A DNA stretch of 64,000 nt, from the NCBI RefSeq assembly GCF_037975245.1, contig NC_092565.1, forward strand, positions 19,686,499-19,750,498, in the 5' to 3' direction. The position numbers and the translations under genes are program-made. The DNA is from Apostichopus japonicus (Eukaryota > Echinodermata > Holothuroidea > Aspidochirotida > Stichopodidae). The notes beneath the pieces are model-generated. The model worked only from the letters and a program-made list of their open reading frames with translations. It searched no databases and had not been told where the DNA came from. The stretch's first letter is position 1; each line of letters begins with the position of its first letter. This document shows, one piece after another, positions 1-64,000 of the stretch.

Positions 1-2730
1 TAGGAGGAATACTCAGAATAGAGAAAATAAAACTATGATGTTGAAACAAGAAAAGTGTCAGGCTCAATGAACAAGAAATTGTCCAAGTATTAAAAATGGT
101 TTTATGTATGTACTTGGCCATAGAGGACACTCACTAGCTGGATGGACTAAGGAAAAGTTGCTTACTGTGATAGGACATTTCATTTGAAATCAAGTTTGAG
201 GCAAGAGCTTTAAATTTTGCTTCTATGCAAAAGAGTTCTTAGATAAGTAAAATTAAAACAACGATTTTCTTTTATAACAATTTTTTTTTTAATTTCCTGA
301 GATGTGGACATTCTTACAATTGTGTGGGATTATCAAACTATTGGCCAAATTATGGAACTGTTAAGGTGCCATTAAAATGTTAAAATTTTCACATAATTAT
401 GTTAGCAACTTTGTGCAAAGTATTGAATTGCTCTGAATGCTCTCTTATATTTCACCAAAACTGTAGAAATTCTCACATTGATCACTTCTTGCATTTAAGT
501 AATAAATGATTTATCATTTTACTATTTTTTTACAAATTTTGATGATTCTTTAGCAAAAATACACAACTTAATAATTTAATCATATCGATCATAAGTTTAC
601 TAATGTTTCAGTGATTTGTTATCATTAATTCTAATGAGCTTGCATTACCTCATCATTCTTATTATTATTAAATTCCATTTTTAAATGCTTACATATGAAG
701 TTGTAAAATTTAATCAAAAGAAAAGAAAGAGAGAGAACATTTAAACACTTCTTAGGCACACAGTGAGATAAGCTGCCTCAATGCTATCACATAGGAATTA
801 CCCCATTCCAATAACAGTACCAATTTACTAATTCATATAACAGCATATCCTTATACACAAAACAATATGGTTTCTTGGATGAAAATTGTAATCTATCTCC
901 ATTAATATGACGGTATACCACTGAAGAGTTTTTACTGTATAACAGCAAGAATAATCCTTTAAAAATTGCCCAACTTCCAAAAAATAGGACAAAACAACAG
1001 AATGGCGGCTAAAATAAGAGAGACAGCTGCTGTCATTTCCAATTTTTGGACCTTGGTACATATCAATCAAAAGCTTCCAAAACATGCTACAGAATTGGTT
1101 AAAAAATGAAGATTTATCAAAATGATGAGTCTGTTTGGGAAAATGAACAGATTAGAGTAACATTTAATAACATGTTGACAACGATGAACATGGACTGCCA
1201 TGTGGTTAATTAACAATACAAAACATAGCAATATTACAAATTCTACAATAGAGCAAAACAAAGGAAACAAGGTTGTCTTAGCACCTAATTAATATCTACC
1301 GTGTGTTTCCAAAAATGAGAGGAAGAAATATGTCACTGGAAATTATGTAAAACTTTGACAGAATAACCGTAAGGATTGAACAGAAACTAGTAAATTAATG
1401 TTTCCTTTCTTCTCAAAAATTACAGTTATGTGATTTATGGTATTTTAATAATTAAAGCATATAGCAACGTTTACTACCGCCAAAAGTTACAAAGGGACTA
1501 CTGTTTTGTGTAAGCACTGAATTTGTATTTACCAAGTGTTTTCTGAAATATTAAAACTAGAATAACAAAACTTTGAGAGGTAGTCGCTTTGAATAACAGC
1601 AAGGATGAACAGAATTTAGCCAATTAATTTTGAAATTCCATTCATATGGTTATGGCATTGCAGCAACATTTTTAACCATTGTTACTTGTTAGTTCAATTG
1701 AAATGCATTAAGGCCAATAAAGAAGCACACATTATTACATCACATAAATAACATACCCACAACAATACAAAAATCAATAAATTAGCAGAAAAACTGTGAA
1801 GAGCAATTTTCTGCATTGTTAAAATAACCTCAGAAGTGGAAAATTATTGTGTACTGGAAATAAGGCAAACAACTCAAATGGCATTATTAAAGGCCAACTG
1901 TTTGGAAATCCAATCAATGCTATCGACAGGCATCAAGGATAGAGAAAAAACTAATTAAATCATTAGATATTGTATGAAATTAAAAGAGGTAGCAAATTTG
2001 AATAACAAAAGTAATGCACTGAGAACTGACATTCATTTTATTTCTTTGTGTGCTTATTTTTATCACGGAAAACGGAGGTCATTTCGCTGCAAGAAATTAG
2101 CTACTTCCTGAGTGAGTTACTGAATATTCAATTCTGCAGAGAAATGTCAAGACCGCAAGGAGCAAACTGCCCGGCTTGTTGGTACTGCTACCTTCAGTCG
2201 ATTGTAACTTGCTGGTCTACTGGTAAACTTAACACCATGACTGTAGGTTAGCAAATCAACTTACTGATGATATCTGTATTGGTCTCAAAATAACATTTCT
2301 GGCAAAATTCAATTTGTCAATGTTGTTCTTGGAGGCTCTGTTGGCAGCTGAAAGAACTTTGTTTATTTACTTATATCTGTAAGAATTTATAAAACAATGG
2401 ATTAAAAACTTTAACAAATCATGCCAAATTTTGACTTTCTTCACCAAGTTTACCTACTGGCATTATAGACTGGCAAACTAGTGATGTAAATATCAAAATA
2501 ACACTAGAACTTCATCTGTAATTCTAACGTTCTATTTCAGTGCATAGTAACACTAAAATTTAAACCTCAAGGGCTACTTTCATCAAATTACTGTCAGAAA
2601 TGCACACACACACCCCCCCTCCCCCTACAATGTCTCATACAAACAAACAACTTTTTTTTTTATCCTTCAAGGTTAACTTGCAATGAATATAGCATGAAGT
2701 GTTGCACCAACTCCTTTTGTTCCAAAGCCT
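1..2730. other. AT-rich intergenic DNA, no gene seen
   Basis: Only short ORFs occur and none resembles a known family or is flanked by splice signals with continuing homology. There are scattered degenerate repeats around 1310-2010 (recurring GAATAACA and GAACAGAA motifs) but no clean unit. The part next to 2730 is probably just beyond the ferritin 3' end. Confidence 0.5.
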
Positions 2731-2736
2731 TTTATT
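2731..2736 (-). promoter_or_regulatory. polyadenylation signal of the ferritin gene
   Basis: TTTATT on the plus strand reads AATAAA on the minus strand, 232 bases beyond the ferritin stop codon, a plausible 3' UTR length. It is the first such hexamer I noticed downstream of the stop. Use of this site is inferred. Confidence 0.45.
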
Positions 2737-2967
2737 AAACATGTAATGGGAAGCCAGTTCGGGTCACTACCCTTCGTTGCCAAGATGAAACCCCCTTCAC
2801 TTCATAGCACACCTACATCACTACTGCACTGCCACATACTGCTTCATTCTTGAAATAACCCCTTTTGTGTTAGGGTTCTACATTCCTGAAAGAGTGCCTA
2901 TGTCCTTTCTATTCACAGAAAACAATTGACACCCACAATGCACTGTGTTGTGACAAAACGAGATATA

Positions 2968-5900
2968 TTACTCTGCCAACTCCTTATCGAATATGTATTC
3001 ACCAAGTCCATCACCGGCTCTTGACAGTTGCTGCTTAAGGTCTCCAAGCCGTTTAATATTTTCCACATAAGGAGTAAGAAATTCTTCCTCGATCCAGTCC
3101 ATTGTCTGCAAGAGAAGATGTATAAGGATTTGTTAAGACCCCATAAAACTTTGCGACAGATTGGCTGCACAATGTTGATTCAATGTGGTTGAAGCCTGTG
3201 CACTAAAGCATAATATTTGCATGTGGTCATTGTTTTTTACCAAACCTATCGCTTACTGAAGAAATCAACTGATCAAACTTAAGACAACTTGATCATAGAT
3301 CTTGTTTACCATATGGAAGTTAACAAGCAAGTACTTGATTCTGTCCGTCCTCAACAAGTCGTAGCCCAGATGGGGATTTTCATATCGGCATTACTCACAT
3401 GTAGAAATGAAAATTGAAAGCTTCAAAAAATTACAAAATTGGTTCATTATTTGAAATGAAACTTAGAGATTGAATTTGATTAACTACATTGATATGGGAT
3501 AAAGGCACTGAACAGAATACAAATTTGGATCAAAATCCCAATGAAAAGGCTGTTTTGCAGTCTCATTGGCACAGACGTAGCATGTTAGACTTCAAAATCC
3601 CTTCAATAATGAAATAACAAGTAACCAACAGAAGAAGAATGAGGGAAAAAATTAAAATTGTGAAAGGAATTACATGCTTATCTTCATGAGTCTCGGCAAG
3701 ATTGTGGAATTTCAAAAACGTTTGGTTACTATTTATCTCGGCTTCCATCGCTGCAGCTAATCCCTCACTTCCTTTACCCCAGTTCGATCTAGAACTAGCC
3801 TGGAAAGACAGCAAAAAGATAGGATAAAATGATTAGCCAGTGGATTATGAGAGCATAAGGTGATGTGTCAAACACTACAGGAGGGGGGGGGGAGGGTCAT
3901 GGGGCTCATCCTATCTGCAGTTGGGCTACAAAAGACAATCTTTTGTGCTCTGCCTTTCACACAGTAGGCACTGCTGGTCAATAAAGATGAGCTAAATTCC
4001 ATCAAAAATGTCAAACATACAGTTATCCAAAATAAACCAGCATAATAATACACTCAAAACAATGGCATTTTTTCATGCAGCATTCAGAAAATGCAAATTA
4101 TACAAATTTACCATGCATGCAGTAACATTCCCTGAAAATATCTTAAATTACATCTTGGGTTATAAGTGTTGTAAGGTGTGTGATTGCATATTGCAGCCTC
4201 AACCGGACTGTTTTCAGTTTGTGTAACCCCAACAATCACCTACTCAAAGTCTCCTTCTGATGATAACAGACTTCATTAAGAACAATAAATGAACCATAAA
4301 AAGAAACATTGCTTGATGGTACTGAACTTTAAGGGAACATTGTCCATCTCAACCTGCAGAAGTACAACCCTATGAAAACAAAGGTTCCATTACTAAGTTA
4401 AAGGCATTGAAGACTCGCCCCAAACCGTGTGCGGCCATCTGAAAAAGTTAACTTTCCGTTGCTTGCAAGTAACGTTTTGTTCGTGTCGCTAGAAAATGCA
4501 GACAGTGATGAAACGTGATACCTTGTTATCTTTAACTTGACCTGAGATGTCTATCGCTGTTTGTTTGTACACTGTGCTATGGGTATTGACCGCAGCTGTA
4601 TTTACTGACTGTACACTAGTGTCTAATTACCGACGTTAGCAAGATGTGTGTCTATTTTCTGGGATCGATGGTGGTGTCTAACACTTCTGTTACACCTCAT
4701 TTGAAACTAGGTCAGATAACTGGCTTTAGATGTTTCTTTTTGCGCGAGTCTTCACACCCTTTCAGAACACGCCATAACATTCATACGGGTGTAATTAGCT
4801 TTAGAAACATTGTGGTCATTTTACTATCTTTTTTGGGAGGGTTGGGGGGGGGGAAGGGTTTCACTAAGTCTTCACTTTAATGACTCTTGGAATTTATTTG
4901 TTCTTCACCTGAACATCCTGGAAAGTCACACGTCCTCCCCTCTTGTTCTGCTTCTGCATCAATTTGTCTGCATTTTCTTTCTTCTTTTCTGACATGTCCT
5001 TCAGAAACTTATGAAAACCTGAGAGTGCAACATCATCCCTGTCATAATGTGTCGACTGCATAGGAAGTTGGAAAATAATGATGGAATGATCATATCAAAT
5101 CTAACATAAAGTCATACAATCTGAAAAAAATGTAATAATGTTATTGGGTACAAATCTCTTATTAACATTAATTCATTAATGTAAATAAGGGATATAAATT
5201 GTGATTCTCAAATTATTTTGTGTATGACCAAATTTACAGCAACAGAGTTGTTGTATATATATTCAACTTTGTTGCTGTAAATTTCACCAGATCAGCAATA
5301 AAGGGTCACACTAATTAGCGTCAACAGGCCGATTTCACGACAACTCACGACAACTCAAGACAACAAGTTTAAAATACCATCAAATACAATTGATGTTATC
5401 AGAGTATATCTGCAAACACGTTTAAACTGACTGGAACCAGCGTGCATACATATTTTTCACGGGAAAAAATGTTTTTGTCGTAAAAATCGCCAACTTTTTC
5501 CTAACGTTGAATTGGACGACGTGATGCTATTGCGCTTGCGCAATGACATTGGACCGAACCATTACACTACAGGTAAGTGCAATTTTTCAATCGAGAATGG
5601 TGCCCACACACTGGTGTCAATGTATGATTGACTTGGCAAAAGGTGACCAGCGCCATCTAATTTTACTTAACTACTTTTTATGAGAATCATTCGTTACTAT
5701 ACTACTACTAGTGTCAGTGAGTACTACTACTTTTTGTGAATGGTCTTCTATTCATTTTTACAGAGCCATTCCTATGTTTAACCAGATCGTGTTATATTCA
5801 GGGTAAGCTTTAATTCATGATTGTGTGATAGGATTTAATTGCAATAAGAAATATTCATTATTTTAAAAACATTCAATGATTTGACAGAGAGAATAATAAA

Positions 5901-7255
5901 ACCAGGCAAAATGATAGTTAGCAAGACTCTGTAAAGTTGATAATCATGCACATATGTAAATTACAATGGAAAAACAATAAGCAATATTCATTATTTTTAA
6001 AACATTAAATAATTTGATTTGGAGTTCATTCACCATACTTTGGTGCTTTATTACTACGTCAACCCACCTTACCGACACTGTACACAAGGCAGTTCCCAAA
6101 CCTAGCACAAACCCACCGATATTATAATGGTTCGGTCCGATGTCATTGCGCAAGCGCAATAGCATCACGTCGTCCAATTCAACGTTAGGAAAAAGTCGGC
6201 GATTTTTACAACAAAAACATTTTTTCCCGTGAAAAATATGTATGCACGCTGGTTCCAGTCAGTTTTAAACGTGTTTGCAGATATACTCTGATAACATCAA
6301 TTGTATTTGATGGTATTTTAAACTTGTTGTCTTGAGTTGTCTTGAGTTGTCGTGAAATCGGCCTGTTGACGCTAATTAGTGTGACCGACAATGAATGGAA
6401 TAATGCTACCGGTGTAAGGGGGACCCTCTCAGTGGAAGGCATTGCATCTCATGTAATTTGGCGATGTTTATTAGATGGTTTCTCCAAGTTATATCCTTCT
6501 TGAAACTATAACCAGTATTATAACTATTATTAATAGGCCGTGGCTATTCTTACGACTAGTCGTAACAATTATTTATAAACTATTCTTACGACAAAGGCGA
6601 ATTCAAGCACAGTTAAGTAAATAAAGCAACTGCGCATGTAGTAGGGGTAACCCTAACCCTAACTTTAACCCTAAACCCCAATCCTAACCCTAACCGGAAA
6701 TTATGGTTACTCCTGGTTGTAAAAAATAGTACTCCTGTCATAAAAATAGCAACTGCGCATGCGTAATCGAAAATTATTCTTACGAACAGTCGTAAGAATA
6801 GCCACTTTGTTATTAATAAAATATGTGGTTCCTGCATGTTTGTGCACTGAATGTTTGACTAGGCCTTTATGACTAAATACTTTCACTTTGTAATGCTGAC
6901 ACAATAAATCATCCAACGTGATTGCAAGCTCACGATAAATCTGATAGATTAGGTACAGCTAAATTATTTGACTGAGGTCGACAGTGTTCTAAACTTCTAC
7001 CTGTACATATAGCCTAGGGGCCTAGCTAGACCTGCATGATAAAGTGATAGTGATACTAACAGTAACACAAAAGCCTAGGCTTCAGTACAATCAAGCTAAG
7101 AATTCGCCATTGCCGATTAGCCTATGCAATACAGATCGTTAATTTACCATCGCTAAGTAGCCATACGACGACGTGAGCTCCAATTGTATCAGGGTATTGA
7201 TAAATGTCTCTGTCTCTGCGTGAAAATTCTGCTTGACGTTCGAATTCGTTGCCAT
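2968..7255 (-). CDS. ferritin-like protein, ferroxidase ligands mostly lost
   Basis: Four minus-strand exons join in phase 0: 7255-7148, 5055-4909, 3799-3674 and 3105-2968 (stop TAA), giving 172 residues, the usual ferritin subunit length. All introns are GT..AG. The ATG at 7255 is preceded in frame by TGA four codons upstream. The protein aligns with animal ferritin throughout: NFHAETETFIN and QLELTSSYGYLAM (helix A), YDRDDVAL and NKRGGRVTFQDV (helix B and after), NWGKGSEGLAAAMEAE (helix C), GLGEYIFDKELAE (C-terminus). By alignment to human H chain, ligands E27, Y34 and E107 remain (E26, Y33, E106 here), but E61, E62, H65 and Q141 are replaced by K60, K61, N64 and Y140. Ferritins store iron in 24-mer shells. 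This subunit is predicted to be catalytically weak or inactive, more like an L-type or structural chain. No signal peptide is seen. Introns 1 and 2 carry MITEs and foldback repeats. Confidence 0.9.
4402..4760. mobile_element. TTAA-flanked MITE, copy 1 (ferritin intron 2)
   Basis: A 359-bp element starting AGGCATTGAAGACTCGC and ending GCGAGTCTTCACACCCT, so the ends form an imperfect terminal inverted repeat. The left flank is TTAA and the right flank is TTCA (decayed). It has no coding capacity. It matches copies at 9843-10199 and 21553-22687 and a fragment at 20321-20375. Confidence 0.75.
5230..5284. repeat. short inverted repeat (hairpin)
   Basis: Two 21-bp arms (5230-5250 and 5264-5284), complementary except for one position, surround a 13-base AT-rich loop. 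The arms contain TTTACAGCAACA and its reverse complement. It lies in ferritin intron 1 just outside the large foldback element. Confidence 0.7.
5304..6386. mobile_element. foldback element with ~260-bp inverted arms
   Basis: Left arm 5304-5564 and right arm 6125-6386 are reverse complements with few differences. They begin GGTCACACTAATTAGCGTCA and run inward to GGACCGAACCATTA. Both arms contain the internal palindrome TTGCGCTTGCGCAA. The roughly 560-bp centre is AT-rich, has an internal duplicated stretch (ATTCATTATTTT...) and no coding potential. I read it as a foldback or long-TIR non-autonomous transposon in ferritin intron 1. No clear target duplication is seen. Confidence 0.75.
6540..6805. 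mobile_element. MITE with 17-bp perfect TIRs and telomere-like core
   Basis: The ends are GTGGCTATTCTTACGAC (6540-6556) and its exact reverse complement (6789-6805). TTATTAATA occurs on both sides a few bases beyond the TIRs and may be a 9-bp target duplication. The interior contains two direct copies of GCAACTGCGCATG and a run of CCCTAA-type repeats. It lies in ferritin intron 1. Confidence 0.7.
6647..6695. repeat. interstitial telomere-like CCCTAA repeats
   Basis: About eight intact or slightly altered CCCTAA units (the complement of the animal telomere repeat TTAGGG) lie inside the MITE. Because they sit between the element's TIRs they are more likely part of it than a chromosome-end relic. 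Confidence 0.7.
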
Positions 7256-8038
7256 TTTTCTGATTCAATTTCTTCCACTAATACTAGTACCGTGCAGTTC
7301 CAACGATCCCAGCCTAGGCTACCCCATGCGACCTGCTTCTCGTGGTGTCGGTAATCTTTGTTATGGATATTCATCTAGGGTCTTTATTTTACGGAAGCAT
7401 AGAAAGCCACTAATTCAAAACACACACATGGTAAAATTGACGAGAAAGGTGATCCGCTGTGCACTCTGCATTCTGCACACTGTGCAAACATCTATACACA
7501 CCACGTTCATTCTTTTGATTTGCATTGTCCGCATAACTTGTCGACACGGTATTTGACGAAAATGTTGACATTTTACGCGGTACAAAGCAGAGTCGTAACA
7601 AGCCACTTCATTGTAAGGCCAAGTAATTACTATCCATTTTCATGGGCCGAGTGAACAATCACTGACCCCAATCACTGTATAACAGTGTTTGAGCTACTAC
7701 ACGTGTCACGAATATTTACAATTAACGGTTGGTAATTGCAAAATGGTGACGTCACCTTCTTTTATAATTGTAGTTTATCTGTTTTAAACTGTAGATTCAT
7801 TTTTATTCTATGGCAGGAAAATAGTAATTGTACCGAATGGTATTTTTTTTCGTTTTATCATGTATGCAAGTCGTTACTCTAATGCTCTTTCTACGCTTCC
7901 GTATTTAAGTTCACCGCGGCGACTATATGGTGGCGCCTAACTGAGTTTTGAAATTCTCTAGAATATGTCAACTGCGTGGCATACGGTGTCAACACAAATG
8001 CAGAAAATTGAAGAATTCGTTACGTAGTTATTGAATAA
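7256..8038. other. ferritin 5' flank
   Basis: Upstream region of the minus-strand ferritin gene; the promoter and 5' UTR should lie here but no TATA box or upstream exon could be fixed. I looked for an iron-responsive element (CAGUGN loop on a 5-bp stem with a bulged C). The CAGTG occurrences near 7480 and 7680 do not form that structure. Confidence 0.4.
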
Positions 8039-8204
8039 GGGGTTAATCAACGGTCTAGCGTGCGTTACTCACAGGATTAATGCACGATCGGGGGATAATG
8101 CAAGCGATGCACGAGGGCGGAGCCCGAGTGCATCCAGCGATAGCATTAACACCCGGAGTGCATTAATCATGTGAGTAACGCACGCTAGACCGTTGATTAA
8201 CCCC
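8039..8204. repeat. 166-bp near-perfect palindrome
   Basis: Arms 8039-8085 and 8158-8204 (47 bp each) are complementary at 46 of 47 positions, and the 72-base centre contains further nested complementarity (GATGCAC with GTGCATC, TAATGC with GCATTA). A fragment of the same arm (GTGCGTTACTCACAGGATTA) recurs at 20109-20128, on the other side of the transposon block. Likely a hairpin-type MITE. Confidence 0.7.
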
Positions 8205-9842
8205 GTTCATTCATACGCAGGCGCGTATCCAGGATTTTCTAACCCGGGGGGGGGGGGGGGGCGCGAATTACTATCAGAGCCGTATAGAGAGAGAGTTTGG
8301 CCAACCATGTAACCGATTTGGATTGGTCGAGAGGGAAAACGCCCACACAGGGTGGTAAAATAGGTCCACTTGAAAACTTTTTAGCAGGCGACACGCATAC
8401 TCACAGTGTATAGACTATCGTTTGTGTACACGAAAAAGTACGAAATTATGAAAGAAATGGTGCTGGGGATGCTGCAATCGGTCAGAACATGGATATTGTT
8501 GTTTGATTTTCCGACTGACCATAAAAGAAGAGGAATTTTTTGGAAGTAGAAAGAACAAGATGGAGATCTAATGAAAAAAAGTCTGTGTAGCCTAGGCCCA
8601 TACTAGCCATAGGCCCTAGTGTAATACGAGTAATGTACAAGCAATGCGAGAATTTTACGTTCAGACTGGTTTCTGTAATTACATGCATGGCTATTCTCTC
8701 TCGTTTTACGATCCACAAATTCGATTTCATTATGCCAGCTCTTCTACTGTAATCATAGGCATGGCAGTTTCAGTCGCACATATAGTTATCCTAATTCCTA
8801 GTTATTGTATGCCTAGGCTATGCCTAGCCTAAAAAAGTATCACTTTTAGTTTAATGTAAAAGGGTGGGCTAGCCTCTAGGCATCACGTAAAGCCCTAATC
8901 CTGAGTTAAGCCCGAAGCATAAGTTAAGCCTGGGCTTAATTAGACCTGGACCATTCTTGCTATTACTACAACTGTTATAGCACATTACATAATATGGCAC
9001 AGTATAAGGCCCAATTAAACTAGGTCTATGGAAAACAAAGTAGCCTCGGCCTAAACTAGTTAGGCTAGGTCTATACTCATTGGCAACTTGTGTACACATA
9101 CAGGCCTAATTATATAGACCCTTTTAGTATGCCATAAACAAGTGCCCAAATGGTTAAATGATCTTGGTTTGTGTTAATTGTCAGCATTGGCCTAGCCTTT
9201 TTAGGCTAACATGAATTCAGCCTAATATTTTCTTCTTCAAAAGTATAGCCTAGGCCTTGGTTTAATTTGGATGCAGTCAACTATCATTTATCAAAGTTGC
9301 ATCAGTACCTCCTTATTCCCTTAGTTGACACCCACATTGACGATTGAAGTTAAAAAAAATCTTTTTAAATTATCTTTAGACAGTAAATTTTAACTCCCTG
9401 AATTTCAGGACTTTTTTTACAAATCAAAGGTGACATGTGCTCTGAAGAAAAACTCCTAACATAAGAAGCCACAGTTAGCAGACTGTGATAAAGACAAACC
9501 TGGTGAGTGACTACTAGACTGAAATCCAGTTCCTGCAACCACAGCAATAAAGTCTTTGTTTTAATCAATGCACTTGTGTGTTTGAAACTTTCAAATGGAC
9601 ACTCAATGGCAGTTGGTTAAGATATAAGGTTTTACCTTCATCATGGAGAGTTGAAGGGAATCTGCCTCATCATCTGAATAATGGACTCAAGGATAGCAAC
9701 AAATCATGATTGGATAATGATTTTGAGCAAGTAAATATCAAGCAATTTGAAAGTTTGTATTATTTTTTTACATATTATTTAAGCTGTTTAGCTCACACAC
9801 AAGCAAATGATCAAGTGACAACAACCGATGCAGTATATTTAA

Positions 9843-10199
9843 AGGTATTGAAGACTTGCCCTAAACCGCATGGTCGCGCTCTGAAAAAGTTTACTTTCCG
9901 TTGCTTGCAAGTGAATTTTTTTTTTGTGTCGCTACAAAATGCAGACAGTAATGAAACCTGATACCTTGTTATCTTTTATCTAGACCTGAGATGTCCACGC
10001 TGCTATGTGCACTGTGTTGTGGGTATTGACTGTGATGTTTGTATTGACTTTACACTAATGTCTATTTACAGATGGTAGCAAGCTGTGTGTGTATTTTCTG
10101 GGATCAATGGTGGTGTCTAACACTTCTGTTACACCGCATTCGAAACTAGGTCCGATAACCGGCATGAGACGTTTCTTTGTGCGGGAGTCTCCACACCCT
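9843..10199. mobile_element. TTAA-flanked MITE, copy 2 (inside element A)
   Basis: This 357-bp copy has perfect TTAA on both sides (9839-9842 and 10200-10203). It begins AGGTATTGAAGACTTGC and ends GGAGTCTCCACACCCT. It defines the target site of the family and shows that it inserted after element A was in place. Confidence 0.8.
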
Positions 10200-10719
10200 T
10201 TAAGGAGAAGTATTTATATCCCATTAATAGAGAAAGAATTATGTTTCAATTGGTAGCATGCAACTTAAAAATTTGCAAACATTAGATACAATCAAACAAT
10301 AACAAGGTTCATTTACAAGGTAATCTATTGCCCTTTATTTCACCTTAGTCTGTCACATCAGAAGGTCACAGCTTTCAATAATTATACAAACAAATTCTCT
10401 TGATGGGTGCTTCGTTAGATTCCTGCAATTTTCAAGTTTATCAATGTAATAAGTTCTGAATGTGGCAATGTGGAGAAGCTTTGGGATAATCTGTGGATAA
10501 GACTGCCAGACTATCAACAAGATTCCACATCCATGCAACTCCAACTGCTTCCTTCACCTCCTTGCAGATGTACCACATGTCCAAAGAAATGTCAGCATTG
10601 GTTAATGTAATTAAAATCTGGCTTCCTCCTGAGCTGGCAAATACACATGAATTGTCAAGTACAGAGGTCAGTGTGAAACCACTGAAAGATCTTCTCAGCT
10701 TTCAAGAAAACAAAGACTT

Positions 10720-11125
10720 GAAGCCAAATTGACAGAGGCCACACTGATACCATTCCACTCTCATAAGATGAAGGTATCACACACACTTCATTTTGCTTCT
10801 GTGATGCAGTGCCTGGTAGACTGTGAGGGTCACCCAATGGATGTTTTAACAACTGCCTGGTTTATAGAGCTCTGCAACAGATAAGTCATCCTAATGTCTA
10901 GTCGTCATCCTGTCATGGCCTTGAGCAAGTTGAACCCACTTCAACACAAAGCAGCTATTGAATTCTTGTCTAGGTACTGTCAAATCCACATCACCATCAT
11001 TGCTGGTTCCAGCTACGCTGACCATAATAAAAGAGTACAATGAGGGTTTTTTAATTCACCCAACAGAGCTTGCATTCCAGTACCTTTGGGCAGCTGAAAA
11101 GATGTTCAGAAATTGTTATATATGA
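10720..11125 (+). pseudogene. decayed P/THAP9-like transposase fragment
   Basis: Two plus-strand reading stretches resemble parts of P-element/THAP9 transposases from memory of the family: 10720-10880 (contains LIPFHSHKMKVSHTL, like the K-M-K-V region) and 11033-11125 (contains GFLIHPTELAFQYLWAAEKM, like the C-terminal G-G-L-x-x-P-S...E-x-x-F segment). They are separated by stops and frame changes, so the gene is dead or this is an incomplete view of its exons. Position inside element A with P-type ends supports the call. The similarity is weak and not verified by alignment. Confidence 0.45.
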
Positions 11126-11784
11126 GTGTGTTTGTATGCATGCATATGTGTGATTTTCTTGCTTTACAGAACAGCTCCATTTTGATAAGCTATGTAACGT
11201 GGAAACCTGCCAATCATATGTTAGAAATAGGACAGGCTGAAACGATTCTTAAATGGAAAGCTTAACGACTTCTTGCATTTTTATACATCACTGTTCAGGT
11301 AAGGCCAGTAAGGGCAGTATGAAGAATAAGTAACAATTAATAATTATCATTATGGCCATTTGCTGTCTGCATAATAACAAACTGAATGATGTCATCAGCC
11401 CTGTGCACAGTTGACAACCCTGACAAGTAGGCACACTATGTCAGTGTGATCCATGAAACCTTATTAAGGACATGACCTTATAGTATATATGTTAATGGAA
11501 AATACATAAGCTACAACATACACCAGTCTTCAGTTGTTGCAGGTTTTCTTTTTCTCGACAGACCCATTCAATCTGTTGCACCTACTATAGCCTAGTACTA
11601 CATTCCTGAGAAATTAACACCACAATATCAGTCTTAGGTTTGCCCACAGACTCCCAACTATTGCTAACTCCTACACTCAAGTATATAGTTTAGTTTAGTA
11701 GAAAAAAAGACCAGGAGAGACATTCAAGTCCCCATTAAGGACCCTAAGGCTATATGAGAGGAATAAAACCGAGGCCATCAAATG

Positions 11785-12005
11785 TCATACCCAATTACAA
11801 TGCTTAATGTACTCATCCAAAGTATTCTTAAACCCATTCACACTACTTGCAATTCAACCTTCTCAGGCAAACCATTCCATCCATTCACAACCCTTGTATA
11901 AGTTGTATTAGACTTTAGAGAAAAAGTTATGCCGAATATTAATCCTACTATGTAACTTCTGGAGTTTAATACAATGACCTCTGGTACAACTTCTTTTTGG
12001 CAAAC
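11785..12005 (-). pseudogene. LINE reverse-transcriptase C-terminal remnant
   Basis: On the minus strand three frames together give the classic C-terminal end of non-LTR retrotransposon ORF2: RGHCIKLQKLHSRINIRHNF, then RVVNGWNGLPEKVE, then SSVNGFKNTLDEYIKHC. The frame changes and an in-frame stop show it is inactive. It is nested in element A. The clade (CR1, L2 or similar) cannot be told from this piece. Confidence 0.7.
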
Positions 12006-12518
12006 CTGAAAAGATCAGTGAAGCATAAATTGTCATTTTATGTGTAGGCCTACTTAATTTAATTGAAGGATCTATTAATGTAGGCCTGATGCTATAGTTG
12101 TGCGTCTGTAATCTAGCCTAGCCAGGACTGTGATGTGTGCTTTTCGTTTGTATGACTTAAGTAGGACTAGTAGTATGAGGCGTAAAATAAAACAAGTGTA
12201 ATGACAGGTTTTCAGCTAGTTTTCTATGCATTTCAGGTGTGAAGATAAACGTAAATGTCATTAACTAACGCATACTCTAATTCATTACCTGATATCCATT
12301 TTGTTCCTCGTATGCCTGTCAAAATCTGACATTCTGAGTCGCTTCGTTTGTTCGCAACGAGCACAGTGTGCAAAGCTGCTATATATTGTGTGTGGTGTTT
12401 TTCGTGTTTCGCGCAACTGGTAACGACAACTGGACCTATTTTGATGCCCATGGTTTGCGTGTGACGTCACAAATCGCCAGTTGGCCAAACTCTCTCTATA
12501 TACGGCTCTCATTACTAT

Positions 12519-15500
12519 CAGAGCCTTATATAGAGAGAGTTGCGACAACTCGGGTCCCGGAATTTTCGATCACGTGACCTCATGGCACCATTTTGGGGCC
12601 AACTAATTCTGCAACAACGTACGTTCGAGCAGTCAGCATATGCGCTGCCATCACAAAATGCCTGGCTGTTCAGCGTGGGGCTGTTCAAATCGTCCCGAAA
12701 ACGGTTCAAAACTTTTCAGATTCCCAACAAACCTAGATAGGAGGAAAACATGGGAGGCAAAAGTAAACAGGCTTCACTGGAAGGCGAACTCCAATCACAA
12801 ACTTTGTGATGTGAGTACTTCACCTAGGCCTAGTACAATGAACTAAGATTCGTAACACTAGGCCTAGCCTAGTCCATAACCACAGGGATGTAAGTCTTCC
12901 GTATTTTTACGGAAATCCGTTTTTTTTTTTAATTCCAATAAAGTTCCACAAAATTGTACAAATATCAAATACACAACGCGGCAAAAATGCCTGGCCCGTT
13001 GCAGCAAGCTAACTTCAATTTTCACTCATCGATCAACCAAAATACCATTTCCTGTTACACATCGCATTGCACTGTACAACATTGTGTGTGCCATGTGAAC
13101 ATCGTTGCGTACGTGCGAACTTCAAATCGCCATAGCTCATTTCTGTCGTTGAAAAACCTTGCCTAATTCACGTTGATTCGTAACTGCTGGTGCTCGACAT
13201 AAGTTTCGGAAATAACGCTTGTGATATTTGTGAGCGGGTAAATCTACGGGATACGCATATGAGAGTCGATATTCGTGATCGCTTTCAAATGTGAGACTGT
13301 TTTTTATTCCGGATTTCGCTGCGACGTATTCGTTACTTGGAGCTAGCCTAACATAACGATAGTGTGTAAGTAGTCAGAACTAGGGGTATGATGTGTTAGA
13401 GCGCTAATATACTTTTGAGCTAGCCTAACATGACGATAGTGCGTAAGTATTCAGAGCTAGGAGTAGGATGCGTTAGGACGACATTTCCCCGGTTTCTCCG
13501 AATAGTTTCCGGGTTTTTTTTGGCTGCACTTACATCCCTGATAACCAGGACTGTGGGTTACACCACACAGTCCTTACAGCTATGTATGGTGCACTGTGCA
13601 GTGTACATACACGCATAGTTAACATCACAGAAAACAGCATAAATTTCAGGCATGAAAATGGTCTATTTTTAACAAGTTCTGATCAAGAAAGTTGCGATGT
13701 TGGGATGAGATCTGTTATAAGGTGCATAAAAATATCTCTGCAAAGTTTAGTGGGTATATTCCTTAAATTGAAGGCTCCAGCGTGGCAAGACAAATCGGGG
13801 ATCTACGAAGCACAGTGTGCAATACAAATCACCAAGGGCTAGCCTAGCCCCCTAATGAAAAACTGCTTGGCTCCATTGAGTCATGAGCTTGTTCGGATTA
13901 CTATTTATGAAAATTTGGGTGGCGATCTGGCAGACCATTGAAATGATTAATCATTCTGCTTTGCACTTGATGATTTGAATTGAACTGGTCCAGAACTCCA
14001 CTATCTTTTATGAAATAATATTGAAAAATTAGGTTACTAAAATATCACTGTAGGCTAGGTAAAAATATTTCCTAGAACATTGTGTCCTGTTAGAGGGTAG
14101 CAGGTAAAACTAACAGAGTCAACTGAAAACCATAGGCCAAATTAGGCTCAGGAATCATGTTTGTCCATGTCATACATAGGTACGGTATACAGATCCTAAT
14201 TCACATTCTTACAACCGGGCAGTTCCAAGCAAAAGAGGACATAAACCCAGGAAATTCAATTTGACTGAGCCTAGGCCTAGCATTTTACCATGGTTGGCGG
14301 GCAACTCACCCCCCCCCCCCCAGCAATCCCCCCCAAAAGAAAACTTCTCTAATTTTCGACTTCTGACAACATATTTATGCTTCTGTTGGGGGAGGGGTTG
14401 TCCGGGGGGTGTTGTCTGGTCACGATTACCTTATCCATTAATAATAGAAGCCCATGCCTAGTAATAGAGGCTCAATTGGTATTTTGAAGAATTTCTGACT
14501 TTTTGGATCCTATAGTATATAGATGCAGCTTTTTCAAGTTATTAGACATAAAATTCGTAGATAAAAGCCTGACTCTCATACAAAAATATTCTGAAGTAGA
14601 TCTTTTCAAATTCCAGCAGCAGCTTAGTTCTCATAACGCTGAAATATCCTACTCACATATACCATATATTTGCGATGTGAGTTCCAGATTAGTGTAAATT
14701 CCTTACAGCACCCAGTTTGGATCATATTATGGTGGTAAAGTCCTGTCAGCTGCAATTTATTATTCGTATTTCATACATTTGAAATAAAGTGTTGCATGAA
14801 AATCTTCATTTGTTTTACTTTAGTATTTGTCTGTTTACTCTTTGTCTGTTTAAATTGTATTTTTTACTGGACTTATGGGTTACACATCTTAAACGTGTTA
14901 AGGCATAAATGTGTAATGCCTGGTAGGAATTCTAGATATACTTCCACAATTTTGTCCGTATATACTGTAAATGCCCTTCCCTTGCCCTATTTCATTGCCC
15001 TATTTCCCGGCAGAGAGTTATATTAAACAGATATGCAGAGGATTGTGCAAGTAACCACAATGTAATCATGATTGTAATCACGATTACATTACAATGTAAT
15101 CGTAATCGATTACTTCAACTTTAGGCTGTAATCGTAATCGTAATCATACATTCTCAAGTAATCGTAATCGATTACATTCAGATGTAATCGCCCCAAACCT
15201 GATGTGATTGGTCCATTTAGTTACCATAGCAACCAATTTTCAAAGACCTAGCTTCATGATTCTGTGCAACATGTCAGTTCCAGTCACATGTCCAAATATC
15301 AACTTCATCAGCCATTGCTAGCTCAAGTTACAGTTAATCCCAATTTTGACCAATCACAGGCTTTGTTTGGTTACCATGGCAACAATGGAAGAATGTACAT
15401 TATTCCGCAACTGTGCAATATGTGTTACAATATGATATATAACCAGTCATAATACAATTTTACCGTACCAGAATATCAACTGTTGAATTTGGACTTCCAA

Positions 15501-15790
15501 ATGTGCCAACCTCATCCCCTTGAACTTGAGCGCAGCCAATCCCTCCCCCCCCCCCCCCCCCTCCCGTTCAACACTCGACGCCCTACTTACACAGCCTCGG
15601 CGCCCAAAAGCACCACAACATTATCAGGCCAAAAATAAAACCCAGAATCCCGCTCACACTTCTACAATGCCATCGAAAAATTCCCCTATCCACCTGAACG
15701 TCCATTCCCACACATACTGTATGTTGCCCATTTGGCCCCAAAATGGCGCCCAAATTTCAGTTGTCGCAACTCTCTCTATATAAGGCTCTG
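12519..15790. mobile_element. P-superfamily-like element B (3272 bp) with THAP exon
   Basis: Perfect 32-bp TIRs begin CAGAGCCTTATATAGAGAGA and continue through GTTGCGACAACT (12519-12550 and 15759-15790). The 8-bp ATTACTAT flanks both ends. A THAP-domain exon lies 140 bp inside the left end (12658-12810). The rest shows no intact transposase. It includes stretches of CCTAGG motifs, a TAATCGTAATCG-rich segment (about 15055-15190) and a C run near 15545. It is nearly identical to element C outside one internal block (13709-14788). Confidence 0.8.
12658..12810 (+). CDS. THAP zinc-finger exon of element B (partial)
   Basis: The ATG at 12658 opens 51 codons that form most of a THAP DNA-binding domain. 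C4 and C9 are the first metal ligands (MPGCSAWGCSN), then KLFRFP, an invariant-type tryptophan (RRKTWEAKV), and C50 in HKLCD. The exon stops at GAT followed by the donor GTGAGT (12811), just before the expected C-x2-H histidine, so the next exon must supply it. I could not find that exon. THAP domains bind DNA and form the N-terminus of P-type transposases, where they recognise the element's ends. An upstream in-frame ATG at 12640 would add six residues; starting at MPGC matches the family. Confidence 0.75.
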
Positions 15791-15830
15791 ATTACTATCA
15801 GAGCCTTATATAGAGAGAGTTGCGACAACT
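15759..15830. repeat. 72-bp palindrome at the B/C junction with shared duplication
   Basis: The right TIR of B (15759-15790) and left TIR of C (15799-15830) are inverted around one shared copy of ATTACTAT (15791-15798), giving two 32-bp arms around an 8-bp centre. The same 8-mer also occurs at 8267-8274, 12511-12518 and 18230-18237, once at every element border. Confidence 0.85.
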
Positions 15831-18229
15831 CGGGTCCCGGAATTTTCGATCACGTGACATCATGGCACCATTTTGGGGCCAACTAATTCTGGCCGTATGA
15901 TCGACAACAACGTACGCAGTCAACATCTGCGCTGCCATCACAAAATGCCTGGCTGTTCAGCGTTGGGCTGTTCAAATCGACCCGAAAACGGTTCAAAACT
16001 TTTCAGATTCCCAACAAACCTAGATAGGAGGAAAACATGGGAGGCAAAAGTAAACAGGCTTCACTGGAAGGCGAACTCCAATCACAAACTTTGTGATGTG
16101 AGTACTTCACCTAGGCCTAGTACAATGAACTAAGATTCGTAACACTAGGCCTAGCCTAGTCCATAACCACAGGGATGTAAATCTTCCGTATTTTTACGGA
16201 TATCCGGTTTTTTTTTAATTCCAATAAAGTTCCACAAAATTGTACAAATATCAAATACACAACGCGGCAAAAATGCCTGGCCCGTTGCAGCAAGCTAACT
16301 TCAATTTTCACTCATCGATCAACCAAAATACCATTTCCTGTTACACATCGCATTGCACTGTACAACATTGTGTGTGCCATGTGAACATCGTTGCGTACGT
16401 GCGAACTTCAAATCGCCATAGCTCATTTCTGTCGTTGAAAAACCTTGCCTAATTCACGTTGATTCGTAACTGCTGGTGCTCGACATAAGTTTCGGAAATA
16501 ACGCTTGTGATATTTGTGAGCGGCTAAATCTACGGGATACGCATATGATAGTCGATATTCGTGATCGCTTTCAAATGTGAGACTGTTTTTTATTCCGGAT
16601 TTCGCTGCGACGTATTCGTTACTTGGAGCTAGCCTAACATAACGATAGTGTGTAAGTAGTCAGAACTAGGGGTATGATGTGTTAGAGCGCTAATACTTTT
16701 GAGCTAGCCTAACATAACGATAGTTCGTAAGTATTCAGAGCTAGGAGTAGGATGCGTTAGGACGACATTCCCCCGTTTTCTCCGAATAGTTTTCCGGGTT
16801 TTTTTTGGCTGCACTTACATCCCTGATAACCAGGACTGTGGGTTACACCACACAGTCCTTACAGCTATGTATGGTGCACTGTGCAGTGTACATACACGCA
16901 TAGTTAACATCACAGAAAACAGAGCATAAATTTCAGGCATGAAAATGGTCTATTTTTAACAAGTTCTGATCAGGAAAGTTGCGATGTTGGGATGAGATTT
17001 TTTATCACCTGAATTATTCTGTTCAAAAAAATCACTGCAAATTAAGTATTTTGGTGGATCAGAATTTGCTTTACCAGAGTTGACCACTTTTTGATGAAAA
17101 TAATTTACTTTTATTTTGGCCTTCCATGTCCCATGTACTGTGGAATGCCCCATTTCAAAGCTGTTTAGTTTTATTTTGGTGTTATAATGTAAAACAGTTT
17201 TTAGTTTTGCTGCTATGCAGAAATTATTAGTTTACAAAATATAGTGTTGCATGAAAATCTTCATTTGTTTTACTTTAGTATTTGTCTGTTTACTCTTTGT
17301 CTGTTTAAAATGTATTTTTTACTGGACTTATGGGTTACACATCTTAAACGTGTTAAGGCATAAATGTGTAATGCCTGGTAGGAATTGTTGATACACTTCC
17401 ACAATTTTGTCCGTATATACTGTAAATGCCCTTCCCTTGCCCTATTTCATTGCCCTATTTCCCGGCAGAGAGTTATATTAAACAGATATGCAGAGGATTG
17501 TGCAAGTAACCACAATGTAATCATGATTGTAATCACGATTACATTACAATGTAATCGATTACTTCAACTTTAGGCTGTAATCGTAATCATACATTCTCAA
17601 GTAATCGTAATCGATTACATTCAGATGTAATCGCCCCAAGCCTGATGTGATTGGTCCATTTAGTTACCATAGCAACCAATTTTCAAAGACCTAGCTTCAT
17701 GATTCTGTGCACCATGTCAGTACCAGTCACATGTCCAAATATCAACTTCATCAGCCATTGCTAGCTCAAGTTACAGTTAATCCCAGTTTTGACCAATCAC
17801 AGGCTTTGTTTGGTTACCATGGCAACAATGGAAGAATGTACATTATTCCGCAACTGTGCAATATGTGTTACAATATGATATATAACCAGTCATAATACAA
17901 TTTTACCGTACCAGAATATCAACTGTTGAATTTGGACTTCCAAATGTGCCAACCTCATCCCCTTGAACTTGAGCGCAGCCAATCCCTCCCCCCCCCCCCC
18001 TCCCGTTCGACACTCGACGCCTTACTTACACAGCCTCGGCGCCCAAAAGCACCACAACTTTATCAGGCCAAAAATAAAACCCAGAATCCCGCTCACACTT
18101 CTACAATGCCATCGAAAAATTCCCCTATCCACCTGAACGCCCATTCCCACACATACTGTATGTTGCCCATTTGGCCCCAAAATGGCGCCCAAATTTCAGT
18201 TGTCGCAACTCTCTCTATATAAGGCTCTG
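15799..18229. mobile_element. P-superfamily-like element C (2431 bp) with THAP exon
   Basis: It has the same orientation and the same TIRs as element B and is bordered by ATTACTAT at both ends. The left 1.2 kb and right 1.0 kb match B nearly base for base. In between, B has 1080 bp (13709-14788) where C has about 245 bp of different sequence (16998-17241), so C is not a simple recent tandem copy of the whole of B. No intact transposase is present. Confidence 0.8.
15945..16097 (+). CDS. THAP zinc-finger exon of element C (partial)
   Basis: A 51-codon exon matching the one in element B except for W7 to L (MPGCSALGCSN), ending at the same GAT|GTGAGT donor. The conserved C4, C9, tryptophan and C50 remain. 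Reading-frame conservation in both copies suggests recent activity or selection, but the copies may simply be too young to have decayed. The downstream exon carrying the last THAP histidine and any catalytic domain is not found in C. Confidence 0.7.
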
Positions 18230-18237
18230 ATTACTAT

Positions 18238-18330
18238 CTAAGCGGAGCGCCACCATCGGTTGGCGCGGAGCGTACAAGAAAATTTCTGGTTTTGATACCC
18301 CCCAGATCACCGGAAATGGCACTTCTCGGG
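18238..18330 (+). repeat. dispersed repeat, copy 1 (P-cluster target)
   Basis: Begins CTAAGCGGAGCGCCACCATC and continues through GGCGCGGAGCGTACAAGAAAA. Copies are at 19449-19550 (direct) and 59742-59834 (inverted). The two other copies carry ACTATCTAAGCG uninterrupted, so this copy appears to be the one split by the P-like insertions. Confidence 0.7.
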
Positions 18331-18871
18331 CTTGAAAATGAGCAACCAGATGTACACTTTTGCCTGAGAACCAAGTATTTCCCAAAAGTTTTTTCCATCC
18401 ATAACCTTTTTGAAGATTGTCACCAGTCACACATCATGTTCGACCTGATTGCATGTCCTATGGATGATTGCTTTTGTAGGTTATTCTACGTCACGGCCCA
18501 CAATATCCGAAAGCCCCACTTTTCAAGGTTTTAAGCACATTACTAGTTGAGAATTTGAAAATTCACTTTTCTCGTGAATAAAATCACTTGAAAACATACC
18601 CGTAATGTTGCAGAAAATTCAATCTATAGACAACCAATATAGAAAAACCTCCTTGAACCCCTAACAGACATGCAGGTGAAAATTGAACGAGTAGAGGAAA
18701 GTATGATGAAGAATGTTGGTGAGGAAATTTTGGAAAATTCCGACACAGTTAATTTCTTGGTGTAGAAATATTGCAACCTCTTATAATGGCTTTTACAAAA
18801 CTTGGTTGAAGGAACAGAAAAATAGGAGATATTTCCGATATCAGGTATATCGAAAGCGAACACTTCACTCA

Positions 18872-19296
18872 TAGGCGTCGGTCCCGTAGGAGGCGGGGGC
18901 TGCAGCCCCCCAATTGTTTTCCCATTTTTTTTGGGCACCTACTGAAAGAAAAATAAAGAGCAATGAATAGCTTAAAATGATCTCCTTGGTAATTGAAATA
19001 AAGTTGTAAGCTTGGCCGACATTACCTTTGTAAAAGAGAGTTTTGACATAAATGGATCTGTATGGTTTTTCTCCTGATCTACATAAGACATTTGGTTGTT
19101 TACATTAGCATCCGGCGGTATACTGTGCAACTTTGACGGACCGTGCGGTAGACGATGCCATTTGATGTAATGAGCGATCTTGCCTATATGATATTGGCAT
19201 CGACATGTTGAATGCGCGCCTTGCGCGCGAAAAATTTTGGCTTTTTTTTCGGGCAAGTCATTACAGCCCCCAAATCCAATCTGGCTCCTACGCCTT
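18872..19296. mobile_element. possible small TIR element (TAGGCGT ends)
   Basis: The left end TAGGCGTCGGTCCCGTAGGA and the right end GGCTCCTACGCCT are roughly complementary, and both lead into G- or C-rich stretches (GGGGGCTGCAGCCCCCC, CAGCCCCCAAATCC). There is no coding region I can recognise. The boundary call is weak. Confidence 0.35.
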
Positions 19297-19448
19297 TGAC
19301 TACACACATTGACAGTTTTTGAGGCTGTACATCGTGGAACATGCATTTCAATGCTCATTGATATGATGTTATATCTGCTCTTTGCTTTACAAATTCGAAC
19401 AGGCGTGTAGCGAGTAATTGCCAAGGGAGGGCGAAGCCTGTAGGCAAA

Positions 19449-19550
19449 CTATCTAAGCGAAGCGCCACCATGAGTTGGCGCGAAGCGTACAAGAAAAATT
19501 TTGGCCGAAAATGCCTCCCAGATCGCTGGAAATGACACTTCCCAGGCCTT
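19449..19550 (+). repeat. dispersed repeat, copy 2
   Basis: CTAAGCGAAGCGCCACCATG followed by GGCGCGAAGCGTACAAGAAAA, a diverged direct copy of 18238-18330. Its left neighbour is CAAACTATC, not a transposon end. Confidence 0.65.
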
Positions 19551-19837
19551 GTAAGTTGCATCTAAGCATTGTCTATTTTGAAATTACTAGCGATGTCATA
19601 AAGAAAATTTGCTCGGGGGGGGGGCGGTCGCCCCCTTCCCGAAATGCGTTATGTTCCCCGACGACTCGGTCGAGTTCAAGTACATTAGTGAGAGAGGAAA
19701 AACGGAAACGTCAAAAATGGAGTTGTCGGGGTAAGGTGTAGGGTGAGGCGCACACCCCCTCCGTAATCCTTGATCTGTCACTGGCTACCCTGTGTATATA
19801 ATAGGGATCTTTCTCTTCCCGAGGTCTTGGCTATCTT

Positions 19838-19962
19838 CTACTCCCTCCTTTTCTCCTTTTTCTCTCTTTTTTCTTTTTCTTTTCCCTTCCTTCCTCTCCT
19901 CCTTTTCTTTTTTCCCCTCCTTTTCCCTTTTTTCTTCTCTTTTTTTTCTCTCCTCTTTTCCT
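19838..19962 (+). repeat. polypyrimidine tract (~125 nt)
   Basis: An almost uninterrupted C/T run of mixed CTCC, TTTTC and CCTTTT blocks. It could form triplex DNA. The ORFs that cross it are low-complexity artefacts. Confidence 0.8.
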
Positions 19963-20320
19963 TACCCGGGGGGCGCGCGCCCCCAACGCCCCCCCCTGGA
20001 TACGCACCTGATACACTACCATTTGTGTGGGGGAAAAATCATGAAACAAAACATTTTTGGTTACATATAACCAAAGATTTATTAAAGTGATGCCCCGTAA
20101 ATTTACCGTGCGTTACTCACAGGATTAACCACGGTCAGCTGACCTGAATGGACCAATAGGATTTAGGAATCTTTACTAAGTATGAATGAATATTGGCTTA
20201 AACATTTCACAAAAAATGATAAAGTACTGAAACCATACTTTACCATGTTAATTTGTTACAAAGGATAGAATTGGTAGATTTTACATCATTTTATGATAAT
20301 GATGATTAATGATTAAAAAA

Positions 20321-20375
20321 ACTAGGTCAGATTACCGGCATGAGACGTTTCTTTGTGCGCGAGTCTTCACACCCT
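20321..20375 (+). mobile_element. TTAA-MITE fragment (right end only)
   Basis: Contains ACTAGGTCAGATTACCGGCA and ends GCGCGAGTCTTCACACCCT, the last ~55 bp of the MITE family. The right neighbour is ACGC, not TTAA. The rest of 20011-20948 has no gene I can see; the ERGIC1 promoter and 5' UTR should lie near its right end. Confidence 0.7.
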
Positions 20376-20948
20376 ACGCACACTTTCATAACACTAACAT
20401 TACTGTAATCAGGGCAGCTTTTTGAACATAGTGGAGTCTTTACATATGGGTCTGCACCCTTCCAATTTAACAGATATAAGAAGTTGAAAAGAACTCGCGC
20501 TGGCTGACATATGACGTGTCAATTGTTGAAAGTTTTTTTCTTAAAACTAGAGAATTAAACATAAGAGCGGAAAAACGAAAACAAAATTAATGATAAAAGC
20601 TGCCTAATACATTATGGGGATTGAGTAATAGTTGTTGAATTGGTATATTCAAACATCTTTTCTGTTATTGTAAGGTACATCAAGACGGTATCTTTCAAAT
20701 CTGGTTTGCTTTCTCTGAAGCTAATGCCAGGTGTACTTATCTGAGTCGCTGGCGATGTGTACATGCGGGGTAAATGTATTTCTGTTGATTATAGGCAGCC
20801 CCAATCATTTAGCTCAGTTATACTAGTGGAAGGGTAGGGTTTACGTGAAGTATTGAACTGCCAACAGCTTGTTGTTATTTCCCAAGTACACCGGACTCGA
20901 ATTATTGACAACATTGCGTGAAGCTTGGACTCAGGTTTAGCTAAGAAA

Positions 20949-23900
20949 ATGCCGTTTGATTTCAGAAGGTACAAGCTATTCTGTGTTTTGGGGGTCTAAG
21001 TTTCAATATGTTGTTACACTTACAGACAGCGTCAATCCATCCTAAGTTAGGCTACATCAGCCCGTATGCCCGGCTGCAATCCGTTGTAAATTAGGCCCTT
21101 GCACCTGTCCATGTAAACTTGGCAGTGTTTGCTATAGACAAACTTAAGTCTAAGACTTTTAACTGTTTAATGTAGTTCTCATGTTTAGGCATATGACTAT
21201 TGTCAATTCACCTTCGACGTGGACAGAATGGAAACATAATAACTGATTGGTAAATGGTAACCTAACTAAGTAAGGCTTCATTTCAATTGCATCAGTTAGG
21301 CCTAGACCTGTGATGTGAGTTCAAGTGGCTACACTTGAGCTCAAGTAGGCCAGGCTGTGAAAGTCAATTGTTGCACAATTGTCAATATATGGATGAAAAA
21401 ACCAACCTCTAATATCGAAAACAGCTGGGAACTGACATTGTTATGATTATGGGTTTTTCTACTCTAATGTCAGCCCAGGCCTACAGACATGTGAAATATA
21501 TATTATGCAGATTGCTATCACATCAAATTTGTGTTGCCATAAAATAGCATAAAGGCATTGAAGACTCGCCCCAAACCGTGTGCCGCCCTCTGAAAAAGTT
21601 AACTTTCCGTTGCTTGCAAGTGAAGTTTTTTTGGCATAGCTGTCGAATACCCCACGTTATTGAAACTTAACCAAATTAGGTGCTACGGGCTACAAGAGAA
21701 AAGTGGTAGATGGCGCTAACTTATTTACGGATAGGCTTAAGTTCTAACTTATTTACGGATAGGCTTAAGTTCCACAGTGCATTTTTTTAAATTAATTTTA
21801 CGTGTATGTTCAGGTTAGGGGTTAGGGTACCCGTAGCCCGTTGGATGTCACCCCAGACCTTACGTTTTACTTTACTTTAAAAACATTTTTGTGTATACTT
21901 TAATATAAAGAATGACTTTGTAGCCCGTTGGCTCGTAGCCAATAAATTCTTCAAATCCCATTCCACAACTTCTGACTTCGTAGCCCGTTGGTTCGTCGCC
22001 ACTAAATACTTCAACCCCCATTCCACCACTTCTGACTTCGTAGCCCGTTGGGTTTACTTAAAAACAAAGCTAGACCCAGTAGCCCATTGGATGTCGCTCC
22101 AGTTCCCCACGTTCCTGTTGGATGTCACTCCACATCTTCAGGCTTTACTTTCCTTTACAGAATGACTGCGTAGCCTGTTGGTTCGTCGGCAACAGAAACA
22201 AAAACGGACCACGTACCCCGTTGGATATCTCCCGTTTTACAAGTATATGCATTGTACATTCGAAAAAAGGAAAAATATCAAAGTCCAATAATCTTAACAA
22301 TACTATAATAGCGCCATCTACTCAAGCACAATATAAGGCTGCGTTGGACGTTGTTCGTCTCCGTCAAAACCACAATCTCGGATCCAGCGGGGTATTCTGC
22401 AGCTACTCCATTTTTTTCTTGTTGCTACAAAATGCAGACAGTAATGAAACGTGATACCTTGCTATCTTTTATCTGGACCTGAGATGTCCATTGCTGCTAT
22501 GTACTGTGTTGTGTGTATTGACCGTAGCTGCATGTATTGACTGTACACTAGTGTCTAATTACCGACGGTAGCAAGCTGTGTGTGTATTTTCTGGGATCGA
22601 TAGTGGTGTCTAACACTTCTGTTACACCTCATTCGAAACTAGGTCAGATTACAGCATCAGTCTTTGATACGCGAGTCTTCCCTCCCTTTAATGTAAACCA
22701 GCTTTAGTGATGAAAATCCTGAATTTTATCAAAATAATTAGACCTGTATGTTGTCCAGTAATCCTTGTTTTGTTCATTGATTAACCCTATCTTTCCATTG
22801 ATGAACTTTGATAATCATAGTCCATTTACAAGTGAAAATATCAGTGTATCAGCCTAAAATCCATGGTTATTGGGGATAAGCCTGGTTTTGGGGTGATTGT
22901 GAACACAGAACCAATGGTTCATCAGCAAACATGTGTGTCTACAAGCCATAGTGGGGGTGGGGGTGAGGGAGGGGGGTGGGGGTGAGGAGAGTGAGGGATG
23001 GATGGAGGAAAGGCACTAATGACATTAAACCTCGCCCTTAAACATGGCTGTAGTGTATCCAAGAAAAGGGGGGTATATAACTTACCTTGCAGTAAAAAAT
23101 AAGAGCAATTTCAGACAGATAATATATCATTACTGGTGACCATGTACATAACAAGAGTAATTTATATAAGATCTAGAAAATTCCCCTTGTTAAACATCCA
23201 AAACCATCTACATGCCATTGCTTGCATGTTTGGTCCTGTGGTGTAGGGCCACACATGTGCAACCATGATGTGGTAGAAATCTTTGTCTACCCTAACAAGG
23301 GAACTTTGAACTTGAATAGAAATTGCTTGTTTAGTAACATAATGACAGTATCACCTCACCAAAAGGTGTTTCACATTTTAGACATTTTAGACACAAAGCA
23401 CTGCATGTATATTGTGATACATAAATCTTGTTTGAACTGCTTGCACAAGGTGTAAGCAGCAACCTGCAGGACTTGACAATTGGCCTTCTCTCTCACTTAG
23501 GTAAGATATAAACCATACAGTAGTACCACTATGTAGCTCCAAAAGGTGAACAATTAATGTTGTCTCATTGGTATGCTGAAAAAGGCACTACAGCAAATGT
23601 TGTTCTCACATCAAAAAGATTTATTGTATGAAAACAGTGTCATACTTAAGAGACTTTTGTTGCTGTTACAGGCTAGATGTCTACAGGAAGATTCCAAAGG
23701 ACCTGACACAGCCAACCTATGCTGGGGCTGGAGGTGAGTTCTCTAAAATCTGAATATTTTTTAAAGCAGTTCATCAATTTTGCCCATTTGGGTTTACCAC
23801 CATCTCTCTACAATTTTTGTTCTCGAATATCAATGAATTATATCTTTTGACGTGTCATGAAAAACTCAACATTTTACCATGTTTTACCACTACACGTCCG

Positions 23901-26900
23901 CCTCCAGCTTGTTTATTCTGCTCATTTCGAGTTATTGCAAGTCACTGGCTGTTTCCTGTTTTGATATCCTCAAAAATATCAGGATGCACTGTATGTTTAT
24001 GTGAGTACTTGCATTACAAGCCACATACAGATCATGATGTCAAACTACATTGCAGGAAATATCAAACCGAAAGACTGAAGGAGGTTTGATGCGTAGTCCT
24101 GAAATCATATTCATATTTTTCTTTTTACCCTTTTGGCATTCCATGAAAACCCAAAGGTTGAATCAGTACCAATGAGCACCGGTCTGTCTGTATTTGTACA
24201 TGATTTAATCCACACACTTTTTGTCTATAACTTTCTTTCCCTTTCTCTTACAGTCTCAGTTCTGAGTGCTCTATTCATCTCATTCCTCTTACTCTCTGAA
24301 TTTTACTATTTCATAAAACCAGAAGTGTAAGTAGCACCATTTTGTCTTATTTTCTCTCATTTATTTATTCATCATATTAACCAAAGACAAGAGGCACTGC
24401 ATTTGTGGGCAGAAACAAACAACAAAGCACAGAGGGTAGAAGAAAAGAAAACCTTTTGGACTTGTGAAAGCTGGTGCTAGAATCATTTAAAAACAGCTGA
24501 TTTGCTTTGTACGTAGTACCAGGAGCACCAGAAATTGTTGCATCATCTATCCAATTTGTGCAAATCCAAAAATTTATCAAATTTTTCGACAAAAATTGTC
24601 TACCCACATTTTTATGTGCAAAGTACTGAAGGTGAGGCCTGTGAAGGTTAGCAGGTCTGTCCTGGGTGAAGTTTCTATACTTTCGATGTCCTAACAAAGC
24701 ACTTAGCAATCAAATTTACCCTCTGGCAGATAATTTACACGATAGAAATTGTCAAATTTCATACATGGGTTTTCTAGCCTGCCTGACTGCAGTTCACATA
24801 TAGTCAGGCTAAACAGTGTCTGTGTGCTCCTATAAAGCTAGAAAATGCTACAGAAAACTCATGAAATAATATCATAGAGATTACAGTTATGCATATGTCA
24901 ACAGATATCATTAAATCATATTTACTATATGTTTACAAGACTGTAAATCATTAACTTTATTGATGCATATGTACATAGCTAATACAACAGTAGTAAATGT
25001 ATATACAAACTATCTAGAATTTAAATTCATTAATTGTTTCAAATGTGTGCAAAAATTGTTGATGATTATAGGTCCAAATGAAAAGCTTAATTTAAATTTC
25101 TCTTGTCATTTTGTGTAGGAAGGAATGTGAGGAAGGATTAAAGATAAGTTTTGTAACGCAACGAGTTTGGCTGCTTGGAAGTAACAGATATTTACATGTA
25201 GGGTTGCTATAATTGACAAATCTTCCTGCAATGTACTTTCAACCTCCTATTAACCAACTCTTCTTCAACCAACCCTTTTTTTCCCCCATCCCGACAGAGT
25301 GAGTGAACTTTATGTCGATAATCCCGGTGAAGTGGAGATGCTAAATGTTCACATCAATATTTCGCTAGTAAAACTCAAGTGTTCATGTAAGTATAATATT
25401 AGTGTTAAGAATCCAACAAGTTTTCAACATGATTGTTTGGGTTTTATGAATGACTGATGACAAAACATTATCAGACAAACTATGCCATTCTCACCTACTT
25501 GTCTGCATTCCCCCGGTAATGGAGTTCAACTTCTCACCCCAAATGACAGCTTTTAAAGCTCCTTTCTTGTGTAAACATATCAGTGGCAGTTACTGAATAA
25601 TATCTACACTCTCTTGGCAAAATTGAGAGGTATGTTTTTTAGTTAAAGCATGGCCCACATAATATCACGTAAGTCATGTGCTATTTAACCAGCTAGTACT
25701 GTAAGAACTAATAACGTGAGTGGGTGTGTTAAAAGCCTTTGAAGAAGATCCTGCTAGGATCGAAATGTCAGGCCAACTTACTTTTACACATTCTATTACA
25801 CAGGCTCTCTAGTGGATAAGCAGTTTTGCTAACATTTTTTTTTTAACTTGAGTGGGTGTAATGATAACATATATGTTTCACAGGGCAAATTTTTGACTGT
25901 CATCTGATCATAAGATACAACCAAATACCAAATATCAGCTTTGGAGGCTGTCCAACTGACGACTAGTTTTATTACATTAAATTCAGATTGCATTGTAACT
26001 AAATGTCTCCATGTAGGTATAAAAGGTGTAAATTGGTATAGCCCTGCATAACTTTGAAGATACTGAAATTAAAAAAAAAAATAATGGTAGGCCTATGATC
26101 CACCCATGGGGGAGTTTTACTGGCTCAAAGCTGGTGTTGTCTTCACCAAACTTAAACATCTCTCCTACAATGTACATACTGATCGTTTCTGTATTATTTT
26201 GCTACAATTTTTAGGGACAACCAAATCTGCGATTCGGACAACCAAAAAGTAAAACCCTTCTAAAAGGACAAACACGATCCCCAAGAATTTTAATGATCAA
26301 AGGTTAATAGTTGTAGTATATTTGTAATAATTATGAGTATATAGACATTTTTCTGAAATTTGTTTATTCTAGCAATCAGTTTAAATGCAACTTGTTTCTC
26401 TATTCTTTCTCACAGTTATTGGTTTGGATATTCAAGATGACATGGGCAGGCACGAGGTAGGACATGTAGATAACACCGTCAAAGAACCAATCGATGGAGG
26501 AACTGGATGCAGATTTGAAAGCAATTTCAGGATAAACAAGGCAAGAAATATTGTTTTGAAATTTCAAAAATATCATCTGACAAGCACATCGTTGAAATCT
26601 GTTTGAAAATACTTTGAAATGAAAATCTGTTTGGAGTTATTCTGCTTTGTAGGAATTTCTCTCAAAGTACAGTATTTGGTATATATATTGGTGTAGTTCG
26701 CTATTTGTCTTGTTTTTAACTCCAATTAACTAAATCGATCAGAATCTATATGATACCAATAGGGATAGAAATATGAGTTAGTGTTAAAAGAATAAAGCAT
26801 CCACATACAATGTACGAAACCATCGACATAATTTTGAAAAACTCAAGAAATATTTTTGCTACAAGAGGAACTTCTTTTGTCCATTTGACAATATGTAAAT

Positions 26901-29900
26901 AAAGACTTCACAAGATGGTGATTCTTTTCAAATCATATCAATCAATAAAACTTAATCGTAAGGTTTCTGACAAACAAGTTGATGATTTTTGTTGTATGTT
27001 TTCGTATGCTATAGGTACCTGGTAATTTTCATGTATCTACACATGCAGTGGGTATGAACCAACCACAACGGGTAGATTTTTCTCATATTATCCATGAGAT
27101 AACCCTTGGTGCTGATTTACAGGTAAGCCTATTCACAAGTTCATTCAACTAAATTTAAATGCTAGCCAGGTGAATTGAATTGAGGACAGCCTGCAATGTA
27201 AAATCTGCAATGGTCTTCTACATCTTTCCCTATTAAATCTGTGCTTGAAAAACTATGCTTTATTCCCCAGCACAACTGTCGAAGGTTGTTTACAGAATTT
27301 TTTGATGGATTCACAGGTTACATACACAAAATTTGTTTGTTGTGTTGCATATTTGTTGTTGTTTTTCTTCTTCTTCTTTGCTCACTTTTTTGTTTCATTG
27401 TTGCAATAAGAGAGACAATGAAGCAGTACCATAAACTATATGTAAATGAATTCTACTAGCTGCTTTACAAGTGGCTGGTTATGCAGTGTTGTGATAGCTT
27501 CTCCAGTGCAAGGTGACAAACATCAACGATACATTTACAATGAAACCTCTAAACTTAAGGTTAGGCCTTCACCAATTTCATAGCAGCCCTACCTAGCCTT
27601 TATCAACTTATAGCTCTTGAATTCCATAATGGCGGAGATGAATTCTCCATACTGTTTTCTATGAAACATTCCACTACTCACTAATTAGTGAGTGAGCCTA
27701 AAAACAAGTGCAATATACAAGGTGCTCCCATTATAATTTAGTCCTACAGTATAAAATACCATTCTCATAGCAAATCTACCATACCTAGCCTTGTTTAGAT
27801 ATAAGCTCGCATATTTTGGGAATATGCAGGAATACATCATTGGTGAGGTCATTTTTATTTTGATATTTATATATATAACCTGAAAATATGTATACAGGGA
27901 ATAATACTCTGTTACAATTTTGTTTAGCAGTTTGAAAGCCTCTAGATCGTGTCACTTATAAAGGTACTATAGTTCATGGGTAAAAAATATGCCATTAATC
28001 TTTGAAAATGTGTAGCAATTTGACCATTTTACATAACATAACATTTTGCATAACATTTTGCAATGAGATACCGAATAAGTTATTTCCTGATATATATGCC
28101 AATAAAACCACCAGCAAGTTTAACTGTTTGCTATGTTTGCTGATTCAATATACCAACTGGTAACAGCTGGTAACTATGATGTTTTCATGCTAAATCTGAG
28201 TTGGTACTCTGTTGATTTAAGCCTTTGACAAATGTTGACATGATTCCAGTTAAATGTTTGGACTGATGCTTAATTAAACACAGTCTTTGTTGCTCTGTCT
28301 TTAGAATAGAGTTAAAAGATTGAATTGCACAGTGTGATGTAAACTCTGATAATTTTGTGGTTTGTAGGAAGTTAAGAAGCGGTTCATGTTTAATGTTCTT
28401 CCATGTGGAGGGATTCATATATCTTCAGTTTTCAAAGTGACCTAGCTATTGGCTGAAATGAAAGATGAAAAAAAAATATGCTGTATTCAGAGATGAAAAC
28501 CTGATCTGAGGTTGATGGCATGTTTAATTGAAAACATATTTAATGGTTTAGTGTAACATGAGAAATGAATTTTGAAATAGAAGAGTTGATAAAAACCAGC
28601 TTGGCAGTCTTATATATCTGTATTATTTTGAATCTAAATCAAAATTGTAATGGAAATTTCATGCAGTATAGTTTTTTCCTCCATGTATATACTGTCATAT
28701 TGTCTGCCATCAGGATTAAAACTCTTGAAATTGTTTGATTTAAATATCTCATTTCTGGATTGTTTCTTTGTCTTTCAGAACAAAAGTTTAGATGCAGCTG
28801 CTTTTAACCCCTTACAAGGAACAGACCACTCAGGAGCTAAATGTTAGTTCACTTTTTAGTAGTTAGCTTACCAATTACTGTCAAGTAGTTCTCATATAAA
28901 TAGTTCACGGTACTACTTCCTAGGATATCATACTGACGAGAGGGGACACCCAGGGGTGGGGGGTGGGGGGTGGGGGGAGGGCACTTCAGCTCCATGGCCC
29001 ACCTGGGCAGTATGGGATAAAGAATTATGTATTGTCATTTTCATAATATTTAAGGCAAATTGAAGACTTAAAAAAAGGAATCCCAGTGACATAGCTGTCC
29101 CCAGGGTCCCGACCGGACTCTTGACACCAATGTATATACCTCTTCTATATTCCAATTGATTCTAAGTCTTTACAAGATTCACCTCTACATGTCACTGAAG
29201 ACTTAACATTGTATGAAGGCCATGTAACGTTTAGCTTTGCTTGTCAAAAAAATCTGTTAGTAGATTTTTTTTCTCTGCCTTTTTCCTTGGGCAACCCCCC
29301 TCCCCCCCACACACACACCTTTATATGCACCTTTTGTGAGATCATCTCATTTGATTAATCTCAAGGGTTACAATTTTTACAATTTTCTGAGAATTTAAAT
29401 ATTTTTGGATAATTTAACTTTATGCCATCCTTGTTTAAGTTAAGACTTAACTGATTATTAATATTTTATGATCAGTTTAATCAGAAGATAACTCTCAGTG
29501 TCAATCCCAACTACTTGTTTGATTCTTTTTTCGAAAGTTCAAGGCTCTTCAATTTTACAAAATTGTTAGCAATTGCTCAGTGGTATTGTAATCTTCAGCA
29601 TTAATATATAGTCCACTTGTTAGCTATGAATTGCTTTAAAATGCAAATTTGTTTTAATCCTTTGGTAGTCAGAGCAGAGACAGGTTTTAGTGTCCCAGAA
29701 GAATTTGAAAAAAAGAATTGGGGTGAAAAAGAAATCTCTTAAAAACACTTTCATCTCAGAATTTACAAAAAAAATTGTCAGTTATGTTGAAAGAATACTG
29801 ATCCATGTATATTTGATTGTCTACTTTATGATACAGCTTGTTATATAGTTTTGGAATATTTTCGCTTTCTGAGAGGTCATGTGTCGTTTGATATTGTTTC

Positions 29901-32408
29901 TCTCTCAGCTGATGAGTCACATGACTACTATCTTCAAATAGTCCCAACGGTTTACAAACATCTAAATGGCAACGAAGATATATCCTACCAGTATACTTAT
30001 GCCTACAAGGTGAGTGCTTTGAGCCATATTTATAACACCTTTAATACATCCTCAATGGTCATATGTCCCACCCTCCCCTCTCCTCCTTCCCCCGTCCCCC
30101 TCCTCCCCCTCCTCCCCCTCCTCCCCCTCCTCCCCCTCCTCCCCCTCCTCCCCCTCCTCCCCCTCCTCACCCTCCTCACCCTCCTCACCCTCCTCCCCCT
30201 CCACCTCCCCATAGCCATACACTGTTTGTACTTAATACAAACACAGAAAGTTTAAGGCACAATTTTGTTTCTATATAAGAAGAATGTTATGACCTCAAAT
30301 AAGATGTTTGTAATGCATGACATGCTTTACAGACTTGTAAAGGTTCACTATGTGTTGCATTTATTCCCTGGGTGCTACGTTATAAGCGTCACATTAATTT
30401 GTTTGTTTTCTCCTTTAAATGTGTTTATACATCTACGTGTATGTTCATGCACACCATTTGCTTTATGTTAAAAATATCATCCATCGACTTTTCAACAGAA
30501 CTGTTGGTGGGGAGGGGGGTGGGGGAGGGGGAGGGGGATGTGGAAGAGACAGGGAAGTTAAAGGGGATGCCGTTGTGTATGATTGTGTGGATGCTTTCGA
30601 CTTATTATGTGGTAATTTTTCTGCAATATGTTCACATTTATGCCAAAAGACCTTCGAATCTGACTTGTTTCTCTCAGCATTATACCTTGTGACTGGTGAA
30701 ACAGACTCGATGCTACATGCTCAGACTGAAGCAACAGACTAGAAGACTTTGACTTGATTATCTCTCTCAGACTGAAACCAAGTTTCTGAAGAAAACAGAT
30801 TTGATGCTATTCTTGTTCAGACTTAGAACAAGAGACTGAACAATGATCGAAGAAACAACAGAGTGGAGAGTACACACTAATTAACTAATTAACCTAGTGA
30901 CTCTAGCTGCAGGCTGGAGAATCTGACATCGACTTTGTCCTCAGAAATGAACCAAACTGAAGAAAACAGACTTGATAAAGTGTGGTGTTCAGATCTAGAC
31001 AACATACTGGAGAATTTTGAGTTGAATTGTCTCAGAATTTTTTCCAATTGTCTGGAGAAAACAGACTTGACAATCTGATGTGACATTGTGACTGATGGAC
31101 AGACCAGAGTATCAAGTTCAAAGGGACAGACTAAAGATGTTAACCTCTGACCCCAGAGTCCCACCAATGTCTGAGGCAAATAATTAATTTTCTCTAATAT
31201 AGATTGGAACCTACCTGTCTGCACTTGAAAGTTGACTGTCTAATGCATTTCTTGTCTGGTTTGCACACAGGCATATTTTGCCCGAGAAATATTGAACCTT
31301 TGTCAGGAGTATTTTTATGAAGATTCATTCCTAAAAACACAAATTAACAAAATGCCTAAATGATGATTTTGTTCCATTTCTTCAACAAAAGTGCTTGAAC
31401 AACATTAGTGACAAATTATTAGTATGACAAACGATCATTCAATCTTACAAGAATAGTCTACTCAAATAAAATGATGAGTTTAATTTAGATGTTAGATGTT
31501 AATAATGCCCTCCCAGGCTCCCATACTGTATGTACTCTCATTGTCTCATTGTTTATTCACGGCCTACAGCATTATTCTGCCTTTGGCCATGGAGGCAGGT
31601 CTCTACCAGCAATATGGTTCCGATATCAGATCAGTCCGATCACTGTCAAGTATCATGAAAAGAGAGCTCCATTCTATACCTTCATCACAACGGTGAGTTT
31701 AAAGTACCAGTTTACAGATCTGTGATTGGACAGAGCATGTTTGAGATCACTGAAAACAGGGGGAGGGGGAAGGGAGAAAGAGAGGGGTGAGAGGATGGAG
31801 GGATAGAATTCAAAGAATACTGTCAACTTCTTGAACTTGTATAAGCAGCAAGAATATTTGCATGTTACATAGAGCAGTTTGGGATTGACTGCATTTGGGG
31901 CTTAAAAACTTTGGACAATGTTCATATATTCTCGTAAAATTAAGAGCAAACTTCTTATATTTTGAGATGAATGAATGAAGAAACGACAGTTTATATTTGA
32001 AGCTCTCATACTTTACCATAGATATGGGATACATGGTAATGTAGTCCATCTTATTGAGGGTTTCAAAGTTAGCATTGATAACATGCACTCTCCCTTTCCA
32101 TTCCTAAAGGAGGTAAAAAACACACTGTGCCATATATTGTTTCATTAAGGAATCTGAACTGAGATACCATAGACACTTAACAGTGTCAGTTAGTAAGACT
32201 TCTATCAGATTGTAGAAGGTTCACCTTTTCAGTGTTCCTCAAGTGTAACAGTTTTTGTGCAAGCGGATTTCTAACCCTGGGGCGTTTCATTTCGTTACAG
32301 ATTTGTGCCATTGTCGGCGGCACGTTCACCGTAGCAGGGATCATCGACTCTTTTATATTTACCGCTGCTGAGGTCTTCAAGAAAGCCGAACTAGGCAAGC
32401 TCTCTTGA
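20949..32408 (+). CDS. ERGIC1: ERGIC1, ER-Golgi intermediate compartment protein 1
   Basis: Ten exons: 20949-20968, 23672-23733, 24254-24326, 25298-25386, 26416-26540, 27015-27122, 28779-28842, 29909-30009, 31570-31692, 32301-32408 (stop TGA). They join in frame to 290 residues, the length of human ERGIC1. Recognisable blocks are MPFDFRR, DVYRKIPKDLTQPTYAGA, GLDIQDDMGRHEVGHVDN, VPGNFHVSTHA, YLQIVPTVYK, PAIWFRYQISPITVKY and GGTFTVAGIIDS. Two membrane segments lie at about residues 26-46 and 256-275, leaving a large lumenal domain between short cytosolic ends, as in the ERGIC/Erv41-46 family. The protein cycles between ER and Golgi and is thought to help cargo transport. The start is fixed by the conserved MPFDFRR. 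Nine introns; the one after exon 5 has a GC donor (AAG|GCAAGA at 26541). Intron 1 carries a MITE with a second element nested in it. Confidence 0.96.
21633..22409. mobile_element. 777-bp TIR element nested in the MITE
   Basis: The ends GGCATAGCTGTCGAATACCC (left) and, as reverse complement at right, GGAGTAGCTGCAGAATACCC match at 17 of 21 positions over the full TIR. It sits in a T run of the MITE (seven T on the left, seven T after one A on the right), so the target duplication cannot be resolved. It has no transposase ORF. The interior holds repeated TAGCCCGTTGG motifs. Confidence 0.7.
21912..22051 (+). repeat. 60-bp tandem repeat with TAGCCCGTTGG core
   Basis: GTAGCCCGTTGG occurs at 21920, 21980 and 22040, exactly 60 bp apart, with similar spacer (CATTCCAC-ACTTCTGACTTC). 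Diverged versions occur at 21833, about 22079, 22114, 22169 and 22213, some followed by ATGTC and others by TTCGTCG. These are subterminal or internal repeats of the nested element. Confidence 0.75.
25731..25836 (-). repeat. dispersed repeat R3, copy 1 (ERGIC1 intron 4)
   Basis: On the minus strand: AAAACTGCTTATCCACTAGA, then GAGCCTGTGTAATAG, then GACATTTCGATCCTAGCAGG and a short hairpin GATCCTAGCAGGATC. Related pieces occur at 39498-39541 and 50580-50720. It may be the end of a retroelement (Penelope-like is my guess); there is no coding sequence to decide. Confidence 0.45.
30069..30207 (+). repeat. CCTCCC microsatellite, ERGIC1 intron 8
   Basis: About 20 units of CCTCCC with a few CCTCAC variants, starting 60 bases after the exon 8 donor. 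It explains the proline-, leucine- and arginine-rich ORFs on both strands, which are not genes. Four or more G-runs on the other strand could form G-quadruplexes. Confidence 0.9.
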
Positions 32409-35400
32409 GGTTAATCTTGATCTGATCGGACCCTTCTTTCTTCTCCCTGGCCACGTCGTCATTTATTCCGAGTTCTTGATGGATATCCAACTGTAAACTT
32501 TCAGAAGTTTCTGTTTTCTTCTGCCTTATGGAAATATTTTTTACTTCAAAAGAAGCAAGCTAAGACTTTGTATTTTGTGTTCAGCTGGTGGTGGTCGGTG
32601 GTACTTCACTGAAATTTGGTTCACGGGTGTAAAGTTTATCTAAATTGATGCGGTGTGAAGATTTCAAATCATCAGATAATTGTTAGTTTTAAATCTGTAT
32701 ACAAGAGTGCAGTAGTTTTTGCCAAGATTCTGTAGCTATCCAAAGCTATTCTTATATATTCTGAGAGAGGGTTTATCGTGGTTTTGTATCGTCCTCTTAA
32801 TGTATGGTAAATTCCATACGATTGTTTCAGTCACCTTATATATGGAACAGTGCTAGAATTGAAACTGCCTCCTGTATAAACAAAAGTAAATCAAAGTTTA
32901 TAAACATAAGCATTAATTGCCTGGTGTAAAACTCTATGTGAAAAAGCGTATACATTCATAACTGAAAAGCTTATAGTTGAAACTAGCTTTGTCAGAGAAA
33001 CAATTGCAAGCTAAAATTATGTTAATATCAAATGTAGTTTGGTAACAATGAAACTGGTGTCATTATCACCACAGCAGGTTACAGACTTTTAGTTTGAGTA
33101 CAATGTCCCAAGTACGAGTCCAAAGCCATCAGTTCATGTGCAAGTCTCTGCTGTTTTTGCTGAATAGAGTTGGAAGTGCATTCTTTGGAAGAGATACAGG
33201 AAGAAATCTAGAAATTCAACATGGCCGTGAAAGTCAGTTGGCATATTCCCTTTTGTAGGAGATCCAGAAGTTATTTAGAATGCACTTTCTTCTGGAGTCA
33301 ATGACAGGTCTTCCTTGTGCGATCTTCAAAGAAAGATCTTCCTTGTTCTATCTTCAAAGACAGATTTTCCTCATCCTTTCTTCTTGGAAATGACTAGTTT
33401 GAAGTAATATATTTGTGTTATGTGTCCCTTTTTTATATTTTTTAAGTTATTCATGTATGGAAAGATCTTAAATACATTTAGGTCCTCAGTTTCTTTGCCG
33501 TTCGAGCTTTCATCATTTATATGTATGCTACTATCCTAAGACAAGTGCCAACCATTCATAATTTAACAAGAGCCCAGGAGATGCCGAATGAAAACGGAAG
33601 AGAATTTGCTTAAATAAGACATCACTCATTCCAGTGTTTTATCTGTTAAGACATGTTATTAATAGATGTGTCATTGAGGAGTCAAAGGTCAATTATTTCT
33701 TGTTAAAGGTTTACAATCAGTCATAAAGGATACATTTTGACAGCTCTGTGGTTTGACAGCTTTCCCTAGGTAAAACTTTTGTATATGTCACATCTCTCAT
33801 CTTTTAGTGGTATCCAGCAACATTGAAGAATTATCAACATGATAACTTGATAACCTGCTTCTGATTCGAATGTCTAGGAAAATAAATTGTTGAGCAAACC
33901 ATGTATTCATCCAATGGTTTTGATCAGAGTTGAAATTGTTCACTTTAATCAAAGTCAAGTTGAGTCATTGCTAGTGACTTGATTGACTTGAGTACATTCA
34001 ATTACTTGAGTCACTGTATAATCACTGTATGGAAAGAAAAGTTGACCACATTGTTTGACTTGCTTCACCATTGAAATTTATCGACTTAAGTTACTTTATC
34101 GACTTGATGGTTACTTGTGTTTTCACTTAAGTGCCTTAAACTTAATAATTAGTCATTACTAGTGAATTAGTAAACAAGAAACAATGTGTTTGGTTTTTAT
34201 TGTAATGTTTTGATTGTATACAGAAAAGATAAGAAAGGAAAATATTTGTCATGTTTCAATGTTTTTAGATATGTAGTAGTGAAAATGTTTAATGGAACAT
34301 TCTTGGTGGAAGATTGTACTTATGTTTCTCTGAACTTTTGATAAAAGGATTAAGACGTACTGTGATGAACACAAGTCAGCTGCATTTTTATTCTTTCTAG
34401 TGTGGATCATATGCTATGGTATTCTATAAATGCACATTGAATGGCGATATTAACAATATCGCTATTCAAGGTTTAAGCCTGAGGCAAAGAAGGAGCAGGG
34501 TGTGGAGAGTGAAATGTCTAGAGTTCGAGACCTCATCCCCAAAGTGGAGGATCGTGCTATAATTAATTTTTGTGTTCATGCAGATCTTTTTTTCTTGCAT
34601 GGAAATATTCCTGGTTTATACCAAATATATATCTGTCTAGCGCCCCTAAAAGGTCTGCTGTATGCCTGTATAGACCCCAACTATAGAACGCTATCATGGA
34701 AAAGTTTCTTGAGATTACATAATCTACCTGGCTAGGTCATAAAATGACCTCTCTGTTACCAATTAGTCTGCAATGCCTGCCACATATTTTTCTTGTATGA
34801 GGGTCTTTGTGTGAACACTGTATGATTAACTACACTGTAGACATGAACATATTTTCACACAGTGCTTACACAAAGAGCCTAATGGTGTCAAAAAGCTATG
34901 CAGGCTAATTGTAGAGCCTGAGGTGGATTTACGACCGTGGCAGGTCGATTTTGTAATCACAAAACTTTCCTAGCTATAGCTTGCTATAATTGGAGCCAAT
35001 AAAGTAGATCTTTAAGTTTTGTCGTTAATTAAAATACTTGTAAGACCGGCATCATAGTATGTCTAAGAAATTGTACATTCCCATTGACTGTTTGTGTTTG
35101 CCTGTAGAGTTTCAATTGTCCTGCTGTAATATTTGTTTGTTACATCACAGAATCAAACAATTGCTCTCTTTGTTAAAGAAAGTACCTCATCTGTTTGAGG
35201 TATCTCATTACAATACATAAAGGTTATCAGTAAAAAGTACACCCTCACCACCCCCTTCCCTCTCCACCGTTCCAGTTATAATTTGTTGTGTGTTTCTTTA
35301 CCAAGGAATGTAGTTTTGTGTAGATGTTGTCTTTACTTTTGATGCCTGTGTTGGTGAGCGAACATCTCACAGTATTTTACATATTATTTTTGTGAAGAGA

Positions 35401-35640
35401 TATCACTTTATATTGAATAACCTTAGGTAGTTTTAGATAAGCTTAGGCTACTGTACAGTTGCAGACTTGACCAAATTTTCACAAATAGGTCCTATGGGGT
35501 GTATCAGTCCTAATTTAAGACCCTGTTGAAGAATTCACTGTCTTTAGCTCAATAATTATTTATACTTCTGAAAATTTTTACTATATTGCATCAAATTACA
35601 TTTTGATATTTTGTATGTCAATAAAAACGATAGAATATAT
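32409..35640 (+). other. ERGIC1 3' UTR and downstream region
   Basis: There is no further coding homology. AATAAA signals lie at 33881-33886, 34998-35003 and 35620-35625, so alternative 3' ends about 1.5, 2.6 and 3.2 kb after the stop are possible. The ORF at 34502-34735 has no recognisable family. Confidence 0.55.
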
Positions 35641-37210
35641 CATTTCATTTTGTTTATTGCATGATTTAAATATGCTTATTGGTACAAACTCAATTCAGAT
35701 GGTTTGTGCACCCAAAAGAGGAGCTCAGGTTCCTTTCTGTAAAACTTTTGGCCTCTGCAATTACTGTGCCAGATAACAAATATTTTATGGCCTCATATAA
35801 GACAGTCAAAACCAACTTGATCATTAACAATAGGGTGATGTGGCTTTTATTGTTACATGAGTTTTCACATTAGTCATAATTTTTCAGCTTTTTCTGTGAA
35901 TGTGTTTTGAAGCTGGCTAATTCAGTCAAGCTCTTAGATCACCCCAGCCTCGCTCAACCTCACGACTTGAAACCTGGAGCCTATGCTATCGCCTCAACCT
36001 ACCCCCCCCCCCCTCCTTAAATTGAGATGAAAACTGGATAAAGGCAAATGAAAATTCCAAACCCTTGGGGTATTGGCTTGTCTAGCTTTTTGAAGTAGCA
36101 ATTTTGGAGCCTACATAAATGACCAACTACTTTCAATGACCCGAGTAAAAATTAAGATGCGAGCGAGCCGGGTCCAACCGAATTAGCTGCAAATCAACGG
36201 TTTGGATCACACATAATTCACCACTCGATGATTAGATAGGTAATTAATAATAGCAAGCCTGTTTCATGACATAGTACTATGAATTATTACTGTCTAGCCG
36301 ATCGCTGTTCAATGAGCTTATGTTTAGCCGTCGTTGTAGCCTACTTGCTGGTCAATTACACGTATTCTCTCTGAAAATCACATGTACCCATTTCACGAAA
36401 TAGGCATTTTGTTGTAGCCTGTGTCACACTTGTTCTAGGACTACGCCTAGTTAGTACTATAGTAGTGGTGGAGTGGTGTACAATTTCCACCGAGTAGTAG
36501 TTTGGCGAAATTCTTACACCCTTTCACGTAAGATCTCAGCAAATCGAAGAAATGCCGAAAATACACATATGTCTATCCCTATGACTAAATAAAACAAATA
36601 GGTAGGCCTAATGCCGACACAGAACTGATTTTTGATAAAACTCAATCTGGCAAATGAATAACAAAAGTTATGGCTTTTTAAGTGTTAATTAAGATTATAA
36701 AAGCATGCATGCGGTAAATATGTGAAGCAGCCAGGGATATCTAAGAAGCAGTGTGATGAGCAGTTGACAGTATAAAACATAAAGTAACAGACTGAAAATA
36801 ACATTATTTTACTCAGAAATGCAGATTCAGGACTTTATTATATATGGTGTGTACAAACAGATTCTTTGATGGACAAATTAAGCCTTACAAACTAAGGTAC
36901 TGCAAGCCTAACACTGGTCTTTATTGCATATCAATTTCAGCATTTTTTTTTTAGTGTCATGCTATAAACTTGTTTCACATTACACTCTATGGTTACTGTG
37001 TGCAAAAACTGATACACATTTTTGCACTTGCGTAGCAGTTTGCCCACTTTGCATAGCATTTTGCGATGAGATACGGGATAAATTATTCTCTGAATGAATT
37101 TTTTCATTCATGTGTATGTATCGAACAATTCATACAATTTGTAGAAAATGATGAAATATTTATAATTTATTGATCTTTCAGTTTATTTTCCATTTTCTTT
37201 GATATTCCAG
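35641..37210 (+). other. intergenic region and ARMH3 5' flank
   Basis: No gene is recognised. A C run lies at about 36002-36013, and a less AT-rich stretch (36130-36500) may include the ARMH3 promoter or a non-coding first exon, but no exon can be fixed. The first ARMH3 coding exon follows an acceptor at 37209-37210, so at least one upstream 5' UTR exon is expected here or nearby. Confidence 0.4.
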
Positions 37211-37219
37211 GTGATAGGT

Positions 37220-40200
37220 ATGCCACGGGCCAAAAATCAGGTGCTTCTGCGCCAAAAGTCACAGTCCAAGATGGAACTGAAGGAGAAAATCATTGATATC
37301 TATGATGAATTCTTCAAGGTAAGTCTTTATTGATTTTTGTAGTCTGTGAAGTACATACTTGTAATTCTTTGCTTTGAATGTGCTACACAAATATACTGAC
37401 AATAACAATATCCTCGTCATCAAGGTTTCCCACTTTCTTAAATAGAGCCTACTGGTTCATGCTAATGTCAGATTATCTTTGAACTAAGTGCTATAGGAAT
37501 GAAACCTGAACCTCATGGTGGAAAATGACTTTACTACTTAAAATTAATTTTTTAAAATTTTATTTATTTTTTAGTAATGTACACTTATTGCTTAAATTGC
37601 TTATAAATGTCAATTTCATTGTCGGTGTGTTTTCACTCGAAGTATATATCTTTCACTTTGTAATTTCCTCGTTAGGGTAAGGATCCTTCTAGGGATAATC
37701 CAAACTTCTGGGATGAGTTTTTCCTGTTAAAGGTATGTTATCTATTTGAAATGTTTTTCATTACACCCTTTATAGCTACAAACTATCTATGTACCCCTTT
37801 CCCACCCCATTTCCCCATCCCATCCCATCCCTATCCCCCCTCCCCTCCATTCCCAATTAAGAAAATGTAAATCAACAAATGAAAGAAGGTGGAGAGAAAA
37901 AGTCTGAGCTGTTGAAGTGGAGAAAGGGCGTAATTCTGTTAGGTCGATGTAATTTGTGACAGTAACTTTCAATATCTTTGCGAAGTAATTTGACTGGGAA
38001 TGCAAGTGTACCCTCTTGTGAGAGTGCTGGAGGTAGAATATCTACTAACCGAGTGTTTGGAAAAGCCAAAAAGCAATATTTTCGCATCCGATTTCTTTGA
38101 AATTACATCTTTTCTGCTTGGCTTCATCTTTATAGGCTAATGTGAAGTATATAGAGAGTGAACTTGGAAATCTATCTACGGAGAAGCTGTTCAAACTGAA
38201 GGTATTTTCGCCATTGTTTCAATTATCAGAAATCATTGCACAATAATTTTGATATTGATTCTAGTTAGATTACAGATATCTATCATGTCAAGAGAAATTG
38301 TCACTATTTTTTCTTTCCTTTTTTCTGAATTGAGTAAGTGAAAGGCTGTATTCCTTTATCAACCCACTCTAAGGCTGTGTACTGATAACTGGATTTAAGT
38401 TCATATGGTTTCTTGTTGCCACCCTGTAAATAGTCCTGTATCCTATAGATGTTAATAATATATTGTCAGTTTAGACTGATTATTCATTTCTAAAAAGATA
38501 GATTTAAGAAATGTAAATATCAAACAGGTTGTTGAATTGCTGACTGCAGTGAGCAACGTATCAAGCCTTTTTAAGTAATAGAATATTTGTAATTGGCTCC
38601 CATTGTCATTTATAATGTTAGGGGTTTCTTTTGGATGATTTTCCTTTGTTTCATACATTTTTCTAATATTTGTTCTAAATCATATGTCACTAGCTGTTAT
38701 TATATTTCTCTATTTTTCTTTTGGTAGGAGACTATTAACAATATATTCTACCATTCAATATTGTGTTTGAAAGATGAGTATCCAATCCGTATCATTAATT
38801 CTCTTCAGGTGAGTTGGCTTTGTTAGTAAAAAGTTAAAAAAAAAAAAATTAATTAAAGGCATCAAGAAAAGAGTCCATGTCTTCAAGTAAAGCAATTTAC
38901 ACATTCATAACAAGTGATTTATTCACTTGCACATATATGGTCTAGCCTAGTACTTTTCAGTCTGTGGCTTTAAAATTAAAATTTAAGAATTTAAGGCCCA
39001 AAGTACTCAATTCTACATGGTATCCTTAGTATATTAAAATGTTTGTAACTAAACTATATTATCTAAAAGGTGTCATGGCAAGAGTTTTATGAAAAAGTTT
39101 CTTTCATTCATATGGAATGATTCTATTACATGTCTGAACATGCATCAAAGAATCATTCAAAATTCGTTCATGTAACAGTTTCATACATGTGCATTCCGAT
39201 GACCAAATCATTTGATTGATAAATAATTTGTCGATTAATTTTCTTCAGACTTTGTGTGCATTGGTTCGAGGGGTTTGTAAGGGAAGACTGGCAGACCACA
39301 GCTTTGATATCATCAACATACTCATGGGTTTTGATTCCGCTGAGAGCCTCCTGCAGGTAACAAGTTGACATTAAGCTAATTTACTTTGTGACCAGAATAA
39401 GACAATATGATATGCTAAATTCAGTTGCTAGATTCAGTTGATGTGGAAATATATTACGACTTTTTTCATTTCATCAGTAGGGATAAATGAGAGAAGTAAT
39501 AACAAACTGCTTATCTACAGCAAAAAGCCTGCGTAGGTAAATGTATAAGTATTGAGTATTCGATAGAAACTGCAGAGATTGGAGGATTTAGTGTATTGTC
39601 ATGGGTATCACAACTCATAGACTTGAAAACATTATGCATTATTAGTTTATGCATAAGAAATAGTTTTGTTGAAACATGACATATTCGGTCATGTTTACAA
39701 GATATTAAATTCTGTCAGGCTGTCTCCTTTTCCATTTTCTTCACTGTTAACAAATAAATGTCTTAAGTTTCCTAGCTCAACTTCTCTGTAGAATGAAAAA
39801 TGGTCATTTTGTTACATTTTGTTAGCTGTATAATTACAGGATTTTTTTGCTCAGGAAGTTTTTGCTCATGTGATTATTAATGTTTGCATCTCTGCTACAG
39901 GGTATGGTTCAAAGTCTGAATACTGTTCTGGTTGGGGATTTCTCTGTGAGTTTGAAAAATTTAACTCTCAGATTCTTATTGGTCTTGGCTACGGTGAGTT
40001 AAGCCTTGTTGGTTTATGTTTCCTTCATTTCAGTTATAATGGATTAGTATAATAATATCCAGTGCTCTTTCCCAACCTTTTAAGGTCTGTTGTTTTTATC
40101 TGAAACAGAATCAAGTAAAAAAAAAGGGTTGGTATGGATGTAAAAAAAAGTAATACTCAGCATTTGATAAATGAAGTTAAGATATCAGTGCACAATGTTT

Positions 40201-43200
40201 GTGTAAAAAATTCCTGTTATCTAGTTTTGTTATTAAAGAAAATTATCTTCCTTCTACCTAAGGGTTGCTTGTAGTGCTACCAAATTTCCAAATGTAAAGT
40301 TATAATTGTTAAAAGTTTCTGAATGGGAAGGTTTTATCCCTCGAAGTAATTTCCAGATATGTTAGGAAGTTATACAATGCTTGACAAAGTACAGTGTAAT
40401 TCAGTCAAGACATGCTAATGCTGAGATTGTTTCACCAGCCGTTAAAAACATTTCAAACAAGAGATATAAGTAGGTCAGATTTGCTTTGTTAGTCATTCCG
40501 TTAATTTCAATTTTGGAAGTATCACTGATAATTCACACTAGTCAAATTTTGTCTTGTTTTTTTACAGATCACAGATAACGTCAGTCAGAATACTCTTATG
40601 GAGTATATGATGATCAACAGTGTGTTTGAGACTTTGGTTGCTGTAAGTTTAGTTCATTTTCTGCAATACTCTGACTGGTAATATTCATCAGAAATTCAAA
40701 ACCCTACTGTCCTGATCTTATACGGAATACAAAATACAAGCGATTTGAAAGGCTTTTGCTCAAATATAAAAAAAAAAAAAAAAAAAAAAAAATAAGTTTC
40801 CTATCTAAGTATTATTAAACTGGTTTGTTTTCATGTTCTAGCTAGTCATCTATGCTCTATTCAAAGTGGACTTTTCTTCTTAAAAAATTATCCTTTCATT
40901 TTGAAGGATACTTTTTAATTATCTGAAACTAGAGGAGGTCGGAGTATTAAACAGTTGAAAAGGGTAGGAAAAGATCACTTGAGTTGTACATTGATTTGTA
41001 CCGGCTGTATGCAGGATGCACAAACAAATGGAGATAATCAATTCTGTCTTATCTCTCCTCAGATCCTGTCCAATCCAGTCAGTCGGCAAGATCACGGCTA
41101 CGAAGCAGTTCTGCTTCTTGCGATTCTTGTAAATTACAGAAAATATGAGGTGAGTAGAGAGTCTATTACATTTACTTCTAGTTGTCTCAGAAATGACATT
41201 TTAACAAACCCCTGATAAATTTTGGGTTTGATCTTCAAGAATGACTGGAAAAATTGTCATTATTCAACCTGGTGAAAGAAAATTCTTAGTTGGACTGGAA
41301 CTGTCATAATATTGAAGACCATAACTGCAAGTTTGTCCAAGTGGCAGTATGTGACTGTATAGCAAATAGCGTTCAGTGTGTCATTGATTAATTAGCTTTC
41401 AAAGTATTTCATTCACTTTCATTCATTCGTTCATTTTCATTCATTTATTTTATTTCCAGCAAGTAAAAACATTTACTGAGTTATAATAGAACAAAGACTA
41501 GTATGTAATATATACAAGGGATATTTGTATGATACTTTCATGGTATTGTAACTTTATATGCATTGGAAAGGAGAAAACAGAATTACAATACTTATTAAAT
41601 TGTTCTCCCCTGCGCTCTCTCAATGTTTCTCAGGATATGACTATACACACATGAAGATAAGTGTACACTGGTAAACAACATAGTGAGACCAATAGAAAAA
41701 GAAAGAAGATATAAATATAGCCATTTACATTTTGAAAAATAGGCATTTTGGTTTGTCTTCAAAAGTACTTTCCTGGAGGTCCTAACTTTCCAATCTATTT
41801 GCAAACATCGAGAGTAAACAATTAGAAAAATGAAATGTCTGAGTGTTGAGAAATGATTTTTGAGAGCTGCTCATCAGTCAAAGTGCTTGTCAAAGTTTAC
41901 GACCTGAGTGACCTCATTTCTAGCACTTTCTAGCATATTTGGGTTTCAATACCAGTGACCATTAAAGAGAAAAAAAAGAGTAATCTTCACATTTTTACAA
42001 AAAGAATGACTTAATAGACACTGAATATATTTCCGATAAGTATTAGTTATAACTTTTGTTTTTAATTTTTCTGCTTTTCAGTCTGCAAACCCTTACATCG
42101 TCAAATTGTCAATTCTGGATGATGAAGTTGCTTTAACCGTAAGTTGAAGACCTTGACAGAGATTTTGTTTTGTTTCATCCCCATGTTGTATTCCTGTCAC
42201 AAGAGTTGGAGATTAATTAAAGAGTTTGAAAGTGCTTCAGCAGTTCATGACATAGTGAAACAGTCTATATATCAGAACAGTTGCTCATTTTGGCTTGTTG
42301 CTAGAAATATTCATTCCCCTTCCACCCCCTCCCCCCCCTCCACCCTCCCTCCCACTCCATATTATTCAGAGACCAACATATACCATTTATTTGGATATTC
42401 CACAAGATTTTTTCTTTCCTCAAATTTTTCACCACCCATACCTTTATCATGTTCAAGAACCAATCCCATCTCAATCCCATATTTAAGATTTGACTGAGTA
42501 ATTTTTTATTTAAGAAGTATCTCCCATAAAATGTCATATTTCCTTCCATTTTACCTAACAGGGACTTGGATGGGTCATATCATCTGTTTTGACAAATCAT
42601 AATCAGTAAGTAGACCTTAAATTTGTTGTGATCTCAAATCTTTCATGTTGTTTCCATTTTTAAAGTGGGAGAGGGTAGCGTGGGGTGAGGTAGGGGCGTA
42701 AAATGAGGGCCTTATTCCTCTGTAGGGCTTTCGATCTTTCCTTATAGAGTTCTCTTCTCTTTCCTTCAGAAAATATCAACTGAACACAGAGGATCCATCT
42801 AAAGGCGGCTGGTTTACAACACTATCATCCATGGTAAAGTTACAGTAGCATTAGCATAGGGAATGGGTGGAGGGGGAGTGGAAGGGAATTTGTCTCATAA
42901 TTGATGATGGTAAATTTAGATTTGTTGCTACAGAATATTTCTTGCAACCTGAAAAACCTGTGGAGTAGATTCATGAATAGTCACTGACAATTTCCACTGA
43001 GAGGCCGCTTGAGCTGCAATCCAATTATATGCCAATGAAAACTTTCTGTGTGGAGAAGCTACTGATGTACAAAGAAACTCCATAACCATCAGATCTTGCT
43101 GTTATCTGAGTTGAACACTGTATAGATAACATTAATTTTTATGTAAAAACGGTGCTATGATTGCCTCAGCCAGCAGCAGGTGTGAAATTGTTACTGTATG

Positions 43201-46200
43201 GAAGTTACAGTACTTCCCAATGATAAATTGACACATATCCCGAGCACTCTCATACGTATCCCGTGATGGGTTAGTCTGAGGGCTGTACATCCCAACAGAT
43301 ATGAGGCTGTCAGGGTCACCATGACACTTGGGATGCAGTAATTTGTGGTACCTCAGAATCTCCACCACATTTCCATTCCCCCCCCCATAAGGGATTTTCA
43401 CCTTTACATCTCAAGTCAATTGATATTTTCTCTTGAGAATTCTTCATCTTTTTTTCTCTAATTTGTATAAAGGTCGGGCATATGTTTGTCCCAGAATCAG
43501 TAGAAGCAAGGTCGAGAGGGTGAGTTTCGTCTTTAAATTTAAAATTCTTTCCATTCTCTGATCACTTCTATTTTTACCTCCCATCTGTTGAAAATAACTT
43601 AAGTAGGTATCGCTTGTTATCTAATCAATCAGTCACTCTCTGAAAGGTTGGTAGAAAGCTAAGTCTGGAAACAAGTTTGCTGATGGTTTTAATTGTAAAT
43701 AAGAACAAAACCTTAATGAAATATTTCCAATGAGGAGCAGCCACCCATATCTGATAGCTGACATTTTTGTTTGGTCCTTAAATGATGGCAGGGTTTTTTA
43801 ATATGTAGATATCACATGGTAATCTTTACCTCATGTTACTCCTTATTTCAATGACCCATTTTGTAAACTTTTGCTACGAAGCAGCGAGAGAGCTGGAAGT
43901 AGCAAGTAGGCAGAGATATTAAAAATATTTGGTTTTAATACATTATTCGTGGTATTAACAGACCCCAAGCAGCTTTCAAAATCAAGAATCTTGTGATCGT
44001 CGTGGCCATAAAACTCTGCATATTTATTTACTCCCTCAAGTTGTTTGGGTTTATTAAAAATTATTTGATTAAAGGTTCTAATGTCTAATTATACCTCTCC
44101 TTCTTCTGCCCCAGAGTGGAACCAGACAATGCAATCTTACTGGTTCTTTATGAGGCTGTACACCTTAACAGAAACTTCATTACAATTCTTGCTCACGTAA
44201 GTTTAAGCATCTAAGTATATCTCCACTGGCAATCTTTCTACCTTTATACACATCTCCTGACATATCTTTTGGTTGAAAGTCATGAAATCTCACAAAATAT
44301 TTAGAGAAAAAAAACAAAGACTTTTCAGGAATGTGAGAATGTGACATCACAGCTAGTCAGATTTCAGCAATTTCTACACAATCTGATAGAACTTTACACT
44401 TGAATATCTCTTTAACCGAAAAAGATATTTGAACAGTTTTTTCACCATTGTGTTTCTTTTATTGTCCTCTTTCATATAACATAAACATGTATGACAACTG
44501 AACCAATCCTTTAATACTTTAAGAAGAAAAGAAGCTATTAGACATTCCCTGTCTTCTGAATCAGGCCTTACAATGAACTTTTGAAAATGCAGCAGCTCTC
44601 ACTTTTAAAAAAAAAGATAATAAGAATATTTTGCAACTGATGTTTTGTGCTTGAAAGAAGGAAGGGGGTGTGGTTTGTTGTTTTTGATGAGCTTTAATAA
44701 GTGAGAACAATCTGGTCTGTTCCAAGTGAACTGTTCTTACAAATGATGAAAGAACACCGTAAACAACAGGACATCTGAGATTAGCAGGATAATTGTCGCC
44801 AGGGTTTGCATGTCTCTTGTTCTTGCTAATTTAATGTCAAGATTTTTAAATTCTCATCAAACCTGTCTGGTGTCATTGAGCAAATTTTGTAAGATTTTTT
44901 TGTAAGGCCTTTTTTTATCACTTTTCCATCAGAATCATGCAGAACCTGTTTAACAAGCAACAGTACAACTGACTTTAACATGATGCTATTGTCCTGTGCT
45001 GCACGTCCGTTTTCTTGCTAATTTAATATTAAGTTATTTAAAATCTCATCATACCCGTCTGTTATCTTTAAGCAAATTTTGTAACGATTTGTAAGGATAT
45101 TTTTTTATCACTTTTCCACCAGAATCATTCAGAACCCGTCTCACCGACACCTACAACGCCAGCCTCCCCTAAGTCACCGGCTGTTCCAAGTGCTGCTCAA
45201 AGTGAGTTTATGAACGTAAAACATATAACTTTGTTTAGTGATGGTTCGCAAACTGTGGGTGGTGACCCAAAAATTGGTTGCAAATTTTTTTTTATTTTAA
45301 AAAGTCAGAAAATGTATGAACAGTTTTAGGAGCCTACAAACAGAGCATAAGTAAGTTATTATTTTAATGATGAAGTCCATAGACCTAGGTAGCTTTCATT
45401 CGTTCTGAGCATCGATTCTGAGGAGTGGGGTGGGGGGGGGGTTGGGGTGGGGGTTTTGGTGGGTCTTGGCTCAGTCCTCATGGAAAATCCATGAGTCCTA
45501 GAATGGGAGAACTGTGGGTGAGAATAATTGTCCTGTCAACTTGGGTGCATCATCTTGGTTTTCATTAGTTGTGAAAACTTCTCTGTTAAATATTTTTAAC
45601 ATAAATTTTTTCCTAATTTGATTTTTGCCTTCTCTGCTTTCTCTCTCAGAATTTCATTATGACCCAAATTCCTTGGAGCCATTGATGAACATTCAAGTCA
45701 CATTTCTTTGTTATTGTTCCATAATTATGCAGGACTTGAAAGGTAAGTAAATATTAGTATGTACATAGTTTAAAAAAAAAAAAAATATTGATTTTTATTT
45801 TATCTGTGTTCTGTGATGTGATTTTTAATGATTTTGCAACTTGAGATATGAACTAGCAACCTACAGTAAGTAAACAATCTTCAGAGAAGAGAGTAAGCAT
45901 CAGAGACTTATATTTTCCAAATTAATTTTAAAACTTAATTATCTAATTGAGTAAATAGTAATATTTTAGATTCAAAGTAAAACTGTAGAATGGTTAGAAG
46001 GTTAACTTTCATAATGCTTAGATCACAAATGTCCTTTAAGAGGGGCAAACGTAATGATGAACTCTCTGAATTTGCTCTGTGATTTAGTACTGTTTTAGAA
46101 AAAAACTACAACTACAAGATTTTCGTGGATGGTTTGATCAGATTTCACCGGAACCGTATTAGGTATCAAGTCACAACGCTTGAAACAAATATTTACTAGC

Positions 46201-49200
46201 ATCGGACATGCAAATTAACTTCAGTAGATGGGTGACATAATTCATGAAAGTGTCTCAAATTACAAACTGATTGTTTCCCCATTGCACACTGTGCTGCTAT
46301 ACATATGTAGCTGTAGTGCAGTTACCATGTTGTAAATTTAAACCACTTTCTTCATATACATATATTTATTTGTTTTATTATATACATGAAGTCAATGAAA
46401 TATGTTTCGTGGTGTTGTTTTATTTATATTATGTATCAGTATTTAATTCCCTTTTTTTTTCTTTTCTTCTTTTATTCCATAGATCCCCAACGATACAGCA
46501 ACACAAAGCTTTGTCTTATCATTATCTCTTGCATTGCTGAGGTAAGTGGTTTACACTGTCACTTTCTTGTTTTTTTTGGGGGGGGAGGGGGGAATGGGGT
46601 TGGGTAGTACTCAGGAGTAATTATATTTACTAATATTTGCTTTTTATTTAGCGCTTTATACCAGCGTTAAGTCTCAAAGCGCTTTACAGACGTTATATTA
46701 CCCCTGGTTAATGATAACCTGTCCCAGAGACAATCCCTCCAGTCAGCAGCAGTTTTATGCTGTGCCCAGTGACAAGTTACCTCACAGGTACCCACTTAAC
46801 CACTGGGTGGAGAGAGGCAAGTGAGATAAAGCATCTTGCCCAAGGACACAACGTAATGACCTAGGCAGGAATCGAACCAGCGATCCTTGGATCACGAGTC
46901 CGACGCTTTAGCCAATTGGCCACCACGCTCTCACAACCAAATCATTGTAGACGTTGATACCTGTTCCAGGTTTGCAGCAAGTCTGTATTGTACTCATATC
47001 CCAACATAGTTACCAGAACCGGTGCTCACCATTGTGTACCCGTGCTGTGGCCGAGTGGATATGGGCGGCAGCACTTGAAGCAATGAGGGAAGCAATCGGG
47101 TTTTCAAGGTATCAATCCCCTCCAGGTCATAGTAGGGTGGGTTTTTCAACCAAGAGCCATCTACATGTCAGTTCATAATGAAATAGAATTACTGCAAATT
47201 TCAAACAATGTAATGGTTTCATCTCTAGGCAGACCTTAATAATTTCCAGTATTGGGTTCATATTTTAGCTTGTTAGTAGTTCTTAAAAGTTTCCTGAAGG
47301 GTGTGACTTAGACATAGATGAGTGTTATCTAAGAAAATAATCTAATTTTACAGTGACATATTATACTTTCAATAATATATTTGTTAAAATTTGAGCATGA
47401 GTTAATACCATTATTATGACTTTCTACCATATTTTGTTAACTTTCAAGAAGTTTCAAACTTTGGTTGAATTGAAGACATTAACAATTTTATTTTCAAACC
47501 AATGCACAGCAACCATTATAAAGGACAAAATCCCATTTATAGCTCCATCTGACTGCCTCCATGCCAAGACAGTATGCTTATTTTAACACATAGCAACACT
47601 CAGGGAATCATTTATATAAAAAGTTCCTGTAGCAGTCTAGTCCTCTCTGAACATGCTATCATTCCTGTGTACAAAAAAAATCTTTGCACTTGCACAGCTG
47701 ATTTGTCCCATTTTTGCGTAGAATTTCGCTGTGTGCGATACAGGATGAGTTTATTCCCTGAAGATATTCACACTTCTCTTAATGCTTCCCTGGAAGTGAA
47801 GAAGATAAATGTTTGGACAGTTTGAATTTCTTCCTTCCTTTTCTTTTTCTTTTCATTCCTTTAGGATCAATATGCCAACTCATTCCTTCACGACGCTAAT
47901 TTAACATTTCGAGTACCAATACATCGAGCAGTAAGTCTGACTTCATCTTTTTTACAAACCAGAGAATCTTTCAAATAAAACAGTTTAAGGTTGGATATTT
48001 AGCACACTGACAGCCTCAAATACACAGCGACTTTAAAACTTAAAAGTTATATATATATGCAGACTGTAATTTTAAATAACAGAAGTGTAACCATATCTTT
48101 GTATTTTATTCTGCAGCCAATGAGACATCGAAAGCCAGGAACTGACAGGGATGTAGCTCCCAGGCCTCTAGCATGTGCTGTCTTAGGTGAGTGGTAATGA
48201 ATGAAAGAATATTTGAAATGTTAATCGAAATGTTTGCCAGTTTTTGGTTAGCTGATTTTTTTTATTCTGCTTATTTTGTGTGGCTGGCTACTCCATTAGT
48301 AACACATTGTTTTTAACTTATCTGAAATTTCATATTGTCCAAACAACATTCATATTAAGATAACTGAATACTCGATTGATTTTAAAGTGTACCTTTCAAC
48401 GCATTTAGCTGTTTGGGATGTGATGAGGTGACATGAAACCTTCAGTTGTAGGAGCTAGGAGAATGAGGTAGAAAGACTTCCCTGAAGTCCCCTTCAAGTT
48501 TCATCAACACACCCACGACCCAAATTGATTTGTTTTCGAAATTGACTCTCCTATTCCCACCCCACCCCCCTCCGGCACCCTAAAAAAAAATTGGCAAAAT
48601 CAATGTAAATTATTGTTTTTTACTTACATACTCAAAGGTAACTAGGAAACTGAATAATGGTAAAGGTGTTTGTTTTGCTTTCTCACTTAGATCTCATGGT
48701 CGAGTTCATAATGAGTCACATGATGAAGACGTTACCTCAAGAGCTATTAATGTAAGTATCAGCAACCTTTGTGGGGTTGATTAAGGAGGGTCAAAGGTCA
48801 TGTGTGGTACTGATATAAGTATCAGCAACCTTCAGCATAGTTAACTTGTGAAGTTGATTAAAGAGGGATCAAAGGTCATTTGTGGTACTGATATAAGTAT
48901 CAGCAACCTTCGACATAATTAATTTGTGGAGTTGATTAAGGAGGGTCAAAGGTCATGTGTGGTACTGATATAAGTATCAGCAACCTTCGACATAATTAAT
49001 TTGTGGAGTTGATTAAGGAGGGTCAAAGGTCATGTGTGGTACTAAATAATCTTAAACACTGAAAATGTTGCCTGAGATCTTGTCAGTGATTTGCATCACA
49101 GTTATTGGCAAAAAACAACAAAGTCGAGATTGATTTTGAGTCGATGTTTTGTCTTGAAGGAGGGACTTTAGGACAAATCTTAGTGTTTATATTTTACATT

Positions 49201-52200
49201 GCAACAAATTAGAAGCATTTAAGAGGATTAGGTGGTAGTTTCTCCGTATAAAATGGTTGAAATGGTTGGACTAAACATTTAAGAGAAACGATGAAGATGT
49301 TATTTCGTCTGTTCAACGACTTCTTAAACTGATATGCATAAAATCAAGGTGGTTATGTAACGTGGTAAAATCAGCAGTAAAGTAGTCTATGAATTTGAAT
49401 GATTGCATTTCCTTTTCTGTTACTTTGTTAAGTTTTTGGTTACAACGTACGCTTACAGCATATGTTCTAATTACATATTATTAAACTCTTGAGAGAAGCT
49501 AGTTAACCCTCCAAAGCAAAAACAATCTGAACTTAAACAAGGCCACCATACTTTTCATTGCAGCCTACTTTGCATATAACAATATGGCCAGAAGCTTCTA
49601 ATTTCATTAACTGAACATTAATTTGTGAAGTATTTTCCAGTATCCGACCAAATGCTGATGTGTGTTTCTCACCTTTTAAGAGGTGAACGAGCCTCTTTGT
49701 CAAAAAATAAAGCTACTGTTGAAATGTAACATGCACTGATAGCATTTGTCTCTAATGACCTACCTCTCTCATATCATATGATATTATTTCTTTGGCAGGA
49801 TGAGTCTGGGCATTATTCACAGGTTGATGTGTTATCAGAAAAAGTGTCGTGTGAGGCTTCAGTATCCATGGAAGGACCTGTGGACATGTAAGTACCTACA
49901 CTCTCGCAGGGTTTCCATGGCGATGGCAATCGTGGAAAAGTTATGAACATTTTACAGAAGGAATTCTCAGGTCACTGGAATTAGTTATATCGTAATACTT
50001 GGAATTGCCAGAAACCAACCATGCAATTCCCCATTGTTGTAGTACATTTTACATCAATGTTGGGATATTTTGAGTTGAAAAGAGCAAAGAAAATATCAGC
50101 TAGAATAGGATTCCAAACCAATGATAACAGACGATCGTGGCACATTTACACGACAGTGTGAAAGAAGCTTAAGACGGCCAAACAAAATCTGTATTAATAT
50201 TGGAGAAGTTTCTTGAAACTTGTGTTATCAGTGTAGACTTAACTGGAGATTCAGAGAGTTTGATAAACACGATAACGAACACTCTTTGTTTTTAATTTCT
50301 TACAGCGTTAATTAATCTACTGAAATACCTTCTCTCCAACGAGTCGATACTATTACCTTCTCAGAATATCTTTGAACTTGCATGCAAGGTAAGTTTGGTC
50401 CTTCTTTTAATGGAAGTAACGTTGTAAATATAGTGAACTACCAAATATACAGTAATTTGGCAAATTTACTTTGAATAAATTACTTTATCCCCCTTGATAA
50501 TGAAAGTACTCATTGAAAGAATGAATATCTCTTGTTATTCTGCTGTCAGGGAATAGAGAAAGAGAGAGAAAAAAAACTGTTAACAAACTGCTTATCTACT
50601 GCAAAGAAGAGCATGTGTAGGTAAACTAAAACATTTAGAGGGACTTGTGTTTCAATCCTTCAGTCCTTCAATCTTTCAGTCCTTCAATCTTTCAATCAGG
50701 ATCTTCATCTGAGGTTGAATGAAATGAAACAAAACTAAGATCACGTGTAGAGAGACAGACAACTGAATTGGAAAGGAATAGAATTAATTTCATTTTTGCC
50801 TGGTAGAAAAGTTAATCAGTAAACCAGTGAATCTGTTTGTTTCGATAACATTGAAAGCTCTAGAATTTGTACTCCAAGCCTATTTTAGGACTGATGGTCT
50901 TTAATCTTGTCTGTTTCGTTGTTTTGGTAGGTTGTGAATCTTTTTAATCTATTCATCACCTACGGAGATACATTCTTGCCGACAGCCGGTAGCTACGATG
51001 AACTATATTATGAAATCATTAGAATGCACCAAGTCTTCGACAACCTCTATTCACTTGGTAAGTTGAGTCATAGAAAGGGCTTGGAGATTCGCAAAAGTTT
51101 TTGGTGAAGGAGGAAAGAAGTTTGCAAGATGATCATATGGCATCTCATTTGTCTTTCTTGTTTTAATCATTCAGTTGAAATGTATTCCATTGTTTCAATT
51201 GTTCCCTCTCATTTATATTCATTTTGCTTAATTGGTTCCATTCATTAACAAGTTTTCCAATCACTTACCTATGTTTCGCTTTAAGATTTGGTTTTTTTAT
51301 ATATATATTTCCTCATTTCCAATGTGTAATTTGTCTCATTTTAATCCTTTGTAAGTTTGTATTTATTTGACTTGGTTTTGATTTCTTTCCTTTCTCTTTC
51401 TAAAGTTCTTCTAAACTTATTCATTTCACTTTTTAATTCCTTCCATATCTTTTATTCATCTCATTCAGTTTTTGTGTTCATTTTCTTTCATTTTATTGAT
51501 ATCTGTCTGTTATATGAATTAGTCTGTTTTTTTCCATCACTTCAATCTCAGATAGATTGAACACTGTAATACTAAATGCCCTTAGAAACCCCTTGTAGGG
51601 AGTGACTTTTTGTTCTGTCGTAGGGGTTGTGTGCCTGATGACATTTCATAGTTGTGAATTGTTACTTAATTTGATATGTTTTTAGTGAGAGCAAAATAAA
51701 AGAGTCTGGTGTTCACATTTTTTATTTTTTTCTTGATTGATAAGAACTAGTCAAGCTATCGTCCTCTTTTCGATGTTACATCTCTTTCAGCCCTTCGTCA
51801 TTCCACCAACTCTGGTGAATTTAAGATCACGGCAAACAAACTGACCAACTGTCTGGTAAATGTCAGGTGAGTCTGTCCAATCAGAATTAAACATTTAAAG
51901 TAATTTGCATGTTTCTTTCTCATCACTAATTCTACAATTTGAATCCAGTTGTATAGCATTACCATGGTTCAACTAGTTAATGGAGTTTCATTTGTATGGA
52001 CAAAAGTTTGACTGTTATGTAGAAGTTATACATTTAGACATGTTGCTGTTTCAAAGTTTTTTCAGTTGACTTTTCAAAACCTGCAAGTTTTATCTATTTT
52101 TAATTTGGAACCTAAAGAATATATTCGGATGAGCAATGGAACACCGACTGGGGAAATTATAAACATTTGAAATAAGACATTTCAAAGCATAAAGAAGCTG

Positions 52201-54145
52201 TGAGAAGAATCTGTCTTTAGGGGAGTATAGGGGGTATAGGAATAAGAAGGGTGGATGGGGGGGGGGAGGTGGTTGTTAGTGCTTCAAGAGCACCTGTTTA
52301 GATAAACATGACTAATTTATCATGCCCTATTATCTCAGGTTATTTTGAGCATTTAGGGTTCTCCCCATTTCCTACACACATGCTGATGGAAGTAGCAGTT
52401 GTCAACAGTAACCTTTACCTACCTGTAGTCTTTAGTTGTAACATTCATGTTTTCACTGTTGTTTATTAATAGTGTTGTTTTCTTATTTGCTTAACCTCTC
52501 TAGGGCAATAGTGAACCATTTCACCCCAAAAGTGGATTCCGTCTCGGCTGTCAGTACCCAACCGTCACTCTCAGAGGAACAGGTAAGGAAAAAGCTTGTT
52601 GTGTGTTTTCTATTTAGATATGATCAAACGTTGTTGTAGCTTTAAGGAAACTTCAATTTCAAGCGTGCCATTTTAAGGTCATCTCTTACTCACTTTACTA
52701 GATGTCTGTCGTTTATCAATCCAGTACCATAGAGGGGATTGGGCAGTGAATGAAGATGGAAGACTCCACTTCTGGGATTGGACATCAATTAGACCTTCTA
52801 AGGGACAGCAAACTGATAGGCTACGTTTGAAGTAGCAACAAAAACCTGTGTATTTCATCTTACTTGCATTGCTTTTTTTAATGTAAAAAGTTGCATAGAA
52901 TCTTCTGGGAATTTTGATGGTAAACCCAGAGGGTCCTAGTGAGACCTCTGGATACCCAGGGTGTAAGCTCTCAATCGAACCATTGGCACAAAGTTACATA
53001 AGGCTTATCTATATAGCACTGATCAGTCTCGAAACTGCTGCCGTGGCAACCAATCTTGTCAACAAACCATCTAATGCAGTGTAGAGACAGTTTGATTCAC
53101 AATTATGTAGTGTTGCTGCAGCTAACTGTTAGCACCCAACAGATGGCCATCACGATCCACGAAACTCTGAGACTTAAGGTGATATGTGCGTAGGGCAGGT
53201 AAGATGCATACAGATACATCGTTCTGCTGGTTGCTATGGAGCTCTGCCATTGAAACATCACAGTGTTGTATCTATATGGAACATGTATTGTCACATTCTG
53301 TACATCTGTATGGTATTTTTGGATGCGGTAACTGGTTTATTTAACATTTGTGATTCTCTGGGTTTTGCTTGACAGGTCCTGGAAGTGGTGAAATCAAATT
53401 ATGACACATTGACGCTAAAACTGCAGGACAGTCTGGACCAGTACGAGAGATACGCCGAAAAACCGAAGCAGTCAGCGTTTTTTACTGCACTGGTAGGATC
53501 TCACTCCTCATTTACCATCCGTCAGCAAAATATGTAAATCTTAGTGAAAATTCCTCAAGTTGTAAAGCTTTTAAAAGGTCATAGAATTTGCTGGATCTAC
53601 ACACCTTTGACTTTGGGTCCGTGAGGAAGGATTCATCAACGTCAAAACTTGCAAAAATGTTATAAATACTTATTTGTTTCAAAAGTCAGCATAAGATGCC
53701 ATGGCATAAGAATTTTTGGGTAGTTGTTAGGAATTTGTGTCATATCCAGTGAACATCCGCCTCGTTTGTACAGTCAAATCCGTTATTTGTAACCAGCGAC
53801 CTTAAAGGGCATGAGTGTTGTTCCCAGATCTTAGCATGCCAACAATTTTGCTAAAAGGTTTTAAAAAAAAATCCTGTGGGTGGCCAATAAGGACATGATC
53901 TGCTGTCAGCATAGGTGACCATTTTCTGGTTGATCTAGCATATTTAATGGCATCCTCCTATCCATGTGCTCTATTTACTTTTTTTCATATCCATTTTTGT
54001 GTAATATTTTTCTCTTTTTTCTTTTTTTTCGTCAAATATTTCTTGGCTACAGGTGCGGTCCATCATTCTCAAGTTTAGGCGGGCACTCACCGTCACAAAC
54101 CTGGAGCAACAGAGCGTACTCCAGGAATTCTCGACGATACAGTGA
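37220..54145 (+). CDS. ARMH3: ARMH3 (C10orf76), armadillo-like helical protein
   Basis: Exons: 37220-37318, 37676-37732, 38136-38201, 38728-38808, 39249-39356, 39901-39993, 40568-40642, 41063-41149, 42082-42138, 42562-42605, 42770-42833, 43473-43519, 44115-44196, 45123-45201, 45650-45742, 46483-46541, 47865-47930, 48117-48186, 48691-48751, 49799-49887, 50306-50388, 50931-51057, 51791-51866, 52504-52582, 53376-53492, 54053-54145. They join in frame to 683 residues (human 689). Key blocks: [136 protein letters not shown], and the C-terminus LQEFSTIQ. The family (DUF1741 region) is an all-helical Golgi protein that binds PI4KB and supports Golgi Arf/PI4P function. The start is the first ATG after the acceptor; VIG precedes it in frame with no stop, so a farther upstream start is possible. 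No domain is missing. Confidence 0.96.
39498..39541 (+). repeat. dispersed repeat R3, copy 2 (ARMH3 intron 5)
   Basis: TAACAAACTGCTTATCTACA, then AAAAAGCCTGCGTAGGTAA, matching copies at 25731-25836 and 50580-50720. Confidence 0.4.
44824..45145 (+). repeat. tandem duplication of the exon 14 acceptor region
   Basis: 44824-44955 and 45015-45145 are diverged copies of the same ~130 bp (TTGCTAATTTAAT..., CAAATTTTGTAA..., TTTTTTATCACTTTTCCA.CAG). The second holds the true acceptor and start of ARMH3 exon 14. The first keeps a CAG acceptor (44930-44932) and AATCATGCAGAACCTGTT but then reads TAA in frame at 44951, so it is a dead duplicate exon. Confidence 0.75.
46645..46932 (-). mobile_element. tRNA-derived SINE (ARMH3 intron 16)
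   Basis: On the minus strand it starts with a tRNA-like head: box A region TGGCCAATTGGCTAAAGCG and box B GGTTCGATTCC (perfect consensus), followed by a body and a tail with GCGCTTTGAGAC and AAAGCGCTAAATAAA, the kind of tail shared with LINE 3' ends in many animal SINEs. It lies 3' of exon 16 in antisense orientation. Confidence 0.75.
47041..47170 (+). mobile_element. second tRNA-derived SINE, decayed
   Basis: CTGTGGCCGAGTGGATATGG looks like the box A half of a tRNA-Leu/Ser type head; GGTATCAATCC is a damaged box B 60 bases on. It has the opposite orientation to the SINE 100 bp away and belongs to a different family. Confidence 0.55.
48752..49047 (+). repeat. 77-bp minisatellite at the exon 19 donor
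   Basis: Four units (starts near 48754, 48817, 48895, 48972; the first is 63 bp, the others 77-78) of AAGTATCAGCAACCTT..., GTTGATTAAGGAGGGTCAAA, GGTCATGTGTGGTACTGATA. The first unit begins inside the ARMH3 exon 19 splice donor (GTAAGTATCAG); later units have ATAAGTATCAG. Confidence 0.85.
50580..50720 (+). repeat. dispersed repeat R3, copy 3 (ARMH3 intron 21)
   Basis: TTAACAAACTGCTTATCTAC, AGCATGTGTAGGTAAA, then tandem TTTCAATC/CAGTCC units and CAGGATCTTCATCTGAGG. The order of the blocks matches copy 1 read on its minus strand. Confidence 0.4.
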
Positions 54146-54455
54146 ACGCAACTCGACAACCGTATCTTCCAGGGTGCAATATGGTCAAAACAGAGGAACA
54201 AAATTTGAATGATGCAATTAAAAGTGACAGCCACTTGAACTCATGGTGAAAACAGTTTGACTGAACTATTTATTGAAACAGATATATATTTAACTCAACA
54301 ATTGTTCTGTCATTGCAATTGTATTCTTATGAGCTAAAATGAGTTTAACTTTTGTAGAAGTGACCGCTGTACCACCTTGGAGGCCATTTGCTTATTGACG
54401 AGCTGACAGGTCACAACGATTACTTAGGTTTTGTAATGACTGTTGATATTTATAA

Positions 54456-54582
54456 GTTGTTCGTAAACCAACCAAGGAAACGGAAGCTGTTGACTCAAAG
54501 ATTCAGGTGATGCGATGCAGAATCTACGAGAGAGGACCCCAAAATAGTCGTCAAAATAAGGTCGTTTTGGAAGGTGAAAGAA
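54456..54582 (+). repeat. ~125-bp duplicated segment, copy 1
   Basis: Contains CCAACCAAGGAAACGGAAGC, GATTCAGGTGATGCGATGCA and GAGAGAGGACC. It matches 57898-58022 at most positions and lies in the probable ARMH3 3' UTR. Function unknown. Confidence 0.75.
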
Positions 54583-54843
54583 AACCAGACGTGTAGTGTT
54601 TGTTTACTCGTAAAAGTCTTCTAGTCTAGTTGCCCGAACTGATACTCTGTCCCTTGTGGATTTATACTCATACTCAATAGTCCTTACCCTTTCTGTACCC
54701 AAGTAAGGATGCAAGACTATATAGGTACTCGTACTCTTGCTTAGAGCCTTGTACTCGTATCGAGGGACAATGTAGTTGTACTCAAATACTCATACTGTTG
54801 TACTCGTGTTATGAGTCTAGAAGAAGCTAATTTTAAAGTTATA

Positions 54844-54849
54844 AATAAA
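54844..54849 (+). promoter_or_regulatory. probable ARMH3 polyadenylation signal
   Basis: Canonical AATAAA, the first one I noticed after the stop codon. Confidence 0.5.
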
Positions 54850-57469
54850 GCACTATGTTCATACTGAGTTCAACTTTGACCTGGGTTTTCTAAATGTGGG
54901 CATTAGCATAGGCTTTAGGTTAACAGGTGATACAGCATAGTAAATAACCATTAACAAATTCTTCCCTAAATTGTTTCATGATTCCAGTAGCAGGTGCGGT
55001 TGTCATGGTTATGGGATAACTAGGTCAAAGTGTTATGCTAACAAACAAACAATAGTAATTTTTAATCAACATCTTTGCAACATTTTGAAATCATTTTGTA
55101 TCTGTTTAACTCTACAAAGAAATACAAAGTGTATAAGATGATGCTAGGTTTTGTTCACATTGAAAATTTGTGGCTACTTTGCTACTAAATTGGTTTAAAA
55201 GTAAAACATCTTGGCATGATTTTTAAGGTTTTCAGATTTCTCGTCTCCACTGAAGAGTACATATGTTGCTCTTTCCCTCAGTTACTCCCTCAGTCAAATA
55301 TTTCACTGCCACGAGGTCCACGGTAATCTAACATATGCAATCTGAAAAGATACTGTGATATAAATATGTTGATTTTTTTATATGCTAGGTATTGTTCACT
55401 TTGAAAATTGTTTGCTACCTAGGCTTTGGGATCTTGTTTCTCAATTTAAAGACTTTCAAATTTAATTTCTTAATTCACTTGTGTAATCGGAACTATTTAT
55501 CGCACAAATGTGTGATCAGTTATTTAAAGTTACTAGAAAATATATTAAAATGGTGTCTGACCTTGGATGCATATTTAGTTGTGTGGTTAATAAGAGGTGA
55601 AAACTTGATTTTGATATTCAATGGCGAAACATTTTGTATCAACTTTTCTACTAGACAATCGGTAGAATCTAAAAATAAAATACATTAATTTCTTTGATAT
55701 GTTGTATACTTCACACCTGCTTTAGGGAAAATTTGGACCCTGCTCAGTCAAAGATAGAAGAAAAACCAGCTAAGAAAGTGTGAAAAACAAAGCAAACTCA
55801 AAACCATTTTTCATCAATCTGCATCTATAACACTACACACATTTGCTTTGAGCTAGATTTTGGTAAAAAATGTGAGATGGACCATCTGTGTCTCAATGGC
55901 ATAGCAAGTATCAAGTGGAAGATATTGAGACAGTATGGTTTGAAGATAATTTTATGTGCTCGAAGAAACGTTTTTTTTTTAATGTCCATGCTATAGAGAC
56001 CTCCTGTGATTCAAATGCTCTACTTGGTACTTGATATGTTTTCTGAAAAGTGTAATGCACCTATAAGTACATTCAGTGATGTTTTCATATCTGGTGACAT
56101 CGATATAAATCAAACTCATGATAAAACTAAACAAAAGAATGGACAAAATAGAAACATTGGGCTTGAAGCAGTTGGTGATAAAGCCAACTAGGGCCACTCG
56201 AATATACTGTTACATTGATTGACCGTAAATAAACTGCAAACGGAAGTCGATTACAGAACTTCATCGTTACCGAGGGCAACCTAAGTGATCGCCATCCAAT
56301 TGATGTTACAATAAATTGTTATGTATAGGAGTTAAAAAGAAGGGTCTATAAACCTGTTAAAAAATGTTGATATCCAAGGGTTTCGACACAGGATATAGCA
56401 GAATAAAGTTGTTTGATTGTTTAGATTAATTTGTTCCTCTTTAGCAGTCTAGTCTATGAAGAACTAACTAGCAACCTTTTTTCAGATGAATTATTCTTTA
56501 AAGGCAACCAACTTGTATTCTTTGTTTCTCAGGTTTATAGTCCAAAAGGAGAAAGAATATTGGTAGAATAGAATATGTAAATAATTTCAAACTGTGCAGT
56601 GTTTTAGTGAACTCAGTCTATATTTATAGATATTTAGCTAAAAAGTCAGAAAAGTAAGTCCAATTCTTCATTCGTGATTTGTGTATGTGAGTGCAAACAT
56701 TGATTCCTCATCAAAGTTTCTATGGAATGAACCCCCCCCCTCCCTCTCCAAACTTCCTTTCTCTTTAACAGTGTGGCTATCCCACAGTATAAGTATAAAC
56801 CCCATTTGAGGCATTTTTCAGGCACAATTATGTTTAAAAGTGTACACAGTTATTTTCTGGTAAATTTGTATTTTTTACAGTTTTTATTTTCATTGCAATG
56901 TTATTAGTGAATGACTTACAGTATTTAGCTACTCACTGTATGACATGAACAAATTGGTGGTAATTCTTAGTTTTGTTTTCTCTGTGATATGTACAGTATT
57001 AATAAAAGGTGGATAAAACACATTAAGTTAACAAAATCCTGCTCATATTTGCATTGGTAAATATGTTAAGATGTTGGTAAGGGAAAGATAACATTCGGGG
57101 TGGGGAGGAAAGGAAGGGAGGGAGGGAGGGGGTATGTGAAGATTTGGGCATGATAGGAATGTAGAATTGTTATTCACCATGTGTAATCAAAATTGTGTTG
57201 TCAAACTAAAGAGTAATCAATCAACAGGACCTTACCAGGCCTGACCAGAGTGGTCAGGGGGTACACCTCCAGTATCAATTAGTGGGCCAGAGAAACTATG
57301 GGATCAAAGAATAACATATCCTTATTGTCATAACATAGTTATAAGGGGGAATGGATCAAAAAAGGGGGGAAGGGTTCTTTGGACCAGGGGGGTTTTCAAT
57401 GACCCTGGATATTACACTATTAGAGGAGATATTTAGATCATGGAAAATAATGGTTGTGGGGGAGAGAAA

Positions 57470-57553
57470 TGGGTGTTTGGGAGGAGAAACGGGGGTTTGG
57501 GAGGAGAAACGGGGGTTTGGGAGGAGAAAGGGGGGTTTGGGAGGAGAAAGGTT
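57470..57553 (+). repeat. 20-bp minisatellite
   Basis: Four to five units of GGGTTTGGGAGGAGAAACGG in a G-rich strand; it explains the glycine/arginine-rich ORF across it. Confidence 0.85.
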
Positions 57554-57897
57554 GAGATGTAGGTGAGGGGGAGGTAGGTGGAAAGTGGTAGGAATTCTGG
57601 GTCTAACTATTTGCTGCTGAAGTCTGATCCTTTCTCATATTTAACATATTTTACAATCGGGGAAGATTTGCCATAAACTAGAAAAGAAATGATTCGGAGA
57701 TATCATTTTTCATGTATGATACGAAACATGATAACTGTTTTTATGTAAAGGATATATTTTGGTGGAGAAGAGCACCTAAGTAAACCATAGATGATGGAAA
57801 ATGAAATTTATTGTAAAAAAAAATTTTTTTAAAGATCCGTGAGAAAGAATACAAACGGGTGTCTCAGTATACCAGCATGGTAAAAAATGTAAAAACT

Positions 57898-58022
57898 GTT
57901 GTTTGTAAATTAACCAAGGAAATTGAAGCTGGTGACTCCAAGATTCAGATGATGCGATGCAGAATCTAGAGAGAGGACCTAAAAATAGTCATCGAAATGA
58001 GGTCGATTTGGGAGGTGAAATA
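57898..58022 (+). repeat. ~125-bp duplicated segment, copy 2
   Basis: Contains TTAACCAAGGAAATTGAAGC, GATTCAGATGATGCGATGCA and GAGAGAGGACC, the partner of 54456-54582, 3.4 kb away in the same orientation. Confidence 0.75.
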
Positions 58023-58291
58023 AAATGTATATGCGGGACAACATATTTGTTTGGTATAAATAATTGCCGCTTGATTGTACCATTCTTTTGACGCTTGGGA
58101 GCAGAGAATTCTATTTTGGGTTGGCCTTTTACTAATTCTTTCCGGAAGGGCTAGATTGGGACTGAGTGTAACATGGCCAAACTTTTGTTCTATTTCTAGG
58201 AATTATTTGTGGGGCGGGTAAATACGGGCTAGGGGCGGGAAGGGGGTGGGGAAGAGGTTAAGGAGAAGAGTATGGCGAGGATGCTGTTTGC

Positions 58292-60018
58292 CAGTGGCGT
58301 CGCCAAGGGGGGGCCAGGGGGGCACGTGCCCCCCCCTGGAAAACCTAGTGCCCCCCCCCCCCGAGTGCCCCCCCCCCATCTGAGATTTGGGTTGGTAAAA
58401 AATATATATATATTTTGTTATATTCAACTCCCATCATCTGAGTTGGTTTTTCATAAGGACAAAGAAGCACAGTAATTCGTATTTTCTTCAAATGAGCTGC
58501 GAAAAAATGAAAAAGTTTATCCTTGAACGTCGGGTATCGAAGTCGTAACCCGCGCCATCACAACAAGTGTCGATATTTACATTGCCATGTGTCAGTGCTC
58601 ACGCCATACCAGCGGATATACACGTCCGCTTCGCGAGCTACATGACTGTGAGAAGGGAGGGTACTGCAATATGTTGCCTTGGTCTGAGGTTGACAGGTTA
58701 GGAGCTGACGAAATGTGAGAATGTGAGGGTCCGCAGGCACCATACTTGCCTATATTTGTGGACCCATATATTAACCCTGTTGTGTAAGGGGTGCAGAGGT
58801 CATTTGAGGTCAGATGCTTGTAGGAACAAATGGCGAATGTTCACACCTGCATACTGAGCCATACTCGATGTGTGATCAAACTTTGGATTGCATGGTGAGA
58901 TCCCTGATAGGAGCCAAAAACGATGCTGGAACCTGTTACATCTTAATAGATAATGGGCGAAAACGAGAAGGACAAGAAAGGAGTCGGGGGTCATGCACAC
59001 ATTAATTCAACAAATGTAGGTTCTATTGATATAGGGTTAGGCATAATATCGACAGCATGTGGTTCATATCCTCTGCAAAATTCTGCGCCTTGTTAAAATC
59101 ATTACCTCAAAAATAGCAATTTCTGGAGATATCTTCAGATCGAATTTAGCATCAAATGTGGCAGCATTTTGCATCTAGCCCATCCTCCGTATGCGAAAAT
59201 TTTCCAAAGGGGAGGGGGCAGTGGCGGCGGAACCGGGGGGGGGGGGCTTGGGGGCTCAGCCCCCAATGAAAAAGTTGAGGGGGCAAATGCATGATAAGCC
59301 CCCCCAATATTTACCAAGGCTCCGAAACGTGCATCTGCCCATTTTTCAATGCATACTTGTCGATCTGTCCGATGCACACGTATACTATATAGGTGTAATA
59401 ATTTTAGTAAATGCTGGGGGGACCCTCGGCCCGTCCCCTGGCTATGGACCACATTGTCACCCCAACCGCGTCTTCACGCCCCGTGAAAAGTGGAAGCAGC
59501 GAGTGTGAGTACCGGTGAGCGCAACACAACTTCGTCTTAGGCCAATGACTTGCTTCATTTCAGCCAGTTCTCCAACATCCCCTTACTACACTCAAAAACG
59601 TCTTTGCGAGTACACTACGAGTAATAGCTACTCTCTTAAAACACCATCGAATATACAAATTACAATGCTTTTACGTGCAATCTGATAAATTGCAGGCTTG
59701 AGACCCATATTTTAGGGCTAGGTATTCGCAGCATAAACACTCGGGAAGTGCCGTTTCCGGCCATCTGGGGGTTTGAAAGACCCAAAATTTTCTTGTACGC
59801 TCCGCGCCAACCGATGGTGGCGCTCCGCTTAGATAGTATCTACACATTAGCCCCCCCCCCAATAATTTTCCCGTTCCGTCGCGCCTGGAGGGGGCACCCC
59901 TCCCCTTAGACCCCTCCCCCAGGACGGCGATCCGTATCCACCTAAGTGCCCCCCCCCATCAAATGCTGGTGTCTCCCCTGTGCCCCCCCCCAGACTGAAA
60001 AGTCTGGTGACGCCACTG
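58292..60018. mobile_element. hAT-like non-autonomous element, 1727 bp
   Basis: The ends are CAGTGGCGTCGCCA (left) and TGGTGACGCCACTG (right), complementary at 13 of 14. CTGTTTGC is duplicated exactly on both sides (58284-58291, 60019-60026). An 8-bp duplication with CAGTGGCG ends fits hAT. The interior is full of G and C runs and small inverted segments, including a possible nested element starting CAGTGGCGGCGGAACCGGGG at 59219. There is no transposase. Confidence 0.75.
59742..59834 (-). repeat. dispersed repeat, copy 3 (uninterrupted target site)
   Basis: Minus strand reads GATACTATCTAAGCGGAGCG then CCACCATCGG and GGCGCGGAGCGTACAAGAAAA. It keeps the sequence that in the 18238 copy is split by the P-like cluster, so it is a paralogous empty site. 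Confidence 0.7.
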
Positions 60019-60026
60019 CTGTTTGC

Positions 60027-60597
60027 TAGGTTTCCACCAATACGTTTTTCTCCGGTCTTTTCTACTTTACTAAATCTGATCTTTTGTAAGTATTAGCGGG
60101 ATATCGTTTCGCTGGAATGGTGTGTGTGTGGGGGGGGGGGGGGGGGCTGGAGTGGAATAGAAGCAACTTTCTTATAATGTCAGCGAGCCTATACAACTCA
60201 GTCAAATGAGGGGAAGAGACATGGAAAATGCCGGTCTTCAATTTCCTTTAAGACCCTCTATCAGGTGCTCTGACAGAATTAAGGGGTAAAAAATCTGGCT
60301 AGATTGGTATTGTGTCTAACGCGACCCAATGTTTATATTCCTTCCAGGGAATAGTTGGTGGGCACTTGTTGGACTAACTAGAATCAGAGGATAGAAGGCA
60401 AGTAGTGATTTATTTGAAGTGGTTATATCCACTCAAATACAAATACAAAATTAACGGTCTGTTGTTTTGTGAATAGATATTTCAATATCTCAGAACAGCA
60501 GACCTATTCAGCACTTCTTTATACAACGTGTTTGGAATATCACCTTTGAGAGGCACGTTTACGGAAGCGTAGAAGGGACATGGTGATGAAAGAGAAA
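60027..60597. other. intergenic DNA, no gene seen
   Basis: Ordinary AT-rich sequence with one long G run (60130-60147). No ORF, RNA gene or repeat boundary is supported. Confidence 0.5.
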
Positions 60598-60939
60598 CAA
60601 ACTCGTCAAAATGACAAAATTCAGAAAAATGACGTATTGCCGAGTTTAACAACTCGTCAAAACGACAAAATTATTAAATTTGCCGAGATGCAACAAGTCG
60701 TCAAAATGACAAATTCTGAAAATTGACGTTTTGCCAAGATACAATAACTCATCAAAATGACAAAAATCTGAAAATTGACGTTTTGCCGAGATACAACAAG
60801 TCGTCAAAATGACAAAAATTTGAATCTCAACGTTTTGCCGAGATACAACAAGTCGTCAAAATGACAACAATTTGAAAATTGACGTTTTGTCGAGATAAAA
60901 CAAGTCGTCAAAATGACAAAATTTTGAAAATCGACGTTT
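60598..60939 (+). repeat. 52-bp satellite array (7 units)
   Basis: CGTCAAAATGACAAA recurs at 60604, 60655, 60699, 60750, 60802, 60854 and 60906 (44-52 bp spacing). The units also contain TTGACGTTTTGCCGAGATAC. The unit has a short internal inverted repeat (CGTCAAAA with TTTTGACG-like). The array ends abruptly inside a tRNA-His copy. Confidence 0.85.
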
Positions 60940-60968
60940 TAACCCAGGTTCGAATCCTGGTCACGGCA
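60940..60968 (+). pseudogene. 5'-truncated tRNA-His
   Basis: Only the variable loop, T arm and 3' acceptor strand remain (TAACCCAGGTTCG...CACGGCA). The 5' part is replaced by the 52-bp satellite. It cannot fold as a tRNA. Confidence 0.9.
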
Positions 60969-61189
60969 TGATTTTTTTTTCGCTTTTCAAGGCATATCTT
61001 CAAAACGTCCAAAGGATAACGTCGTTTGGGAATTCCTTACCACAAGTGCTCCGGCGGCTGCATGTTTTTTTTTTGGCCTTAAAATTTAATTATGTTTGTA
61101 CAATTATTTGCTTGTCATATCATTCAATGATAGGCAGATATATATTTATTGCTCGAGATACCTTTTGACATAGATCCACAGCGTGGCTC

Positions 61190-61261
61190 GCCGTGATCGT
61201 CTAGAGGTTAGGACATTACGTTGTGGCCGTAATAACCCAGGTTCGAATCCTGGTCACGGCA
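61190..61261 (+). tRNA. tRNA-His (GTG), array copy 1
   Basis: A 72-nt cloverleaf. The acceptor GCCGTGA pairs fully with TCACGGC, the anticodon stem is TTACG/CGTAA around TTGTGGC with anticodon GTG, the T arm is CCAGG-TTCGAAT-CCTGG, and the discriminator is A. CCA is not encoded, and the -1 base is C, so the extra 5' G of mature tRNA-His must be added after transcription as usual in eukaryotes. A T9 run follows as Pol III terminator. Confidence 0.96.
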
Positions 61262-61485
61262 TGATTTTTTTTTCGCTTTTTAAGGCATATCTTCAAAACG
61301 TCGAAAGGATAACGTTGCTTTGGGCATTCCTTACCACAAGTGCTCCGGCGGCTGCATGTGTTTTTTTTTTGGCCTTAAAATTTGATTCTCTTTACAATTA
61401 TTTGCTTGTCATATCATTCAATGATAGGCAGATATATATATATATTGCTTGAGATACCTTTTGACATAGATCCACAACATGGCTC

Positions 61486-61557
61486 GCCGTGATCGTCTAG
61501 AGGTTAGGACATTACGTTGTGGCCGTAATAACCCAGGTTCGAATCCTGGTCACGGCA
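61486..61557 (+). tRNA. tRNA-His (GTG), array copy 2
   Basis: Identical to copy 1 over all 72 bases; followed by a long T run (strong Pol III terminator). Confidence 0.96.
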
Positions 61558-61781
61558 TGATTTTTTTTTCGCTTTTTAAGGCATATCTTCAAAACGTCCA
61601 AAGGATAACGTTGTTTTGGGCATTCCTTACCACAAGTGCTCCGGCGGCTGCATGTTTTTTTTTTTTGGCCTTAAAATTTGATTCTCTTTACAATTATTTG
61701 CTTGTCATATCATTCAATGATAGGCAGATATATATATATATTGCTTGAGATACCTTTTGACATAGATCCACAACATGGCTC

Positions 61782-61853
61782 GCCGTGATCGTCTAGAGGT
61801 TAGGACATTACGTTGTGGCCGTAATAACCCAGGTTCGAATCCTGGTCACGGCA
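61782..61853 (+). tRNA. tRNA-His (GTG), array copy 3
   Basis: Identical tRNA sequence; the trailer is TGAATCTCTTTT, so the terminator is only four T. Confidence 0.96.
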
Positions 61854-62075
61854 TGAATCTCTTTTCGCTTTTTAAGGCATATTTTCAAAACGTCCATAGG
61901 ATAACGTTGTTTAGAAATTCCTTACCATAAGTGCTCCGGCGGCTGCATGTTTTTTTTGGGGGCCTTAAAATTTGATTCTCTTTACAATTATTTGCTTGTC
62001 ATATCATTCAATGATAGGCAGATATATATATATATTGCTTGAGATACCTTTTGACATAGATCCACAACATGGCTC

Positions 62076-62147
62076 GCCGTGATCGTCTAGAGGTTAGGAC
62101 ATTACGTTGTGGCCGTAATAACCCAGGTTCGAATCCTGGTCACGGCA
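62076..62147 (+). tRNA. tRNA-His (GTG), array copy 4
   Basis: Identical tRNA sequence; TGAATCTCTTTT trailer. Confidence 0.96.
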
Positions 62148-62366
62148 TGAATCTCTTTTCGCTTTTTAAGGCATATTTTCAAAACGTCCATAGGATAACG
62201 TTGTTTAGAAATTCCTTACCATAAGTGCTCCGGCGGCTGCATGTTTTTTTTTTGGGGCCTTAAAATTTGATTCTCTTTACAATTATTTGCTTGTCATATC
62301 ATTCAATGATAGGCAGATATATATATTGCTTGAGATACCTTTTGACATAGATCCACAACATGGCTC

Positions 62367-62438
62367 GCCGTGATCGTCTAGAGGTTAGGACATTACGTTG
62401 TGGCCGTAATAACCCAGGTTCGAATCCTGGTCACGGCA
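62367..62438 (+). tRNA. tRNA-His (GTG), array copy 5
   Basis: Identical tRNA sequence; TGAATCTCTTTT trailer. Confidence 0.96.
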
Positions 62439-62663
62439 TGAATCTCTTTTCGCTTTTTAAGGCATATTTTCAAAACGTCCAAAGGATAACGTTGTTTAGA
62501 AATTCCTTACCATAAGTGCTCCGGCGGCTGCATGTTTTTTTTTTTTTTGGCCTTAAAATTTGATTCTCTTTACAATTATTTGCTTGTCATATCATTCAAT
62601 GATAGGCAGATATATATATATATTGCTTGAGATACCTTTTGACATAGATCCACAGCGTGGCTC

Positions 62664-62735
62664 GCCGTGATCGTCTAGAGGTTAGGACAGTACGTTGTGG
62701 CCGTAATAACCCAGGTTCGAATCCTGGTCACGGCA
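62664..62735 (+). tRNA. tRNA-His (GTG), array copy 6, variant
   Basis: One change, GGACAGTACG instead of GGACATTACG, which makes the outermost anticodon-stem pair G-A. It is probably still foldable but weaker. Confidence 0.9.
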
Positions 62736-62957
62736 TGAATCTCTTTTCGCTTTTTAAGGCATATCTTCAAAACGTCCAAAGGATAACGTCGTTTGGGAAT
62801 TCCTTACCACAAGTGCTCCGGCGGCTGCATGTTTTTTTTTGGCCTTAAAATTTAATTATGTTTATACAATTATTTGCTTGTCATATCATTCAATGCTAGG
62901 TAGATATATATTTATTGCTCGAGATACCTTTTGACATATAGATCCACAGCGTGGCTC

Positions 62958-63029
62958 GCCGTGATCGTCTAGAGGTTAGGACATTACGTTGTGGCCGTAA
63001 TAACCCAGGTTCGAATCCTGGTCACGGCA
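62958..63029 (+). tRNA. tRNA-His (GTG), array copy 7
   Basis: Identical to copy 1; long T-run terminator. Confidence 0.96.
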
Positions 63030-63249
63030 TGATTTTTTTTTTCGCTTTTAAGGCATATCTTCAAAACGTCCAAAGGATAACGTTGTTTTGGGCATTCCTT
63101 ACCACAAGTGCTCCGGCGGCTGCATGTGTTTTTTTTTTGGCCTTAAAATTTGATTCTCTTTACAATTATTTGCTTGTCATATCATTCAATGATAGGCAGA
63201 TATATATATTGCTTGAGATACCTTTTGACATAGATCCACAACATGGCTC

Positions 63250-63321
63250 GCCGTGATCGTCTAGAGGTTAGGACATTACGTTGTGGCCGTAATAACCCAG
63301 GTTCGAATCCAGGTCACGGCA
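63250..63321 (+). tRNA. tRNA-His (GTG), array copy 8, T-stem variant
   Basis: The T-arm 3' strand is CCAGG instead of CCTGG, giving an A-A mismatch in the middle of the T stem. It may be impaired. Confidence 0.85.
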
Positions 63322-63543
63322 TGATTTTTTTTCGCTTCTCAAGGCATATTTTCAAAACGTCCATAGGATAACGTTGTTTAGAAATTCCTTACCATAAGGG
63401 CTCTGGTGGAAGCATGTTTTTTTTTTTTGGCTTTAAAATTTAATTATGTTTATACAATTATTTGCTTGTCATATCATTCAATGATAGGTAGATATATATT
63501 TATTGCTCGAGATACCGTTTGCCATAGATCCACAACGTGGCTC

Positions 63544-63615
63544 GCCGTGATCGTCTAGAGGTTAGGACATTACGTTGTGGCCGTTATAACCCAGGTTCGA
63601 ATCCTGGTCACGGCA
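63544..63615 (+). tRNA. tRNA-His (GTG), array copy 9, anticodon-stem variant
   Basis: CCGTTATAAC instead of CCGTAATAAC makes a T-T mismatch in the second anticodon-stem pair. It may be impaired. Confidence 0.85.
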
Positions 63616-63838
63616 TGAATCTCTTTTCGCTTTCAAAGGCATATCTTCAGAACGTCGAAAGGATAACGTTGTTTAGAAATTCCTTACCATAAGTGCTCCG
63701 GCGGCTGCATGTTTTTTTTTTTTTTTGGCCTTAAAATTTGATTCTCTTTACAATTATTTGCTTTTCATAATCGTTCAATGATAGGCAGATATATTTATTG
63801 CTTGAGATACCATTTGACATAGATCCACAGCGTGGCTC

Positions 63839-63910
63839 GCCGTGATCGTCTAGCGGTAAGGACATTACGTTGTGGCCGTAATAACCCAGGTTCGAATCCT
63901 GGTCACGGCA
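63839..63910 (+). tRNA. tRNA-His (GTG), array copy 10, D-loop variant
   Basis: The D loop reads AGCGGTAA instead of AGAGGTTA; all stems are intact and the GG of the D loop is kept. Long T-run terminator. The following unit is cut by the window edge. Confidence 0.93.
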
Positions 63911-64000
63911 TGATTTTTTTTTCGCTTTTTAAGGCATATCTTCAAAACGTCCAAAAGATAACGTCGTTTGGGAATTCCTTACCACAAGTGCTCCGGCGGC

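Follow-up and report, generated by a model that had tools for sequence, protein, structure and literature searches.

How did three P-like transposons come to lie head to tail, with one and the same 8-mer at every border? The window, a stretch of 64,000 nucleotides of the Apostichopus japonicus genome, contains such an array (Table 1), in which elements A (4236 bp), B (3272 bp) and C (2431 bp), all with inverted ends of 31 bp, are bordered by four copies of ATTACTAT, at exactly the coordinates given in an earlier note made from the sequence alone. The 8-mer itself is not rare, since five further copies bring the total in the window to nine, against a mean expectation of 4.17; the nonrandom feature is that it abuts six inverted-repeat ends.

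The array in the window and its relatives

Table 1. Features of the array, with positions in the window
Feature	Position	Strand	Basis or remark
Left flank	8215..8266	+	Host dispersed repeat harbouring the array
ATTACTAT, outer duplication on the side away from the motif	8267..8274	+	Window sequence
Element A, non-autonomous, P-like	8275..12510	+	G-type ends (CAGAGCCG), 29/31 alike
ATTACTAT separating A and B	12511..12518	+	Window sequence
Element B	12519..15790	+	T-type ends (CAGAGCCT), 31/31 inverted repeats; internal-deletion derivative
THAP-domain exon of B	12658..12810	+	Pfam PF05485, E 4.2e-6
ATTACTAT separating B and C	15791..15798	+	Window sequence
Element C	15799..18229	+	T-type ends (CAGAGCCT), 31/31; internal deletion unlike that of B
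THAP-domain exon of C	15945..16097	+	Pfam PF05485, E 8.1e-7
ATTACTAT adjoining the motif, predicted taker of the next insertion	18230..18237	+	Register from motif-offset analyses
Target motif AGCGCCACCA, 8 nt past the duplication	18246..18255	+	Sequence; motif logo; held-out test

The host repeat that forms the left flank contains 11 of the 47 kept sites. By eye, this flank resembles those at L001 and L073; an ungapped comparison scored only 0.46 because the poly-G length differs.

As the earlier note had recognized, the elements are of P type, and the terminal repeats of A are unlike those of B and C. The THAP domain (PF05485), used for assignment to the P superfamily, scored above the cut-off in B and C, the exon of B also giving a 51-residue match, and a decayed THAP exon near the left end of A (about 8450-8560) matches the B and C exons in position, a likeness judged by eye. 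Relatives on C21 and C19 start with MPCCAAWGCS (THAP). The C21 relative (1208331 to 1215346, 7 kb) has A-type ends, the duplication TTGAATGC, a THAP exon and, within a 789-amino-acid frame, a match to the P-type RNase-H-like catalytic domain (PF21787; 1210892-1211287); judged from this match, it contains a P-type transposase domain, in a putative exon structure. The PF21787 search gave 45 matches, of which only the one on C21 was traced to both element ends and none lay inside A, B or C. Perfect 8-bp duplications flank 20 of 20 held-out elements, the duplication matches within one mismatch at 56 of 69 first-round sites, and most of the fetched excision footprints that keep parts of both ends are flanked by 8-bp duplications. 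By their duplications, inverted repeats, THAP exons, transposase domain and footprints, A, B, C and their kin are assigned to the P superfamily. The Dada superfamily, which has 6- to 7-bp duplications and no terminal inverted repeats, was ruled out by the inverted repeats and 8-bp duplications found here.

The internal block by which B and C had been said to differ could be traced further. Their common outer parts are mostly 94-100% identical in repeat blocks (89% in one block-edge family), and a single copy on C17 has the block of B (9067261-9068023) followed by that of C (9068097-9068320), as does a single copy on C3 (6397124-6397772, then 6397770-6397971); B and C therefore arose from a longer parent by different internal deletions.

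Junctions and stacks across the host genome

The earlier note had suggested that each later copy went precisely into a duplication copy already present, and had called for a search for other multi-element clusters, whose absence would have counted as a refutation. This check came out in favour of the note: in the host genome (672 Mb), we found 46 end-to-end junctions whose spacer measured 0-30 bp, it was exactly 8 bp in 45 of them, and a reversed control pattern gave none. Allowing up to 3 mismatches raised the number to 115 (control, 1), and short excision-footprint matches numbered 291 (control, 0), with many of the fetched ones stacked. Three patterns for junctions with one decayed end yielded 3, 1 and 2 places. 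In array L039, five copies of ACCAGGAT and an altered sixth surround five footprints. A second family, whose ends differ (TAGAGTTCC), has left footprints in some of the same stacks, flanked by identical 8-mers in L067 and by one intact and one altered 8-mer in L039 and L194. With similar arrays built on other 8-mers at dozens of places, with mixed families and with footprint arrays that span only tens of bases, it is very unlikely that the window array is an assembly artefact.

Tandem duplication of one inserted element, or unequal crossing-over, might seem suggested by the similarity and head-to-tail order of B and C, and two pairs of C16 junctions that share an 8-mer within 80-180 kb (689559/769565, which are reverse complements, and 17529468/17708712) may reflect segmental duplication of entire arrays. 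However, 13 of the 26 element-element junctions are inverted (head to tail, 13; tail to tail, 8; head to head, 5), families and footprints are mixed within arrays (G- and T-type neighbours meet at 3 of the 26), and B and C derive from their parent by different deletions. The inverted and mixed junctions therefore refute tandem duplication as the general cause, in agreement with the earlier note, and we consider it very improbable as an explanation of the stacks, possible though it is as the origin of single arrays.

The recurrence of some inner 8-mers at distant loci (GACACTAT or its complement was found five times) would fit stacks that transpose as composites and take the inner 8-mer with them. 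Several recurring 8-mers, however, sit in copies of a single host repeat. Outer ends were present in 20 of the 31 fetched stretches, and the inner 8-mer was present at all 20 (14 arrays); outer and inner 8-mers also agree in L033, L034, L041 and the window array. Among 20 arrays, two of them with the inner 8-mer inverted (L035 and L037), there was no outer duplication that differed from the inner one, which makes composite movement exceedingly improbable. End-to-end recombination, offered by the earlier note as another route, is generally not needed but might perhaps apply to L035 and L037.

Target motif and direction of growth

Outside the duplicated 8 bp, and on one side of it, lies a host motif in the arrangement duplication-8 nt-AGCGCC(C/A)(T/C)C. 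Of 34 sites that lie outside the common repeat, 26 showed its GCCMYC core (at least five of six positions) at the fixed offset, whereas the other offsets averaged 0.64; 8 of the 34 scored 4 or less, 3 of those scoring 3 or less. Among held-out elements, the motif was found at 19 of 20 (other offsets, 0.90), being absent at L150. Since several sites have shared repeat contexts (L130 with L017/018, L152 and L160 with L081, and 19 sites in the common repeat), the count was redone on merged contexts: 67 sites gave 44 contexts, 35 of them with the motif, which was also present in 8 of the 9 contexts exclusive to the held-out set (binomial, about 1.5e-10). The motif is 22-fold over-represented in the host genome. 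It partly resembles the core of the CTCF consensus (CCASYAGRKGGCRS), as far as the letters go: the GRKGGCGC part matches, with A or T where CTCF has A, and the upstream CC is missing.

The site-directed self-insertion envisaged in the earlier note would require a transposase that recognizes the ends of a resident element and uses the duplication at either of them as the insertion site, no host motif being required. Occupied sites are indeed struck more often than uniform use of motif sites predicts: a rough count gives 2-6 coincident pairs under equal use of all motif sites, against the 45 junctions observed, so either some sites are far hotter than others or insertion into occupied sites is preferred. 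In Drosophila, nested or double P insertions (e.g., singed-weak) are reportedly known as well. Yet elements flanked by host DNA on both sides are already placed at the motif, the best motif scores inside A, B, C and two fetched C21 ends are no better than in shuffles, some stacks are shared by the TAGAGTTCC-ended family, and distal units tend to be the more decayed ones. Insertion appears to be aimed at the host motif outside the duplication, and self-targeting is unlikely; the interpretation in the earlier note is, overall, partly supported.

In all likelihood, the stacks are best explained by serial insertion at a self-renewing target. We infer that the one-sided motif A-n-AGCGCC-(C/A)(T/C)C-(A/T) is recognized either by the transposase of the P superfamily or by a partner protein; the element would be inserted so that 8 nt separate the end of the 8-bp duplication from AGCGCC. 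As the duplicated 8 bp do not include the motif, each insertion would leave an intact duplication-plus-motif target on the motif side, into which the same or other P-like families could re-insert, reusing the same 8-mer. After excision, two 8-mer copies would remain with a footprint of about 20-33 bp between them, and the site would survive. At the level of the assembled sequence, it is established that the motif lies at a fixed distance, that 8-mers are shared, that both orientations occur, that families are mixed and that footprints are stacked.

With the motif-side target renewed each time, stacks should grow on the motif side, the oldest unit lying farthest away; in the window, A would be the oldest, followed by B and then C. 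Such growth is moderately supported. In 11 scorable arrays, decay was worse distally in 7 and proximally in 1, with 3 ties; L072 contradicts motif-side growth in this comparison. A preset test gave two arrays for (L225 and L226, the motif side of the latter judged by eye, its register being truncated) and one against (L223), L224 counting neither way. L227, whose pattern was added after the preset test, is in favour, and truncation of the motif-side unit itself in L066, L107, L115 and L226 (by eye) counts against. Divergence of near-identical intact neighbours (distal higher in 5 arrays and lower in 3, mostly by few bases) was rejected as uninformative for polarity because the copies are too alike.

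Implications and known systems

In decades of work, P elements have been treated as transposons of weak selectivity. The P-superfamily group described here is placed with base-pair precision relative to an external motif, and such placement would explain same-site stacks without self-recognition. The system could serve as a test bed for the role of the THAP domain at the target, a question left open for zebrafish THAP9, and the order of insertions would be naturally recorded in the stacks. Should the motif be a regulatory site, many sites of this kind have had their surroundings changed time and again by the elements. We put at about even the chances that a eukaryotic transposon group builds leader-proximal, CRISPR-like arrays, with a host regulatory motif (possibly of CTCF type) as leader, the duplication as repeat and elements or footprints as spacers, an ordered record of how several P-like families visited one site in series.

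Drosophila P shares with the present elements a THAP-domain protein, 31-bp inverted ends and an 8-bp duplication, and its 17-nt staggered cleavage leaves room for footprints like those seen here (PMC7776569). P transposition is said to lack site specificity, its consensus motif having been compiled from many insertions (PMC7776569), whereas the insertion point here would be set by a motif that lies outside the duplication, on one side of it. P elements and P-MITEs of Anopheles are alike in their 27- to 31-bp ends, perfect 8-bp duplications and non-autonomous derivatives, but the available part of that paper describes no external target motif (PMC1562414). Zebrafish Pdre2 and THAP9 likewise represent P-like elements and their transposase, with a THAP domain that selects a motif absent from the element; neither a target motif nor arrays are described in the portion available (PMC10983969). 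Our literature search, which covered subscription papers in part, found no report of P elements re-inserting into one duplication.

The closest parallels to these stacks are Dada transposons and casposon/CRISPR arrays. Dada is a sequence-directed DNA transposon with a transposase distantly like that of P; as in the present stacks, its tandem copies (Dada-U1A/U1B) have the duplication between them, and a sequence at a fixed distance from the duplication is suspected of a role in target recognition (PMC3706591). The targets of Dada are snRNA and tRNA genes, and the suspected recognition sequence is part of its own subterminal repeats (PMC3706591), whereas the motif here occurs in varied sequence and scores in the elements no better than in shuffles. 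In casposons and CRISPR adaptation, the enzyme is an unrelated, prokaryotic one of Cas1 type, but a leader outside the duplicated repeat is recognized and the leader-proximal repeat is duplicated, so that arrays grow from one side (PMC6614799), as the present stacks would.

Array structure and identity of the elements

An identical 8-bp sequence, ATTACTAT, lies between the three elements A, B and C and at their outer borders. This 8-mer is common by itself (9 copies in the window versus a mean of 4.17 expected); its position directly against six element ends, unlike the 8-mer itself, is uncommon.

Features in and around the array (window positions)
Feature	Position	Description
Inverted repeat	8039-8204	47-bp arms (98%), 72 bp apart, immediately left of the array
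Element A	8275-12510	31-bp inverted ends, type CAGAGCCG
Element B	12519-15790	31-bp inverted ends, type CAGAGCCT
Element C	15799-18229	31-bp inverted ends, type CAGAGCCT
Further target motif copy	22308	ATAGCGCCATCT; adjoining element end absent from the stretch inspected

Both B and C start with a THAP-domain exon (PF05485), and a decayed THAP exon was recognized by eye at the matching position in A. Elsewhere in the genome, an element with A-type ends on both sides and an 8-bp duplication, TTGAATGC (contig C21, positions 1208331-1215346), contains the start of a THAP exon and, in its interior, a frame of 789 aa that includes the P-type domain PF21787; exon and frame were assumed to form a single gene. 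On the basis of the THAP exons and of this C21 element, with its A-type ends, 8-bp duplication and PF21787 frame, all four elements belong to the P superfamily, A, B and C as non-autonomous members. Among the matches listed, the block of B, followed by that of C, was found within single copies elsewhere in the genome. B and C differ because each, as a derivative of a longer parent, has lost a different stretch.

Junctions and the target motif

In the 671.6 Mb searched, 370 and 348 element ends were found (≤2 mismatches; reversed control, 0). With any spacer of 0 to 30 bp allowed, back-to-back end pairs occurred at 46 places, 45 of them with a spacer of exactly 8 bp; the sole exception (27 bp) is part of a cluster of footprints, the short scars of excision between two 8-mer copies. 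Allowing ≤3 mismatches yielded 115 junctions (control, 1), and the footprint pattern, two end tips with 0 to 30 bp separating the specified parts, yielded 291 matches (control, 0). Both neighbors could be classified at 26 of the 45 junctions (13 head-tail, 8 tail-tail and 5 head-head), 3 of which link one family to the other; at the remaining 19, footprints take part or a neighbor could not be classified. Two junction pairs on contig C16 (689559/769565 and 17529468/17708712), 80 to 180 kb apart and with the same or complementary 8-mers, may be segmental duplicates of whole arrays.

An outer end was present in 20 of the 31 stretches expected to contain one and absent from 11. All 20, representing 14 arrays, carried the inner 8-mer. 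Inner and outer 8-mers were identical and in a single orientation in 18 of 20 arrays (including L033, L034, L041 and the window; L-numbers denote individual fetched stretches). L035 and L037 are the two exceptions: their inner-junction 8-mer is reverse-complemented relative to the outer duplications, which suggests inversion by recombination between oppositely oriented copies. A dense footprint cluster in L091, with TTGAGGAC plus its reverse complement, has apparently undergone more than one rearrangement.

Among 69 tabulated sites, the duplication had ≤1 mismatch in 56. Removal of 22 sites with a bad duplication, or with a flank holding an element end, left 47: 34 outside a common dispersed repeat, 11 inside it and 2 duplicates. 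Aligned on the duplication, 26 of the 34 non-repeat sites matched GCCMYC (≥5/6) at one offset on one side, versus an average of 0.64 at other offsets; the motif was present in 11/11 sites within the repeat. The 20 held-out intact elements, fetched after the motif had been defined, all had a perfect 8-bp duplication, and 19, all except L150, had the motif at the predefined offset (average elsewhere, 0.90). An additional element on contig C6, located in the common repeat, was consistent with the motif. Since some contexts were shared, sites with similar flanks were merged, which reduced all 67 sites to 44 contexts; the motif was present in 35 of these and in 8 of the 9 held-out-only contexts (binomial, about 1.5e-10). 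From 44 sites scoring ≥4 outside the common repeat, lower-scoring sites being excluded, the logo reads A(+7) n A(+9) G C G C C [C/A] [T/C] C(+17) [A/T], T-rich thereafter.

Genome-wide, the 12-mer pattern ANAGCGCCMYCW occurred 7015 times versus 314 for its reversed control (22-fold). Of 19 such places inspected, two (L169 and L180) had a footprint exactly at the predicted position, and L183 had an end tip that could not be clearly paired. At most of the 19 the flanks were not obviously alike, as would be expected of a host regulatory motif; the motif partially resembles the CTCF core consensus. Inside the elements, motif scores did not exceed those of shuffled sequences.

Reuse of sites and direction of growth

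Because the motif is one-sided and outside the duplicated bases, insertion would leave the target intact, rebuilt on the motif side. A rebuilt target would yield stacks with a single common 8-mer, in which elements may take either orientation, and which would be open to any family reading the same motif. For a second family (TAGAGTTCC ends), footprints are flanked by identical 8-mers in L067, and those in L039 and L194 have one flanking 8-mer intact and the other altered. Another footprint of this family (L184, position 159; duplication CATTTAGG) has a motif nearby, at an unusual distance and out of register.

A model of uniform use, with about 34,000 target equivalents (from a strict pattern matched by 10/48 sites) and an assumed 365 to 656 insertions, predicts 2 to 6 coincident pairs, and about 0.0001 to 0.0003 would be expected without any motif. 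Since 45 junctions were observed versus these 2 to 6, either site heat is uneven or occupied sites are preferred.

The evidence favors, short of proof, growth of the stacks on the motif side. Decay scoring began with 26 stretches, but in 12 no in-register motif was accompanied by an intact end on the motif side, and another 3 contained too few ends; in the 11 scorable stretches, the distal (far-side) ends were worse in 7 (including L091, whose register is doubtful), the proximal (motif-side) ends in 1, and 3 were equal. Known before the polarity test was that A, the unit most distant from the motif, has the most worn ends in its array. The polarity prediction, set beforehand, held in L225 and also in L226, where the motif side was assigned by eye; it failed in L223, and L224 spoke neither for nor against it. 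L227, found by a pattern added later, agrees. Intact neighboring copies were too alike for their divergence to give an order. In L066, L107, L115 and L226, a deletion truncates the motif-side unit, removing its duplication or part of the unit itself; deletions of this kind may halt further growth of a stack.

Comparison with known systems

In a review, insertion of the Drosophila P element is described as not site-specific, with a consensus motif given, and our literature search turned up no account of an external motif for a P element. Closer likenesses lie elsewhere. Casposon and CRISPR integration offer a mechanistic parallel, with a leader outside the repeat, and Dada transposons resemble the stacks in their tandem insertions with the duplication between them, and the elements in a suspected recognition sequence at a fixed distance, which in Dada is also found near the transposon's own ends.
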